DNA of 64,000 bases, taken from NCBI GenBank assembly GCA_963678705.1, contig CAVMBN010000165.1:62001-126000 (forward strand), in the 5' to 3' direction. Of this stretch, positions 1 through 64,000 are shown one piece after another. This stretch comes from Panorpa germanica. Taxonomy: Eukaryota > Arthropoda > Insecta > Mecoptera > Panorpidae. A program made the position numbers and the translations under genes. Under the pieces are notes generated by a model. That model worked only from the letters and a program-made list of their open reading frames with translations. It was not told the DNA's origin and did not search any database. Each line of letters begins with the position of its first letter. Position 1 is the stretch's first letter.

Positions 1-134
1 TTCAAGGTTGAAACAATTAAATCTAAGTTGGATAACATGTTAGTAGGGTAGTAGAGCGGGTTCTGGCTTAAATTTGAAATTGAGTTGGAAATTATTGGTG
101 GTGGGGATGCATTTAGGTCACGATATGCAGAGGG

Positions 135-228
135 GGCGTGGCTAGACTTGGAAGAATGTAAAAGGGGGTAATAGTGGGGTGAGGAGTGAGGTGGCGTGGC
201 TGGACAATGTTGGGGTAATAGTGGGGTA
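135..228. repeat. Imperfect G-rich tandem repeat
   Basis: Two imperfect units are visible. Each starts with GGCGTGGCT, then a base, then GAC, and each ends with GGGGTAATAGTGGGGT. The first unit is near 135-180 and the second near 193-228. The top strand is strongly G-rich here compared with the AT-rich surroundings. No coding potential is apparent and the function is unknown. Confidence 0.6.
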
Positions 229-233
229 AAATG

Positions 234-314
234 AAAGAGTGAGATAGCGATATTAATTATTACGTGTGTAATAATTAATATCTAATGGTAAAGAGTGAGA
301 TACCGATATTAATT
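234..314. repeat. Direct repeat flanking a perfect hairpin
   Basis: A 25-bp motif occurs at 234-258 and again at 290-314 with one mismatch. Between and overlapping them, 249-263 and 268-282 are perfect inverted repeats (arm GATATTAATTATTAC, loop GTGT), able to form a 15-bp stem with a 4-nt loop. This could be the end of an old transposon or a transcript hairpin. Nothing shows which. Confidence 0.65.
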
Positions 315-408
315 CTTATGTTTGATTTGTTATTGGTTATAAGATTATGACAGTGTTAAATTATTTATAACAGTGTATTTATAGCGCATTCCTTCAAAAT
401 TTGCAAAC

Positions 409-523
409 AGCACATGTTCTCATGAGAACTTTAGACACAAGCGCATTAGTTCGAATGTAACTTGAAGCACACGTGTTAGCCGGCGTCAGCATGAGCGTCA
501 GCACATGTTCTCATGAGAACTTT
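409..523. repeat. Duplicated 24-bp element containing the palindrome GTTCTCATGAGAAC
   Basis: An identical 24-bp sequence occurs at 409-432 and 500-523. Each copy contains the perfect 14-bp palindrome GTTCTCATGAGAAC (416-429 and 507-520). The second copy lies just upstream of a TATATATATT stretch. Paired identical palindromes upstream of a TATA-like stretch look like protein-binding sites, but that is inference. Confidence 0.55.
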
Positions 524-915
524 GTATATATATTATTCTTATGCAATATGATAAAACAATATTTTCCAAACGTAGACAAATTTTTTGTTATACATTTAAT
601 GTTTTAGTTAAATGTAGGGCCGGATTGGGTATTGTTGTATTAGATTATTTATTTAAGTATACTAAAAGTTATAATATACGTACATTATATCTGCTCAAAG
701 GGTCGGGGCCCCCGAGAATTTTATTTATTTTGAATGCGCGGGGATCATAGAATTAAGAATTGATAGTCTGATGGTAAATATATTATAGTATTAAATAAGT
801 AAAGTGCTACCCAGTAAAATTTTTATATTATAATTTATATATAAGTCTAAGAATATGATTGTTGAGCGTAAGACCTATGTAACGGGATTCTGTTGGTGGA
901 GGTGGTAAATTCATG
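524..915. other. AT-rich region without a supported gene
   Basis: A 69-codon open frame (541-750) starts shortly after a TATA-like stretch, but its product resembles no family I know and has no repeat or motif, so it is not called. The segment also holds a short GC-rich island (around 697-715 and 736-746). Nothing else is recognised. Confidence 0.4.
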
Positions 916-921
916 TATAAA
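916..921 (+). promoter_or_regulatory. TATA box of the acidic-protein gene
   Basis: TATAAA lies 77 bases before the first ATG of the acidic open reading frame at 998, a reasonable distance for a TATA box and a short leader. The assignment rests only on position and match to the consensus. Confidence 0.45.
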
Positions 922-997
922 TGTCACTTAAATAGAGATGATGTTGAGCTGTAATTACAGAGTAATATTTTCTTAGTGCAAGCTAAAGTTTAATAGT

Positions 998-1402
998 ATG
1001 AACGGATTTAAGAATATTCCAGGCGTAACATGGTTATTGAATTCGGGAGATATACGCGTCGGCATTGACAGTGAAGATAGATATTATGTGCAGGATATAA
1101 CTGACGATTTTGATATAGATGATTGTGATTCAGATGATTGTGATTCAGATGATATGACGGATAAAAAAGAAAAGAAGACATACGAGAAAATTATAGAGAG
1201 TTATGCTGATGAAATAATAATAGGCCACGAAGAAATTGAAATACAGGAAGAAGATTCTGATGTGGAAATCATAGAATTATTAGACGATGATAATGAAGTT
1301 ATTGAAATATTAGACTCTGACGATGAAATTGTAGAGGTGTTAGACTCTGATTACGAAATTGTAGAGGTGTTAGATTCTGATGACGAAATTGTAAAAGTAT
1401 AA
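998..1402 (+). CDS. Small acidic repeat protein, unassigned
   Basis: A 134-residue open frame. Residues 1-33 are ordinary mixed sequence. Residues 34-53 hold the repeated acidic motif DDCDSDD. After a short lysine-rich stretch the last 60 residues are almost entirely Asp, Glu, Ile, Leu and Val and end in a 10-residue tandem repeat of type DSDDEIVEVL, encoded by 30-bp DNA repeats (about 1297-1399). It has no signal peptide, membrane segment or known catalytic motif. A TATA box (916-921) precedes it and AATAAA (1442-1447) follows the stop by about 40 bases, so it looks like a compact single-exon transcription unit. Length, acidity and compact signals would fit a host gene or a gene of viral or transposon origin. 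I do not recognise the family. The internal repeats could make it prone to length change. Confidence 0.5.
   Translation: MNGFKNIPGVTWLLNSGDIRVGIDSEDRYYVQDITDDFDIDDCDSDDCDSDDMTDKKEKKTYEKIIESYADEIIIGHEEIEIQEEDSDVEIIELLDDDNEVIEILDSDDEIVEVLDSDYEIVEVLDSDDEIVKV
1297..1399 (+). repeat. 30-bp coding minisatellite in the acidic gene
   Basis: About three and a half units of 30 bp, each containing TTAGACTCTGA or close variants followed by GAAATTGTAGAGGTG. The first unit is more divergent. The unit length is a multiple of three, so the reading frame is kept and yields the ten-residue acidic repeat. Confidence 0.7.
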
Positions 1403-1441
1403 CATAGTGATTAATGTATATTTTTTATGTAAAATTATATA

Positions 1442-1447
1442 AATAAA
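1442..1447 (+). terminator. Poly(A) signal of the acidic-protein gene
   Basis: AATAAA about 40 bases after the stop codon at 1400-1402. It is the first such signal after the frame in an AT-rich tail. Confidence 0.45.
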
Positions 1448-1709
1448 TGAACTTTTAAAAGCAATTGTTATTTATATTTTGATTTTGAAACTGAAATATA
1501 TAATTTAAAATGGATAACGGTTGTAAGATTATTAAGCATATGAGAACAATTATTGAACTGAAAAGTAATGCATTTAGGGTTGGGTTTTGAAATAAGTTTT
1601 AATTTTAATAAATATTTTAAACATAATATATATACCAAATAAATTTAATTTAGGCATTGATTTAAAGTTAAATTGTGGATTACAGTGTCATTTGTTAAGA
1701 GATTTAAAT

Positions 1710-1859
1710 ATGTTTAATCAATTTAAATTCTTTGATGAAATTATAATCAATCAGAATAATTTCTGTGAAACTTTTAGAGCCGGGTTACTTTTTATATCTG
1801 AATTTGGAGACCCTGGATATGAGAGCCAAGACTCACTTGATTGGATTCTTAATTATTAA
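1710..1859 (+). CDS. Short unassigned reading frame, possibly a last exon
   Basis: The frame is open from 1596 to the stop at 1857-1859. The first ATG in it (1710) gives 49 residues. The coded sequence has a balanced, protein-like composition with Cys, Trp, Pro and Gly, unlike the AT-driven noise around it; it contains FCETFRAGLLFISEFGDPGY. A pyrimidine-poor but acceptable acceptor (TTTAG) ends at 1653, so the frame could be the last exon of a spliced gene, or a relic. No family is recognised. The call is weak because of its length. Confidence 0.25.
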   Translation: MFNQFKFFDEIIINQNNFCETFRAGLLFISEFGDPGYESQDSLDWILNY

Positions 1860-2860
1860 TTTTATTGCACTAATTACTAATAGATTGTAAATTTTGTTGT
1901 ACATAGAAAATATATCCAAATAAGGATAATTCATAAAGTATAAGGGTGGTAATTCATCCATTGAATTTACATGACTTGAACAATATGAATACAAAATTGC
2001 ATGACTTAACCAAATATGGGCACAAAATTTTTCTAGTACACTTTTATAGAAATTAAGACATAGTACATAAACCCATTACCAAACAGTTTAACTCGGTCTC
2101 GGTTTGATTCGGTCAAGTTCGTCGATTCTCGCCATTTGCTATTTCATTTGACAGTTGTTACATTGTTTCGTTCCATACACTTATAAAAAATAGTTTTAGA
2201 TACATTCTTTTATCTCAAGTTATATTTAAATAATAAATATATATAATAAAATATTATATTCTTGTCTGAGCGACGAGTATTTTGAGCAATACCGTTAGTA
2301 GGTTACAGCATATTATTTCTTCGCATATTATGATTTCTTAGCTATATTTAAAAACTTAAAAAGGCTCTACATTACGCCTGATATAATGCAGCACTTTATA
2401 CAGCTTCATACATGTTTCTCATACGCACTCAAATAATACATTTTAGGGTATCAATAACTAACCCTATATATTCACAGGATGTTCTTATAAAACTGTCTTA
2501 TTTATATAATAAACTGTATTGTATCACTTAAACCTTTGTTTGTAATTATTATTAACTATAAACCACGTTTGTAGTTAACCTTTTTTGCTAAACACTTTTT
2601 GTTTCTAATACATTACTCTACATCATATACAATGTTGAGATGTCAATATTCTATAGATTCTCTGCATAGTGTACTGTAGTGTACAATCTTTTGCTTTAGA
2701 CACTTATATAAAAGAGATAGTAAAATAACAAATATATAAATTATTGAAATAGTTACGATAGATGTGTAAATATCTCTTATTGTATTGCAATATATTAAAA
2801 AATAACTAAATATTTGAGGTTCTGGTAGCCAACTTTATAAACATACTTTTACAGAAATGA
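1860..2860. other. AT-rich intergenic DNA, nothing recognised
   Basis: About 1 kb with stops in all frames. A weak local duplication (ATATGAATACAAAATTGCATGACTT-like followed by ATATGGGCACAAAATTTT) lies near 1967-2034. No RNA gene or transposon end is apparent. Confidence 0.4.
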
Positions 2861-3073
2861 GGCTCCTATTTTCTAACTGTTTACCGGACGTCTATATATT
2901 TTCTAAATTAAGCTATGTAAGTTAAGACAAAACTATCAGAAGACATTAAATAAAAAGCAACACGGATCCTATACCTTGGAACTGGTATGAGTAGCGTAAT
3001 TTGTAAAATATAGGCCTTTGAAAAATTGTCAAAGGTTATCAGCTGTCAGGTAAGCAGTTACAAAATAGGAGCC
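2861..3073. mobile_element. Miniature inverted-repeat element
   Basis: The termini are imperfect inverted repeats: 2861-2889 begins GGCTCCTATTTT and 3045-3073 is its complement, ending AAAATAGGAGCC. About three mismatches occur over 29 bp. The 213-bp length without coding capacity fits a MITE. No clear target-site duplication is seen, so the superfamily cannot be assigned and an unrelated foldback is possible. Confidence 0.5.
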
Positions 3074-3303
3074 TTTTAAGTCATGGTTATCAAATATAAC
3101 CTTTAGTGTCAGCAAGTGAGATGACATCCTGCAGAAATAATAAAATCCACTATACATTGTTAATGAACGCAGTCTTTAAAGTGTTTCTAGTTTAGATAAA
3201 AAGAAAATCGAAATATTATTTTGTGTAATTGTTTATTTTTGAAATTCTTGTTCATATACAGCAAAAGTATAATAATACCTAATAATTAACATTCTTTTGT
3301 CAG
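3074..3303. other. AT-rich DNA upstream of the truncated PolB relic
   Basis: This segment shows no match to the region upstream of the intact polymerase gene, so the homology of the relic starts abruptly at about 3304. Nothing else is recognised. Confidence 0.4.
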
Positions 3304-6300
3304 TTAAAGATAAAAAGGCTATAGTAAATGTAGTAAATAATGATCAAGCTTGCTTTATGTGGGCTATAACTTCAGCATTGTATCCAGCATCAAAAAGTAT
3401 GGATAGAGTTACATCATATCCACATTATTCAAAAGTACTTAATTCAAATGGTATAGAATTACCGATGAAATTAAAAGATATTAGAACATTTGAGAAGAAT
3501 AATGATATAAGTGTGAATGTTTATGGACTTGAAAATAATTTCATTGTGGGACCGTTGCATTATACATCTAAAAAGAAGAAACAACATGTTAATTTATTGT
3601 ATATTGAAGATTTGAGTAATGGACATTATTGTTGGATTAAAAATATATCAAGATTAATAAGAAGTCAATTTACTAAGCATACTAGTAAACAATTTTTGTG
3701 TGATGGATGCTTTTCATTTTTTAACACAGAAGATCAGTTAAATAGACATTTAGAATATGATTGCAATAAGATATATACAATCCTTCCTTCTAAGTATAAC
3801 GCTAAAGATAAATTGGGTAATATGATATCTCAAAACATTTTAAAATTCGATAATCATAAGAATCAATTACGCGTTCCATTTGTGATATATGGAGATTTTG
3901 AAACATTATTAAAACCCATTAGTACTTGTTATCCTGAAACTAATACATCATTTTCAAATAATATTCAAATTCATGAACCATATTTAATGTTCCTTTAATG
4001 ATTCCTTAAGTAAGTTTGTTACGTACAGAGGTATTAATTGCGATAAAGTATTTATTGAAACAATAACTGAATACGCTAAACAAATTTATAAAGTCTTAAA
4101 TAAAGTGAAGCCTTTAAATAAATTATCTGATTGGCAAAAACAGGAATATGATGAAGCTTCTATTTGCCATATTTGTGAAGGTATCCTCAATGGTGATAAA
4201 GTGTTAGATCATTGTCATTTAACTGGTAATTACCGAGGAGCTGCTCATAATCATTGCAATTTAAAATTTACAATTCCAAAGTTTATACCTGTAATATTCC
4301 ATAACTTAAGTAATTGTAACCATATAATTGTAAAAGAATTAGGTAATGATAGTGGAAAAATTGAAGTTATTCCAGAAAATAAGGAAAAGTATATATCTTT
4401 TACGAAACATATTTTGGTGGAATCAAAAGCCGATAAAAATGATAAAGTTCATAACTGCTATATTAAACTTAGATTTATTGATTCTTTACGATTTATGCAT
4501 TCTAGTTTAGAAACACTTGCAAAAAATTTATTATCAGAACAATTTTTCGAATTTAAAAAATTCTATCCGAATGAAAATCATTTCAATTTATTAAAACGTA
4601 AAGGTGTATTTCCTTATGAATATGTAAATAGTAGGGATATGCTTAATGATTCTGACTTGCTATCTCAAAATAATTTTTATAGCTCACTTAATGGCTGTAA
4701 TATATCTGACGGGGATTACAATCATGCCAAAATGGTTTGGTATGCATTTGAAATGAAAACATTAGGGGAATATTCAGACTTATATTTAAAGATCGATGTT
4801 CTGTTGTTAACAGATATTTTTGAAAATTTTCGAGATGTGTGCTATAAAACATATAATATACATCATTTTCAAATAATATTCAAATTCATGAACCATATTC
4901 TTTTGCTCATTATATTAAATGTTCCTTTAATGATTCCTTAAGTAAGTTTGTTACGTACAGAGGTATTAATTGCGTTAAAGTATTTATTGAAACAATAACT
5001 GATACGTACAGAGGTATTAATTGCGTTAAAGTATTTATTGAAACAATAACTGAAGATGCTAAACAAATTTATAAAGTCTTAAATAAAGTGAAGCCTTTAA
5101 ATAAATTATCTGATTGGCAGAAACAGGAATATGATGAAGCTTCTATTTGCCATATTTGTGAAGGTATCCTCAATGGTCATAAAGTGTTAGATCATTGTCA
5201 TTTAACTGGTAATTACCGAGGAGCTGCTCATAATCATTGCAATTTAAAATTTACAATTCCAAAGTTTATACCTGTCATATTCCATAACTTAAGTAATTAC
5301 GATAGCCATATAATTGTAAAAGAATTAGGTAATGATAGTGAAAAAATTGAAGTTATTCCAGAAAATAAGGAAAAGGATATATATCTTATACGAAACATAT
5401 TTTGGTAGAATCAAAAGTCGATAAAAATGATAAAGTTCATAACTGCTATATTAAACTTAGATTTATTGATTCTTTACGATTTATGCATTCTAGTTTAGAA
5501 ACACTTGCAAAAAATTTATTATCAGAACAATTTTTCGAATTAAAAAATTCTATCCGAATGAAAATCATTTCAATTTATTAAAACGTAAAGGTGTATTTCC
5601 TTATGAATATGTAAATAGTAGGGATATGCTTAATGAATCTGACTTGCCATCTCAAAATAATTTTTATAGCTCACTTAATGGCTGTAATATATCTGACGAT
5701 GATTACAATCATGCCAAAATGGTTTGGTATGCATTTGAAATGAAAACATTGGGGGAATATTCAGACTTATATTTAAAGATCGATGTTCTGTTGTTAACAG
5801 ATATTTTGCTATAAAACATATAATTTAGATCCCTGTCAATATTATACAGCACCAGGACTTTTTTGGGATGCTATGTTAAATTATACAAGTATTGAATTAG
5901 AACTTTTAACAGATATTGATATGTTACATTTTATTAAAAAAGGTATAAAAGGTGGAATATCACAATGCTCTCACAGACATGGAATTGCAAATAATAAATA
6001 TATGTCCAATTATGATTCAAATAAAGATTCTCAATATTTAATGTATTGGGATGCAAATAACTAAAGCTATTGAAGATAACTCAGATGTTGGTTATATATT
6101 AGAAGTCGATTTAAGATATCCTAATTATTTGCACGATGAACACAATGATCTACCTTTCTGTGCCGAAAATATTAAACCACCTTGCATTAAAACAAATGAC
6201 GTTAAATTAATACCAAATCTAAATAACAAGTATAATTATGTGCTTCACAATAGATCGTTAAAGCAATGTCTTAAAAATAATCTGAAAATAGATAAAATTC

Positions 6301-7193
6301 ATAGAAATTTGGAATTTAAACAGTCTGATTGGTTAAAAAGTTATATTGATCTAAATAAATTAAAAAGAAAGAACTCTGCAAATACATTTGAGAAAAAACT
6401 TTTTTAAATTATTGAATAATTCAGTTTATGGTAAAACAATGGAAAATGTAGATAAACGTGTTGATGTAAAGTTAATAACTCATTAAGATAATATAGGAAA
6501 AACAATGGGTGCTAATACACTTATAAGTAAACCAAACTATCATAGTTGTTCTATATTTCATGAAAACTTAGTTGCTATTCAAATGCAAAAACTTAAAGTT
6601 TTTTATAATAAACCATTGTATTTAGGATTAAGTGTACTTGATATATCAAAAAACTTTAATATACGATTTTCATTATGATTTCATCAAAAAAAATCTATAA
6701 AGGTAATGCTAAATTGTTGTATACAGATACAGATTCATTAATATATCAAATTAAAACAGATGATATATATGACGATATTAAGTGTAATCTAGATAAATTT
6801 GATACATCTAATTATCCATTTAATAATGAATTTTCATTACCTTTAATGAACAAAGCTAAATTAGGCTTAATAAAAGATGAATGCGCGAGTAGTATAATTT
6901 GGGAGTTTGTTAGGTTAAGGTCAAAAATGTATGCAATTGATATTGAGGGTTCATGCACAGCTAAAGCAAAAGGAATTAAGAAAAATATTGTAAACAAATT
7001 CAATATTAAAGATTATGTAAATTGTTTATCTCAGGATAACATATTATTGATCACAATGAATACCTTTAAATCTATTAAGCATACAATTTATACTCAAATG
7101 ATAAGTAAAGTAGGTCTTAGTGGAAATGATAATAAAAGTTATGTATTAACTGATGGTATAAGTACTTTAGCACATGGACATTATAAAATTTAG
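3304..7193 (+). pseudogene. Broken, 5'-truncated family-B DNA polymerase (Polinton-type)
   Basis: This is collinear with the intact 1278-residue polymerase at 21765-25601 from about residue 272 to the last residue, so the N-terminal zinc fingers are lost. Exo I (GDFETLL, near 3895) and the endonuclease-VII-like DHCH motif (near 4208, and again near 5190) survive. Breaks include a 17-base deletion near 3987, a 915-bp internal tandem duplication (junction near 4861), a nested 51-bp duplication (4952-5002 repeated at 5003-5053), a deletion of about 20 bases near 5807, and a deletion of roughly 85 bases at about 6062 that removes most of polymerase motif A. There are also several frameshifts and an in-frame stop near 6484. 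Motif C (YTDTDS) remains near 6721. The 3' flank also matches the intact element up to about 7415. It is an older family member and cannot encode an active enzyme. Confidence 0.9.
3946..5053 (+). repeat. Internal tandem duplication within the PolB relic
   Basis: The sequence from about 3946 to 4860 starts again at 4861 with the same CATCATTTTCAAATAATATTC. The second copy retains 17 bases lost from the first and contains an extra nested 51-bp duplication (4952-5002, 5003-5053). These three steps account for the 983-base offset seen downstream between the two copies. Confidence 0.8.
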
Positions 7194-7415
7194 TACTAAT
7201 TTTAAGTTAAGTTTAAGTTTTGTATAAATTTATATCTGTTTTAGTTAAGATAATTAAAATGTATATTTATATAACAATTGAAAAATAGCATATTTATAAA
7301 TAAATAATAATATATAAACACAAACCATTGAGTTTTATTATTATAAGATTTAATGTTTTAATACATCCACATAAAATAAGATACACATATTTTATTAGTA
7401 ATGTTTTGTTATATA
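7194..7415 (+). other. 3' flank of the PolB relic with poly(A) signal
   Basis: This noncoding segment is nearly identical to the sequence after the PolB stop codon in both arms of the palindrome (20426-20650 and its mirror). It includes an AATAAA at 7299-7304, 106 bases after the stop, at the same offset as in the intact copies. Homology stops at about 7415. Confidence 0.75.
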
Positions 7416-7438
7416 TATTCTTAATATATATAAATTAC

Positions 7439-7758
7439 GTGTCACTGTGTTGTCCCTTATGGACTCCTAAACTACTTAACCGATTTTAATGAAATTTGTA
7501 CACCGTGTGCAGTTTGAGCCAACTTGAAAGATAGGATAGCTTACATCTCAATTTATTTATCTTATTGCTAATTATTTGTCTATTAATTATCTGTATATGA
7601 CATATGACATCGGGCGACGATGATGGCGACATCTGTTGACTAGATTAAGTAAATATTCTGTTAGGTAAATCGAAATCTGTTGACTAGATTATGTAAATAT
7701 TCAATAGATGGCGCTATGTAATGTAAAATGACAAAAACGTTAGGCACAGCAACGCGTG
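7439..7758. repeat. Dispersed insect-type repeat fragment abutting the satellite
   Basis: It contains a block reading CCTAAACTACTTAACCGATT followed by TTAATGAAATTTG. From memory this resembles a phrase common in dispersed repeats of insect genomes. A duplicated CTGTTGACTAGATTA phrase lies near 7634 and 7679, and the segment ends in GCAACGCGTGG where the satellite begins. Class is uncertain; a nonautonomous DNA transposon or Helitron-like tail is my best guess, from memory of similar sequences and not from a search. Confidence 0.35.
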
Positions 7759-9344
7759 GCCGCCCACTATCAAGTAAGTCGAATAACATTAACTATAAAT
7801 AATATTAAAACACAAGAATTAGTTTATATAAATGCGTGTTTTAAATAATAATGAGAGTGTATTAATTGTTATAAGTGATTAAGTGAACAATATATGCGGT
7901 TTTCTTGGAAATAGTGATTGATCGTTCATGAACATTCAATGGTAACAAACAAATGGTAAGTAAGTAGGCATAAGTACAAGTATGTATATGAGATATTTAT
8001 AGAAATTCAGTGTGCCTTTGTTGATGTCCGGTGGCCAAGTGACCTTTAAAGAATTAGACCGGCAAAAACCTATAGGTACGTCTACTGCGCTATGGAGAAC
8101 TATTTTCATTGTCGAACATTATTTTACAAACCGATTACCGTTCCATGAAAAGGCAACTATCTAAAGGTTGTTCTCAGCGATCTGTAATGGGGCCTGAGGT
8201 CTGGAACATGGTATTCGACGAGAACTGTGTTTTTTACTCGAAAGGTTGTGTAGACATATGTTTTGCTAACGATAATGTGATCCTTATCGGTGCAAATAGT
8301 ACAGAAACCCTAGAAAGCCGTTCTCGACCTGCTATATATAAAATCTGTAGTTTCTTGAAGCTACAAAGCTACGAAACAAATACAGTTACAACGAATGATT
8401 AACTTGTAACACACCTTGCGCGTGTCACAAGGACGGAATGAAGCTTAAACTCGGCAACTATGCCGACACTATACAAGGGGGCATTTATGCTAATAGTTGT
8501 GTATTGTGCTTCGGCATGGTATTACAGGATCAATCTTCCAGATCTTCCATGCAAAGAACTATGTTATTGACGATGACGCGTTGTTGCAGAACTGTATCTA
8601 CAGAAGTGGTGCAAGTGATATTGGGGACAATTCCTTTAGATTTAAAAATCACTCATGCACTTACTCAAGTACAAATTACGCTAGAACTGAAAAAATCAAA
8701 TTTTGATGATTTAAAATTAATGCGACAAATTTCGAGGATTTAAAGTTAATGCGGCTGTAGGATAAAAGTCTGAAGACGATACTAAATATACTGCCAAAGA
8801 GATGAATGCATATATGTATAAGCTCTGGCAAGACAGATGGGACTTAATACAAAAAGGAAGACCTACGTATTGGTTAACAAGGACGTTAATATTGCTTTGC
8901 AACACAAGTGGTTCCTATCTACTATGTGTGTGATCGGCTCCTGCTACTTTAGGTAAAAAAAGTGATTAGAAGTGAGAAATTAATTATGGAAAAAAATTAA
9001 ATAAATTATATGAATACTTTTTCAAACGAAATGTATTTAAATTTGTTTTAAATTTGTGTTAATTTACCCTAAACAAAGTGTTTTTACAAAAGTTTGACAG
9101 TTGGAAACCAGTGTTAAAAACGAATTGTTCATTACGCGTACACGCGGTCTTATAAACATAACCACAAATTTGTAACTTTGATGTTTGATATACGACATTA
9201 ATAAGTGCGATAGAGAAAAAAAGTGATAATAATTAGGTTAATGTTAGTGCTAAAACATCAAGTGGTTTAAAATTCAAGAAATCTGTAGAGATATATATGG
9301 AAGACCTCATATAAACACTACAAATATACGGAAGACAAAAGGTT
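7759..9344 (+). repeat. Satellite monomer 1, type A
   Basis: 1,586 bp. This is the most divergent of the A monomers at the array edge: an extra TAA at 8400-8402 shortens the first relic frame, and there are private changes such as GAGGTCTGG at about 8197. Higher divergence at the edge is usual for tandem arrays. Confidence 0.9.
8109..8933 (+). pseudogene. Non-LTR retrotransposon reverse-transcriptase relic (R1/Jockey-type), reference copy
   Basis: Three pieces of one retrotransposon protein are readable. Piece one (8109-8399) has the palm motif GCPQRSVMGPELWN in most monomers, matching the GCPQGSVLGPxLWN signature of R1-like elements. It then has FANDNVILI where active enzymes have YADD or FADD followed by hydrophobics, so the first catalytic aspartate is replaced by Asn. 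Piece two (8438-8743, different frame) has MQRTMLLTMTRCCRTVSTE and VILGTIPLDL, which fit the post-palm segment (QR..L.....YRTVSTEAL.VLAG..PL.L). Piece three (about 8775-8933) has LWQDRWDLIQKGRPTYW, like the C-terminal W..RW....KGR.T motif. The sequence between palm and thumb is missing or unreadable. The same relic sits at the same offset (+350 to +1174) in every monomer, so it was dead before the array formed. Confidence 0.8.
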
Positions 9345-10929
9345 GCCGCCCACTATCAAGTAAGTCGAATAACATTAACTATAAATAATATTAAAACACA
9401 AGAATTAGTTTATATAAATGCGTGTTTTAAATAATAATGAGAGTGTATTAATTGTTATAAGTGATTAAGTGAACAATATATGCGGTTTTCTTGGAAATAG
9501 TGATTGATCGTTCATGAACATTCAATGGTAACAAACAAATGGTAAGTAAGTAGGCATAAGTACAAGTAAGTATTTGAGATATTTATAGAAATTCAGTGTG
9601 CCTTTGTTGATGTCCGGTGGCCAAGTGACCTTCAAAGAATTAGACCGGCAAAAACCTATAGGTACGTCTACTGCGCTATGGAGAACTATTTTTATTGTCG
9701 AACATTATTTTACAAACCGATTACCGTTCCATGAAAAGGCAACTATCTAAAGGTTGTCCTCAGCGATCTGTAATGGGGCCTAAGCTCTGGAACATGGTAT
9801 TCGACGAGAACTGTGTTTCTTACTCGAAAGGTTGTGTAGACATATGTTTTGCCAACGATAATGTGATCCTTATCTGTGCAAATAGTACAGAAACCCTAGA
9901 AAGCCGTTCTCGACCTGCTATATATAAAATCTGTAGTTTCTTGAAGCTACAAAGCTACGAAACAAATACAGTAACAACGAATGATAAACTTGTAACACAC
10001 CTTGCGCGTGTCACAAGGACGGAATGAAGCTTAAACTCGGCAACTATGCCGACACTATACAAGGGAGCATTTATGCTAATAGTTGTGTATTGTGCTTCGG
10101 CATGGTATTACAGGATCAATCTTCCAGATCTTCCATGCAAAGAACTATGTTATTGACGATGACGCGTTGTTGCAGAACTGTATCTACAGAAGTGGTGCAA
10201 GTGATATTAGGGACAATTCCTTTAGATTTAAAAATCACTCATGCACTTACTCAAGTACAAATTACGCTAGAACTGAAAAAATCAAATTTTGATGATTTAA
10301 AATTAATGCGACAAATTTCGAGGATTTAAAGTTAATGCGGCTGTAGGATAAAAGTCTGAAGACGATACCAAATATACTGCCAAAGAGATGAATGCATATA
10401 TGCATAAGCTCTGGCAAGACAGATGGGACTTAATACAAAAAGGAAGACCTACGTATTGGTTTACAAGGACGTTAATATTGCTTTGCAACACAAGTGGTTC
10501 CTATCTACTATGTGTGTGATCGGCTCCTGCTACTTTAGGTGAAAAAAGTGATTAGAAGTGAGAAATTAATTATGGAAAAAATTAAATAAATTATATAAAT
10601 ACTTTTTAAAACGAAAAGTATTTAAGTTTGTTTTAAATTTGTGTTAATTTACCCTAAACAAAGTGTTTTTACAAAAGTTTGACAGTTGGAAACCAGTGTT
10701 AAAAACGAATTTTTCATTACGCGTACACGCGGTCTTATAAACATAACCTCAAATTTGTAACTTTGATGTTTGATATAAGACATTAGTAAGTGCGATAGAC
10801 AAAAAAAGTGATAATAATTAGGTTAGTGTTAGTGCTAAAACATCAATTAGTTTAGAATTCAAGAAATCTGTAGAGATATATATGGAAGACCTCATATAAA
10901 CACTACAAATATACGGAAGACAAAAGGTT
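9345..10929 (+). repeat. Satellite monomer 2, type A
   Basis: 1,585 bp, close to monomer 3. The relic frame one is full length (110 codons, 9695-10027) and its TGA overlaps the ATG of frame two (ATGA at 10024). Confidence 0.9.
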
Positions 10930-12515
10930 GCCGCCCACTATCAAGTAAGTCGAATAACATTAACTATAAATAATATTAAAACACAAGAATTAGTTTATAT
11001 AAATGCGTGTTTTAAATAATAATGAGAGTGTATTAATTGTTATAAGTGATTAAGTGAACAATATATGCGGTTTTCTTGGAAATAGTGATTGATCGTTCAT
11101 GAACATTCAATGGTAACAAACAAATGGTAAGTAAGTAGGCATAAGTACAAGTATGTATTTGAGATATTTATAGAAATTCAGTGTGCCTTTGTTGATGTCC
11201 GGTGGCCAAGTGACCTTCAAAGAATTAGACCGGCAAAAACCTATAGGTACGTCTACTGCGCTATGGAGAACTATTTTCATTGTCGAACAATATTTTACAA
11301 ACCGATTACCGTTCCATGAAAAGGCAACTATCTAAAGGTTGTCCTCAGCGATCTGTAATGGGGCCTGAGCTCTGGAACATGGTATTCGACGAGAACTGTG
11401 TTTCTTACTCGAAAGGTTGTGTAGACATATGTTTTGCCAACGATAATGTGATCCTTATCGGTGCAAATAGTACAGAAACCCTAGAAAGCCGTTCTCGACC
11501 TGCTATATATAAAATCTGTAGTTTCTTGAAGCTACAAAGCTACGAAACAAATACAGTAACAACGAATGATAAACTTGTAATACACCTTGCGCGTGTCACA
11601 AGGACGGAATGAAGCTTAAACTCGGCAACTATGCCGACACTATACAAGGGGGCATTTATGCTAATAGTTGTGTATTGTGCTTCGGCATGGTATTACAGGA
11701 TCAATCTTCCAGATCTTCCATGCAAAGAACTATGTTATTGACGATGACGCGTTGTTGCAGAACTGTATCTACAGAAGTGGTGCAAGTGATATTAGGGACA
11801 ATTCCTTTAGATTTAAAAATCACTCATGCACTTACTCAAGTACAAATTACGCTAGAACTGAAAAAATCAAATTTTGATGATTTAATATTAATGCGACAAA
11901 TTTCGAGGATTTAAAGTTAATGCGGCTGTAGGATAAAAGTCTGAAGACGATACCAAATATACTGCCAAAGAGATGAATGCATATATGCATAAGCTCTGGC
12001 AAGACAGATGGGACTTAATACAAAAAGGAAGACCTACGTATTGGTTTACAAGGACGTTAATATTGCTTTGCAACACAAGTGGTTCCTATCTACTATGTGT
12101 GTGATCGGCTCCTGCTACTTTAGGTGAAAAAAGTGATTAGAAGTGAGAAATTAATTATGGAAAAAAATTAAATAAATTATATGAATACTTTTTTAAACGA
12201 AAAGTATTTAAGTTTGTTTTAAATTTGTGTTAATTTACCCTAAACAATGTGTTTTTACAAAAGTTTGACAGTTGGAAACCAGTGTTAAAAACGAATTTTT
12301 CATTACGCGTACACGCGGTCTTATAAACATAACCTCAAATTTGTAACTTTGATGTTTGATATAAGACATTAGTAAGTGCGATAGACAAAAAAAGTGATAA
12401 TAATTAGGTTAGTGTTAGTGCTAAAACATCAAGTGGTTTAAAATTCAAGAAATCTGTAGAGATATATATGGAAGACCTCATATAAACACTACAAATATAC
12501 GGAAGACAAAAGGTT
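10930..12515 (+). repeat. Satellite monomer 3, type A
   Basis: 1,586 bp, type A, with few private changes, such as TTTAATATTAATGCG near 11881 where most copies have TTTAAAATTAATGCG. Confidence 0.9.
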
Positions 12516-14093
12516 GCCGCCCACTATCAAGTAAGTCGAATAACATTAACTATAAATAATATTAAAACACAAGAATTAGTTTATATAAATGCGTGTTTTA
12601 AATAATAATGAGAGTGTATTAATTGTTATAAGTGATTAAGTGAACAATATATGCGGTTTTCTTGGAAATAGTGATTGATCGTTCATGAACATTCAATGGT
12701 AACAAACAAATGGTAAGTAAGTAGGCATAAGTACAAGTATGTATATGAGATATTTATAGAAATTCAGTGTGCCTTTGTTGATGTCCGGTGGCCAAGTGAC
12801 CTTCAAAGAATTAGACCGGCAAAAACCTATAGGTACGTCTACTGCGCTATGGAGAACTATTTTCATTGTCAAACATTATTTTAGAAACCGATTACCGTTC
12901 CATGAAAAGGCAACTATATAAAGGTTGTCCTCAGCGATCTGTAATGGGGCCTGAGCTCTGGAACATGGTATTCGACGAGAACTGTGTTTCTCACTCGAAA
13001 GGTTGTGTAGACATATGTTTTGCCAACGATAATGTGATCCTTATCGGTGCAAATAGTACAGAAACCCTAGAAAGCCGTTCTCGACCTGCTATATATAAAA
13101 TCTGTAGTTTCTTAAAGCTACGAAACAAATACAGTAACAACGAATGATAAACTTGTAACACACCTTGCGCGTGTCACAAGGACGGAATGAAGCTTAAACT
13201 CGGCAACTATGCCGACACTATACAAGGGGACATTTATGATAATAGTTGTGTATTGTGCTTCGGCATGGAATTACAGGATCAATCTTCTAGATCTTCCTTG
13301 CAAAGAATTATGTTATTAAAGATGACGCGTTGTTGCAGAACTGTATCTACACAAGTGGTGCAAGTGATATTGGGGACTATTCCTTTAGATTTAAAAATCA
13401 CTCATGCACTTACTCAAGTACAAATTACGCTAGAACTGAAAAAATCAAATTTTGATTATTTAAAATTAATGCGACAAATTTCGAGGATTTAAAGTTAATG
13501 CGGCTGTAGGATAAAAGTCTCGAGACGACACCAAATATATTGCCAAAGAGATGAATGCATATATGCATAAGCTCTGGCAAGACAGATGGGACTTAATACA
13601 AAAAGGAAGACCTACGTATTGGTTTACAAGGACGGTAATATTGCTTTGCAACACAAGTGGTTCCTATCTACTATGTGTGTGATCGGCTCCTGCTACTTTA
13701 GGTGAAAAAAGTGATTTAAAGTGAGAAATTAATTATGGAAAAAAATTAAATAAATTATATGAATATTTTTTCAAACGAAAAGTATTTAAGTTTGTTTTAA
13801 ATTTGTGTTAATTTACCTTAAACAAAGTGTTTTTACAAAAGTTTGACAGTTGGAAACCAGTGTTAAAAACGAATTGTTCATTACGCGTACACGCGGTCTT
13901 ATAAACATAACCACAAATTTGTAATTTTGATGTTTGATATACGACATTAATAAGTGCGATAGAGAAAAAAAGTGATAATAATTAGGTTAGTGTTAGTGCT
14001 AAAACATCAAGTGGTTTAAAATTCAAGAAATCTGTAGAGATATATATGAAAGACCTCATATAAACACTACAAATATACGGAAGACAAAAGGTT
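12516..14093 (+). repeat. Satellite monomer 4, type F
   Basis: 1,578 bp. First F-type unit, diagnosed by ACACAAGTGGT (around 13350), GATTATTTAAAA (around 13454), CTCGAGACGACACC (around 13518) and GGACGGTAATATTG (around 13631). An 8-base loss near 13120 accounts for the shorter length and shifts the end of relic frame one. Confidence 0.9.
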
Positions 14094-14198
14094 GCCGCCC
14101 ACTATCAAGTAAGTCGAATAACATTAACTATAAATAATATTAAAACACAAGAATTAGTTTATATAAATGCGTGTTTTAAATAATAATGAGAGTGTATT
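14094..14198 (+). repeat. Satellite monomer 5, type A, left fragment
   Basis: The first 105 bp of a monomer that is cut by the palindromic element. Its last six bases TGTATT (14193-14198) are one copy of the target duplication. The rest of the monomer resumes at 27264. Confidence 0.95.
14193..14198. repeat. Target-site duplication, left copy
   Basis: TGTATT, repeated at 27258-27263 directly after the element. Uninterrupted monomers read GAGAGTGTATTAATTG at this place, with a single copy. Confidence 0.92.
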
Positions 14199-14270
14199 AG
14201 TAGAGGGTTTGTGAGAGTTCTGGAGCCTCCCATGGGAGGGAATTTAAGTATAGGTAAGCGACGTACGTCC
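14199..14270. repeat. Left terminus with subterminal palindromes
   Basis: Twenty-seven bases from the end is the perfect palindrome CCTCCCATGGGAGG (14226-14239), and at 14260-14269 is GACGTACGTC. Both recur at the mirrored place in the right arm. They are candidate binding sites for replication or integration proteins; this is inference from position. Confidence 0.6.
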
Positions 14271-14468
14271 CATGTTATTAGTATAGGAGAATAAATACAA
14301 GGTGTCTAAAAAGGGTTGCCAGTATATGAAATATATGAAAATATTTAAATAATTAAAGTTTTATGCTTGGAATAGGGTGTTCCAGAATAATATTTATAGG
14401 TATATAATTATATGTAATGTAATAATAATAGAATTATAACACACGTACGTTTTATGTTTTTATTTTTT

Positions 14469-15606
14469 AGAAATTAAATCCGCCATTTTGACTAAAATTT
14501 TTTTACTTTCGTCTTCTAATCGTGTTCTCCTGTTAGGGTATTGGTACTGATGGGGGATAAATTTTTTATCAAAAATGCAATATCTTCAACCGTTTACGAG
14601 ATATTTAAAGTTTTATTTTTTAGAAATTAAATCCGCCATTTTGACTATAATTTTTTTACTTTCGTCTTCTAAACGTGTTCTCCTGTTAGGGTATTGGTAC
14701 TGATGGGGGATAAATTTTTTATCAAAAATGCAATATCTTCAACCGTTTACGAGATATTTAAAGTTTTATTTTTTAGAAATTAAATCCGCCATTTTGACTA
14801 AAATTTTTTTACTTTCGTCTTCTAATCGTGTTCTCCTGTTAGGGTATTGGTACTGATGGGGGATAAATTTTTTATCAAAAATGCAATATCTTCAACCGTT
14901 TACGAGATATTTAAAGTTTTATTTTTTAGAAATTAGATCCGCCATTTTGACTAAAATTTTTTTACTCTCGTCTTCTAAACGTGTTCTCCTGTTGGGGTAT
15001 TGGTACTGATGGGGGATAAATTTTTTATCAAAAATGCAATATCTTCAACCGTTTACGAGATATTTAAAGTTTTATTTTTTAGAAATTAAATCCGCCATTT
15101 TGACTAAAATTTTTTTACTTTCGTCTTCTAAACGTGTTCTCCTGTTAGGGTATTGGTACTGATGGGGGATAAATTTTTTATCAAAAATGCAATATCTTCA
15201 ACCGTTTACGAGATATTTAAAGTTTTATTTTTTAGAAATTAAATCCGCCATTTTGACTAAAATTTTTTTACTTTTGTCTTCTAATCGTGTTCTCCTGTTA
15301 GGGTGTTGGTACTGATGGGGGATAAATTTTTTATCAAAAATGCAATATCTTCAACCGTTTACGAGATATTTAAAGTTTAATTTTTTAGAAATTAAATCCG
15401 CCATTTTGACTAAATTTTTTTTACTTTCGTCTTCTAAACGTGTTCTCCTGTTAGGGTATTGGTACTGATGGGGGATAAATTTTTATCAAAAATGCTATAT
15501 CTTTAACCGTTTACGAGATATTTAAATTTTTTTATTTTAAAATTGAATCCGCCATTTTGGCTAAATTTTTTAACTTATGTCTTGTAAATGTGTTCTTTAA
15601 ATATCA
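14469..15606. repeat. 153-bp subterminal tandem repeats, left arm
   Basis: Eight units, spaced exactly 153 bp for the clear ones (phrase AGAAATTAAATCCGCCATTT at 14469, 14622, 14775, 14928, 15081, 15234, 15387, and a degenerate one near 15540). Each unit also holds CAACCGTTTACGAGATATTT. The innermost unit is the most divergent. Private variants in single units (for example AATTAGATCC at 14928) reappear in the matching unit of the right arm. Confidence 0.92.
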
Positions 15607-15627
15607 TATGGTATTTACAGAAATATA

Positions 15628-15695
15628 CGATGATAGCCGAAGATAGCCGATGATAGCCGATGATAGCCGAAGATAGCCGATGATATCCGAAGATG
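15628..15695. repeat. 10-bp tandem repeat upstream of PolB, left arm
   Basis: About six and a half units of TGATAGCCGA or AGATAGCCGA lie between the 153-bp repeats and the PolB start. They are mirrored at 25761-25829. Confidence 0.85.
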
Positions 15696-15853
15696 CACAA
15701 AGATTATTGCTTAAATAGATATATTTAATATTTTTTTATTTAATATTGTTGAATGCAGTTGAATGAGAACATCTGTTGAAAAAAGAACTGCAAGTATATA
15801 ATATTTTTTTATAATAAGAAGAAAATAATAAGTGTTAAAAAAAGATTTATGAG

Positions 15854-18800
15854 ATGTATACCTGCAAAGAGTGTAATACATTATTTTCAAGATTAGATAA
15901 TCTGAAACGTCATGAAAATGTATCTTGTAATTCAAATAAATTTTTGTGTGAATATTGTGGTTTAATATATACAAATATAAGAAATTATACTAATCATTTA
16001 TTGAAAATACATCAAATTGAATTTGAGTGTAATAATAAACGCAAATTGGATGCTGAACCTGAAATATCAAGTAAACGATCCAAAACGGAGTTAATTGAGA
16101 GTTCATTAACTAAAAAGAAAATTACGGATTGGTGTAATGCATGCAAAAGTAATGTGTTAAATAAAAATCTATATAACCATTATAGAAGTAATGAGCATAA
16201 AAGACTAGCAAGTGTAGATGTAGAATGCGATAATGATATACAAAAAATTACTTCAGCATTTAAAAATCGTATTGCGGCATATAGATTACATACCAAAGAA
16301 ATGTTTAACAGTATTAAAGAATATATGATATTTTTTCAAAATAAAGTATTCGTGTTATTGGGAAAATATTTGGAAGAATTTAATACAATTAAAGTAAATA
16401 TTGAATTATTTGGTTTATATGTAAAATATAATAAAGATGAGGAGTTATTAATTGATATAAAATCTTTTAACACTAAAAATAAAGTGATTAATAAATCCAT
16501 TGATCTAAAGGAAATATATAATAATTTTAGAAAAGTTATTGAAATAAAAAGTGAAGAATTTCAACAACGTGATTCAGGATGGAGTCTTAAAGAGATAATG
16601 CATTTAGAAATAAATATTAACAAATATAATCCTTTGCGGGGATCATCTTATATTGATTTACCAAAGAAAGTTAAAGATAAAAAGGCTATAGTAAATGTAG
16701 TAAATAATGATCAAGCTTGCTTTATGTGGGCTATAACTTCAGCATTGTATCCAGCATCAAAAAGTATGACTAGAGTTACATCATATCCACATTATTCAAA
16801 AGTACTTAATTTAAATGGTATAGATTTACCGATGAAATTAAAAGATATTAGAACATTTGAGTATAATAATGATATAAGTGTGAATGTATATGGACTTGAA
16901 AATAATTCCATTGTAGGACCGTTGCACTATTCATCTAAAAAGAAGAAACAACATGTTAATTTATTGTATATTGAAGATTTGAGTAATGGACATTATTGTT
17001 GGATTAAAAATATGTCAAGATTAATAAGAAGTCAATTTACTAAGCATAATGGTAAACAATTTTTGTGTGATGGGTGCTTAGCATTTTTTAATACAGAAGA
17101 TCAGTTAAATAGACATTTAGAATCTGATTGTAATAAGATATATACAATCCTTCCTTCTACTTATAAGGCTAAAGATAAATTAGGTAATATGAGACCTCAA
17201 AACATTTTAAAATTTGATAATTATAAGAATAAATTACGCGTTCCATTTGTGATATATGGAGATTTTGAAACATTATTAAAACCCATTAGTACTTGTTTTC
17301 CTGATACTAATACATCATTTTCAAAAAATATTCAAATTCATGAACCATATTCTTTTGCTTATTATATTAAATGTTCCTTTAATGATTCCTTAAGTAAGTT
17401 TGTTACGTACAGAGGTATTAATTGCGTTAAAGTATTTATTGAAACAATAACTGAAGACGCTAAACAAATTTATAAAATCTTAAATAAAGTAAAGCCTTTA
17501 AATAAATTATCTGATTGGCAAAAACAGGAATATGATGAAGCTTCTATTTGCCATATTTGTGAAGGTATCCTCAAAGGTGATAAAGTGTTAGATCATTGTC
17601 ATTTAACTGGTAATTACCGAGGAGCTGCTCATAATCATTGCAATTTAAAATTTACAATTCCAAAGTTTATACCTGTCATATTCCATAACTTAAGTAATTA
17701 CGATAGCCATATAATTGTAAAAGAATTAGGTAATGATAGTGAAAAAATTGAAGTTATTCCAGAAAATAAGGAAAAGTATATATCTTTTACGAAACATATT
17801 TTGGTGGAATCAAAAGTCGATAAAAATGATAAAGTTCATAACTGCTATATTAAACTTAGATTTATTGATTCTTTACGATTTATGCATTCTAGTTTAGAAA
17901 CACTTGCAAAAAATTTGTTATCAGAACAATTTTTCGAATTAAAAAAATTCTATCCGAATGAAAATCATTTCAATTTATTAAAACGTAAAGGTGTATTTCC
18001 TTATGAATATGTAAATAGTAGGGATATGCTTAATGAATCTGAGTTGCCATCTCAAAATAATTTTTATAGCTCACTTAATGGCTGTAATATATCTGACGAT
18101 GATTACAATCATGCCAAAATGGTTTGGTATGCATTTGAAATGAAAACATTGGGGGAATATTCAGACTTATATTTAAAGATCGATGTTCTGTTGTTAACAG
18201 ATATTTTTGAAAATTTTCGAGATGTGTGCTATAAAACATATAATTTAGATCCCTGTCAATATTATACAGCACCAGGACTTTCTTGGGATGCTATGTTAAA
18301 GTATACAAGTATTGAATTAGAACTTTTAACAGATATTGATATGTTACATTTTATTAAAAAAGGTATAAGAGGTGGAATATCACAATGCTCTCACAGACAT
18401 GGAATTGCAAATAATAAATATATGTCCAATTATGATTCAAATAAAGATTCTCAATATTTAATGTATTGGGATGCAAATAACTTATATGGTTGGGCTATGA
18501 GTCAATATTTACCACATGAGGGATTTAAATGGTTAGATACATATAAATTACAAACATTTAATGTAGAAGCTATTGAAGATAACTCAGACGTTGGTTATAT
18601 ATTAGAAGTCGATTTAAGATATCCTAATTATTTGCACGATGAACACAATGATCTACCTTTCTGTGCCGAAAATATTAAACCACGTAGCATTAAAACAAAT
18701 GACGTTAAATTAATACCAAATCTAAATAACAAGTATAAATATGTGCTTCACTATAGATCGTTAAAGCAATGTCTTAAAAATAATCTGAAAATAGATAAAA

Positions 18801-20425
18801 TTCATAGAATTTTGGAATTTAAACAGTCTGATTGGTTAAAAAGTTATATTGATCTAAATACATTAAAAAGAAAGAACTCTGCAAATGCATTTGAGAAAGA
18901 CTTTTTTAAATTAATGAATAATTCAGTTTATGGTAAAACAATGGAAAATGTAGATAAACGTGTCGATGTAAAGTTAATAACTCATTGGGATAATATAGGA
19001 AAAAAAATGGGTGCTAATACACTTATAAGTAAACCAAACTATCATAGTTGTTCTATATTTCATGAAAACTTAGTTGCTATTCAAATGCAAAAACTTAAGG
19101 CAGTATTCTACTGTAGAATTTTGAAAAAATCGAAATTTTTTTTTTTTCATATTTTCAAAGTTTAGATATTCAAAAATATGTCATTAAAAGGATTTCTCAA
19201 AATTCCTATTATTTCATGAGTTATAGCCATATAATAATATATAGTTATATTTATTATTATATGAGTTATAAAACTTTGAAAACGTTTTTCTGGGAACTAC
19301 TTTTTTCGAGCTGGCGGTAAGGATATCTCAAGTTCTAATGAACTGATTCACTTCAAATTTGAAGAGGATGTTCCCTATACGTCGCTACATCGCGTGAACC
19401 ACGCCCAAAACTATAACTTCTCATTTAGTATTTTTTAAAAATTCGGAATTGTTAAAAAAACATGAAAAAAAATAATTTTTTTTTCAAACTGCCGCCATTT
19501 TGACAAAAAAATTTCTTTAGCTTATCCAAGGTTCATGCGATAGCGGCATCTATAATAATTAAGAATCCGTCTGTTTTTTATGTTTCAGAACACCAGGAGG
19601 GTTTTGAATCATGCACGCCAGGACACCTTCTTTTTTTTTGACCCCCCACTTTGACAGCTCATAACTTTGTCAATTTTAATTTTTTTTTTTTAATAATTTT
19701 TTTATGTAATAATAAAACATCAATAAACAAATAATAAAAAAATTGATTGTAAAAATATTTTTTGTTTCCTTCCTACAGCGCTTCTAAAACCGAGCGAAAT
19801 TCATGCCTCTACAGTAGAATACTGCCTTAAGGTTTTTTATAATAAACCATTGTATTTAGGATTAAGTGTACTGGATATATCAAAAACTTTAATATACGAT
19901 TTTCATTATGATTTCATCAAAAAAATCTATAAAGGTAATGCTAAATTGTTGTATACAGATACAGATTCATTAATATATCAAATTAAAACAGATGATATAT
20001 ATGACGATATTAAGTGTAATCTAGATAAATTTGATACATCTAATTATCCATTTAATAATGAATTTTCATTACCTTTAATGAACAAAGCTAAATTAGGCTT
20101 AATGAAAGATGAATGCGCGGGTAGTATAATTTGGGAGTTTGTTGGGTTAAGGTCAAAAATGTATGCAATTGATATTGAGGGTTCATGCACAGCTAAAGCA
20201 AAAGGAATTAAGAAAAATATTGTAAACAAACTCAATATTAAAGATTATGTAAATTGTTTATCTCAGGATAACATATTATTGATCACAATGAATACCTTTA
20301 AATCGATTAAGCATACAATTTATACTCAAATGATAAGTAAAGTAGGTCTTAGTGGAAATGATAATAAAAGATATGTATTAACTGATGGTATAAGTACTTT
20401 AGCACATGGACATTATAAAATTTAG
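15854..20425 (+). pseudogene. Left-arm family-B DNA polymerase, interrupted by a TTAA element
   Basis: The frame opens at ATG 15854 with the same N-terminus as the intact right-arm gene and runs to the insertion at 19099, after which it reads into the inserted DNA and stops at 19163-19165. The rest of the gene resumes at 19831 and ends with the same stop at 20425. The 5' part carries the zinc fingers, Exo I (D470, E472), the endonuclease-VII-like motif (C566, C569, D580-H583, C596), Exo III (D777), motif A (D873) and motif B (K1019 to K1028). The severed 3' part carries motif C (YTDTDS near 19954). I counted about nine amino-acid differences from the right-arm copy, so the two diverged recently. 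Unless the insert is removed, the enzyme would lack motif C and be inactive. Confidence 0.9.
19095..19830. mobile_element. 728-bp TTAA-flanked miniature DNA transposon
   Basis: The element proper is 19099-19826, with perfect 18-bp terminal inverted repeats (GGCAGTATTCTACTGTAG and its complement at 19809-19826). It is flanked by TTAA at 19095-19098 and 19827-19830. The unoccupied site is seen in the right arm at 22360-22363. TTAA duplication is the mark of the piggyBac and Kolobok superfamilies; the termini do not let me choose. It has no coding capacity, so it was moved by an enzyme made elsewhere. It sits in only one arm, so it arrived after the palindrome formed. Confidence 0.9.
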
Positions 20426-20530
20426 TACTAATTTTAAGTTAAGTTTAAGTTTTGTATAAATTTATATCTGTTTTAGTTAAGATAATTAAAATGTATATTT
20501 ATATAACAATTGAAAAATAGCATATTTGTA

Positions 20531-20536
20531 AATAAA
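20531..20536 (+). terminator. Poly(A) signal after left PolB
   Basis: AATAAA, 106 bases after the stop codon. The same offset is kept in the right arm and in the old relic at 7299. Confidence 0.5.
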
Positions 20537-20644
20537 TAATAATATATAAACACAAACCATTGAGTTTTATTATTATAAGATTTAATGTTTTAATACATCC
20601 ATATAAAATAAGATACACATATTTTATTAGTAATGTTTTGTTAT

Positions 20645-20930
20645 ATATAATTCTTATATGATTAACACTGGTCATAAGAGCTCTAATATATATGCATAGA
20701 CATATTAATGTATGAGTAGGCGTACATAAACTGGATGACAATTGTATACGTTATATGCAGGAGCAGTACCCAAATCAATTCATTAGTGAATGCAGGCATG
20801 TCAAAAAAAAAACCAATATTTCATTTCTTAATATCATACCAACGTAATAAGAATGTAACTTGGAATATTGGAATAGTGGTGTAGGTTAGGTTACACACCC
20901 GCGAAACGAGATTTAGTTTAGAGCCCAAAC
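20645..20930. other. Inner arm segment between PolB and the GC block, left
   Basis: This noncoding stretch is mirrored at about 21261-21546. An 80-codon frame reads outward here (20741 to 20499) and an identical one in the right arm (21449 to 21691), but it overlaps the conserved 3' flank of PolB and is rich in Ile, Leu and Tyr as expected from AT-rich DNA. It is not called as a gene. Confidence 0.5.
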
Positions 20931-21002
20931 CCAGGCCCAGACCCCTACCCGGGCCACCCCACCCGGGTCCGCACCAGGACCCCCAGCCCCAATCTGTACC
21001 CC
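20931..21002. repeat. GC-rich block, left of centre
   Basis: About 70 bp dominated by C on the top strand, including CCCGGGCCACCCCACCCGGG. It is sharply different from the AT-rich arm and mirrored at 21189-21260 with small differences (one base lost from a C run). Confidence 0.8.
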
Positions 21003-21013
21003 GTAAATAGTTC

Positions 21014-21085
21014 GAACGTAACTTGAACGTAATGGGAACGTAACTTGAACGTAATGGGAACGTAACTTGAACGTAACTTGAACGT
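21014..21085. repeat. Seven 11-bp iterons, left of centre
   Basis: GAACGTAACTT or GAACGTAATGG starts at 21014, 21025, 21036, 21047, 21058, 21069 and 21080, a strict 11-bp period. They run up to the spacer and are mirrored at 21106-21177. An 11-bp step is about one helical turn, which suits an ordered protein array. Confidence 0.85.
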
Positions 21086-21105
21086 AGAGTATTTATTTTA
21101 GAATT
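21086..21105. other. Central spacer of the giant palindrome
   Basis: This 20-bp AT-rich sequence (AGAGTATTTATTTTAGAATT) is the only part of the element not mirrored. It marks the symmetry point and probably the join at which one arm was copied or fused to the other. Confidence 0.85.
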
Positions 21106-21177
21106 ACGTTCAAGTTACGTTCAAGTTACGTTCCCATTACGTTCAAGTTACGTTCCCATTACGTTCAAGTTACGTTC
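21106..21177. repeat. Seven 11-bp iterons, right of centre
   Basis: Mirror copy of the left iterons, reading ACGTTCAAGTT and CCATTACGTTC on the top strand. The two sets together could pair into a long stem with the 20-bp spacer as loop. Confidence 0.85.
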
Positions 21178-21188
21178 GAACTATTTAC

Positions 21189-21260
21189 GGGGTACAGATT
21201 GGGGCTGGGGGCCTGGTGCGGACCCGGGTGGGGTGGCCCGGGTAGGGGTCTGGGCCTGGG
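21189..21260. repeat. GC-rich block, right of centre
   Basis: Mirror of the left GC block, G-rich on the top strand. It differs from it by a one-base deletion, and by a few bases just outside the block (CTCGCTCCGCGGG against the complement of CCCGCGAAACGAG). Confidence 0.8.
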
Positions 21261-21653
21261 TTTGGGCTCTAAACTAAATCTCGCTCCGCGGGTGTGTAAC
21301 ATAACCTACACCACTATTCCAATATTCCAAGTTACATTCCCATTACGTTGGTATGATATTAAGAAATGAAATATTGGTTTTTTTTTTGACATGCCTGCAT
21401 TCACTAATGAATTGATTTGGGTACTGCTCCTGCATATAACGTATACAATTGTCATCCAGTTTATGTACGCCTACTCATACATTAATATGTCTATGCATAT
21501 ATATTAGAGCTCTTATGACCAGTGTTAATCATATAAGAATTATATATAACAAAACATTACTAATAAAATATGTGTATCTTATTTTATATGGATGTATTAA
21601 AACATTAAATCTTATAATAATAAAACTCAATGGTTTGTGTTTATATATTATTA

Positions 21654-21659
21654 TTTATT
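21654..21659 (-). terminator. Poly(A) signal after right PolB
   Basis: TTTATT on the top strand is AATAAA on the bottom strand, 106 bases beyond the PolB stop at 21765. Confidence 0.5.
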
Positions 21660-21764
21660 TACAAATATGCTATTTTTCAATTGTTATATAAATATACATT
21701 TTAATTATCTTAACTAAAACAGATATAAATTTATACAAAACTTAAACTTAACTTAAAATTAGTA

Positions 21765-24700
21765 CTAAATTTTATAATGTCCATGTGCTAAAGTACTTAT
21801 ACCATCAGTTAATACATATCTTTTATTATCATTTCCACTAAGACCTACTTTACTTATCATTTGAGTATAAATTGTATGCTTAATCGATTTAAAGGTATTC
21901 ATTGTGATCAATAATATGTTATCCTGAGATAAACAATTTACATAATCTTTAATATTGAATTTGTTTACAATATTTTTCTTAATTCCTTTTGCTTTAGCTG
22001 TGCATGAACCCTCAATATCAATTGCATACATTTTTGACCTTAACCCAACAAACTCCCAAATTATACTACCCGCGCATTCATCTTTCATTAAGCCTAATTT
22101 AGCTTTGTTCATTAAAGGTAATGAAAATTCATTATTAAATGGATAATTAGATGTATCAAATTTATCTAGATTACACTTAATATCGTCATATATATCATCT
22201 GTTTTAATTTGATATATTAATGAATCTGTATCTGTATACAACAATTTAGCATTACCTTTATAGATTTTTTTGATGAAATCATAATGAAAATCGTATATTA
22301 AAGTTTTTGATATATCCAGTACACTTAATCCTAAATACAATGGTTTATTATAAAAAACCTTAAGTTTTTGCATTTGAATAGCAACTAAGTTTTCATGAAA
22401 TATAGAACAACTATGATAGTTTGGTTTACTTATAAGTGTATTAGCACCCATTTTTTTTCCTATATTATCCCAATGAGTTATTAACTTTACATCGACACGT
22501 TTATCTTCATTTTCCATTGTTTTACCATAAACTGAATTATTCATTAATTTAAAAAAGTCTTTCTCAAATGCATTTGCAGAGTTCTTTCTTTTTAATGTAT
22601 TTAGATCAATATAACTTTTTAACCAATCAGACTGTTTAAATTCCAAAATTCTATGAATTTTATCTATTTTCAGATTATTTTTAAGACATTGCTTTAACGA
22701 TCTATAGTGAAGCACATAATTATACTTGTTATTTAGATTTGGTATTAATTTAACGTCATTTGTTTTAATGCTAGGTGGTTTAATATTTTCGGCACAGAAA
22801 GGTAGATCATTGTGTTCATCGTGCAAATAATTAGGATATCTTAAATCGACTTCTAATATATAACCAACGTCTGAGTTATCTTCAATAGCTTCTACATTAA
22901 ATGTTTGTAATTTATATGTATCTAACCATTTAAATCCCTCATGTGGTAAATATTGACTCATAGCCCAACCATATAAGTTATTTGCATCCCAATACATTAA
23001 ATATTGAGAATCTTTATTTGAATCATAATTGGACATATATTTATTATTTGCAATTCCATGTCTGTGAGAGCATTGTGATATTCCTCTTATACCTTTTTTA
23101 ATAAAATGTAACATATCAATATCTGTTAAAAGTTCTAATTCAATACTTGTATACTTTAACATAGCATCCCAAGAAAGTCCTGGTGCTGTATAATATTGAC
23201 AGGGATCTAAATTATATGTTTTATAGCACACATCTCGAAAATTTTCAAAAATATCTGTTAACAACAGAACATCGATCTTTAAATATAAGTCTGAATATTC
23301 CCCCAATGTTTTCATTTCAAATGCATACCAAACCATTTTGGCATGATTGTAATCATCGTCAGATATATTACAGCCATTAAGTGAGCTATAAAAATTATTT
23401 TGAGATGGAAACTCAGATTCATTAAGCATATCCCTACTATTTACATATTCATAAGGAAATACACCTTTACGTTTTAATAAATTGAAATGATTTTCATTCG
23501 GATAGAATTTTTTTAATTCGAAAAATTGTTCTGATAACAAATTTTTTGCAAGTGTTTCTAAACTAGAATGCATAAATCGTAAAGAATCAATAAATCTAAG
23601 TTTAATATAGCAGTTATGAACTTTATCATTTTTATCGACTTTTGATTCCACCAAAATATGTTTCGTAAAAGATATATACTTTTCCTTATTTTCTGGAATA
23701 ACTTCAATTTTTTCACTATCATTACCTAATTCTTTTACAATTATATGGCTATCGTAATTACTTAAGTTATGGAATATGACAGGTATAAACTTTGGAATTG
23801 TAAATTTTAAATTGCAATGATTATGAGCAGCTCCTCGGTAATTACCAGTTAAATGACAATGATCTAACACTTTATCACCTTTGAGGATACCTTCACAAAT
23901 ATGGCAAATAGAAGCTTCATCATATTCCTGTTTTTGCCAATCAGATAATTTATTTAAAGGCTTCACTTTATTTAAGATTTTATAAATTTGTTTAGCGTCT
24001 TCAGTTATTGTTTCAATAAATACTTTAACGCAATTAATACCTCTGTACGTAACAAACTTACTTAAGGAATCATTAAAGGAACATTTAATATAATAAGCAA
24101 AAGAATATGGTTCATGAATTTGAATATTATTTGAAAATGATGTATTAGTATCAGGAAAACAAGTACTAATGGGTTTTAATAATGTTTCAAAATCTCCATA
24201 TATCACAAATGAAACGCGTAATTTATTCTTATAATTATCAAATTTTAAAATGTTTTGAGGTCTCATATTACCTAATTTATCTTTAGCCTTATAAGTAGAA
24301 GGAAGGATTGTATATATCTTATTACAATCAGATTCTAAATGTCTATTTAACTGATCTTCTGTATTAAAAAATGCTAAGCACCCATCACACAAAAATTGTT
24401 TACCATTATGCTTAGTAAATTGACTTCTTATTAATCTTGACATATTTTTAATCCAACAATAATGTCCATTACTCAAATCTTCAATATACAATAAATTAAC
24501 ATGTTGTTTCTTCTTTTTAGATGAATAGTGCAACGGTCCTACAATGGAATTATTTTCAAGTCCATATACATTCACACTTATATCATTATTATACTCAAAT
24601 GTTCTAATATCTTTTAATTTCATCGGTAAATCTATACCATTTAAATTAAGTACTTTTGAATAATGTGGATATGATGTAACTCTAGTCATACTTTTTGATG

Positions 24701-25601
24701 CTGGATACAATGCTGAAGTTATAGCCCACATAAAGCAAGCTTGATCATTATTTACTACATTTACTATAGCCTTTTTATCTTTAACTTTCTTTGGTAAATC
24801 AATATAAGATGATCCCCGCAAAGGATTATATTTGTTAATATTTATTTCTAAATGCATTATCTCTTTAAGACTCCATCCTGAATCACGTTGTTGAAATTCT
24901 TCACTTTTTATTTCAATAACTTTTCTAAAATTATTATATATTTCCTTTAGATCAATGGATTTATTAATCACTTTATTTTTAGTGTTAAAAGATTTTATAT
25001 CAATTAATAACTCCTCATCTTTATTATATTTTACATATAAACCAAATAATTCAATATTTACTTTAATTGTATTAAATTCTTCCAAATATTTTCCCAATAA
25101 CACGAATACTTTATTTTGAAAAAATATCATATATTCTTTAATACTGTTAAACATTTCTTTGGTATGTAATCTATATGCCGCAATACGATTTTTAAATGCT
25201 GAAGTAATTTTTTGTATATCATTATCGCATTCTACATCTACACTTGCTAGTCTTTTATGCTCATTACTTCTATAATGGTTATATAGATTTTTATTTAACA
25301 CATTACTTTTGCATGCATTACACCAATCCGTAATTTTCTTTTTAGTTAATGAACTCTCAATTAACTCCGTTTTGGATCGTTTACTTGATATTTCAGGTTC
25401 AGCATCCAATTTGCGTTTATTATTACACTCAAATTCAATTTGATGTATTTTCAATAAATGATTAGTATTATTTCTTATATTTGTATATATTAAACCACAA
25501 TATTCACACAAAAATTTATTTGAATTACAAGATACATTTTCATGACGTTTCAGATTATCTAATCTTGAAAATAATGTATTACACTCTTTGCAGGTATACA
25601 T
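21765..25601 (-). CDS. Intact Polinton-type protein-primed family-B DNA polymerase with N-terminal zinc fingers
   Basis: The product has 1278 residues and no break, expected to copy the element's DNA in the nucleus. In order: C2HC finger (C4, C7, H20, C25), C2H2 finger (C32, C35, H48, H53), third finger (C94, C97, H109, H115); a conserved block at about 272-400 with NDQACFMWAI and GHYCWIK; a fourth C2HC-like finger at about 403-425; Exo I (GDFE, D470 and E472); an inserted treble-clef motif like phage endonuclease VII (C566, C569, DHCH 580-583, C596); Exo II (NYDSH, D617); Exo III (YLKID, D777); motif A (WDANNLYGWAM, D872); motif B (K-x3-NS-x-YGK, near 1018-1027); motif C (YTDTDS, D1124 and D1126); KxY near 1190-1192. 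All catalytic acids are present. The start is the only ATG before the first finger and matches the left arm. Inserted zinc fingers and endonuclease motif are typical of transposon PolB proteins of animals. Function is predicted; expression is not shown. Confidence 0.92.
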   Translation of the reverse strand: MYTCKECNTLFSRLDNLKRHENVSCNSNKFLCEYCGLIYTNIRNNTNHLLKIHQIEFECNNKRKLDAEPEISSKRSKTELIESSLTKKKITDWCNACKSNVLNKNLYNHYRSNEHKRLASVDVECDNDIQKITSAFKNRIAAYRLHTKEMFNSIKEYMIFFQNKVFVLLGKYLEEFNTIKVNIELFGLYVKYNKDEELLIDIKSFNTKNKVINKSIDLKEIYNNFRKVIEIKSEEFQQRDSGWSLKEIMHLEININKYNPLRGSSYIDLPKKVKDKKAIVNVVNNDQACFMWAITSALYPASKSMTRVTSYPHYSKVLNLNGIDLPMKLKDIRTFEYNNDISVNVYGLENNSIVGPLHYSSKKKKQHVNLLYIEDLSNGHYCWIKNMSRLIRSQFTKHNGKQFLCDGCLAFFNTEDQLNRHLESDCNKIYTILPSTYKAKDKLGNMRPQNILKFDNYKNKLRVSFVIYGDFETLLKPISTCFPDTNTSFSNNIQIHEPYSFAYYIKCSFNDSLSKFVTYRGINCVKVFIETITEDAKQIYKILNKVKPLNKLSDWQKQEYDEASICHICEGILKGDKVLDHCHLTGNYRGAAHNHCNLKFTIPKFIPVIFHNLSNYDSHIIVKELGNDSEKIEVIPENKEKYISFTKHILVESKVDKNDKVHNCYIKLRFIDSLRFMHSSLETLAKNLLSEQFFELKKFYPNENHFNLLKRKGVFPYEYVNSRDMLNESEFPSQNNFYSSLNGCNISDDDYNHAKMVWYAFEMKTLGEYSDLYLKIDVLLLTDIFENFRDVCYKTYNLDPCQYYTAPGLSWDAMLKYTSIELELLTDIDMLHFIKKGIRGISQCSHRHGIANNKYMSNYDSNKDSQYLMYWDANNLYGWAMSQYLPHEGFKWLDTYKLQTFNVEAIEDNSDVGYILEVDLRYPNYLHDEHNDLPFCAENIKPPSIKTNDVKLIPNLNNKYNYVLHYRSLKQCLKNNLKIDKIHRILEFKQSDWLKSYIDLNTLKRKNSANAFEKDFFKLMNNSVYGKTMENEDKRVDVKLITHWDNIGKKMGANTLISKPNYHSCSIFHENLVAIQMQKLKVFYNKPLYLGLSVLDISKTLIYDFHYDFIKKIYKGNAKLLYTDTDSLIYQIKTDDIYDDIKCNLDKFDTSNYPFNNEFSLPLMNKAKLGLMKDECAGSIIWEFVGLRSKMYAIDIEGSCTAKAKGIKKNIVNKFNIKDYVNCLSQDNILLITMNTFKSIKHTIYTQMISKVGLSGNDNKRYVLTDGISTLAHGHYKI
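22360..22363. other. Empty TTAA site matching the left-arm insertion
   Basis: This is the uninterrupted counterpart of the site occupied at 19095-19830. It carries a single TTAA within an intact PolB frame. Confidence 0.85.
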
Positions 25602-25760
25602 CTCATAAATCTTTTTTTAACACTTATTATTTTCTTCTTATTATAAAAAAATATTATATACTTGCAGTTCTTTTTTCAACAGATGTTCTCATTCAACTGC
25701 ATTCAACAATATTAAATAAAAAAAATATTAAATATATCTATTTAAGCAATAATCTTTGTG

Positions 25761-25829
25761 CATCTTCGGATATCATCGGCTATCTTCGGCTATCATCGGC
25801 TATCATCGGCTATCTTCGGCTATCATCGT
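25761..25829. repeat. 10-bp tandem repeat upstream of PolB, right arm
   Basis: Mirror of the 15628-15695 repeat, with the same order of TCATCGGCTA and TCTTCGGCTA variants. Confidence 0.85.
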
Positions 25830-25850
25830 ATATTTCTGTAAATACCATAT

Positions 25851-26987
25851 GATATTTAAAGAACACATTTACAAGACATAAGTAAAAAAATTTAGCCAAA
25901 ATGGCGGATTCAATTTTAAAATAAAAAAATTTAAATATCTCGTAAACGGTTAAAGATATAGCATTTTTGATAAAAATTTATCCCCCATCAGTACCAATAC
26001 CCTAACAGGAGAACACGTTTAGAAGACGAAAGTAAAAAAAATTTAGTCAAAATGGCGGATTTAATTTCTAAAAAATTAAACTTTAAATATCTCGTAAACG
26101 GTTGAAGATATTGCATTTTTGATAAAAAATTTATCCCCCATCAGTACCAACACCCTAACAGGAGAACACGATTAGAAGACAAAATTAAAAAAATTTTAGT
26201 CAAAATGGCGGATTTAATTTCTAAAAAATAAAACTTTAAATATCTCGTAAACGGTTGAAGATATTGCATTTTTGATAAAAAATTTATCCCCCATCAGTAC
26301 CAATACCCTAACAGGAGAACACGTTTAGAAGACGAAAGTAAAAAAATTTTAGTCAAAATGGCGGATTTAATTTCTAAAAAATAAAACTTTAAATATCTCG
26401 TAAACGGTTGAAGATATTGCATTTTTAATAAAAAATTTATCCCCCATCAGTACCAATACCCTAACAGGAGAACACGTTTAAAAGACGAAAGTAAAAAAAT
26501 TTTAGTCAAAATGGCGGATCTAATTTCTAAAAAATAAAACTTTAAATATCTCGTAAACGGTTGAAGATATTGCATTTTTGATAAAAAATTTATCCCCCAT
26601 CAGTACCAATACCCTAACAGGAGAACACGTTTAGAAGACGAAAGTAAAAAAATTTTAGTCAAAATGGCGGATTTAATTTCTAAAAAATAAAACTTTAAAT
26701 ATCTCATAAACGGTTGAAGATATTGCATTTTTGATAAAAAATTTATCCCCCATCAGTACCAATACCCTAACAGGAGAACACGTTTAGAAGACGAAAGTAA
26801 AAAAATTTTAGTCAAAATGGCGGATTTAATTTCTAAAAAATAAAACTTTAAATATCTCGTAAACGGTTGAAGATATTGCATTTTTGATAAAAAATTTATC
26901 CCCCATCAGTACCAATACCCTAACAGGAGAACACGATTAGAAGACGAAAGTAAAAAAATTTTAGTCAAAATGGCGGATTTAATTTCT
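25851..26987. repeat. 153-bp subterminal tandem repeats, right arm
   Basis: Eight units in mirrored order. Unit-specific variants match the left arm: AAATTAAAC near 26070, CCAACACCC near 26148 and the GATCTAATTTC variant near 26518. The array was therefore copied as a block when the palindrome formed. Confidence 0.92.
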
Positions 26988-27185
26988 AAAAAATAAAAAC
27001 ATAAAACGTACGTGTGTAATAATTCTATTATTATTACATTACATATAATTATATACCTATAAATATTATTCTGGAACACCCTATTCCAAGCATAAAACTT
27101 TAATTATTTCAATATTTTCATATATTTCATATACTGGCAACCCTTTTTAGACACCTTGTATTTATTCTCCTATACTAATAACATG

Positions 27186-27257
27186 GGACGTACGTCGCTT
27201 ACCTATACTTAAATTCCCTCCCATGGGAGGCTCCAGAACTCTCACAAACCCTCTACT
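27186..27257. repeat. Right terminus with subterminal palindromes
   Basis: Mirror of the left end: GACGTACGTC at 27187-27196, CCTCCCATGGGAGG at 27217-27230, and the terminal CTCTCACAAACCCTCTACT ending at 27257. Confidence 0.6.
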
Positions 27258-27263
27258 TGTATT
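27258..27263. repeat. Target-site duplication, right copy
   Basis: TGTATT, directly after the element; the satellite monomer continues AATTGTTATAAGTG as in all other copies. Confidence 0.92.
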
Positions 27264-28744
27264 AATTGTTATAAGTGATTAAGTGAACAATATATGCGAT
27301 TTTCTTGGAAATAGTGATTGATCGTTCATGCACATTCAATGGTAACAAACAAATGGTAAGTAAGTAGGCATAAGTACAAGTATGTATTTGAGATATTTAT
27401 AGAAATTCAGTGTGCCTTTGTTGATGTCCGGTGGCCAAGTGACCTTCAAAAAATTAGACCGGCAAAAACCTATAGGTACGTCTACTGCGCTATGGAGAAC
27501 TATTTTCATTGTCGAACATTATTTTACAAACCGATTACCGTTCCATGAAATGGCAACTATCTAAAGGTTGTCCTCAGCGATCTGTAATGGGGCATGAGCT
27601 CTGGAACATGGTATTCGACGAGAACTGTGTTTCTCACTCGAAAGGTTGTGTAGACATATGTTTTGCCAACGATAATGTGATCCTTATCGGTGCAAATAGT
27701 ACAGAAACCCTAGAAAGCCGTTCTCGACCTGCTATATATAAAATCTGTAGTTTCTTGAAGCTACAAAGCTACGAAACAAATACAGTAACAACGAATGATA
27801 AACTTGTAACACACCTTGCGCTTGTCACAAGGACGGAATGAAGCTTAAACTCGGCAACTATGCCGACACTATACAAGGGGGCATTTATGCTAATAGTTGT
27901 GTATTGTGCTTCGGCATGGTATTACAGAATCAATCTTCCAGATCTTCCATGCAAAGAACTATGTTATTGACGATGACGCGTTGTTGCAGAACTGTATCTA
28001 CAGAAGTGGTGCAAGTGATATTAGGGACAATTCCTTTAGATTTAAAAATCACTCATGCACTTACTCAAGTACAAATTACGCTAGAACTGAAAAAATCAAA
28101 TTTTGATGATTTAAAATTAATGCGACAAATTTCGAGGATTTAAAGTTAATGCGGCTGTAGGATAAAAGTCTGAAGACGATACCAAATATACTGCTAAAGA
28201 GATGAATGCATATATGCATAAGCTCTGGCAAGACAGATGGGACTTAATACAAAAAGGAAGACCTACGTATTGGTTTACAAGGACGTTAATATTGCTTTGC
28301 AACACAAGTGGTTCCTATCTACTATGTGTGTGATCGGCTCCTGCTACTTTAGGTGAAAAAAGTGATTAGAAGTGATAAATTAATTATGGAAAAAAATTAA
28401 ATAAATTATATGAATACTTTTTTAAACGAAAAGTATTTAAGTTTGTTTTAAATTTGTGTTAATTTACCCTAAACAAAGTGTTTTTACAAAAGTTTGACAG
28501 TTGGAAACCAGTGTTAAAAACGAATTTTTCATTACGCGTACACGCGGTCTTATAAACATAACCTTAAATTTGTAACTTTGATGTTTGATATAAGACATTA
28601 ATAAGTGCGATAGACAAAAAAAGTGATAATAATTAGGTTAGTGTTAGTGCTAAAACATCAAGTGGTTTAAAATTCAACAAATCTGTAGAGATATATATGG
28701 AAGACCTCATATAAACACTACAAATATACGGAAGACAAAAGGTT
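27264..28744 (+). repeat. Satellite monomer 5, type A, right fragment
   Basis: 1,481 bp. Together with 14094-14198 (105 bp) it gives exactly 1,586 bp, the standard monomer length, which shows the palindromic element inserted without loss of array sequence. Confidence 0.95.
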
Positions 28745-30330
28745 GCCGCCCACTATCAAGTAAGTCGAATAACATTAACTATAAATAATATTAAAACACA
28801 AGAATTAGTTTATATAAATGCGTGTTTTAAATAATAATGAGAGTGTATTAATTGTTATAAGTGATTAAGTAAACAATATATGCGGTTTTCTTGGTAATAG
28901 TGATTGATCGTTCATGAACATTCAATGGTAACAAACAAATGGTAAGTAAGTAGGCATGAGTACAAGTATGTATATGAGATATTTATAGAAATTCAGTGTG
29001 CCTTTGTTGATGTCCGGTGGCCAAGTGACCTTCAAAGAATTAGACCGGCAAAAACCTATAGGTACGTCTACTGCGCTATGGAGAACTATTTTCATTGTCG
29101 AACATTATTTTACAAACCGATTACCGTTTCATGAAAATTCAACTATATAAAGGTTGTCCTCAGCGATCTGTAATGGGGCCTGAGCTCTGGAACATGGTAT
29201 TCGACGAGAACTGTGTTACTCACTCGAAAGGTTGTGTAGACATATGTTTTGCCAACGATAATGTGATCCTTATCGGTGCAAATAGTACAGAAACCCTAGA
29301 AAGCCGTTCTCGACCTGCTATATATAAAATCTGTAGTTTCTTGAAGCTACAAAGCTACGAAACAAATACAGTAACAACGAATGATAAACTTGTAACACAC
29401 CTTGCGCGTGTCACAAGGACGGAATGAAGCTTAAACTCGGCAACCATGCCGACACTATACAAGGGGACATTTATGATAATAGTTGTGTATTGTGCTTCGG
29501 CATAGAATTACAGGATCAATCTTCCAGATCTTCCTTGCAAAGAACTATGTTATTAAAGATGACGCGTTGTTGCAGAACTGTATCTACACAAGTGGTACAA
29601 GTGATATTAGGGACTATTCCTTTAGATTTAAAAATCACTCATGCACTTACTCAAGTACAAATTACGCTAGAACTGAAAAAATCAAATTTTGATTATTTAA
29701 AATTAATGCGACAAATTTCGAGGATTTAAAGTTAATGCGGCTGTAGGATAAAAGTCTCGAGACGACACCAAATATATTGCCAAAGAGATGAATGCATATA
29801 TGCATAAGCTATGGCAAGACAGATGGGACTTAATACAAAAAGGAAGACCTACGTATTGGTTTACAAGGACGGTAATATTGCTTTGCAACACAAGTGGTTC
29901 CTATCTACTATGTGTGTGATCGGCTCCTGCTACTTTAGGTGAAAAAAGTGAATAAAAGTGAGAAATTAATTATGGAAAAAAAATAAATAAATTATATGAA
30001 TACTTTTTCAAACGAAAAGTATTTAAGTTTGTTTTAAATTTGTGTTAATTTACCCTTAACAAAGTGTTTTTACAAAAGTTTGACAGTTGGAAACCAGTGT
30101 TAAAAACGAATTTTTCATTACGCGTACACGCGGTCTTATAAACAAAACCTCAAATTTGTAACTTTGATGTTTGATATAAGACATTAATAAGTGCGATAGA
30201 CAAAAAAAGTGATAATAATTAGGTTAGTGTTAGTGCTAAAACATCAAGTGGTTTAAAATTCAAGAAATCTGTATAGATATATAAGGAAGACCTCATATAA
30301 ACACTACAAATATACGAAAGACAATAGGCT
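28745..30330 (+). repeat. Satellite monomer 6, type F
   Basis: 1,586 bp with all F markers (CTCGAGACGACACC near 29756). Private change AAAATTCAACT near 29133. Confidence 0.9.
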
Positions 30331-31916
30331 GCCGCCCACTATCAAGTAAGTCGAATAACATTAACTATAAATAATATTAAAACACAAGAATTAGTTTATA
30401 TTAATGCGTGTTTTAAATAATAATGAGAGTGTATTAATTGTTATAAGTGATTAAGTGAACAATATATGCGGTTTTCTTGGAAATAGTAATTGATCGTTCA
30501 TGAACATTCAATGGTAACAAACAAATGGTAAGTAAGTAAGCATAAGTACAAGTATGTATATTAGATATTTATAGAAATTCAGTGTGCCTTTGTTGATGTC
30601 CGGTGGCCAAGTGACCTTCAAAGAATTAGACCGGCATAAACCTATTGGTACGTCTACTGCGCTATGGAGAACTATTTTCATTGTCGAACATTATTTTACA
30701 AACCGATTACCGTTCCATGAAAAGGCAACTATCTAAAGGTTGTCCTCAGCGATCTGTAATGGGGCCTGAGCTCTGGAACATGGTATTCGACGAGAACTGT
30801 GTTTCTCACTCGAAAGGTTGTGCAGACATATGTTTTGCCAACGATAATGTGATCCTTATCGGTGCAAATAGTACAGAAACCCTAGAAAGCCGTTCTCGAC
30901 CTGCTATATATAAAATCTGTAGTTTCTTAAAGCTACAAAGCTACGAAACAAATACAGTAACAACGAATGATAAACTTGTAACACACCTTGCGCGTGTCAC
31001 AAGGACGGAATGAAGCTTAAACTCGGCAACTATGCCGACACTATACAAGGAAGCATTTATGCTAATAGTTGTGTATTGTGCTTCGGCATGGTATTACAGG
31101 ATCAATCTTCCAGATCTTCCATGCAAAGAACTATGTTATTGACGATGACGCGTTGTTGCAGAACTGTATCTACAGAAGTAGTGCAAGTGATATTGGGGAC
31201 AATTCCTTAAGATTTAAAAATCACTTATGCACTTACTCAAGTACAAATTACGCTAGAACTGAAAAAATCAAATTTTGATGATTTAAAATTAATGCGACAA
31301 ATTTCGAGGATTTAAAGTTAATGCGGCTGTAGGATAAAAGTCTGAAGACGATACCAAATATATTGCCAAAGAGATGAATGCATATATGCATAAGCTCTGG
31401 CAAGACAGATGGGACCTAATACAAAAAGGAAGACCTACGTATTGGTTTACAAGGACGTTAATATTGCTTTGCAACACAAGTGGTTCCTATCTACTATGTG
31501 TGTGATCGGCTCCTGCTACTTTAGGTGAAAAAAGTGATTAGAAGTAAGAAATTAATTATGGAAAAAAATTAAATAATTTATATGAATTCTTTTTTAAACG
31601 AAAAGTATTTAAGTTTGTTTTAAATTTGTGTTAATTTACCCTAAACAAAGTGTTTTTACAAAAGTTAGACAGTTGGAAACCAGTGTTAAAAACGAATTTT
31701 TCATTACGCGTACACGCGGTCTTATAAACATAACCTCAAATTTGTAACTTTTATGTTTGATATAAGACATTAATAAGTGCGATAAACAAAAAATGTGATA
31801 ATAATTAGGTTAGTGTTAGTGCTAAAACATCAAGTGGTTTAAAATTCAAGAAATCTGTAGAGATATATATGGAAGACGTCATATAAACACTACAAATATA
31901 CGGAAGACAAAAGGTT
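30331..31916 (+). repeat. Satellite monomer 7, type A
   Basis: 1,586 bp. TAA in relic frame two at 31208-31210 (CCTTAAGATT) where other copies read CCTTTAGATT. Shares TGCAGACATATG with monomer 9. Confidence 0.9.
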
Positions 31917-33506
31917 GCCGCCCACTATCAAGTAAGTCGAATAACATTAACTAAAAATAATATTAAAACACAAGAATTAGTTTATATAAATGCGTGTTTT
32001 AAATAATAATGAGAGTGTATTAATTGTTATAAGTGATTAAGTGAACAATATATGCGGTTTTCTTGGAAATAGTGATTGATCGTTCATGAACATTCAATGG
32101 TAACAAACAAATGGTAAGTAAGTAGGCATAAGTACAAGAATGTATATGAGATATTTATAGAAATTCAGTGTGCCTTTGTTGATGTCCGGTGGCCAAGTGA
32201 CCTTCAAAGAATTAGACCGGCAAAAACCTATAGGTACGTCTACTGCGCTATGGAGAACTATTTTCATTGTCGAACATTATTTTACAAACCGATTACCGTT
32301 CCATGAAAAGGCAACTATATAAAGGTTGTCCTCAGCGATCTGTAATGGGGCCTGAGCTCTGGAACATGGTATTCGACGAAAACTGTGTTTCTCACTCGAA
32401 AGGTTGTGTAGACATATGTTTTGCCAACGATAATGTGATCCTTATCGGTGCAAATAGTACAGAAACCCTAGAAAGCCGTTCTCGACCTGCTATATATAAA
32501 ATCTGTAGTTTCTTGAAGCTACAAAGCTACGAAACAAATACAGTAACAACGAATGATAAACTTGTAACACACCTTGCGCGTGTCACAAGGACGGAATGAA
32601 GCTTAAACTCGGCAACTATGCCGACACTATACAAGGGGACATTTATGATAATAGTTGTGTATTGTGCTTCGGCATGGAATTACAGGATCAATCTTCCAGA
32701 TCTTCCTTGCAAAGAACTATGTTATTAAAGATGACGCGTTGTTGCAGAACTGTATCTACACAAGTGGTGCAAGTGATATTAAGGACTATTCCTTTAGATT
32801 TAAAAATCACTCATGCACTTACTCAAGTACAAATTACGCTAGAACTGAAAAAATCAAATTTTGATTATTTAAAATTAATGCGACAAATTTCGAGGATTTA
32901 AAGTTAATGCGGCTGTAGGATAAAAGTCTCGAGACGACACCAAATATATTGCCAAAGAGATGAATGCATATATGCATAAGCTCTGGCAAGACAGATGGGA
33001 CTTAATACAAAAAGGAAGACCTACGTATTGGTTTACAAGGACGGTAATATTGCTTTGCAACACAAATGGTTCCTATCTACTATGTGTGTGATCGGCTCCT
33101 GCTACTTTAGGTGAAAAAAGTGATTTAAAGTGAGAAATTAATTATGGAAAAAATTTAAATAAATTATATGAATACTTTTTTAAACGAAAAGTATTGAAGT
33201 TTGTTTTAAATTTGTGTTAATTTACCCTAAAGAAAGTGTTTTTACAAAAGTTTGACAGTTGGAAACCAGTGTTAAAAACGAATTTTTCATTACGCGTACA
33301 CGCGGTCCTCTTATAAACATAACCTCAAAATTGTAACTTTTATGTTTAATATAAGACATTAATAAGTGCGATAGACAAAAAAATTGATAATAATTAGGTT
33401 AGTGTTAGTGCTAAAACATCAAGTGGTTAAGAAATTCAAGAAATCTGTAGAGCTATATAAGGAAGACCTCATATAAACACTACAAATATACGGAAGACAA
33501 AAGGTT
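31917..33506 (+). repeat. Satellite monomer 8, type F
   Basis: 1,590 bp, F markers present. The extra length includes a CCT insertion in the GCGGTCCTCTTATAAAC phrase at about 33303. Confidence 0.9.
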
Positions 33507-35092
33507 GCCGCCCACTATCAAGTAAGTCGAATAACATTAACTATAAATAATGTTAAAACACAAGAATTAGTTTATATTAATGCGTGTTTTAAATAATAAT
33601 GAGAGTGTAATAATTGTTATAAGTGATTAAGTGAACAATATATGCGGTTTTCTTGGAAATAGTGATTGATCGTTCATGAACATTCAATGGTAACAAACAA
33701 ATGGTAAGTAAGTAGGCATAAGTACAAGTATGTATATGAGATATTTATAGAAATTCAGTGTGCCTTTGTTGATGTCCGGTGGCCAAGTGACCTTCAAAGA
33801 ATTAGACCGGCAAAAACCTATTGGTACGTCTACTGCGCTATGGAGAACTATTTTCATTGTCGAACATTATTTTACAAATCGATTACCGTTCCATGAAAAG
33901 GCAACTATCTAAAGGTTGTCCTCAGCAATCTGTAATGGGGCCTGAGCTCTGGAACATGGTATTCGACGAGAACTGTGTTTCTCACTCGAAAGGTTGTGCA
34001 GACATATGTTTTGCCAACGATAATGTGATCCTTATCGGTGCAAATAGTACAGAAACCCTAGAAAGCCGTTCTCGACCTGCTATATATAAAATCTGTAGTT
34101 TCTTGAAGCTACAAAGCTACGAAACAAATACAGTAACAACGAATGATAAACTTGTAACACACCTTGCGCGTGTCACAAGGACGGAATGAAGCTTAAACTC
34201 GGCAACTATGCTGACACTATACAAGGGGGCATTTATGCTAATAGTTGTGTATTGTGCTTCGGCATGGTATTACAGGATCAATCTTCCAGATCTTCCATGC
34301 AAAGAACTATGTTATTGACGATGACGCGTTGTTGCAGAACTGTATCTACAGAAGAAGTGCAAGTGATATTGGGGACAATTCCTTTAGATTTAAAAATCAC
34401 TCATGCACTTACTCAAGTACAAATTACGCTAGAACTGAAAAAATCAAATTTTGATGATTTAAAATTAATGCGACAAATTTCGAGGATTTAAAGTTAATGC
34501 GGCTGTAGGATAAAAGTCTGAAGACGATACCAAATATATTGCCAAAGAGATGAATGCATATATGCATAAGCTCTGGCAAGACAGATGGGACTTAATACAA
34601 AAAGGAAGACCTACGTATTGGTTTACAAGGACGTTAATATTGCTTTGCAACACAAGTGGTTCCTATCTACTATGTGTGTGATCAGCTCCTGCTACTTTAG
34701 GTGAAAAAAGTGATTAGAAGTGAGAAATTAATTATGGAAAAAAATTAAATAAATTATATGAATACTTTTTTAAACGAAATGTATTTAAGTTTGTTTTAAA
34801 TTTGTGTTAATTTACCCTAAACAAAGTGTTTTTACAAAAGTTTGACAGTTGGAAACCAGTGTTAAAAACGAATTGTTCATTACGCGTACACGCGGTCTTA
34901 TAAACATAACCACAAATTTGTAACTTTGATGTTTGATATACGACATTAATAAGTGCGATAGAGAAAAAAAGTGATAATAATTAGGTTAGTGTTAGTGCTA
35001 AAACATCAAGTGGTTTAAAATTCAAGAAATCTGTAGAGATATATATGGAAGACGTCATATAAACACTACAAATATACGGAAGACAAAAGGTT
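33507..35092 (+). repeat. Satellite monomer 9, type A
   Basis: 1,586 bp. It carries CAGCAATCTG and AAATCGATTACC in relic frame one, variants close to those later fixed in type D, so it may be near the D ancestor. Confidence 0.9.
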
Positions 35093-36678
35093 GCCGCCCA
35101 CTATCAAGTAAGTCGAATAACATTAACTATAAATAATATTAAAACACAAGAATTAGTTTATATAAATGCGTGTTTTAAATAATAATGAGAGTGTATTAAT
35201 TGTTATAAGTGATTAAGTGAACAATATATGCGGTTTTCTTGGAAATAGTGATTGATCGTTCATAAACATTCAATGGTAACAAACAAATGGTAAGTAAGTA
35301 GGCATAAGTACAAGTATGTATTTGAGATATTTATAGAAATTCAGTGTGCCTTTGTTGATGTCCGGTGGCCAAGTGACCTTCAAAGAATTAGACCGGCAAA
35401 AACCTATAGGTACGTCTACTGCGCTATGGAGAACTATTTTCATTGTCGAACATTATTTTACAAACCGATTACCGTTCCATGAAAAGGCAACTATTTAAAG
35501 GTTGTCCTCAGCGATCTGTAATGGGGCCTGAGCTCTGGAACATGGTATTCGACGAGAACTGTGTTTCTCACTCGAAAGAATGTGTAGACATATGTTTCGC
35601 CAACGATAATGTGATCCTTATCGGTGCAAATAGTACAGAAACCCTAGAAAGCCGTTCTCGACCTGCTATATATAAAATCTGTAGTTTCTTGAAGCTACAA
35701 AGCTACGAAACAAATACAGTAACAACGAATGATAAACTTGTAACACACCTTGCGCGTGTCACAAGGACGGAATGAAGCTTAAACTCGGCAACTATGCCGA
35801 CACTATACAAGGGGGCATTTATGCTAATAGTTGTGTATTGTGCTTCGGCATGGTATTACAGGATCAATCTTCCAGATCTTTCATGCAAAGAACTATGTTA
35901 TTGACGATGACGCGTTGTTGCAGAACTGTATCTACAGAAGTATTGCAAGTGATATTGGGGACAATTCCTTTAGATTTAAAAATCACTTATGCACTTACTC
36001 AAGTACAAATTACGCTAGAACTAAAAAAATCAAATTTTGATGATTTAAAATTAATGCGACAAATTTCGAGGATTTAAAGTTAATGCGGCTGTAGGATAAA
36101 AGTCTGAAGACGATACCAAATATATTGCCAAAGAGATGAATGCATATATGCATAAGCTCTGGCAAGACAGATGGGACTTAATACAAAAAGGAAGACCTAC
36201 GTATTGGTTTACAAGGACGTTAATATTGCTTTGCAACACAAGTAGTTCCTATCTACTATGTGGGTGATCGGCTCCTGCTACTTTAGGTGAAAAAAGTGAT
36301 TAGAAGTAAGAAATTAATTATGGAAAAAAATTAAATAATTTATATGAATTCTTTTTTAAACGAAAAGTATTTAAGTTTGTTTTAAATTTGTGTTAATTTA
36401 CCCTAAACAAAGTGTTTTTACAAAAGTTTGACAGTTGGAAACCAGTGTTAAAAACGAATTTTTCATTACGCGTACACGCGGTCTTATAAACATAACCTCA
36501 AATTTGTAACTTTAATGTTTGATATAAGACATTAATAAGTGCGATAGACAAAAAAAGTGATAATAATTAGGTTAGTGTTAGTGCTAAAACATCAAGTGGT
36601 TTAAAATTCAAGAAATCTGTAGAGATATATAAGGAAGACCTCATATAAACACTACAAATATACGGAAGACAAAAGGTT
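35093..36678 (+). repeat. Satellite monomer 10, type A
   Basis: 1,586 bp. Second A in a row, ending the A/F alternation. Private GAAAGAATGTGTAG near 35574. Confidence 0.9.
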
Positions 36679-38622
36679 GCCGCCCACTATCAAGTAAGTC
36701 GAATAACAATAACTATAAATAATAATTAAACACAAGAATTAGTTTATATGAATGCGTGTTTTAAATAATAATGAGAGTGTATTAATTGTTATAAGTGATT
36801 AAGTGAACAATATATGCGGTTTTCTTGGAAATAGTGATTGATCGTTCATGAACATTCAATGGTTACAAACAAATGGTAGGTAAGTAGGCATAAGTACAAG
36901 TATGTATATGAGATATTTATAGAAATTCAGTGTGCCTTTGTTGATGTCCGGTGGCCAAGTGACCTTCAAAGAATTAGACCGGCAAAAACCTATAGGTACG
37001 TCTACTGCGCTATGGAGAACTATTTTCATTGTCGAACATTATTTTACAAACCGATTACCGTTCCATGAAAAGGCAACTATCTAAAGGTTGTCCTCAGCGA
37101 TCTGTAATGGGGCCTGAGCTCTGGAACATCGTATTCGACGAGAACTGTGTTTCTCACTCGAGAGGTTGTGTAGACATATGTTTTGCCAACGATAATGTGA
37201 TCCTTATCGGTGCAAATTGTACAGAAACCCTAGAAAGCCGTTCTTGACCTGCTATATATAAAATCTGTAGTTTCTTAAAGCTACAAAGCTACGAAACAAA
37301 TACAGTAACAACGAATGATAAACTTGTAACACACCTTGCGCGTGTCACAAGGACGGAATAAAGCTTAAACTCGGCAAATATGCCGACACTATACAAGGGG
37401 GCATTTATGCTAATAATTGTGTATTGTGCTTCAGCATGGTATTACAGGATCAATCTTCCAGATCTTCCATGCAAAGAACTATGTTATTGACGATGACGCG
37501 TTGTTGCAGAACTGTATCTACAGAAGTGGTGCAAGTGATATTGGGGACAATTTCTTTAGATTTAAAAATCACTCATGCACTTACTCAAATACAAATTACG
37601 CTAGAACTGAAAAAATCAAATTTTGATGATTAAAAATTAATGCGACAAATTTCGAGGATTTAAAGTTAATGCGGCTGTAGGATAAAAGTCTGGAGACGAT
37701 ACCAAATATATTGCCAAAGAGATGAATGCATATATGCATAAGCTCTGGCAAGACAGATGGGACTTAATACAAAAAAGAAGACCTACGTATTGGTTTACAA
37801 GGACGTTAATATTGCTTTGCAACACAAGTGGTTCCTATCTACTATGTGTGTGATCGGCTCCTGCTACTTTAGGTGAAAAAAGTGATTAAAAGTGAGAAAT
37901 TAATTATGGAAAAAAATTAAATAAATTATATGAATACTTTTTCAAACGAAAAGTATTTAAGTTTGTTTTAAATTTGTGTTAATTTACCCTAAACAAAGTG
38001 TTTTTACAAAAGTTTGACAGTTAGAAACCAGTGGTAAAAACGAATTTTTCATTACGCGTACACGCGGTCTTATAAACATAACCTCAAATTTGTAACTTTG
38101 ATGTTTAATATAAGACATTAATAAGTGCGATAGACAAAAAAAGTGATAATAATTAGGTTAGTGTTAGTGCTAAAACATCATGTGGTTTAAAATTCAAGAA
38201 ATCTGTAGAGATATATATGGAAGACCTCATATAAACACTACAAATATACGGAAGACAATAGGTTGAACCTGAAATTAAATAAATTATATGAATACTTTTT
38301 CAATCGAAAAGTATTTAAGTTTGTTTCAAATTTGTGTTAATTTACCCTAAACAAAGTGTTTTTACAAAAGTTTGACAGTTGGAAACCAGTGTTAAAAGCG
38401 AATTTTTCATTACGCGTACACTCGGTCTTATAAACATAACCTCAAATTTGTAACTTTGATGTTTGATATAAGACATTAATAAGTGCGATAGACAAAAAAA
38501 GTGATAATAATTAGGTTAGTGTTAGTGCTAAAACATCAAGTGGTTTAAAATTCAAGAAATCTGTAGAGATATATAAGGAAGACCTCATATAAACACTACA
38601 AATATACGGAAGACAAAAGGTT
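36679..38622 (+). repeat. Satellite monomer 11, type E with 358-bp tail duplication
   Basis: 1,944 bp. E markers: CTCGAGAGGTTG, GCAAATTGTACAG, a TGA in relic frame one (CGTTCTTGACC at about 37241), GCTAATAATTG and GATGATTAAAAATT. The extra 358 bp at the end repeats the monomer's own tail. Confidence 0.9.
38265..38622 (+). repeat. 358-bp partial duplication of the monomer tail (first copy)
   Basis: After AGGTTG the sequence jumps back to the AATTAAATAAATTATATG phrase found 358 bases earlier and repeats to the monomer end. The junction AGGTTGAACCTGAAATT is identical in the copies at 51311 and 58013, so all three descend from one event. Confidence 0.88.
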
Positions 38623-40209
38623 GCCGCCCACTATCAAGTAAGTCGAATAACAATAACTATAAATAATAATTAAACACAAGAATTAGTTTATATGAATGCG
38701 TGTTTTAAATAATAATGAGAGTGTATTAATTGTTATAAGTGATTAAGTGAACAATATATGCGGTTTTCTTGGAAATAGTGATTGATCGTTCATGAACATT
38801 CAATGGTAACAAACAAATGGTAGGTAAGTAGGCATAAGTACAAGTATGTATATGAGATATTTATAGAAATTCAGTGTGCCTTTGTTGATGTCCGGTGGCC
38901 AAGTGACCTTCAAAGAATTAGACCGGCAAAAACCTATAGGTACGTCTACTGCGCTATGGAGAACTATTTTCATTGTCGAACATTATTTTACAAACCGATT
39001 ACCGTTCCATGAAAAGGCAACTATCTAAAGGTTGTCCTCAGCGATCTGTAATGGGGCCTGAGCTCTGGAACATCGTATTCGACGAGAACTGTGTTTCTCA
39101 CTCGAGAGGTTGTGTAGACATATGTTTTGCCAACGATAATGTGATCCTTATCGGTGCAAATTGTACAGAAACCCTAGAAAGCCGTTCTTGACCTGCTATA
39201 TATAAAATCTGTAGTTTCTTAAAGCTACAAAGCTACGAAACAAATACAGTAACAACGAATGATAAACTTGTAACACACCTTGCGCGTGTCACAAGGACGG
39301 AATAAAGCTTAAACTCGGCAAATATGCCGACACTATACAAGGGGGCATTTATGCTAATAATTGTGTATTGTGCTTCAGCATGGTATTACAGGATCAATCT
39401 TCCAGATCTTCCATGCAAAGAACTATGTTATTGACGATGACGCGTTGTTGCAGAACTGTATCTACAGAAGTGGTGCAAGTGATATTGGGGACAATTTCTT
39501 TAGATTTAAAAATCACTCATGCACTTACTCAAATACAAATTACGCTAGAACTGAAAAAATCAAATTTTGATGATTAAAAATTAATGCGACAAATTTCGAG
39601 GATTTAAAGTTAATGCGGCTGTAGGATAAAAGTCAGGAGACGATACCAAATATATTGCCAAAGAGATGAATGCATATATGCATAAGCTCTGGCAAGACAG
39701 ATGGGACTTAATACAAAAAAGAAGACCTACGTATTGGTTTACAAGGACGTTAATATTGCTTTGCAACACAAGTGGTTCCTATCTACTATGTGTGTGATCG
39801 GCTCCTGCTACTTTAGGTGAAAAAAGTGATTAAAAGTGAGAAATTAATTATGGAAAAAAATTAAATAAATTATATGAATACTTTTTGAAACGAAAAGTAT
39901 TTAAGTTTGTTTTAAATTTGTGTTAATTTACCCTAAACAAAGTGTTTTTACAAAAGTTTGACAGTTGGAAACCAGTGTTAAAAACGAATTTTTCATTACG
40001 CGTACACGCGGTCTTATAAACATAACCTCAAATTTGTAACTTTGATGTTTGATATAAGACATTAATAAGTGCGATAGACAAAAAAAAGGAATAAAAATTA
40101 GGTTAGTGTTAGTGCTTAAACATCAAGTGGTTTAAAATTCAAGAAATCTGTAGAGATATATAAGGAAGACCTCATATAAACACTACAAATATACGGAAGA
40201 CAAAAGGTT
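38623..40209 (+). repeat. Satellite monomer 12, type E
   Basis: 1,587 bp, nearly identical to monomer 11, including the TGA in relic frame one and AATAAAGC in place of AATGAAGC at about 39301. Confidence 0.9.
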
Positions 40210-41794
40210 GCCGCCCACTATCAAGTAAGTCGAATAACATTAACTATAAATAATATTAAAACACAAGATATAGTTTGTATTAATGCGTGTTTTAAATAAT
40301 AATGAGAGTGTATTAATTGTTATAAGTGATTAAGTAAACAATATATGCGGTTTTCTTGAAAATAGTGATTGATCGTTAATGAACATTTAATGGTAACAAA
40401 CAAATGGTAAGTAAGTAGGCATAATTACAAGTATGTATATGAGATATTTATAGAAATTCAGTGTGCCTTTGTTAATGTCCGGTGGCCAAGTGACCTTCAA
40501 AGAATTAGACCGGCAAAAACCTATAGGTACGTCTACTGCGCTATGGAGAACAATTTTCATTGTCGAACATTATTTTACAAACCGATTACCGTTTCATGAA
40601 AAGGCAACTATCTAAAGGTTGTCCTCAGCGATCTGTAATGGGGCCTGAGCTCTGGAACATGGTATTCGACGAGAACTGTGTTTCTCACTCGAAAGGTTGT
40701 GTAGACATATGTTTTGCCAACGATAATGTGATCCTTATCGGTGCAAATAGTACAGAAACCCTAGAAAGCCGTTCTCGACCTGCTATATATAAAATCTGTA
40801 GTTTCTTGAAGCTACAAAGCTACGAAACAAATACAGTAACAACGAATGATAAACTTGTAACACACCTTGCCCGTGTCACAAGGACGGAATGAAGCTTAAA
40901 CTCGGCAACTATGCCGACACTATACAAGGGGGCATTTATGCTAATAGTTGTGTATTGTGCTTCGGCATGGTATTACAGGATCAATCTTCCAGATCTTCCA
41001 TGCAAAGAACTATGTTATTGACGATGATGCGTTGTTGCAGAACTGTATCTACAGAAGTGGTGCAAGTGATATTGGGGACAATTCCTTTAGATTTAAAAAT
41101 CACTCATGCACTTACTCAAGTACAAATTACGCTAGAACTGAAAAAATCAAATTTTGATGATTTAAAATTAATGCAAAAATTTCGAGGATTTAAAGTTAAT
41201 GCGACTGTAGGATAAAAGTCTGGAGACGATACTAAATATATTGCCAAAGAGATGAATGCATATATGCATGAGCTCTGGCAAGACACATGGGACCTAATAC
41301 AACAAGTAAGACCTACGTATTGGTTTACAAGGACGTTAATATTGCTTTGCAACACAAGTGGTTCCTATCTACTATGTGTGTGATCGGCTCCTGCTACTTT
41401 AGGTGAAAAAAGTGATTAAAAGTGAGAAATTAATTATGGAAAAAAATTAAATAAATTATATGAATACTTTTTCAAACGAAAAGTATTTAAGTTTGTTTTA
41501 AATTTGTGTTAATTTACCCTAAACAAAGTGTTTTTACAAAAGTTTGACAGTTGGAAACCAGTGTTAAAAACGAATTTTTCATTACGCGTACACGCGGTCT
41601 TATAAACATAACCTCAAATTTGTAACTTTGATGTTTGATATAAGACATTAATAAGTGCGATAGACAAAAAAAGTGATAATAATTAGGTTAGTGTTAGTGC
41701 TAAAACATCAAGTGGTTTAAAATTCAAGAAATCTGTAGAGATATATAAGGAAGACCTCATATAAACACTACAAATATACGGAAGACAAAAGGTT
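40210..41794 (+). repeat. Satellite monomer 13, type B
   Basis: 1,585 bp. B markers: GATATAGTTTGTATTAATGCG, GATGATGCGTTG, GCATGAGCTCTGGCAAGACA and a one-base loss in ATGCAAAAATTTCG that shifts relic frame two. Confidence 0.9.
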
Positions 41795-43380
41795 GCCGCC
41801 CACTATCAAGTAAGTCGAATAACATTAACTATAAATAATATTAAAACAAAAGAATTAATTTATTTAAATGCGTGTTTTAAATAATAGTGAGAGTGTATTA
41901 ATTGTTATAAGTGATTAAGTGAACAATATATGCGGTTTTCTTGGAAATAGTGATTGATCGTTCATGAACATTCAATGGTAACAAACAAATGGTAAGTAAG
42001 TAGGCATAAGTACAAGTATGTATATGAGATATTTATAGAAATTTAGTGTGCCTTTGTTTATGTCCGGTGGCCAAGTGACCTTCAAAGAATTAGACCGGCA
42101 AAAACCTATAGGTACGTCTACTGCGCTATGGAGAACTATTTTCATTGTCGAACATTATTTTACAAACCGATTACCGTTCCATGAAAAGGCAACTATCTAA
42201 AGGTTGTCCTCAGCGATCTGTAATGGGGCTTGAGCTCTGGAACATGGTATTCGACGAGAACTGTGTTTCTCACTCGAAAGGTTGTGTAGACATATGTTTT
42301 GCCAACGATAATGTGATCCTTATCGGTGCAAATAGTACAGAAACCCTAAAAAGCCGTTCTCGACCTGCTATATATAAAATCTGTAGTTTCTTGAAGCTAC
42401 AAAGCTACGAAACAAATACAGTAACAACGAATGATAAACTTGTAACACACCTTGCACGTGTCACAAGGACGGAATGAAGCTTAAACTCGGCAACTATGCC
42501 GACACTATACAAGGGGGCATTTATGCTAATAGTTGTGTATTGTGCTTCAGCATGGTATTACAGGATCAATCTTCCAGATCTTCCATGCAAAGAACTATGT
42601 TATTGACGATGACGCGTTGTTGCAGAACTATATCTACAGAAGTGGTGCAAGTGATATTGGGGACAATTCCTTTAGATTTAAAAATCACTCATGCACTTAC
42701 TCAAGTACAAATTACGCTAGAACTGAAAAAATCAAATTTTGATTATTTAAAATTAATGCGACAAATTTCGAGGATTTAAAGTTAATGCGGCTGTAGGATA
42801 AAAGTCTGGAGACGATACCAAATATATTGCCAAAGAGGTAAATGCATATATGCATAAGCTCTGGCAAGACAGATGGGACTTAATACAAAAAGGAAGACCT
42901 ACGTATTGGTTTACAAGGACGTTAATATTGCTTTGCAACACAAGTTGTTCCTCTCTACTATGTGTGTGATCGGCTCCTGCTACTTTAGGTGAAAAAAGTG
43001 ATTAAAAGTGAGAAATTAATTATGGAAGAAAATTAAATAAATTATATGAATACTTTTTCAAACGAAAAGTATTTAAGTTTGTTTTAAATTTGTGTTAATT
43101 TACCCTAAACAAAGTGTTTTTACAAAAGTTTGACAGTTGGAAACCAGTGTTAAAAACGAATTTTTCATTACGCGTACACGCGGTCTTATAAACATAACCT
43201 CAAATTTGTAACTTTGATGTTTGATATAAGACATTAATAAGTGCGATAGACAAAAAAAGTGATAATAATTAGGTTAGTGTTAGTGCTAAAACATCAAGTG
43301 GTTTAAAATTCAAGAAATCTGTAGAGATATATATGGAAGACCTCATATAAACACTACAAATATACGGAAGACAAAAAGTT
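41795..43380 (+). repeat. Satellite monomer 14, type C
   Basis: 1,586 bp. C markers: AGAATTAATTTATTTAAATG, GGGGCTTGAGCTC, ACCCTAAAAAGCC, AAGAGGTAAATGC and GTTGTTCCTCTC. Confidence 0.9.
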
Positions 43381-44967
43381 GCCGCCCACTATCAAGTAAG
43401 TCGAATAACATTAACTATAAATAATATTAAAACACAAGAATTAGTTTATATAAATGCGTGTTTTAAATAATAATGAGAGTGTATTAATTGTTATAAGTGA
43501 TTAAGTGAACAATATATGCGGTTTTCTTGGAAATAGTGATTGATCGTTCATGAACATTCAATAGAAACAAACAAATGGTAAGTAAGTAGGCATAAGTACA
43601 AGTATGTATATGAGATATTTATAGAAATTCAGTGTGCCTTTGTTGATGTCCGGTGGCCAAGTGACCTTCAAAGAATTAGACCGGCAAAAACCTATAGGTA
43701 CGTCTACTGCGCTATGGAGAACTATTTTCATTGTCGAACATTATTTTACAAATTGATTACCGTTCCATGAAAAGGCAACTATCTAAAGGTTGTCCTCAGC
43801 AATCTGTAATGGGGCCTGAACTCTGGAACATGGTATTCGACGAGAACTGTGTTTCTCACTCGAAAGGTTGTGTAGACATATGTTTTGCCAACGATAATGT
43901 GATCCTTATCGGTGCAAATAGTACAGAAACCCTAGAAAGCCGTTCTCGACCTGCTATATATAAAATCTGTAGTTTCCTGAAGCTACAAAGCTACGAAACA
44001 AATACAGTAACAACGAATGATAAACTTGTAACACACCTTGCGCGTGTCACAAGGACGGAATGAAGCTTAAACTCGGCAACTATGCCGACACTATACAAGG
44101 GGGCATTTATGCTAATAATTGTGTATTGTGCTTCAGCATGGTATTACAGGATCAATCTTCCAGATCTTTCATGCAAAGAACTATGTTATTGACGATGACG
44201 CGTTGTTGCAGAACTGTATCTACAGAAGTGGTGCAAGTGATATTGGGGACAATTCCTTTAGATTTAAAAATCACTCATGCACTTACTCAAATACAAATTA
44301 CGCTAGAACTGAAAAAATCAAATTTTGATGATTAAAAATTAATGCGACAAATTTCGAGGATTTAAAGTTAATGCGGCTGTAGGATAAAAGTCTGGAGACG
44401 ATACCAAATATATTGCCAAAGAGATGAATGCATATATGCATAAGCTCTGGCAAGACAGATGGGACTTAATACAAAAAAGAAGACCTACGTATTGGTTTAC
44501 AAGGACGTTAATATTGCTTTGCAACACAAGTGGTTCCTATCTACTATGTGTGTGATCGGCTCCTGCTACTTTAGGTGAAAAAAGTGATTAAAAGTGAGAA
44601 ATTAATTATGGAAAAAAATTAAATAAATTATATGAATACTTTTTCAAACGAAAAGTATTTAAGTTTGTTTTAAATTTGTGTTAATTTACCCTAAACAAAG
44701 TGTTTTTACAAAAGTTTGACAGTTGGAAACCAGTGTTAAAAACGAATTTTTCATTACGCGTACACGCGGTCTTATAAACATAACCTCAAATTTGTAACTT
44801 TGATGTTTGATATAAGACATTAATAAGTGCGATAGACAAAAAAAAGGAATAATAATTAGGTTAGTGTTAGTGCTTAAACATCAAGTGGTTTAAAATTCAA
44901 GAAATCTGTAGAGATATATAAGGAAGACCTCATATAAACACTACAAATATACGGAAGACAAAAGGTT
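43381..44967 (+). repeat. Satellite monomer 15, D/E chimera
   Basis: 1,587 bp. The left part has D markers (CAATAGAAACAAAC, ACAAATTGATTACC, CAGCAATCTG, TTTCCTGAAG at about 43973). From GCTAATAATTG (about 44111) on it has E markers (AGATCTTTCATGC, GATGATTAAAAATT). The switch lies between about 43978 and 44116. It is followed by type B, as E normally is. Confidence 0.88.
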
Positions 44968-46552
44968 GCCGCCCACTATCAAGTAAGTCGAATAACATTA
45001 ACTATAAATAATATTAAAACACAAGATATAGTTTGTATTAATGCGTGTTTTAAATAATAATGAGAGTGTATTAATTGTTATAAGTGATTAAGTAAACAAT
45101 ATATGCGGTTTTCTTGAAAATAGTGATTGATCGTTCATGAACATTCAATGGTAACAAACAAATGGTAAGTAAGTAGGCATAATTACAAGTATGTATATGA
45201 GATATTTATAGAAATTCAGTGTGCCTTTGTTAATGTCCGGTGGCCAAGTGACCTTCAAAGAATTAGACCGGCAAAAACCTATAGGTACGTCTACTGCGCT
45301 ATGGAGAACAATTTTCATTGTCGAACATTATTTTACAAACCGATTACCGTTTCATGAAAAGGCAACTATCTAAAGGTTGTCCTCAGCGATCTGTAATGGG
45401 GCCTGAGCTCTGGAACATGGTATTCGACGAGAACTGTGTTTCTCACTCGAAAGGTTGTGTAGACATATGTTTTGCCAACGATAATGTGATCCTTATCGGT
45501 GCAAATAGTACAGAAACCCTAGAAAGCCGTTCTCGACCTGCTATATATAAAATCTGTAGTTTCTTGAAGCTACAAAGCTACGAAACAAATACAGTAACAA
45601 CGAATGATAAACTTGTAACACACCTTGCCCGTGTCACAAGGACGGAATGAAGCTTAAACTCGGCAACTATGCCGACACTATACAAGGGGGCATTTATGCT
45701 AATAGTTGTGTATTGTGCTTCGGCATGGTATTACAGGATCAATCTTCCAGATCTTCCATGCAAAGAACTATGTTATTGACGATGATGCGTTGTTGCAGAA
45801 CTGTATCTACAGAAGTGGTGCAAGTGATATTGGGGACAATTCCTTTAGATTTAAAAATCACTCATGCACTTACTCAAGTACAAATTACGCTAGAACTGAA
45901 AAAATCAACTTTTGATGATTTAAAATTAATGCAAAAATTTCGAGGATTTAAAGTTAATGCGACTGTAGGATAAAAGTCTGGAGACGATACCAAATATATT
46001 GCCAAAGAGATGAATGCATATATGCATGAGCTCTGGCAAGACACATGGGACCTAATACAACAAGTAAGACCTACGTATTGGTTTACAAGGACGTTAATAT
46101 TGCTTTGCAACACAAGTTGTTCCTATCTACTATGTGTGTGATCGGCTCCTGCTACTTTAGGTGAAAAAAGTGATTAAAAGTGAGAAATTAATTATGGAAA
46201 AAAATTAAATAAATTATATGAATACTTTTTCAAACGAAAAGTATTTAAGTTTGTTTTAAATTTGTGTTAATTTACCCTAAACAAAGTGTTTTTACAAAAG
46301 TTTGACAGTTGGAAACCAGTGTTAAAAACGAATTTTTCATTACGCGTACACGCGGTCTTATAAACATAACCTCAAATTTGTAACTTTGATGTTTGATATA
46401 AGACATTAATAAGTGCGATAGACAAAAAAAGTGATAATAATTAGGTTAGTGTTAGTGCTAAAACATCAAGTGGTTTAAAATTCAAGAAATCTGTAGAGAT
46501 ATATAAGGAAGACCTCATATAAACACTACAAATATACGGAAGACAAAAGGTT
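44968..46552 (+). repeat. Satellite monomer 16, type B
   Basis: 1,585 bp, nearly the same as monomer 13, with a private CAACTTTTGATG at about 45906. Confidence 0.9.
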
Positions 46553-48138
46553 GCCGCCCACTATCAAGTAAGTCGAATAACATTAACTATAAATAATATT
46601 AAAACAAAAGAATTAATTTATTTAAATGCGTGTTTTAAATAATAGTGAGAGTGTATTAATTGTTATAAGTGATTAAGTGAACAATATATGCGGTTTTCTT
46701 GGAAATAGTGATTGATCGTTCATGAACATTCAATGGTAACAAACAAATGGTAAGTAAGTAGGCATAAGTACAAGTATGTATATGAGATATTTATAGAAAT
46801 TTAGTGTGCCTTTGTTTATGTCCGGTGGCCAAGTGACCTTCAAAGAATTAGACCGGCAAAAACCTATAGGTACGTCTACTGCGCTATGGAGAACTATTTT
46901 CATTGTCGAACATTATTTTACAAACCGATTACCGTTCCATGAAAAGGCAACTATCTAAAGGTTGTCCTCAGCGATCTGTAATGGGGCTTGAGCTCTGGAA
47001 CATGGTATTCGACGAGAACTGTGTTTCTCACTCGAAAGGTTGTGTAGACATATGTTTTGCCAACGATAATGTGATCCTTATCGGTGCAAATAGTACAGAA
47101 ACCCTAAAAAGCCGTTCTCGACCTGCTATATATAAAATCTGTAGTTTCTTGAAGCTACAAAGCTACGAAACAAATACAGTAACAACGAATGATAAACTTG
47201 TAACACACCTTGCACGTGTCACAAGGACGGAATGAAGCTTAAACTCGGCAACTATGCCGACACTATACAAGGGGGCATTTATGCTAATAGTTGTGTATTG
47301 TGCTTCAGCATGGTATTACAGGATCAATCTTCCAGATCTTCCATGCAAAGAACTATGTTATTGACGATGACGCGTTGTTGCAGAACTGTATCTACAGAAG
47401 TGGTGCAAGTGATATTGGGGACAATTCCTTTAGATTTAAAAATCACTCATGCACTTACTCAAGTACAAATTACGCTAGAACTGAAAAAATCAAATTTTGA
47501 TGATTTAAAATTAATGCGACAAATTTCGAGGATTTAAAGTTAATGCGGCTGTAGGATAAAAGTCTGGAGACGATACCAAATATATTGCCAAAGAGGTAAA
47601 TGCATATATGCATAAGCTCTGGCAAGACAGATGGGACTTAATACAAAAAGGAAGACCTACGTATTGGTTTACAAGGACGTTAATATTGCTTTGCAACACA
47701 AGTTGTTCCTCTCTACTATGTGTGTGATCGGCTCCTGCTACTTTAGGTGAAAAAAGTGATTAAAAGTGAGAAATTAATTATGGAAAAAAATTAAATAAAT
47801 TATATGAATACTTTTTCAAACGAAAAGTATTTAAGTTTGTTTTAAATTTGTGTTAATTTACCCTAAACAAAGTGTTTTTACAAAAGTTTGACAGTTGGAA
47901 ACCAGTGTTAAAAACGAATTTTTCATTACGCGTACACGCGGTCTTATAAACATAACCTCAAATTTGTAACTTTGATGTTTGATATAAGACATTAATAAGT
48001 GCGATAGACAAAAAAAGTGATAATAATTAGGTTAGTGTTAGTGCTAAAACATCAAGTGGTTTAAAATTCAAGAAATCTGTAGAGATATATAAGGAAGACC
48101 TCATATAAACACTACAAATATACGGAAGACAAAAGGTT
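46553..48138 (+). repeat. Satellite monomer 17, type C
   Basis: 1,586 bp, followed directly by another C. This is the only C-C pair in the window. Confidence 0.9.
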
Positions 48139-49724
48139 GCCGCCCACTATCAAGTAAGTCGAATAACATTAACTATAAATAATATTAAAACAAAAGAATT
48201 AATTTATTTAAATGCGTGTTTTAAATAATAGTGAGAGTGTATTAATTGTTATAAGTGATTAAGTGAACAATATATGCGGTTTTCTTGGAAATAGTGATTG
48301 ATCGTTCATGAACATTCAATGGTTACAAACAAATGGTAAGTAAGTAGGCATAAGTACAAGTATGTATATGAGATATTTATAGAAATTTAGTGTGCCTTTG
48401 TTTATGTCCGGTGGCCAAGTGACCTTCAAAGAATTAGACCGGCAAAAACCTATAGGTACGTCTACTGCGCTATGGAGAACTATTTTCATTGTCGAACATT
48501 ATTTTACAAACCGATTACCGTTCCATGAAAAGGCAACTATCTAAAGGTTGTCCTCAGCGATCTGTAATGGGGCTTGAGCTCTGGAACATGGTATTCGACG
48601 AGAACTGTGTTTCTCACTCGAAAGGTTGTGTAGACATATGTTTTGCCAACGATAATGTGATCCTTATCGGTGCAAATAGTACAGAAACCCTAAAAAGCCG
48701 TTCTCGACCTGCTATATATAAAATCTGTAGTTTCTTGAAGCTACAAAGCTACGAAACAAATACAGTAACAACGAATGATAAACTTGTAACACACCTTGCA
48801 CGTGTCACAAGGACGGAATGAAGCTTAAACTCGGCAACTATGCCGACACTATACAAGGGGGCATTTATGCTAATAGTTGTGTATTGTGCTTCAGCATGGT
48901 ATTACAGGATCAATCTTCCAGATCTTCCATGCAAAGAACTATGTTATTGACGATGACGCGTTGTTGCAGAACTGTATCTACAGAAGTGGTGCAAGTGATA
49001 TTGGGGACAATTCCTTTAGATTTAAAAATCACTCATGCACTTACTCAAGTACAAATTACGCTAGAACTGAAAAAATCAAATTTTGATGATTTAAAATTAA
49101 TGCGACAAATTTCGAGGATTTAAAGTTAATGCGGCTGTAGGATAAAAGTCTGGAGACGATACCAAATATATTGCCAAAGAGGTAAATGCATATATGCATA
49201 AGCTCTGGCAAGACAGATGGGACTTAATACAAAAAGGAAGACCTACGTATTGGTTTACAAGGACGTTAATATTGCTTTGCAACACAAGTTGTTCCTCTCT
49301 ACTATGTGTGTGATCGGCTCCTGCTACTTTAGGTGAAAAAAGTGATTAAAAGTGAGAAATTAATTATGGAAAAAAATTAAATAAATTATATGAATACTTT
49401 TTCAAACGAAAAGTATTTAAGTTTGTTTTAAATTTGTGTTAATTTACCCTAAACAAAGTGTTTTTACAAAAGTTTGACAGTTGGAAACCAGTGTTAAAAA
49501 CGAATTTTTCATTACGCGTACACGCGGTCTTATAAACATAACCTCAAATTTGTAACTTTGATGTTTAATATAAGACATTAATAAGTGCGATAGACAAAAA
49601 AAGTGATAATAATTAGGTTAGTGTTAGTGCTAAAACATCAAGTGGTTTAAAATTCAAGAAATCTGTAGAGATATATATGGAAGACCTCATATAAACACTA
49701 CAAATATACGGAAGACAAAAGGTT
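48139..49724 (+). repeat. Satellite monomer 18, type C
   Basis: 1,586 bp, almost identical to monomer 17, with a private CAATGGTTACAAAC near 48317. The pair looks like a recent one-monomer duplication. Confidence 0.9.
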
Positions 49725-51668
49725 GCCGCCCACTATCAAGTAAGTCGAATAACATTAACTATAAATAATATTAAAACACAAGAATTAGTTTATATAAATG
49801 CGTGTTTTAAATAATAATGAGAGTGTATTAATTGTTATAAGTGATTAAGTGAACAATATATGCGGTTTTCTTGGAAATAGTGATTGATCGTTCATGAACA
49901 TTCAATAGAAACAAACAAATGGTAAGTAAGTAGGCATAAGTACAAGTATGTATATGAGATATTTATAGAAATTCAGTGTGCCTTTGTTGATGTCCGGTGG
50001 CCAAGTGACCTTCAAAGAATTAGACCGGCAAAAACCTATAGGTACGTCTACTGCGCTATGGAGAACAATTTTCATTGTCGAACATTATTTTACAAATTGA
50101 TTACCGTTCCATGAAAAGGCAACTATCTAAAGGTTGTCCTCAGCAATCTGTAATGGGGCCTGAACTCTGGAACATGGTATTCGACGAGAACTGTGTTTCT
50201 CACTCGAAAGGTTGTGTAGACATATGTTTTGCCAACGATAATGTGATCCTTATCGGTGCAAATAGTACAGAAACCCTAGAAAGCCGTTCTCGACCTGCTA
50301 TATATAAAATCTGTAGTTTCCTGAAGCTACAAAGCTACGAAACAAATACAGTAACAACGAATGATAAACTTGTAACACACCTTGCGCGTGTCACAAGGAC
50401 GGAATGAAGCTTAAACTCGGCAACTATGCCGACACTATACAAGGGGGCATTTATGCTAATAGTTGTGTATTGTGCTTCGGCATGGTATTACAGGATCAAT
50501 CTTCCAGATCTTCCATGCAAAGAACTATGTTATTGACGATGACGCGTTGTTGCAGAACTGTATCTACAGAAGTGGTGCAAGTGATATTGGGGACAATTCC
50601 TTTAGATTTAAAAATCACTCATGCACTTACTCAAGTACAAATTACGCTAGAACTGAAAAAATCAAATTTTGATGATTTAAAATTAATGCGACAAATTTCG
50701 AGGATTTAAAGTTAATGCGGCTGTAGGATAAAAGTCTGAAGACGATACCAAATATATTGCCAAAGAGATGAATGCATATATGCATAAGCTCTGGCAAGAC
50801 AGATGGGACTTAATACAAAAAGGAAGACCTACGTATTGGTTTACAAGGACGTTAATATTGCTTTGCAACACAAGTGGTTCCTATCTACTATGTGTCTGAT
50901 CGGCTCCTGCTACTTTAGGTGAAAAAAGTGATTAGAAGTGAAAAATTAATTATGGAAAAAAATTAAATAAATTATATGAATACTTTTTTAAACGAAAAGT
51001 ATTTAAGTTTGTTTTAAATTTGTGGTAATTTACCCTAAACAAAGTGTTTTTACAAAAGTTTGACAGTTGGAAACCAGTGTTAAAAACGAATTTTTCATTA
51101 CGCGTACACGCGGTCTTATAAACATAACCTCAAATTTGTAACTTTGATGTTTGATATAAGACATTAATAAGTGCGATATACAAAAAAAGTGATAATAATT
51201 AGGTTAGTGTTAGTGCTAAAACATCATGTGGTTTAAAATTCAAGAAATCTGTAGAGATATATATGGAAGACCTCATATAAACACTACAAATATACGGAAG
51301 ACATTAGGTTGAACCTGAAATTAAATAAATTATATGAATACTTTTTCAAACGAAAAGTATTTAAGTTTGTTTCAAATTTGTGTTAATTTACCCTAAACAA
51401 AGTGTTTTTACAAAAGTTTGACAGTTGGAAACCAGTGTTAAAAGCGAATTTTTCATTACGCGTACACTCGGTCTTATAAACATAACCTCAAATTTGTAAC
51501 TTTGATGTTTGATATAAGACATTAATAAGTGCGATAGACAAAAAAAGTGATAATAATTAGGTTAGTGTTAGTGCTAAAACATCAAGTGGTTTAAAATTCA
51601 AGAAATCTGTAGAGATATATAAGGAAGACCTCATATAAACACTACAAATATACGGAAGACAAAAGGTC
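49725..51668 (+). repeat. Satellite monomer 19, type D with 358-bp tail duplication
   Basis: 1,944 bp. Full-length D: CAATAGAAACAAAC, ACAAATTGATTACC, CAGCAATCTG and GTGTCTGATCGG. The tail duplication occupies about 51311-51668. First unit of the 6,702-bp higher-order repeat. Confidence 0.9.
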
Positions 51669-53255
51669 ACCGCCCACTATCAAGTAAGTCGAATAACAAT
51701 AACTATAAATAATATTAAAACACAAGAATTAGTTTATATGAATGCGTGTTTTAAATAATAATGAGAGTGTATTAATTGTTATAAGTGATTAAGTGAACAA
51801 TATATGCGGTTTTCTTGGAAATAGTGATTGATCGTTCATGAACATTCAATGGTAACAAACAAATGGTAAGTAAGTAGGCATAAGTACAAGTATGTATATG
51901 AGATATTTATAGAAATTCAGTGTGCCTTTGTTGATGTCCGGTGGCCAAGTGACCTTCAAAGAATTAGACCGGCAAAAACCTATAGGTACGTCTACTGCGC
52001 TATGGAGAACTATTTTCATTGTCGAACATTATTTTACAAACCGATTACCGTTCCATGAAAAGGCAACTATCTAAAGGTTGTCCTCAGCGATCTGTAATGG
52101 GGCCTGAGCTCTGGAACATGGTATTCGACGAGAACTGTGTTTCTCACTCGAGAGGTTGTGTAGACATATGTTTTGCCAACGATAATGTGATCCTTATCGG
52201 TGCAAATTGTACAGAAACCCTAGAAAGCCGTTTTTGACCTGCTATATATAAAATCTGTAGTTTCTTAAAGCTACAAAGCTACGAAACAAATACAGTAACA
52301 ACGAATGATAAACTTGTAACACACCTTGCGCGTGTCACAAGGACGGAATGAAGCTTAAACTCGGCAACTATGCCGACACTATACAAGGGGGCATTTATGC
52401 TAATAATTGTGTATTGTGCTTCAGCATGGTATTACAGGATCAATCTTCCAGATCTTTCATGCAAAGAACTATGTTATTGACGATGACGCGTTGTTGCAGA
52501 ACTGTATCTACAGAAGTGGTGCAAGTGATATTGGGGACAATTCCTTTAGATTTAAAAATCACTAATGCACTTACTCAAATTCAAATTACGCTAGAACTGA
52601 AAAAATCAAATTTTGATGATTAAAAATTAATGCGACAATTTTCGAGGATTTAAAGTTAATGCGGCTGTAGGATAAAAGTCTGGAGACGATACCAAATATA
52701 TTGCTAAAGAGATGAATGCATATATGCATAAGCTCTGGCAAGACAGATGGGACTTAATACAAAAAAGAAGACCTACGTATTGGTTTACAAGGACGTTAAT
52801 ATTGCTTTGCAACACAAGTGGTTCCTATCTACTATGTGTGTGATCGGCTCCTGCTACTTTAGGTGAAAAAAGTGATTAAAAGTGAGAAATTAATTATGGA
52901 AAAAAATTAAATAAATTATATGAATACTTTTTCAAACGAAAAGTATTTAAGTTTGTTTTAAATTTGTGTTAATTTACCCTAAACAAAGTGTTTTTACAAA
53001 AGTTTGACAGTTGGAAACCAGTGTTAAAAACGAATTTTTCATTACGCGTACACGCGGTCTTATAAACATAACCTTAAATTTGTAACTTTGATGTTTGATA
53101 TAAGACATTAATAAGTGCGATAGACAAAACAAAGTAATAATAATTAGGTTAGTGTTAGTGCTTAAACATCAAGTGGTTTAAAATTCAAGAAATCTGTAGA
53201 GATATATAAGGAAGACCTCATATAAACACTACAAATATACGGAAGACAAAAGGTT
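51669..53255 (+). repeat. Satellite monomer 20, type E
   Basis: 1,587 bp. E with CGTTTTTGACC, where the stop in relic frame one is preceded by a further change, and AATTTTCGAGG in place of AAATTTCGAGG. Starts with GTCACCGCC instead of GTTGCCGCC. Confidence 0.9.
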
Positions 53256-54840
53256 GCCGCCCACTATCAAGTAAGTCGAATAACATTAACTATAAATAAT
53301 ATTAAAACACAAGATATAGTTTGTATTAATGCGTGTTTTAAATAATAATGAGAGTGTATTAATTGTTATAAGTGATTAAGAGAACAATATATGCGGTTTT
53401 CTTGAAAATAGTGATTGATCGTTCATGAACATTCAATGGTAACAAACAAATGGTAAGTAAGTAGGCATAAGTACAAGTATGTATATGAGATATTTATAGA
53501 AATTCAGTGTGCCTTTGTTAATGTCCGGTGGCCAAGTGACCTTCAAAGAATTAGACCGGCAAAAACCTATAGGTACGTCTACTGCGCTATGGAGAACAAT
53601 TTTCATTGTCGAACATTATTTTACAAACCGATTACCGTTCCATGAAAAGGCAACTATCTAAAGGTTGTCCTCAGCGATCTGTAATGGGGCCTGAGCTCTG
53701 GAACATGGTATTCGACGAGAACTGTGTTTCTCACTCGAAAGGTTGTGTAGACATATGTTTTGCAAACGATAATGTGATCCTTATCGGTGCAAATAGTACA
53801 GAAACCCTAGAAAGCCGTTCTCGACCTGCTATATATAAAATCTGTAGTTTCTTGAAGCTACAAAGCTACGAAACAAATACAGTAACAACGAATGATAAAC
53901 TTGTAACACACCTTGCCCGTGTCACAAGGACGGAATGAAGCTTAAACTCGGCAACTATGCCGACACTATACAAGGGGGCATTTATGCTAATAGTTGTGTA
54001 TTGTGCTTCGGCATGGTATTACAGGATCAATCTTCCAGATCTTCCATGCAAAGAACTATGTTATTGACGATGATGCGTTGTTGCAGAACTGTATCTACAG
54101 AAGTGGTGCAAGTGATATTGGGGACAATTCCTTTAGATTTAAAAATCACTCATGCACTTACTCAAGTACAAATTACGCTAGAACTGAAAAAATCAAATTT
54201 TGATGATTTAAAATTAATGCAAAAATTTCGAGGATTTAAAGTTAATGCGACTGTAGGATAAAAGTCTGGAGACGATACCAAATATATTGCCAAAGAGATG
54301 AATGCATATATGCATGAGCTCTGGCAAGACACATGGGACCTAATACAACAAGTAAGACCTACGTATTGGTTTACAAGGACGTTAATATTGCTTTGCAACA
54401 CAAGTGGTTCCTATCTACTATGTGTGTGATCGGCTCCTGCTACTTTAGGTGAAAAAAGTGATTAAAAGTGAGAAATTAATTATGGAAAAAAATTAAATAA
54501 ATTATATGAATACTTTTTCAAACGAAAAGTATTTAAGTTTGTTTTAAATTTGTGTTAATTTACCCTAAACAAAGTGTTTTTACAAAAGTTTGACAGTTGG
54601 AAACCAGTGTTAAAAACGAATTTTTCATTACGCGTACACGCGGTCTTATAAACATAACCTCAAATTTGTAACTTTGATGTTTGATATAAGACATTAATAA
54701 GTGCGATAGACAAAAAAAGTGATAATAATTAGGTTAGTGTTAGTGCTAAAACATCAAGTGGTTTAAAATTCAAGAAATCTGTAGAGATATATAAGGAAGA
54801 CCTCATATAAACACTACAAATATACGGAAGACAAAAGGTT
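53256..54840 (+). repeat. Satellite monomer 21, type B
   Basis: 1,585 bp, B markers, third member of the higher-order repeat. Private AGAGAACAATATATG near 53390 is shared with the B at 59958. Confidence 0.9.
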
Positions 54841-56426
54841 GCCGCCCACTATCAAGTAAGTCGAATAACATTAACTATAAATAATATTAAAACAAAAGAA
54901 TTAATTTATTTAAATGCGTGTTTTAAATAATAGTGAGAGTGTATTAATTGTTATAAGTGATTAAGTGAACAATATATGCGGTTTTCTTGGAAATAGTGAT
55001 TGATCGTTCATGAACATTCAATGGTAACAAACAAATGGTAAGTAAGTAGGCATAAGTACAAGTATGTATATGAGATATTTATAGAAATTTAGTGTGCCTT
55101 TGTTTATGTCCGGTGGCCAAGTGACCTTCAAAGAATTAGACCGGCAAAAACCTATAGGTACGTCTACTGCGCTATGGAGAACTATTTTCATTGTCGAACA
55201 TTATTTTACAAACCGATTACCGTTCCATGAAAAGGCAACTATCTAAAGGTTGTCCTCAGCGATCTGTAATGGGGCTTGAGCTCTGGAACATGGTATTCGA
55301 CGAGAACTGTGTTTCTCACTCGAAAGGTTGTGTAGACATATGTTTTGCCAACGATAATGTGATCCTTATCGGTGCAAATAGTACAGAAACCCTAAAAAGC
55401 CGTTCTCGACCTGCTATATATAAAATCTGTAGTTTCTTGAAGCTACAAAGCTACGAAACAAATACAGTAACAACGAATGATTAACTTGTAACACACCTTG
55501 CACGTGTCACAAGGACGGAATGAAGCTTAAACTCGGCAACTATGCCGACACTATACAAGGGGGCATTTATGCTAATAGTTGTGTATTGTGCTTCAGCATG
55601 GTATTACAGGATCAATCTTCCAGATCTTCCATGCAAAGAACTATGTTATTGACGATGACGCGTTGTTGCAGAACTGTATCTACAGAAGTGGTGCAAGTGA
55701 TATTGGGGACAATTCCTTTAGATTTAAAAATCACTCATGCACTTACTCAAGTACAAATTACGCTAGAACTGAAAAAATCAAATTTTGATGATTTAAAATT
55801 AATGCGACAAATTTCGAGGATTTAAAGTTAATGCGGCTGTAGGATAAAAGTCTGGAGACGATACCAAATATATTGCCAAAGAGGTAAATGCATATATGCA
55901 TAAGCTCTGGCAAGACAGATGGGACTTAATACAAAAAGGAAGACCTACGTATTGGTTTACAAGGACGTTAATATTGCTTTGCAACACAAGTTGTTCCTCT
56001 CTACTATGTGTGTGATCGGCTCCTGCTACTTTAGGTGAAAAAAGTGATTAAAAGTGAGAAATTAATTATGGAAAAAAATTAAATAAATTATATGAATACT
56101 TTTTCAAACGAAAAGTATTTAAGTTTGTTTTAAATTTGTGTTAATTTACCCTAAACAAAGTGTTTTTACAAAAGTTTGACAGTTGGAAACCAGTGTTAAA
56201 AACGAATTTTTCATTACGCGTACACGCGGTCTTATAAACATAACCTCAAATTTGTAACTTTGATGTTTGATATAAGACATTAATAAGTGCGATAGACAAA
56301 AAAAGTGATAATAATTAGGTTAGTGTTAGTGCTAAAACATCAAGTGGTTTAAAATTCAAGAAATCTGTAGAGATATATATGGAAGACCTCATATAAACAC
56401 TACAAATATACGGAAGACAAAAGGTT
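54841..56426 (+). repeat. Satellite monomer 22, type C
   Basis: 1,586 bp, C markers, fourth member. Relic frame one ends early at TAA 55482-55484 (GATTAACTTG), as in monomer 1. Confidence 0.9.
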
Positions 56427-58370
56427 GCCGCCCACTATCAATTAAGTCGAATAACATTAACTATAAATAATATTAAAACACAAGAATTAGTTTATATAAA
56501 TGCGTGTTTTAAATAATAATGAGAGTGTATTAATTGTTATAAGTGATTAAGTGAACAATATATGCGGTTTTCTTGGAAATAGTGATTGATCGTTCATGAA
56601 CATTCAATAGAAACAAACAAATGGTAAGTAAGTAGGCATAAGTACAAGTATGTATATGAGATATTTATAGAAATTCAGTGTGCCTTTGTTGATGTCCGGT
56701 GGCCAAGTGACCTTCAAAGAATTAGACCGGCAAAAACCTATAGGTACGTCTACTGCGCTATGGAGAACAATTTTCATTGTCGAACATTATTTTACAAATT
56801 GATTACCGTTCCATGAAAAGGCAACTATCTAAAGGTTGTCCTCAGCAATCTGTAATGGGGCCTGAACTCTGGAACATGGTATTCGACGAGAACTGTGTTT
56901 CTCACTCGAAAGGTTGTGTAGACATATGTTTTGCCAACGATAATGTGATCCTTATCGGTGCAAATAGTACAGAAACCCTAGAAAGCCGTTCTCGACCTGC
57001 TATATATAAAATCTGTAGTTTCCTGAAGCTACAAAGCTACGAAACAAATACAGTAACAACGAATGATAAACTTGTAACACACCTTGCGCGTGTCACAAGG
57101 ACGGAATGAAGCTTAAACTCGGCAACTATGCCGACACTATACAAGGGGGCATTTATGCTAATAGTTGTGTATTGTGCTTCGGCATGGTATTACAGGATCA
57201 ATCTTCCAGATCTTCCATGCAAAGAACTATGTTATTGACGATGACGCGTTGTTGCAGAACTGTATCTACAGAAGTGGTGCAAGTGATATTGGGAACAATT
57301 CCTTTAGATTTAAAAATCACTCATGCACTTACTCAAGTACAAATTACGCTAGAACTGAAAAAATCAAATTTTGATGATTTAAAATTAATGCGACAAATTT
57401 CGAGGATTTAAAGTTAATGCGGCTGTAGGATAAAAGTCTGAAGACGATACCAAATATATTGCCAAAGAGATGAATGCATATATGCATAAGCTCTGGCAAG
57501 ACAGATGGGACTTAATACAAAAAGGAAGACCTACGTATTGGTTTACAAGGACGTTAATATTGCTTTGCAACACAAGTGGTTCCTATCTACTATGTGTCTG
57601 ATCGGCTCCTGCTACTTTAGGTGAAAAAAGTGATTAGAAGTGAAAAATTAATTATGGAAAAAAATTAAATAAATTATATGAATACTTTTTTAAACGAAAA
57701 GTATTTAAGTTTGTTTTAAATTTGTGGTAATTTACCCTAAACAAAGTGTTTTTACAAAAGTTTGACAGTTGGAAACCAGTGTTAAAAACGAATTTTTCAT
57801 TACGCGTACACGCGGTCTTATAAACATAACCTCAAATTTGTAACTTTGATGTTTGATATAAGACATTAATAAGTGCGATAGACAAAAAAAGTGATAATAA
57901 TTAGGTTAGTGTTAGTGCTAAAACATCATGTGGTTTAAAATTCAAGAAATCTGTAGAGATATATATGGAAGACCTCATATAAACACTACAAATATACGGA
58001 AGACATTAGGTTGAACCTGAAATTAAATAAATTATATGAATACTTTTTCAAACGAAAAGTATTTAAGTTTGTTTCAAATTTGTGTTAATTTACCCTAAAC
58101 AAAGTGTTTTTACAAAAGTTTGACAGTTGGAAACCAGTGTTAAAAGCGAATTTTTCATTACGCGTACACTCGGTCTTATAAACATAACCTCAAATTTGTA
58201 ACTTTGATGTTTGATATAAGACATTAATAAGTGCGATAGACAAAAAAAGTGATAATAATTAGGTTAGTGTTAGTGCTAAAACATCAAGTGGTTTAAAATT
58301 CAAGAAATCTGTAGAGATATATAAGGAAGACCTCATATAAACACTACAAATATACGGAAGACAAAAGGTC
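56427..58370 (+). repeat. Satellite monomer 23, type D with 358-bp tail duplication
   Basis: 1,944 bp, twin of monomer 19. Tail duplication at about 58013-58370. Private ATCAATTAAGTCG near 56438. Confidence 0.9.
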
Positions 58371-59957
58371 ACCGCCCACTATCAAGTAAGTCGAATAACA
58401 ATAACTATAAATAATATTAAAACACAAGAATTAGTTTATATGAATGCGTGTTTTAAATAATAATGAGAGTGTATTAATTGTTATAAGTGATTAAGTGAAC
58501 AATATATGCGGTTTTCTTGGAAATAGTGATTGATCGTTCATGAACATTCAATGGTAACAAACAAATGGTAGGTAAGTAGGCATAAGTACAAGTATGTATA
58601 TGAGATATTTATAGAAATTCAGTGTGCCTTTGTTGATGTCCGGTGGCCAAGTGACCTTGAAAGAATTAGACCGGCAAAAACCTATAGGTACGTCTACTGC
58701 GCTATGGAGAACTATTTTCATTGTCGAACATTATTTTACAAACCGATTACCGTTCCATGAAAAGGCAACTATCTAAAGGTTGTCCTCAGCGATCTGTAAT
58801 GGGGCCTGAGCTCTGGAACATGGTATTCGACGAGAACTGTGTTTCTCACTCGAGAGGTTGTGTAGACATATGTTTTGCCAACGATAATGTGATCCTTATC
58901 GGTGCAAATTGTACAGAAACCCTAGAAAGCCGTTTTTGACCTGCTATATATAAAATCTGTAGTTTCTTAAAGCTACAAAGCTACGAAACAAATACAGTAA
59001 CAACGAATGATAAACTTGTAACACACCTTGCGCGTGTCACAAGGACGGAATGAAGCTTAAACTCGGCAACTATGCCGACACTATACAAGGGGGCATTTAT
59101 GCTAATAATTGTGTATTGTGCTTCAGCATGGTATTACAGGATCAATCTTCCAGATCTTTCATGCAAAGAACTATGTTATTGACGATGACGCGTTGTTGCA
59201 GAACTGTATCTACAGAAGTGGTGCAAGTGATATTGGGGACAATTCCTTTAGATTTAAAAATCACTAATGCACTTACTCAAATTCAAATTACGCTAGAACT
59301 GAAAAAATCAAATTTTGATGATTAAAAATTAATGCGACAATTTTCGAGGATTTAAAGTTAATGCGGCTGTAGGATAAAAGTCTGGAGACGATACCAAATA
59401 TATTGCTAAAGAGATGAATGCATATATGCATAAGCTCTGGCAAGACAGATGGGACTTAATACAAAAAAGAAGACCTACGTATTGGTTTACAAGGACGTTA
59501 ATATTGCTTTGCAACACAAGTGGTTCCTATCTACTATGTGTGTGATCGGCTCCTGCTACTTTAGGTGAAAAAAGTGATTAAAAGTGAGAAATTAATTATG
59601 GAAAAAAATTAAATAAATTATATGAATACTTTTTCAAACGAAAAGTATTTAAGTTTGTTTTAAATTTGTGTTAATTTACCCTAAACAAAGTGTTTTTACA
59701 AAAGTTTGACAGTTGGAAACCAGTGTTAAAAACGAATTTTTCATTACGCGTACACGCGGTCTTATAAACATAACCTTAAATTTGTAACTTTGATGTTTGA
59801 TATAAGACATTAATAAGTGCGATAGACAAAAAAAAGTAATAATAATTAGGTTAGTGTTAGTGCTTAAACATCAAGTGGTTTAAAATTCAAGAAATCTGTA
59901 GAGATATATAAGGAAGACCTCATATAAACACTACAAATATACGGAAGACAAAAGGTT
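58371..59957 (+). repeat. Satellite monomer 24, type E
   Basis: 1,587 bp, twin of monomer 20, with ATGGTAGGTAAG near 58566 instead of ATGGTAAGTAAG, as also seen in monomers 11 and 12. Confidence 0.9.
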
Positions 59958-61542
59958 GCCGCCCACTATCAAGTAAGTCGAATAACATTAACTATAAATA
60001 ATATTAAAACACAAGATATAGTTTGTATTAATGCGTGTTTTAAATAATAATGAGAGTGTATTAATTGTTATAAGTGATTAAGAGAACAATATATGCGGTT
60101 TTCTTGAAAATAGTGATTGATCGTTCATGAACATTCAATGGTAACAAACAAATGGTAAGTAAGTAGGCATAAGTACAAGTATGTATATGAGATATTTATA
60201 GAAATTCAGTGTGCCTTTGTTAATGTCCGGTGGCCAAGTGACTTTCAAAGAATTAGACCGGCAAAAACCTATAGGTACGTCTACTGCGCTATGGAGAACA
60301 ATTTTCATTGTCGAACATTATTTTACAAACCGATTACCGTTCCATGAAAAGGCAACTATCTAAAGGTTGTCCTCAGCGATCTGTAATGGGGCCTGAGCTC
60401 TGGAACATGGTATTCGACGAGAACTGTGTTTCTCACTCGAAAGGTTGTGTAGACATATGTTTTGCCAACGATAATGTGATCCTTATCGGTGCAAATAGTA
60501 CAGAAACCCTAGAAAGCCGTTCTCGACCTGCTATATATAAAATCTGTAGTTTCTTGAAGCTACAAAGCTACGAAACAAATACAGTAACAACGAATGATAA
60601 ACTTGTAACACACCTTGCCCGTGTCACAAGGACGGAATGAAGCTTAAACTCGGCAACTATGCCGACACTATACAAGGGGGCATTTATGCTAATAGTTGTG
60701 TATTGTGCTTCGGCATGGTATTACAGGATCAATCTTCCAGATCTTCCATGCAAAGAACTATGTTATTGACGATGATGCGTTGTTGCAGAACTGTATCTAC
60801 AGAAGTGGTGCAAGTGATATTGGGGACAATTCCTTTAGATTTAAAAATCACTCATGCACTTACTCAAGTACAAATTACGCTAGAACTGAAAAAATCAAAT
60901 TTTGATGATTTAAAATTAATGCAAAAATTTCGAGGATTTAAAGTTAATGCGACTGTAGGATAAAAGTCTGGAGACGATACCAAATATATTGCCAAAGAGA
61001 TGAATGCATATATGCATGAGCTCTGGCAAGACACATGGGACCTAATACAACAAGTAAGACCTACGTATTGGTTTACAAGGACGTTAATATTGCTTTGCAA
61101 CACAAGTGGTTCCTATCTACTATGTGTGTGATCGGCTCCTGCTACTTTAGGTGAAAAAAGTGATTAAAAGTGAGAAATTAATTATGGAAAAAAATTAAAT
61201 AAATTATATGAATACTTTTTCAAACGAAAAGTATTTAAGTTTGTTTTAAATTTGTGTTAATTTACCCTAAACAAAGTGTTTTTACAAAAGTTTGACAGTT
61301 GGAAACCAGTGTTAAAAACGAATTTTTCATTACGCGTACACGCGGTCTTATAAACATAACCTCAAATTTGTAACTTTGATGTTTGATATAAGACATTAAT
61401 AAGTGCCATAGACAAAAAAAGTGATAATAATTAGGTTAGTGTTAGTGCTAAAACATCAAGTGGTTTAAAATTCAAGAAATCTGTAGAGATATATAAGGAA
61501 GACCTCATATAAACACTACAAATATACGGAAGACAAAAGGTT
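59958..61542 (+). repeat. Satellite monomer 25, type B
   Basis: 1,585 bp, twin of monomer 21, with GTGACTTTCAAAG near 60238 where others read GTGACCTTCAAAG. Confidence 0.9.
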
Positions 61543-63128
61543 GCCGCCCACTATCAAGTAAGTCGAATAACATTAACTATAAATAATATTAAAACAAAAG
61601 AATTAATTTATTTAAATGCGTGTTTTAAATAATAGTGAGAGTGTATTAATTGTTATAAGTGATTAAGTGAACAATATATGCGGTTTTCTTGGAAATAGTG
61701 ATTGATCGTTCATGAACATTCAATGGTAACAAACAAATGGTAAGTAAGTAGGCATAAGTACAAGTATGTTTATGAGATATTTATAGAAATTTAGTGTGCC
61801 TTTGTTTATGTCCGGTGGCCAAGTGACCTTCAAAGAATTAGACCGGCAAAAACCTATAGGTACGTCTACTGCGCTATGGAGAACTATTTTCATTGTCGAA
61901 CATTATTTTACAAACCGATTACCGTTCCATGAAAAGGCAACTATCTAAAGGTTGTCCTCAGCGATCTGTAATGGGGCTTGAGCTCTGGAACATGGTATTC
62001 GACGAGAACTGTGTTTCTCACTCGAAAGGTTGTGTAGACATATGTTTTGCCAACGATAATGTGATCCTTATCGGTGCAAATAGTACAGAAACCCTAAAAA
62101 GCCGTTCTCGACCTGCTATATATAAAATCTGTAGTTTCTTGAAGCTACAAAGCTACAAAACAAATACAGTAACAACGAATGATAAACTTGTAACACACCT
62201 TGCACGTGTCACAAGGACGGAATGAAGCTTAAACTCGGCAACTATGCCGACACTATACAAGGGGGCATTTATGCTAATAGTTGTGTATTGTGCTTCAGCA
62301 TGGTATTACAGGATCAATCTTCCAGATCTTCCATGCAAAGAACTATGTTATTGACGATGACGCGTTGTTGCAGAACTGTATCTACAGAAGTGGTGCAAGT
62401 GATATTGGGGACAATTCCTTTAGATTTAAAAATCACTCATGCACTTACTCAAGTACAAATTACGCTAGAACTGAAAAAATCAAATTTTGATGATTTAAAA
62501 TTAATGCGACAAATTTCGAGGATTTAAAGTTAATGCGGCTGTAGGATAAAAGTCTGGAGACGATACCAAATATATTGCCAAAGAGGTAAATGCATATATG
62601 CATAAGCTCTGGCAAGACAGATGGGACTTAATACAAAAAGGAAGACCTACGTATTGGTTTACAAGGACGTTAATATTGCTTTGCAACACAAGTTGTTCCT
62701 CTCTACTATGTGTGTGATCGGCTCCTGCTACTTTAGGTGAAAAAAGTGATTAAAAGTGAGAAATTAATTATGGAAAAAAATTAAATAAATTATATGAATA
62801 CTTTTTCAAACGAAAAGTATTTAAGTTTGTTTTAAATTTGTGTTAATTTACCCTAAACAAAGTGTTTTTACAAAAGTTTGACAGTTGGAAACCAGTGTTA
62901 AAAACGAATTTTTCATTACGCGTACACGCGGTCTTATAAACATAACCTCAAATTTGTAACTTTGATGTTTGATATAAGACATTAATAAGTGCGATAGACA
63001 AAAAAAGAGATAATAATTAGGTTAGTGTTAGTGCTAAAACATCAAGTGGTTTAAAATTCAAGAAATCTGTAGAGATATATATGGAAGACCTCATATAAAC
63101 ACTACAAATATACGGAAGACAAAAGGTT
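61543..63128 (+). repeat. Satellite monomer 26, type C
   Basis: 1,586 bp, twin of monomer 22, with CTACAAAACAAATAC near 62153. It lacks the early TAA of monomer 22. Confidence 0.9.
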
Positions 63129-64000
63129 GCCGCCCACTATCAAGTAAGTCGAATAACATTAACTATAAATAATATTAAAACACAAGAATTAGTTTATATA
63201 AATGCGTGTTTTAAATAATAATGAGAGTGTATTAATTGTTATAAGTGATTAAGTGAACAATATATGCGGTTTTCTTGGAAATAGTGATTGATCGTTCATG
63301 AACATTCAATAGAAACAAACAAATGGTAAGTAAGTAGGCATAAGTACAAGTATGTATATGAGATATTTATAGAAATTCAGTGTGCCTTTGTTGATGTCCG
63401 GTGGCCAAGTGACCTTCAAAGAATTAGACCGGCAAAAACCTATAGGTACGTCTACTGCGCTATGGAGAACAATTTTCATTGTCGAACATTATTTTACAAA
63501 TTGATTACCGTTCCATGAAAAGGCAACTATCTAAAGGTTGTCCTCAGCAATCTGTAATGGGGCCTGAACTCTGGAACATGGTATTCGACGAGAACTGTGT
63601 TTCTCACTCGAAAGGTTGTGTAGACATATGTTTTGCCAACGATAATGTGATCCTTATCGGTGCAAATAGTACAGAAACCCTAGAAAGCCGTTCTCGACCT
63701 GCTATATATAAAATCTGTAGTTTCCTGAAGCTACAAAGCTACGAAACAAATACAGTAACAACGAATGATAAACTTGTAACACACCTTGCGCGTGTCACAA
63801 GGACGGAATGAAGCTTAAACTCGGCAACTATGCCGACACTATACAAGGGGGCATTTATGCTAATAGTTGTGTATTGTGCTTCGGCATGGTATTACAGGAT
63901 CAATCTTCCAGATCTTCCATGCAAAGAACTATGTTATTGACGATGACGCGTTGTTGCAGAACTGTATCTACAGAAGTGGTGCAAGTGATATTGGGGACAA
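63129..64000 (+). repeat. Satellite monomer 27, type D, cut by the window edge
   Basis: 872 bp of a D monomer (CAATAGAAACAAAC, ACAAATTGATTACC), the start of a third higher-order repeat copy. The window ends inside relic frame two. Confidence 0.9.

What the first reader, a model, noticed from the sequence alone, without database searches (positions are those of the whole stretch)
14199..27257. A whole mobile element that is one giant palindrome with a polymerase gene in each arm
Seen: two arms of 6-7 kb mirror each other from the outermost base to a 20-bp spacer, each with a PolB gene, and TGTATT flanks both ends. Known: Polintons have 6-bp duplications, 5'-AG ends, inverted repeats of hundreds of bases and a set of integrase, ATPase, protease and capsid genes between them. 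Here the inverted repeat is the whole element and those genes are absent. Inference: a polymerase-only palindromic derivative arose when replication of one end folded back, as with mirrored defective genomes of protein-primed linear replicons, and it was still integrated by proteins acting in trans.
Basis: partly seen in the sequence, partly recalled or inferred. Interest (0 to 1): 0.92.

Follow-up and report, generated by a model that had tools for sequence, protein, structure and literature searches.

The report
Mirror-image Maverick transposon family
A genome that is likely an insect's carries at least 14 copies of a mobile element built as a mirror image, with the same predicted viral-type DNA polymerase gene in each half; the element likely copies itself through a folded-back one-armed form and is likely inserted by an enzyme that ordinary Maverick elements in the same genome would supply.

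Summary
Window 14199-27257 is an end-to-end palindrome with an 18-bp spacer, a PolB gene in each arm, AGTAG ends and a 6-bp TSD (TGTATT) proven by uninterrupted satellite units.

It is not a one-off. The same 464-Mb genome holds at least 14 convergent PolB pairs. Of 16 same-end elements with both ends read, 13 have perfect, mutually different 6-bp TSDs. Fifteen of 16 centres read carry the same 18-bp loop, so the palindrome itself is what moves. PolB is stop-free in both arms of 10 of 14 pairs; it is constrained between lineages and looks neutral between arms after insertion. Five of nine copies have private changes present in both arms, suggesting that both arms were re-copied from one arm. 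One half-element ends at the loop, as a hairpin intermediate would.

No integrase was found in these elements. The genome holds many Maverick-like loci (62 of 134 integrase hits lie beside a DUF8207 gene) and two other mirrored types, carrying integrase or a DUF8207 relic. Best reading: a Maverick-derived palindromic transposon family replicating through a hairpin and integrated in trans. Mobility is shown; hairpin and trans steps are inferred.

The parts
14193..14198 (.). left copy of 6-bp target-site duplication TGTATT
   Evidence: uninterrupted site seen in 26 other satellite units, 25 with TGTATT
14199..21086 (+). left arm of the palindrome (with a 732-bp insertion)
14458..15596 (.). 7.5 copies of a 153-bp tandem repeat, outer part of left arm
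15854..20425 (+). left-arm PolB gene, interrupted by the insertion at 19099-19826
19099..19826. small TTAA-flanked element with inverted ends inserted in left-arm PolB (later event; not part of the other arms matched)
21087..21104 (.). 18-bp central spacer (loop), found exactly in 15 of 16 palindromic centres read
21105..27257 (-). right arm of the palindrome
21765..25601 (-). right-arm PolB, 1278 aa open frame; sub-threshold C2H2 zinc finger and endonuclease VII matches in Pfam, polymerase and exonuclease motifs by eye (motif names recalled)
25860..26998 (.). 153-bp tandem repeats of right arm
27258..27263 (.). right copy of target-site duplication TGTATT
3302..7423 (+). degraded relative of one arm with the roughly 84-bp deletion shared with the integrase-bearing palindromes; related, not part of this element

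Best explanation
This is one copy of a multi-copy, likely Maverick-derived transposon family whose moving unit is the whole palindrome; it likely replicates as a folded-back one-armed hairpin with its own predicted protein-primed polymerase and is likely inserted by the integrase of Maverick elements acting in trans. Shown: many palindromic copies at different sites with distinct 6-bp duplications and the same ends; a shared loop; stop-free PolB in both arms of 10 of 14 pairs; constraint on PolB between lineages; private changes present in both arms of five of nine copies. Inferred: a fold-back at a short inverted repeat downstream of PolB made the first palindrome from the PolB end of a Maverick. 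Inferred: a displaced single strand of a palindrome snaps back into a hairpin with one origin end and is copied into a new symmetrical duplex, which makes both arms equal again; the AGTAG ends are joined to target DNA by a Maverick-type integrase supplied by other elements.
For: Other copies: 14 convergent PolB pairs, 11 with both members matched over 1-1278 in one piece, both members stop-free in 10 of 14 (36 of 3347 candidates scored). TSDs: 13 of 16 same-end elements with both ends read have perfect, mutually different 6-bp TSDs. Exact 18-bp loop in 15 of 16 palindromic centres read; C6b has an altered one. Best arm-to-arm alignments within eight other copies are 98.7-100% identical (C5b 5620 of 5620 bp; C6a 1 mismatch in 7683). 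Private changes shared by both arms: 22 sites in 5 of 9 copies (C10 6, C233 5, C13a 4, window 4, C59 3); C10 has 6 shared and 0 single-arm changes. Arms of C233, window and C13a (support 0.96-0.97) and C59 (0.68) are sisters in the tree and those of C10 are identical. pN/pS of PolB 0.28-0.35 in 8 between-lineage comparisons (p 0.018 to 7.6e-5, not independent), not different from neutral between the arms of 4 copies. Half-element C158 has one AGTAG end, one arm and the complete loop, then ends, with TAGCATAAAT on both sides. PolB lies near an rve integrase in relatives L016, L006, L012 and in a Maverick-like element of this genome, L050. 62 of 134 listed integrase hits have DUF8207 within 2.5 kb on the same strand.
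Against: No extrachromosomal form, hairpin or terminal protein was seen. The half-element is a single case and could be a deletion. C5a has 0 shared and 11 single-arm changes and its arms are not sisters; C7a, C5b and C6a are too uniform to inform. Shared changes are not significantly less amino-acid-changing than single-arm ones (14:7 against 45:13, p=0.38). C209, C144 and C82 lack a perfect TSD. The ends of L050 were not located, so whether its integrase recognises these ends is untested. No conventional Maverick with these same terminal repeats was found.
Confidence: 0.6

Rival explanations
1. The palindrome formed once and is simply moved as a double-stranded unit; shared changes in both arms come from gene conversion between the arms after insertion.
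For: Long near-identical palindromes are known to convert (recalled). Shared changes exist in 5 of 9 copies, and their silent-to-changing ratio does not differ significantly from that of single-arm changes.
Against: Shared changes do not rise with age: C10 has 6 shared and 0 single-arm, C5a 0 shared and 11 single-arm, C59 3 and 20. The window's 732-bp insertion and scattered single-arm substitutions have not been erased.
Confidence: 0.22
2. Each palindrome is an independent defective product of a conventional Maverick, made by fold-back during replication of one end.
For: Mirrored derivatives carrying different Maverick genes exist here: PolB, integrase and a DUF8207 relic.
Against: 15 of 16 PolB-family centres read share the exact 18-bp loop, and the copies form one close family; no conventional Maverick with the same outer repeats was found. 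It may still describe how each mirrored type first arose.
Confidence: 0.08
3. A chromosomal error, such as origin-dependent inverted-repeat amplification or break-induced extension of long terminal repeats inside an inserted element, made the palindrome after insertion.
For: Conversion of hairpin-capped molecules into inverted dimers is shown in yeast (PMC4689423, passages read).
Against: It would have to recur with the same loop in many insertions with distinct TSDs and with no mirrored host flank.
Confidence: 0.06
4. Assembly artefact from fold-back reads.
For: Fold-back chimeras occur in long-read and amplified libraries (recalled).
Against: Un-mirrored flanks, perfect TSDs, arm-specific substitutions and a one-arm insertion.
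Confidence: 0.02

Closest known systems
Polinton/Maverick elements
   Same: PolB of the same family (with endonuclease VII-like segment), 6-bp TSD, ends beginning AG; vertebrate Mavericks are reported with (AG)3 or (AGT)2 ends and perfect 6-bp TSDs (PMC8097293, passages); insect Mavericks carry ATP, INT with chromodomain, CAP with PLA2, PRO, POLB (PMC5803895, passages).
   Different: No integrase, ATPase or capsid gene found; the inverted repeat is the whole element; two PolB copies.
Hairpin and inverted-dimer derivatives of protein-primed linear plasmids (yeast killer plasmid pGKL1 derivatives; recalled, the paper is not held)
   Same: A one-armed hairpin with one origin end and its palindromic dimer as replication forms of a protein-primed element.
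   Different: Those are, as recalled, cytoplasmic deletion plasmids; here palindromes are integrated, multi-copy and flanked by 6-bp TSDs.
Mitochondrial invertron plasmids such as pAL2-1 (PMC1864894, passages)
   Same: Protein-primed linear elements whose integrated copies come with inverted duplications that may result from panhandle intermediates.
   Different: Integration there is non-homologous, often with truncation, and the inverted repeats are of host mitochondrial DNA.
Foldback and Galileo transposons (PMC3573991, passages)
   [quoted passage not shown] its longest-repeat copies lack the transposase frame. Here each arm carries a whole polymerase gene.

Membership tests
Polinton/Maverick | Maverick-type family B DNA polymerase | tested here: met
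   Homologous over most of its length to PolB near rve integrase in L001 (38%) and L016 (44%), and to PolB of L050 (51% over residues 708-1274, 39% over 318-715). Pfam PF03175 itself is not matched by this protein, but by 2 of 21 members of the alignment.
Polinton/Maverick | 6-bp target-site duplication | tested here: met
   13 of 16 same-end elements with both ends read.
Polinton/Maverick | terminal inverted repeats with 5'-AG ends | tested here: met
   AGTAGAGGG..CCCTCTACT at the ends read; one end (C233 right) reads CTATT. The repeat is the whole element.
Polinton/Maverick | element-encoded rve integrase | tested here: not met
   Besides PolB the only ORF of 100 aa or more in the element is 25481-25852, antisense to the PolB start. 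No tblastn match at E 0.01 to the window from the L001 integrase or from this genome's own L050 integrase.
Polinton/Maverick | ATPase, protease and capsid genes | tested here: not met
   No tblastn match at E 0.01 of L001/L002 ATPase and capsid-candidate proteins or of L050 ATPase, PLA2 and DUF8207 proteins to the window; protease not searched. So: a Maverick-derived palindromic family, not a complete Maverick.
Polinton/Maverick | protein-primed replication with a terminal protein | not testable with these tools
   needs biochemistry
Galileo/Foldback (P superfamily) | 7-bp TSD | tested here: not met
   TSD is 6 bp.
Galileo/Foldback (P superfamily) | P-type transposase | tested here: inconclusive
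   No ORF besides PolB of 100 aa or more except one antisense overlap; no search with a P transposase was made.

The most novel reading that the evidence does not exclude
A Maverick has come apart into mirrored one-gene segments (polymerase palindromes, integrase palindromes, DUF8207 palindromes) that each keep origin and integration ends on both sides, replicate through a hairpin that re-equalises the arms every cycle, and share enzymes in trans: a split, multipartite chromosomal replicon in which being a palindrome is the way to live with one replication end.
Probability: 0.25. Interest if true: 0.95.

Novelty: new variant of a known kind. Interest (0 to 1): 0.85.

Why it matters
Long perfect palindromes are usually unstable (general knowledge), yet here palindromes of 13-19 kb are successful mobile units with two copies of their gene. 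The two arms record replication: under the proposed cycle a change found in both arms predates the last copying, one found in a single arm follows it. That would turn integrated copies into a readout of how Mavericks replicate, which the passages I read call suggested or hypothesised (a single-stranded intermediate, PMC4061559; [quoted passage not shown] It also points to a polymerase-only replicon living beside helper elements, a natural parallel to defective mirrored genomes.

Tried and rejected
One-off derivative: rejected by genome search. Single master palindrome without arm copying: disfavoured by shared private changes. Full-length Maverick with the same terminal repeats: not found; of 10 unpaired ends, two belong to palindromes already read in part (C13b, C5b), three were followed inward and led to repeats (one) or PolB arms (two), five were not followed. 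IMG/VR with the single protein: nothing; with the alignment: two contigs. 17 contigs from prokaryote bins carry relatives and are probably eukaryotic contaminants (inference). NCBIfam: no match. PDB by sequence: zinc-finger matches and one weak match to Sso10a at E 0.57, no polymerase. An outer-older-than-inner test of arm age was not clean: 11 differences per 1655 bp outer, 9 per 3840 in PolB, 5 per 661 inner. Silent-to-changing ratio of shared against single-arm changes: not significant. Literature: Polinton or Maverick with palindrom and related terms (listings only, 25 of 44, 1 of 1, 17 of 17, 20 of 50, 12 of 16 and 15 of 17 records shown): none of the listed titles or abstract openings describes palindromic Mavericks. 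This covers CC-licensed PMC papers only.

Counts of copies are lower bounds: the genome tool scored 22 of 1099, 40 of 62, 36 of 3347, 134 of 1313 and 95 of 442 candidates.

Full report
What is in the window. Self-alignment shows one inverted repeat running from 14199 to 27257: 14199-19100 against 27257-22358 at 99.5% and 19826-22364 against itself at 99.0%. The two arms meet at an 18-bp spacer, 21087-21104. The extra 732 bp in the left arm is a small element with TTAA duplicated and inverted ends; it cuts the left PolB after about 1080 codons. The right PolB is an open frame of 1278 codons. It lacks one residue of a conserved glycine pair and carries other changes relative to the left arm and the degraded copy at 3302-7423, so both window copies look like ageing insertions. 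The element sits in a 1586-bp satellite; 26 uninterrupted units (25 with TGTATT, one with a one-base variant) show the empty site and the 6-bp duplication.

What PolB is. The protein has sub-threshold Pfam matches to a C2H2 finger and to endonuclease VII and, by eye, family B exonuclease and polymerase motifs. 502 relatives were found; among the 120 listed, those with a species name are insect proteins, at 44-56% identity. Two IMG/VR contigs carry relatives: L001 also has an rve integrase and an A32-type ATPase, and a sub-threshold capsid match; L002 has an ATPase-like gene that resembles L001's. Among contigs from prokaryote bins, L016 has an rve integrase frame 20 bp downstream of the PolB frame in convergent orientation, and L006 and L012 have one nearby (L012 below the Pfam cut-off). 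So the gene is Maverick-type, and the palindrome's centre, 0.66 kb past the PolB stop, lies on the side where relatives L016 and L001 have the integrase.

Copies in the genome. The window lies in a 464-Mb assembly of 249 contigs. With the left arm, the outer 259 bp and the PolB protein as queries I found 14 convergent PolB pairs: window, C5a, C13a, C59, C7a, C5b, C6a, C10, C82, C209, C7c, C6d, C6b, C233. In 11 of 14 both members match residues 1-1278 in one piece; the exceptions are the window (left copy split), C6b (right copy from residue 37) and C233 (1-1194). Both members are stop-free in 10 of 14. Both halves of nine copies were read (window and eight others), C5b's right arm being cut by a contig end. 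For seven more (C13b, C6b, C7b, C82, C209, C144, C7c) the mirrored centre was read. C15 has pieces of both arms in opposite orientation. Distances between paired ends are 13.1-19.2 kb, apart from the 6.0-kb C6c.

Insertion sites. Perfect 6-bp duplications: window TGTATT, C13a CACGTC, C59 CTAGGG, C5a GATATT, C10 TGCAAC, C6a TTTGTA, C7a CATATA, C233 AAGGTC, C15 GACATG, C7c TATAAA, C6c TTCGTC, C6b GATAGG, C7b CATAAC. Without: C209, C144, C82. That is 13 of 16.

One loop, re-copied arms. The exact 18-bp loop, on one strand or the other, is present in 15 of 16 palindromic centres read; C6b carries an altered version. C82, C209, C144 and C7c have two loops in opposite orientation. In a 4410-column alignment of 22 arm segments, private changes present in both arms / left only / right only are: C5a 0/6/5, C59 3/10/10, C13a 4/4/1, C7a 0/0/0, C5b 0/0/0, C6a 0/1/0, C10 6/0/0, C233 5/10/10, window 4/4/4 (window left arm used only up to the insertion). 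The tree pairs the arms of C233, window and C13a with support 0.96-0.97 and of C59 with 0.68; C10's arms are identical; C5a's arms are not sisters; C7a, C5b and C6a are too uniform to tell. Two arm lineages carried in parallel since the family's origin would not give this. PolB differs between lineages with pN/pS 0.28-0.35 in eight comparisons and, between the arms of one copy, with 0.5-1.8 in four, none of these significant. So the gene mattered while moving and decays after insertion. A sharper test, shared against single-arm changes, was not significant.

A half-element. C158 (L047) has one arm with its AGTAG end and the complete loop, and stops there; TAGCATAAAT lies on both sides, with about ten further bases before the loop. 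It looks like an inserted hairpin opened at its loop; a one-arm deletion is the alternative. Its PolB has two stops.

Helpers and other mirrored types. L050 is part of a Maverick-like element: PLA2-domain gene, A32-like ATPase, a 443-aa protein of the DUF8207 family, integrase with chromodomain, and PolB in two frames; its ends, protease and major capsid gene were not identified. 96 DUF8207 matches and 134 integrase matches were listed in this genome, and 62 of the 134 integrases have DUF8207 within 2.5 kb on the same strand. Seven pairs of integrase genes, 14 of the 134, stand back to back 3.0-3.3 kb apart, none with DUF8207. Two such pairs were read. L048 and L049 are palindromes whose arms hold a broken PolB of the window family (main segments 93-98% identical) with an integrase gene inside; in L048 the shared cassette is 1132 bp, 99.6% identical to L050's. 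Their ends start AGTAGTTGAGG and AGTAGGGTAG; the second has TSD CCCATG, the first has flanks GAAGGG and AACGGG, not a perfect duplication. C6c (L078, 6.0 kb) has the PolB family's ends and 153-bp repeats but a broken DUF8207 gene in each arm, 99.5% mirrored over the inner 2500 bp. Mirroring has thus happened to at least three Maverick parts here.

Mechanism. Shown: a palindromic family that integrates as a unit and whose polymerase is constrained between lineages. Inferred: snap-back of a displaced strand gives a hairpin with one origin; copying it restores a symmetrical duplex, which would explain equal arms, the shared loop and the half-element; Maverick integrase in trans would explain the TSD and AG ends. 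Precedents: inverted dimers from hairpin-capped molecules in yeast (PMC4689423, passages), panhandle intermediates proposed for invertron plasmids (PMC1864894, passages), a circular or stem-loop replication form hypothesised for Mavericks (PMC2646287, passages), hairpin derivatives of yeast linear plasmids (recalled).

Limits. The host is called insect only from protein neighbours. Copy counts are lower bounds. No full-length parent with the same ends was found. The helper's ends were not read. No molecule other than integrated DNA was seen.

Noticed in passing
window 3302-7423: Degraded single PolB copy with an internal tandem duplication and the roughly 84-bp deletion shared with the integrase-bearing palindromes L048/L049; satellite begins about 330 bp further on.
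   Followed up: partly
window 7756-64000: 1586-bp tandem satellite with short repeated ORFs that look like reverse-transcriptase pieces (by eye); three repeat intervals in the window are 1944 bp, with a duplicated 358-bp stretch.
   Followed up: partly
window 19099-19826: 728-bp TTAA-flanked element with inverted ends, in one arm only.
   Followed up: partly
L048 1663-2794 and L050 3744-4875: A 1132-bp integrase cassette is 99.6% identical between a palindrome and a Maverick-like element whose PolB genes are only about 65% identical in DNA, which suggests recent exchange of the integrase gene.
   Followed up: partly
L058, L073, L075, L076 centres: Four copies have two loops in opposite orientation at the centre, as if a second fold-back had occurred; three of these four lack a perfect TSD.
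   Followed up: no
L003-L019: Maverick-type PolB genes on contigs binned as bacteria or archaea, probably eukaryotic contamination of those bins.
   Followed up: no
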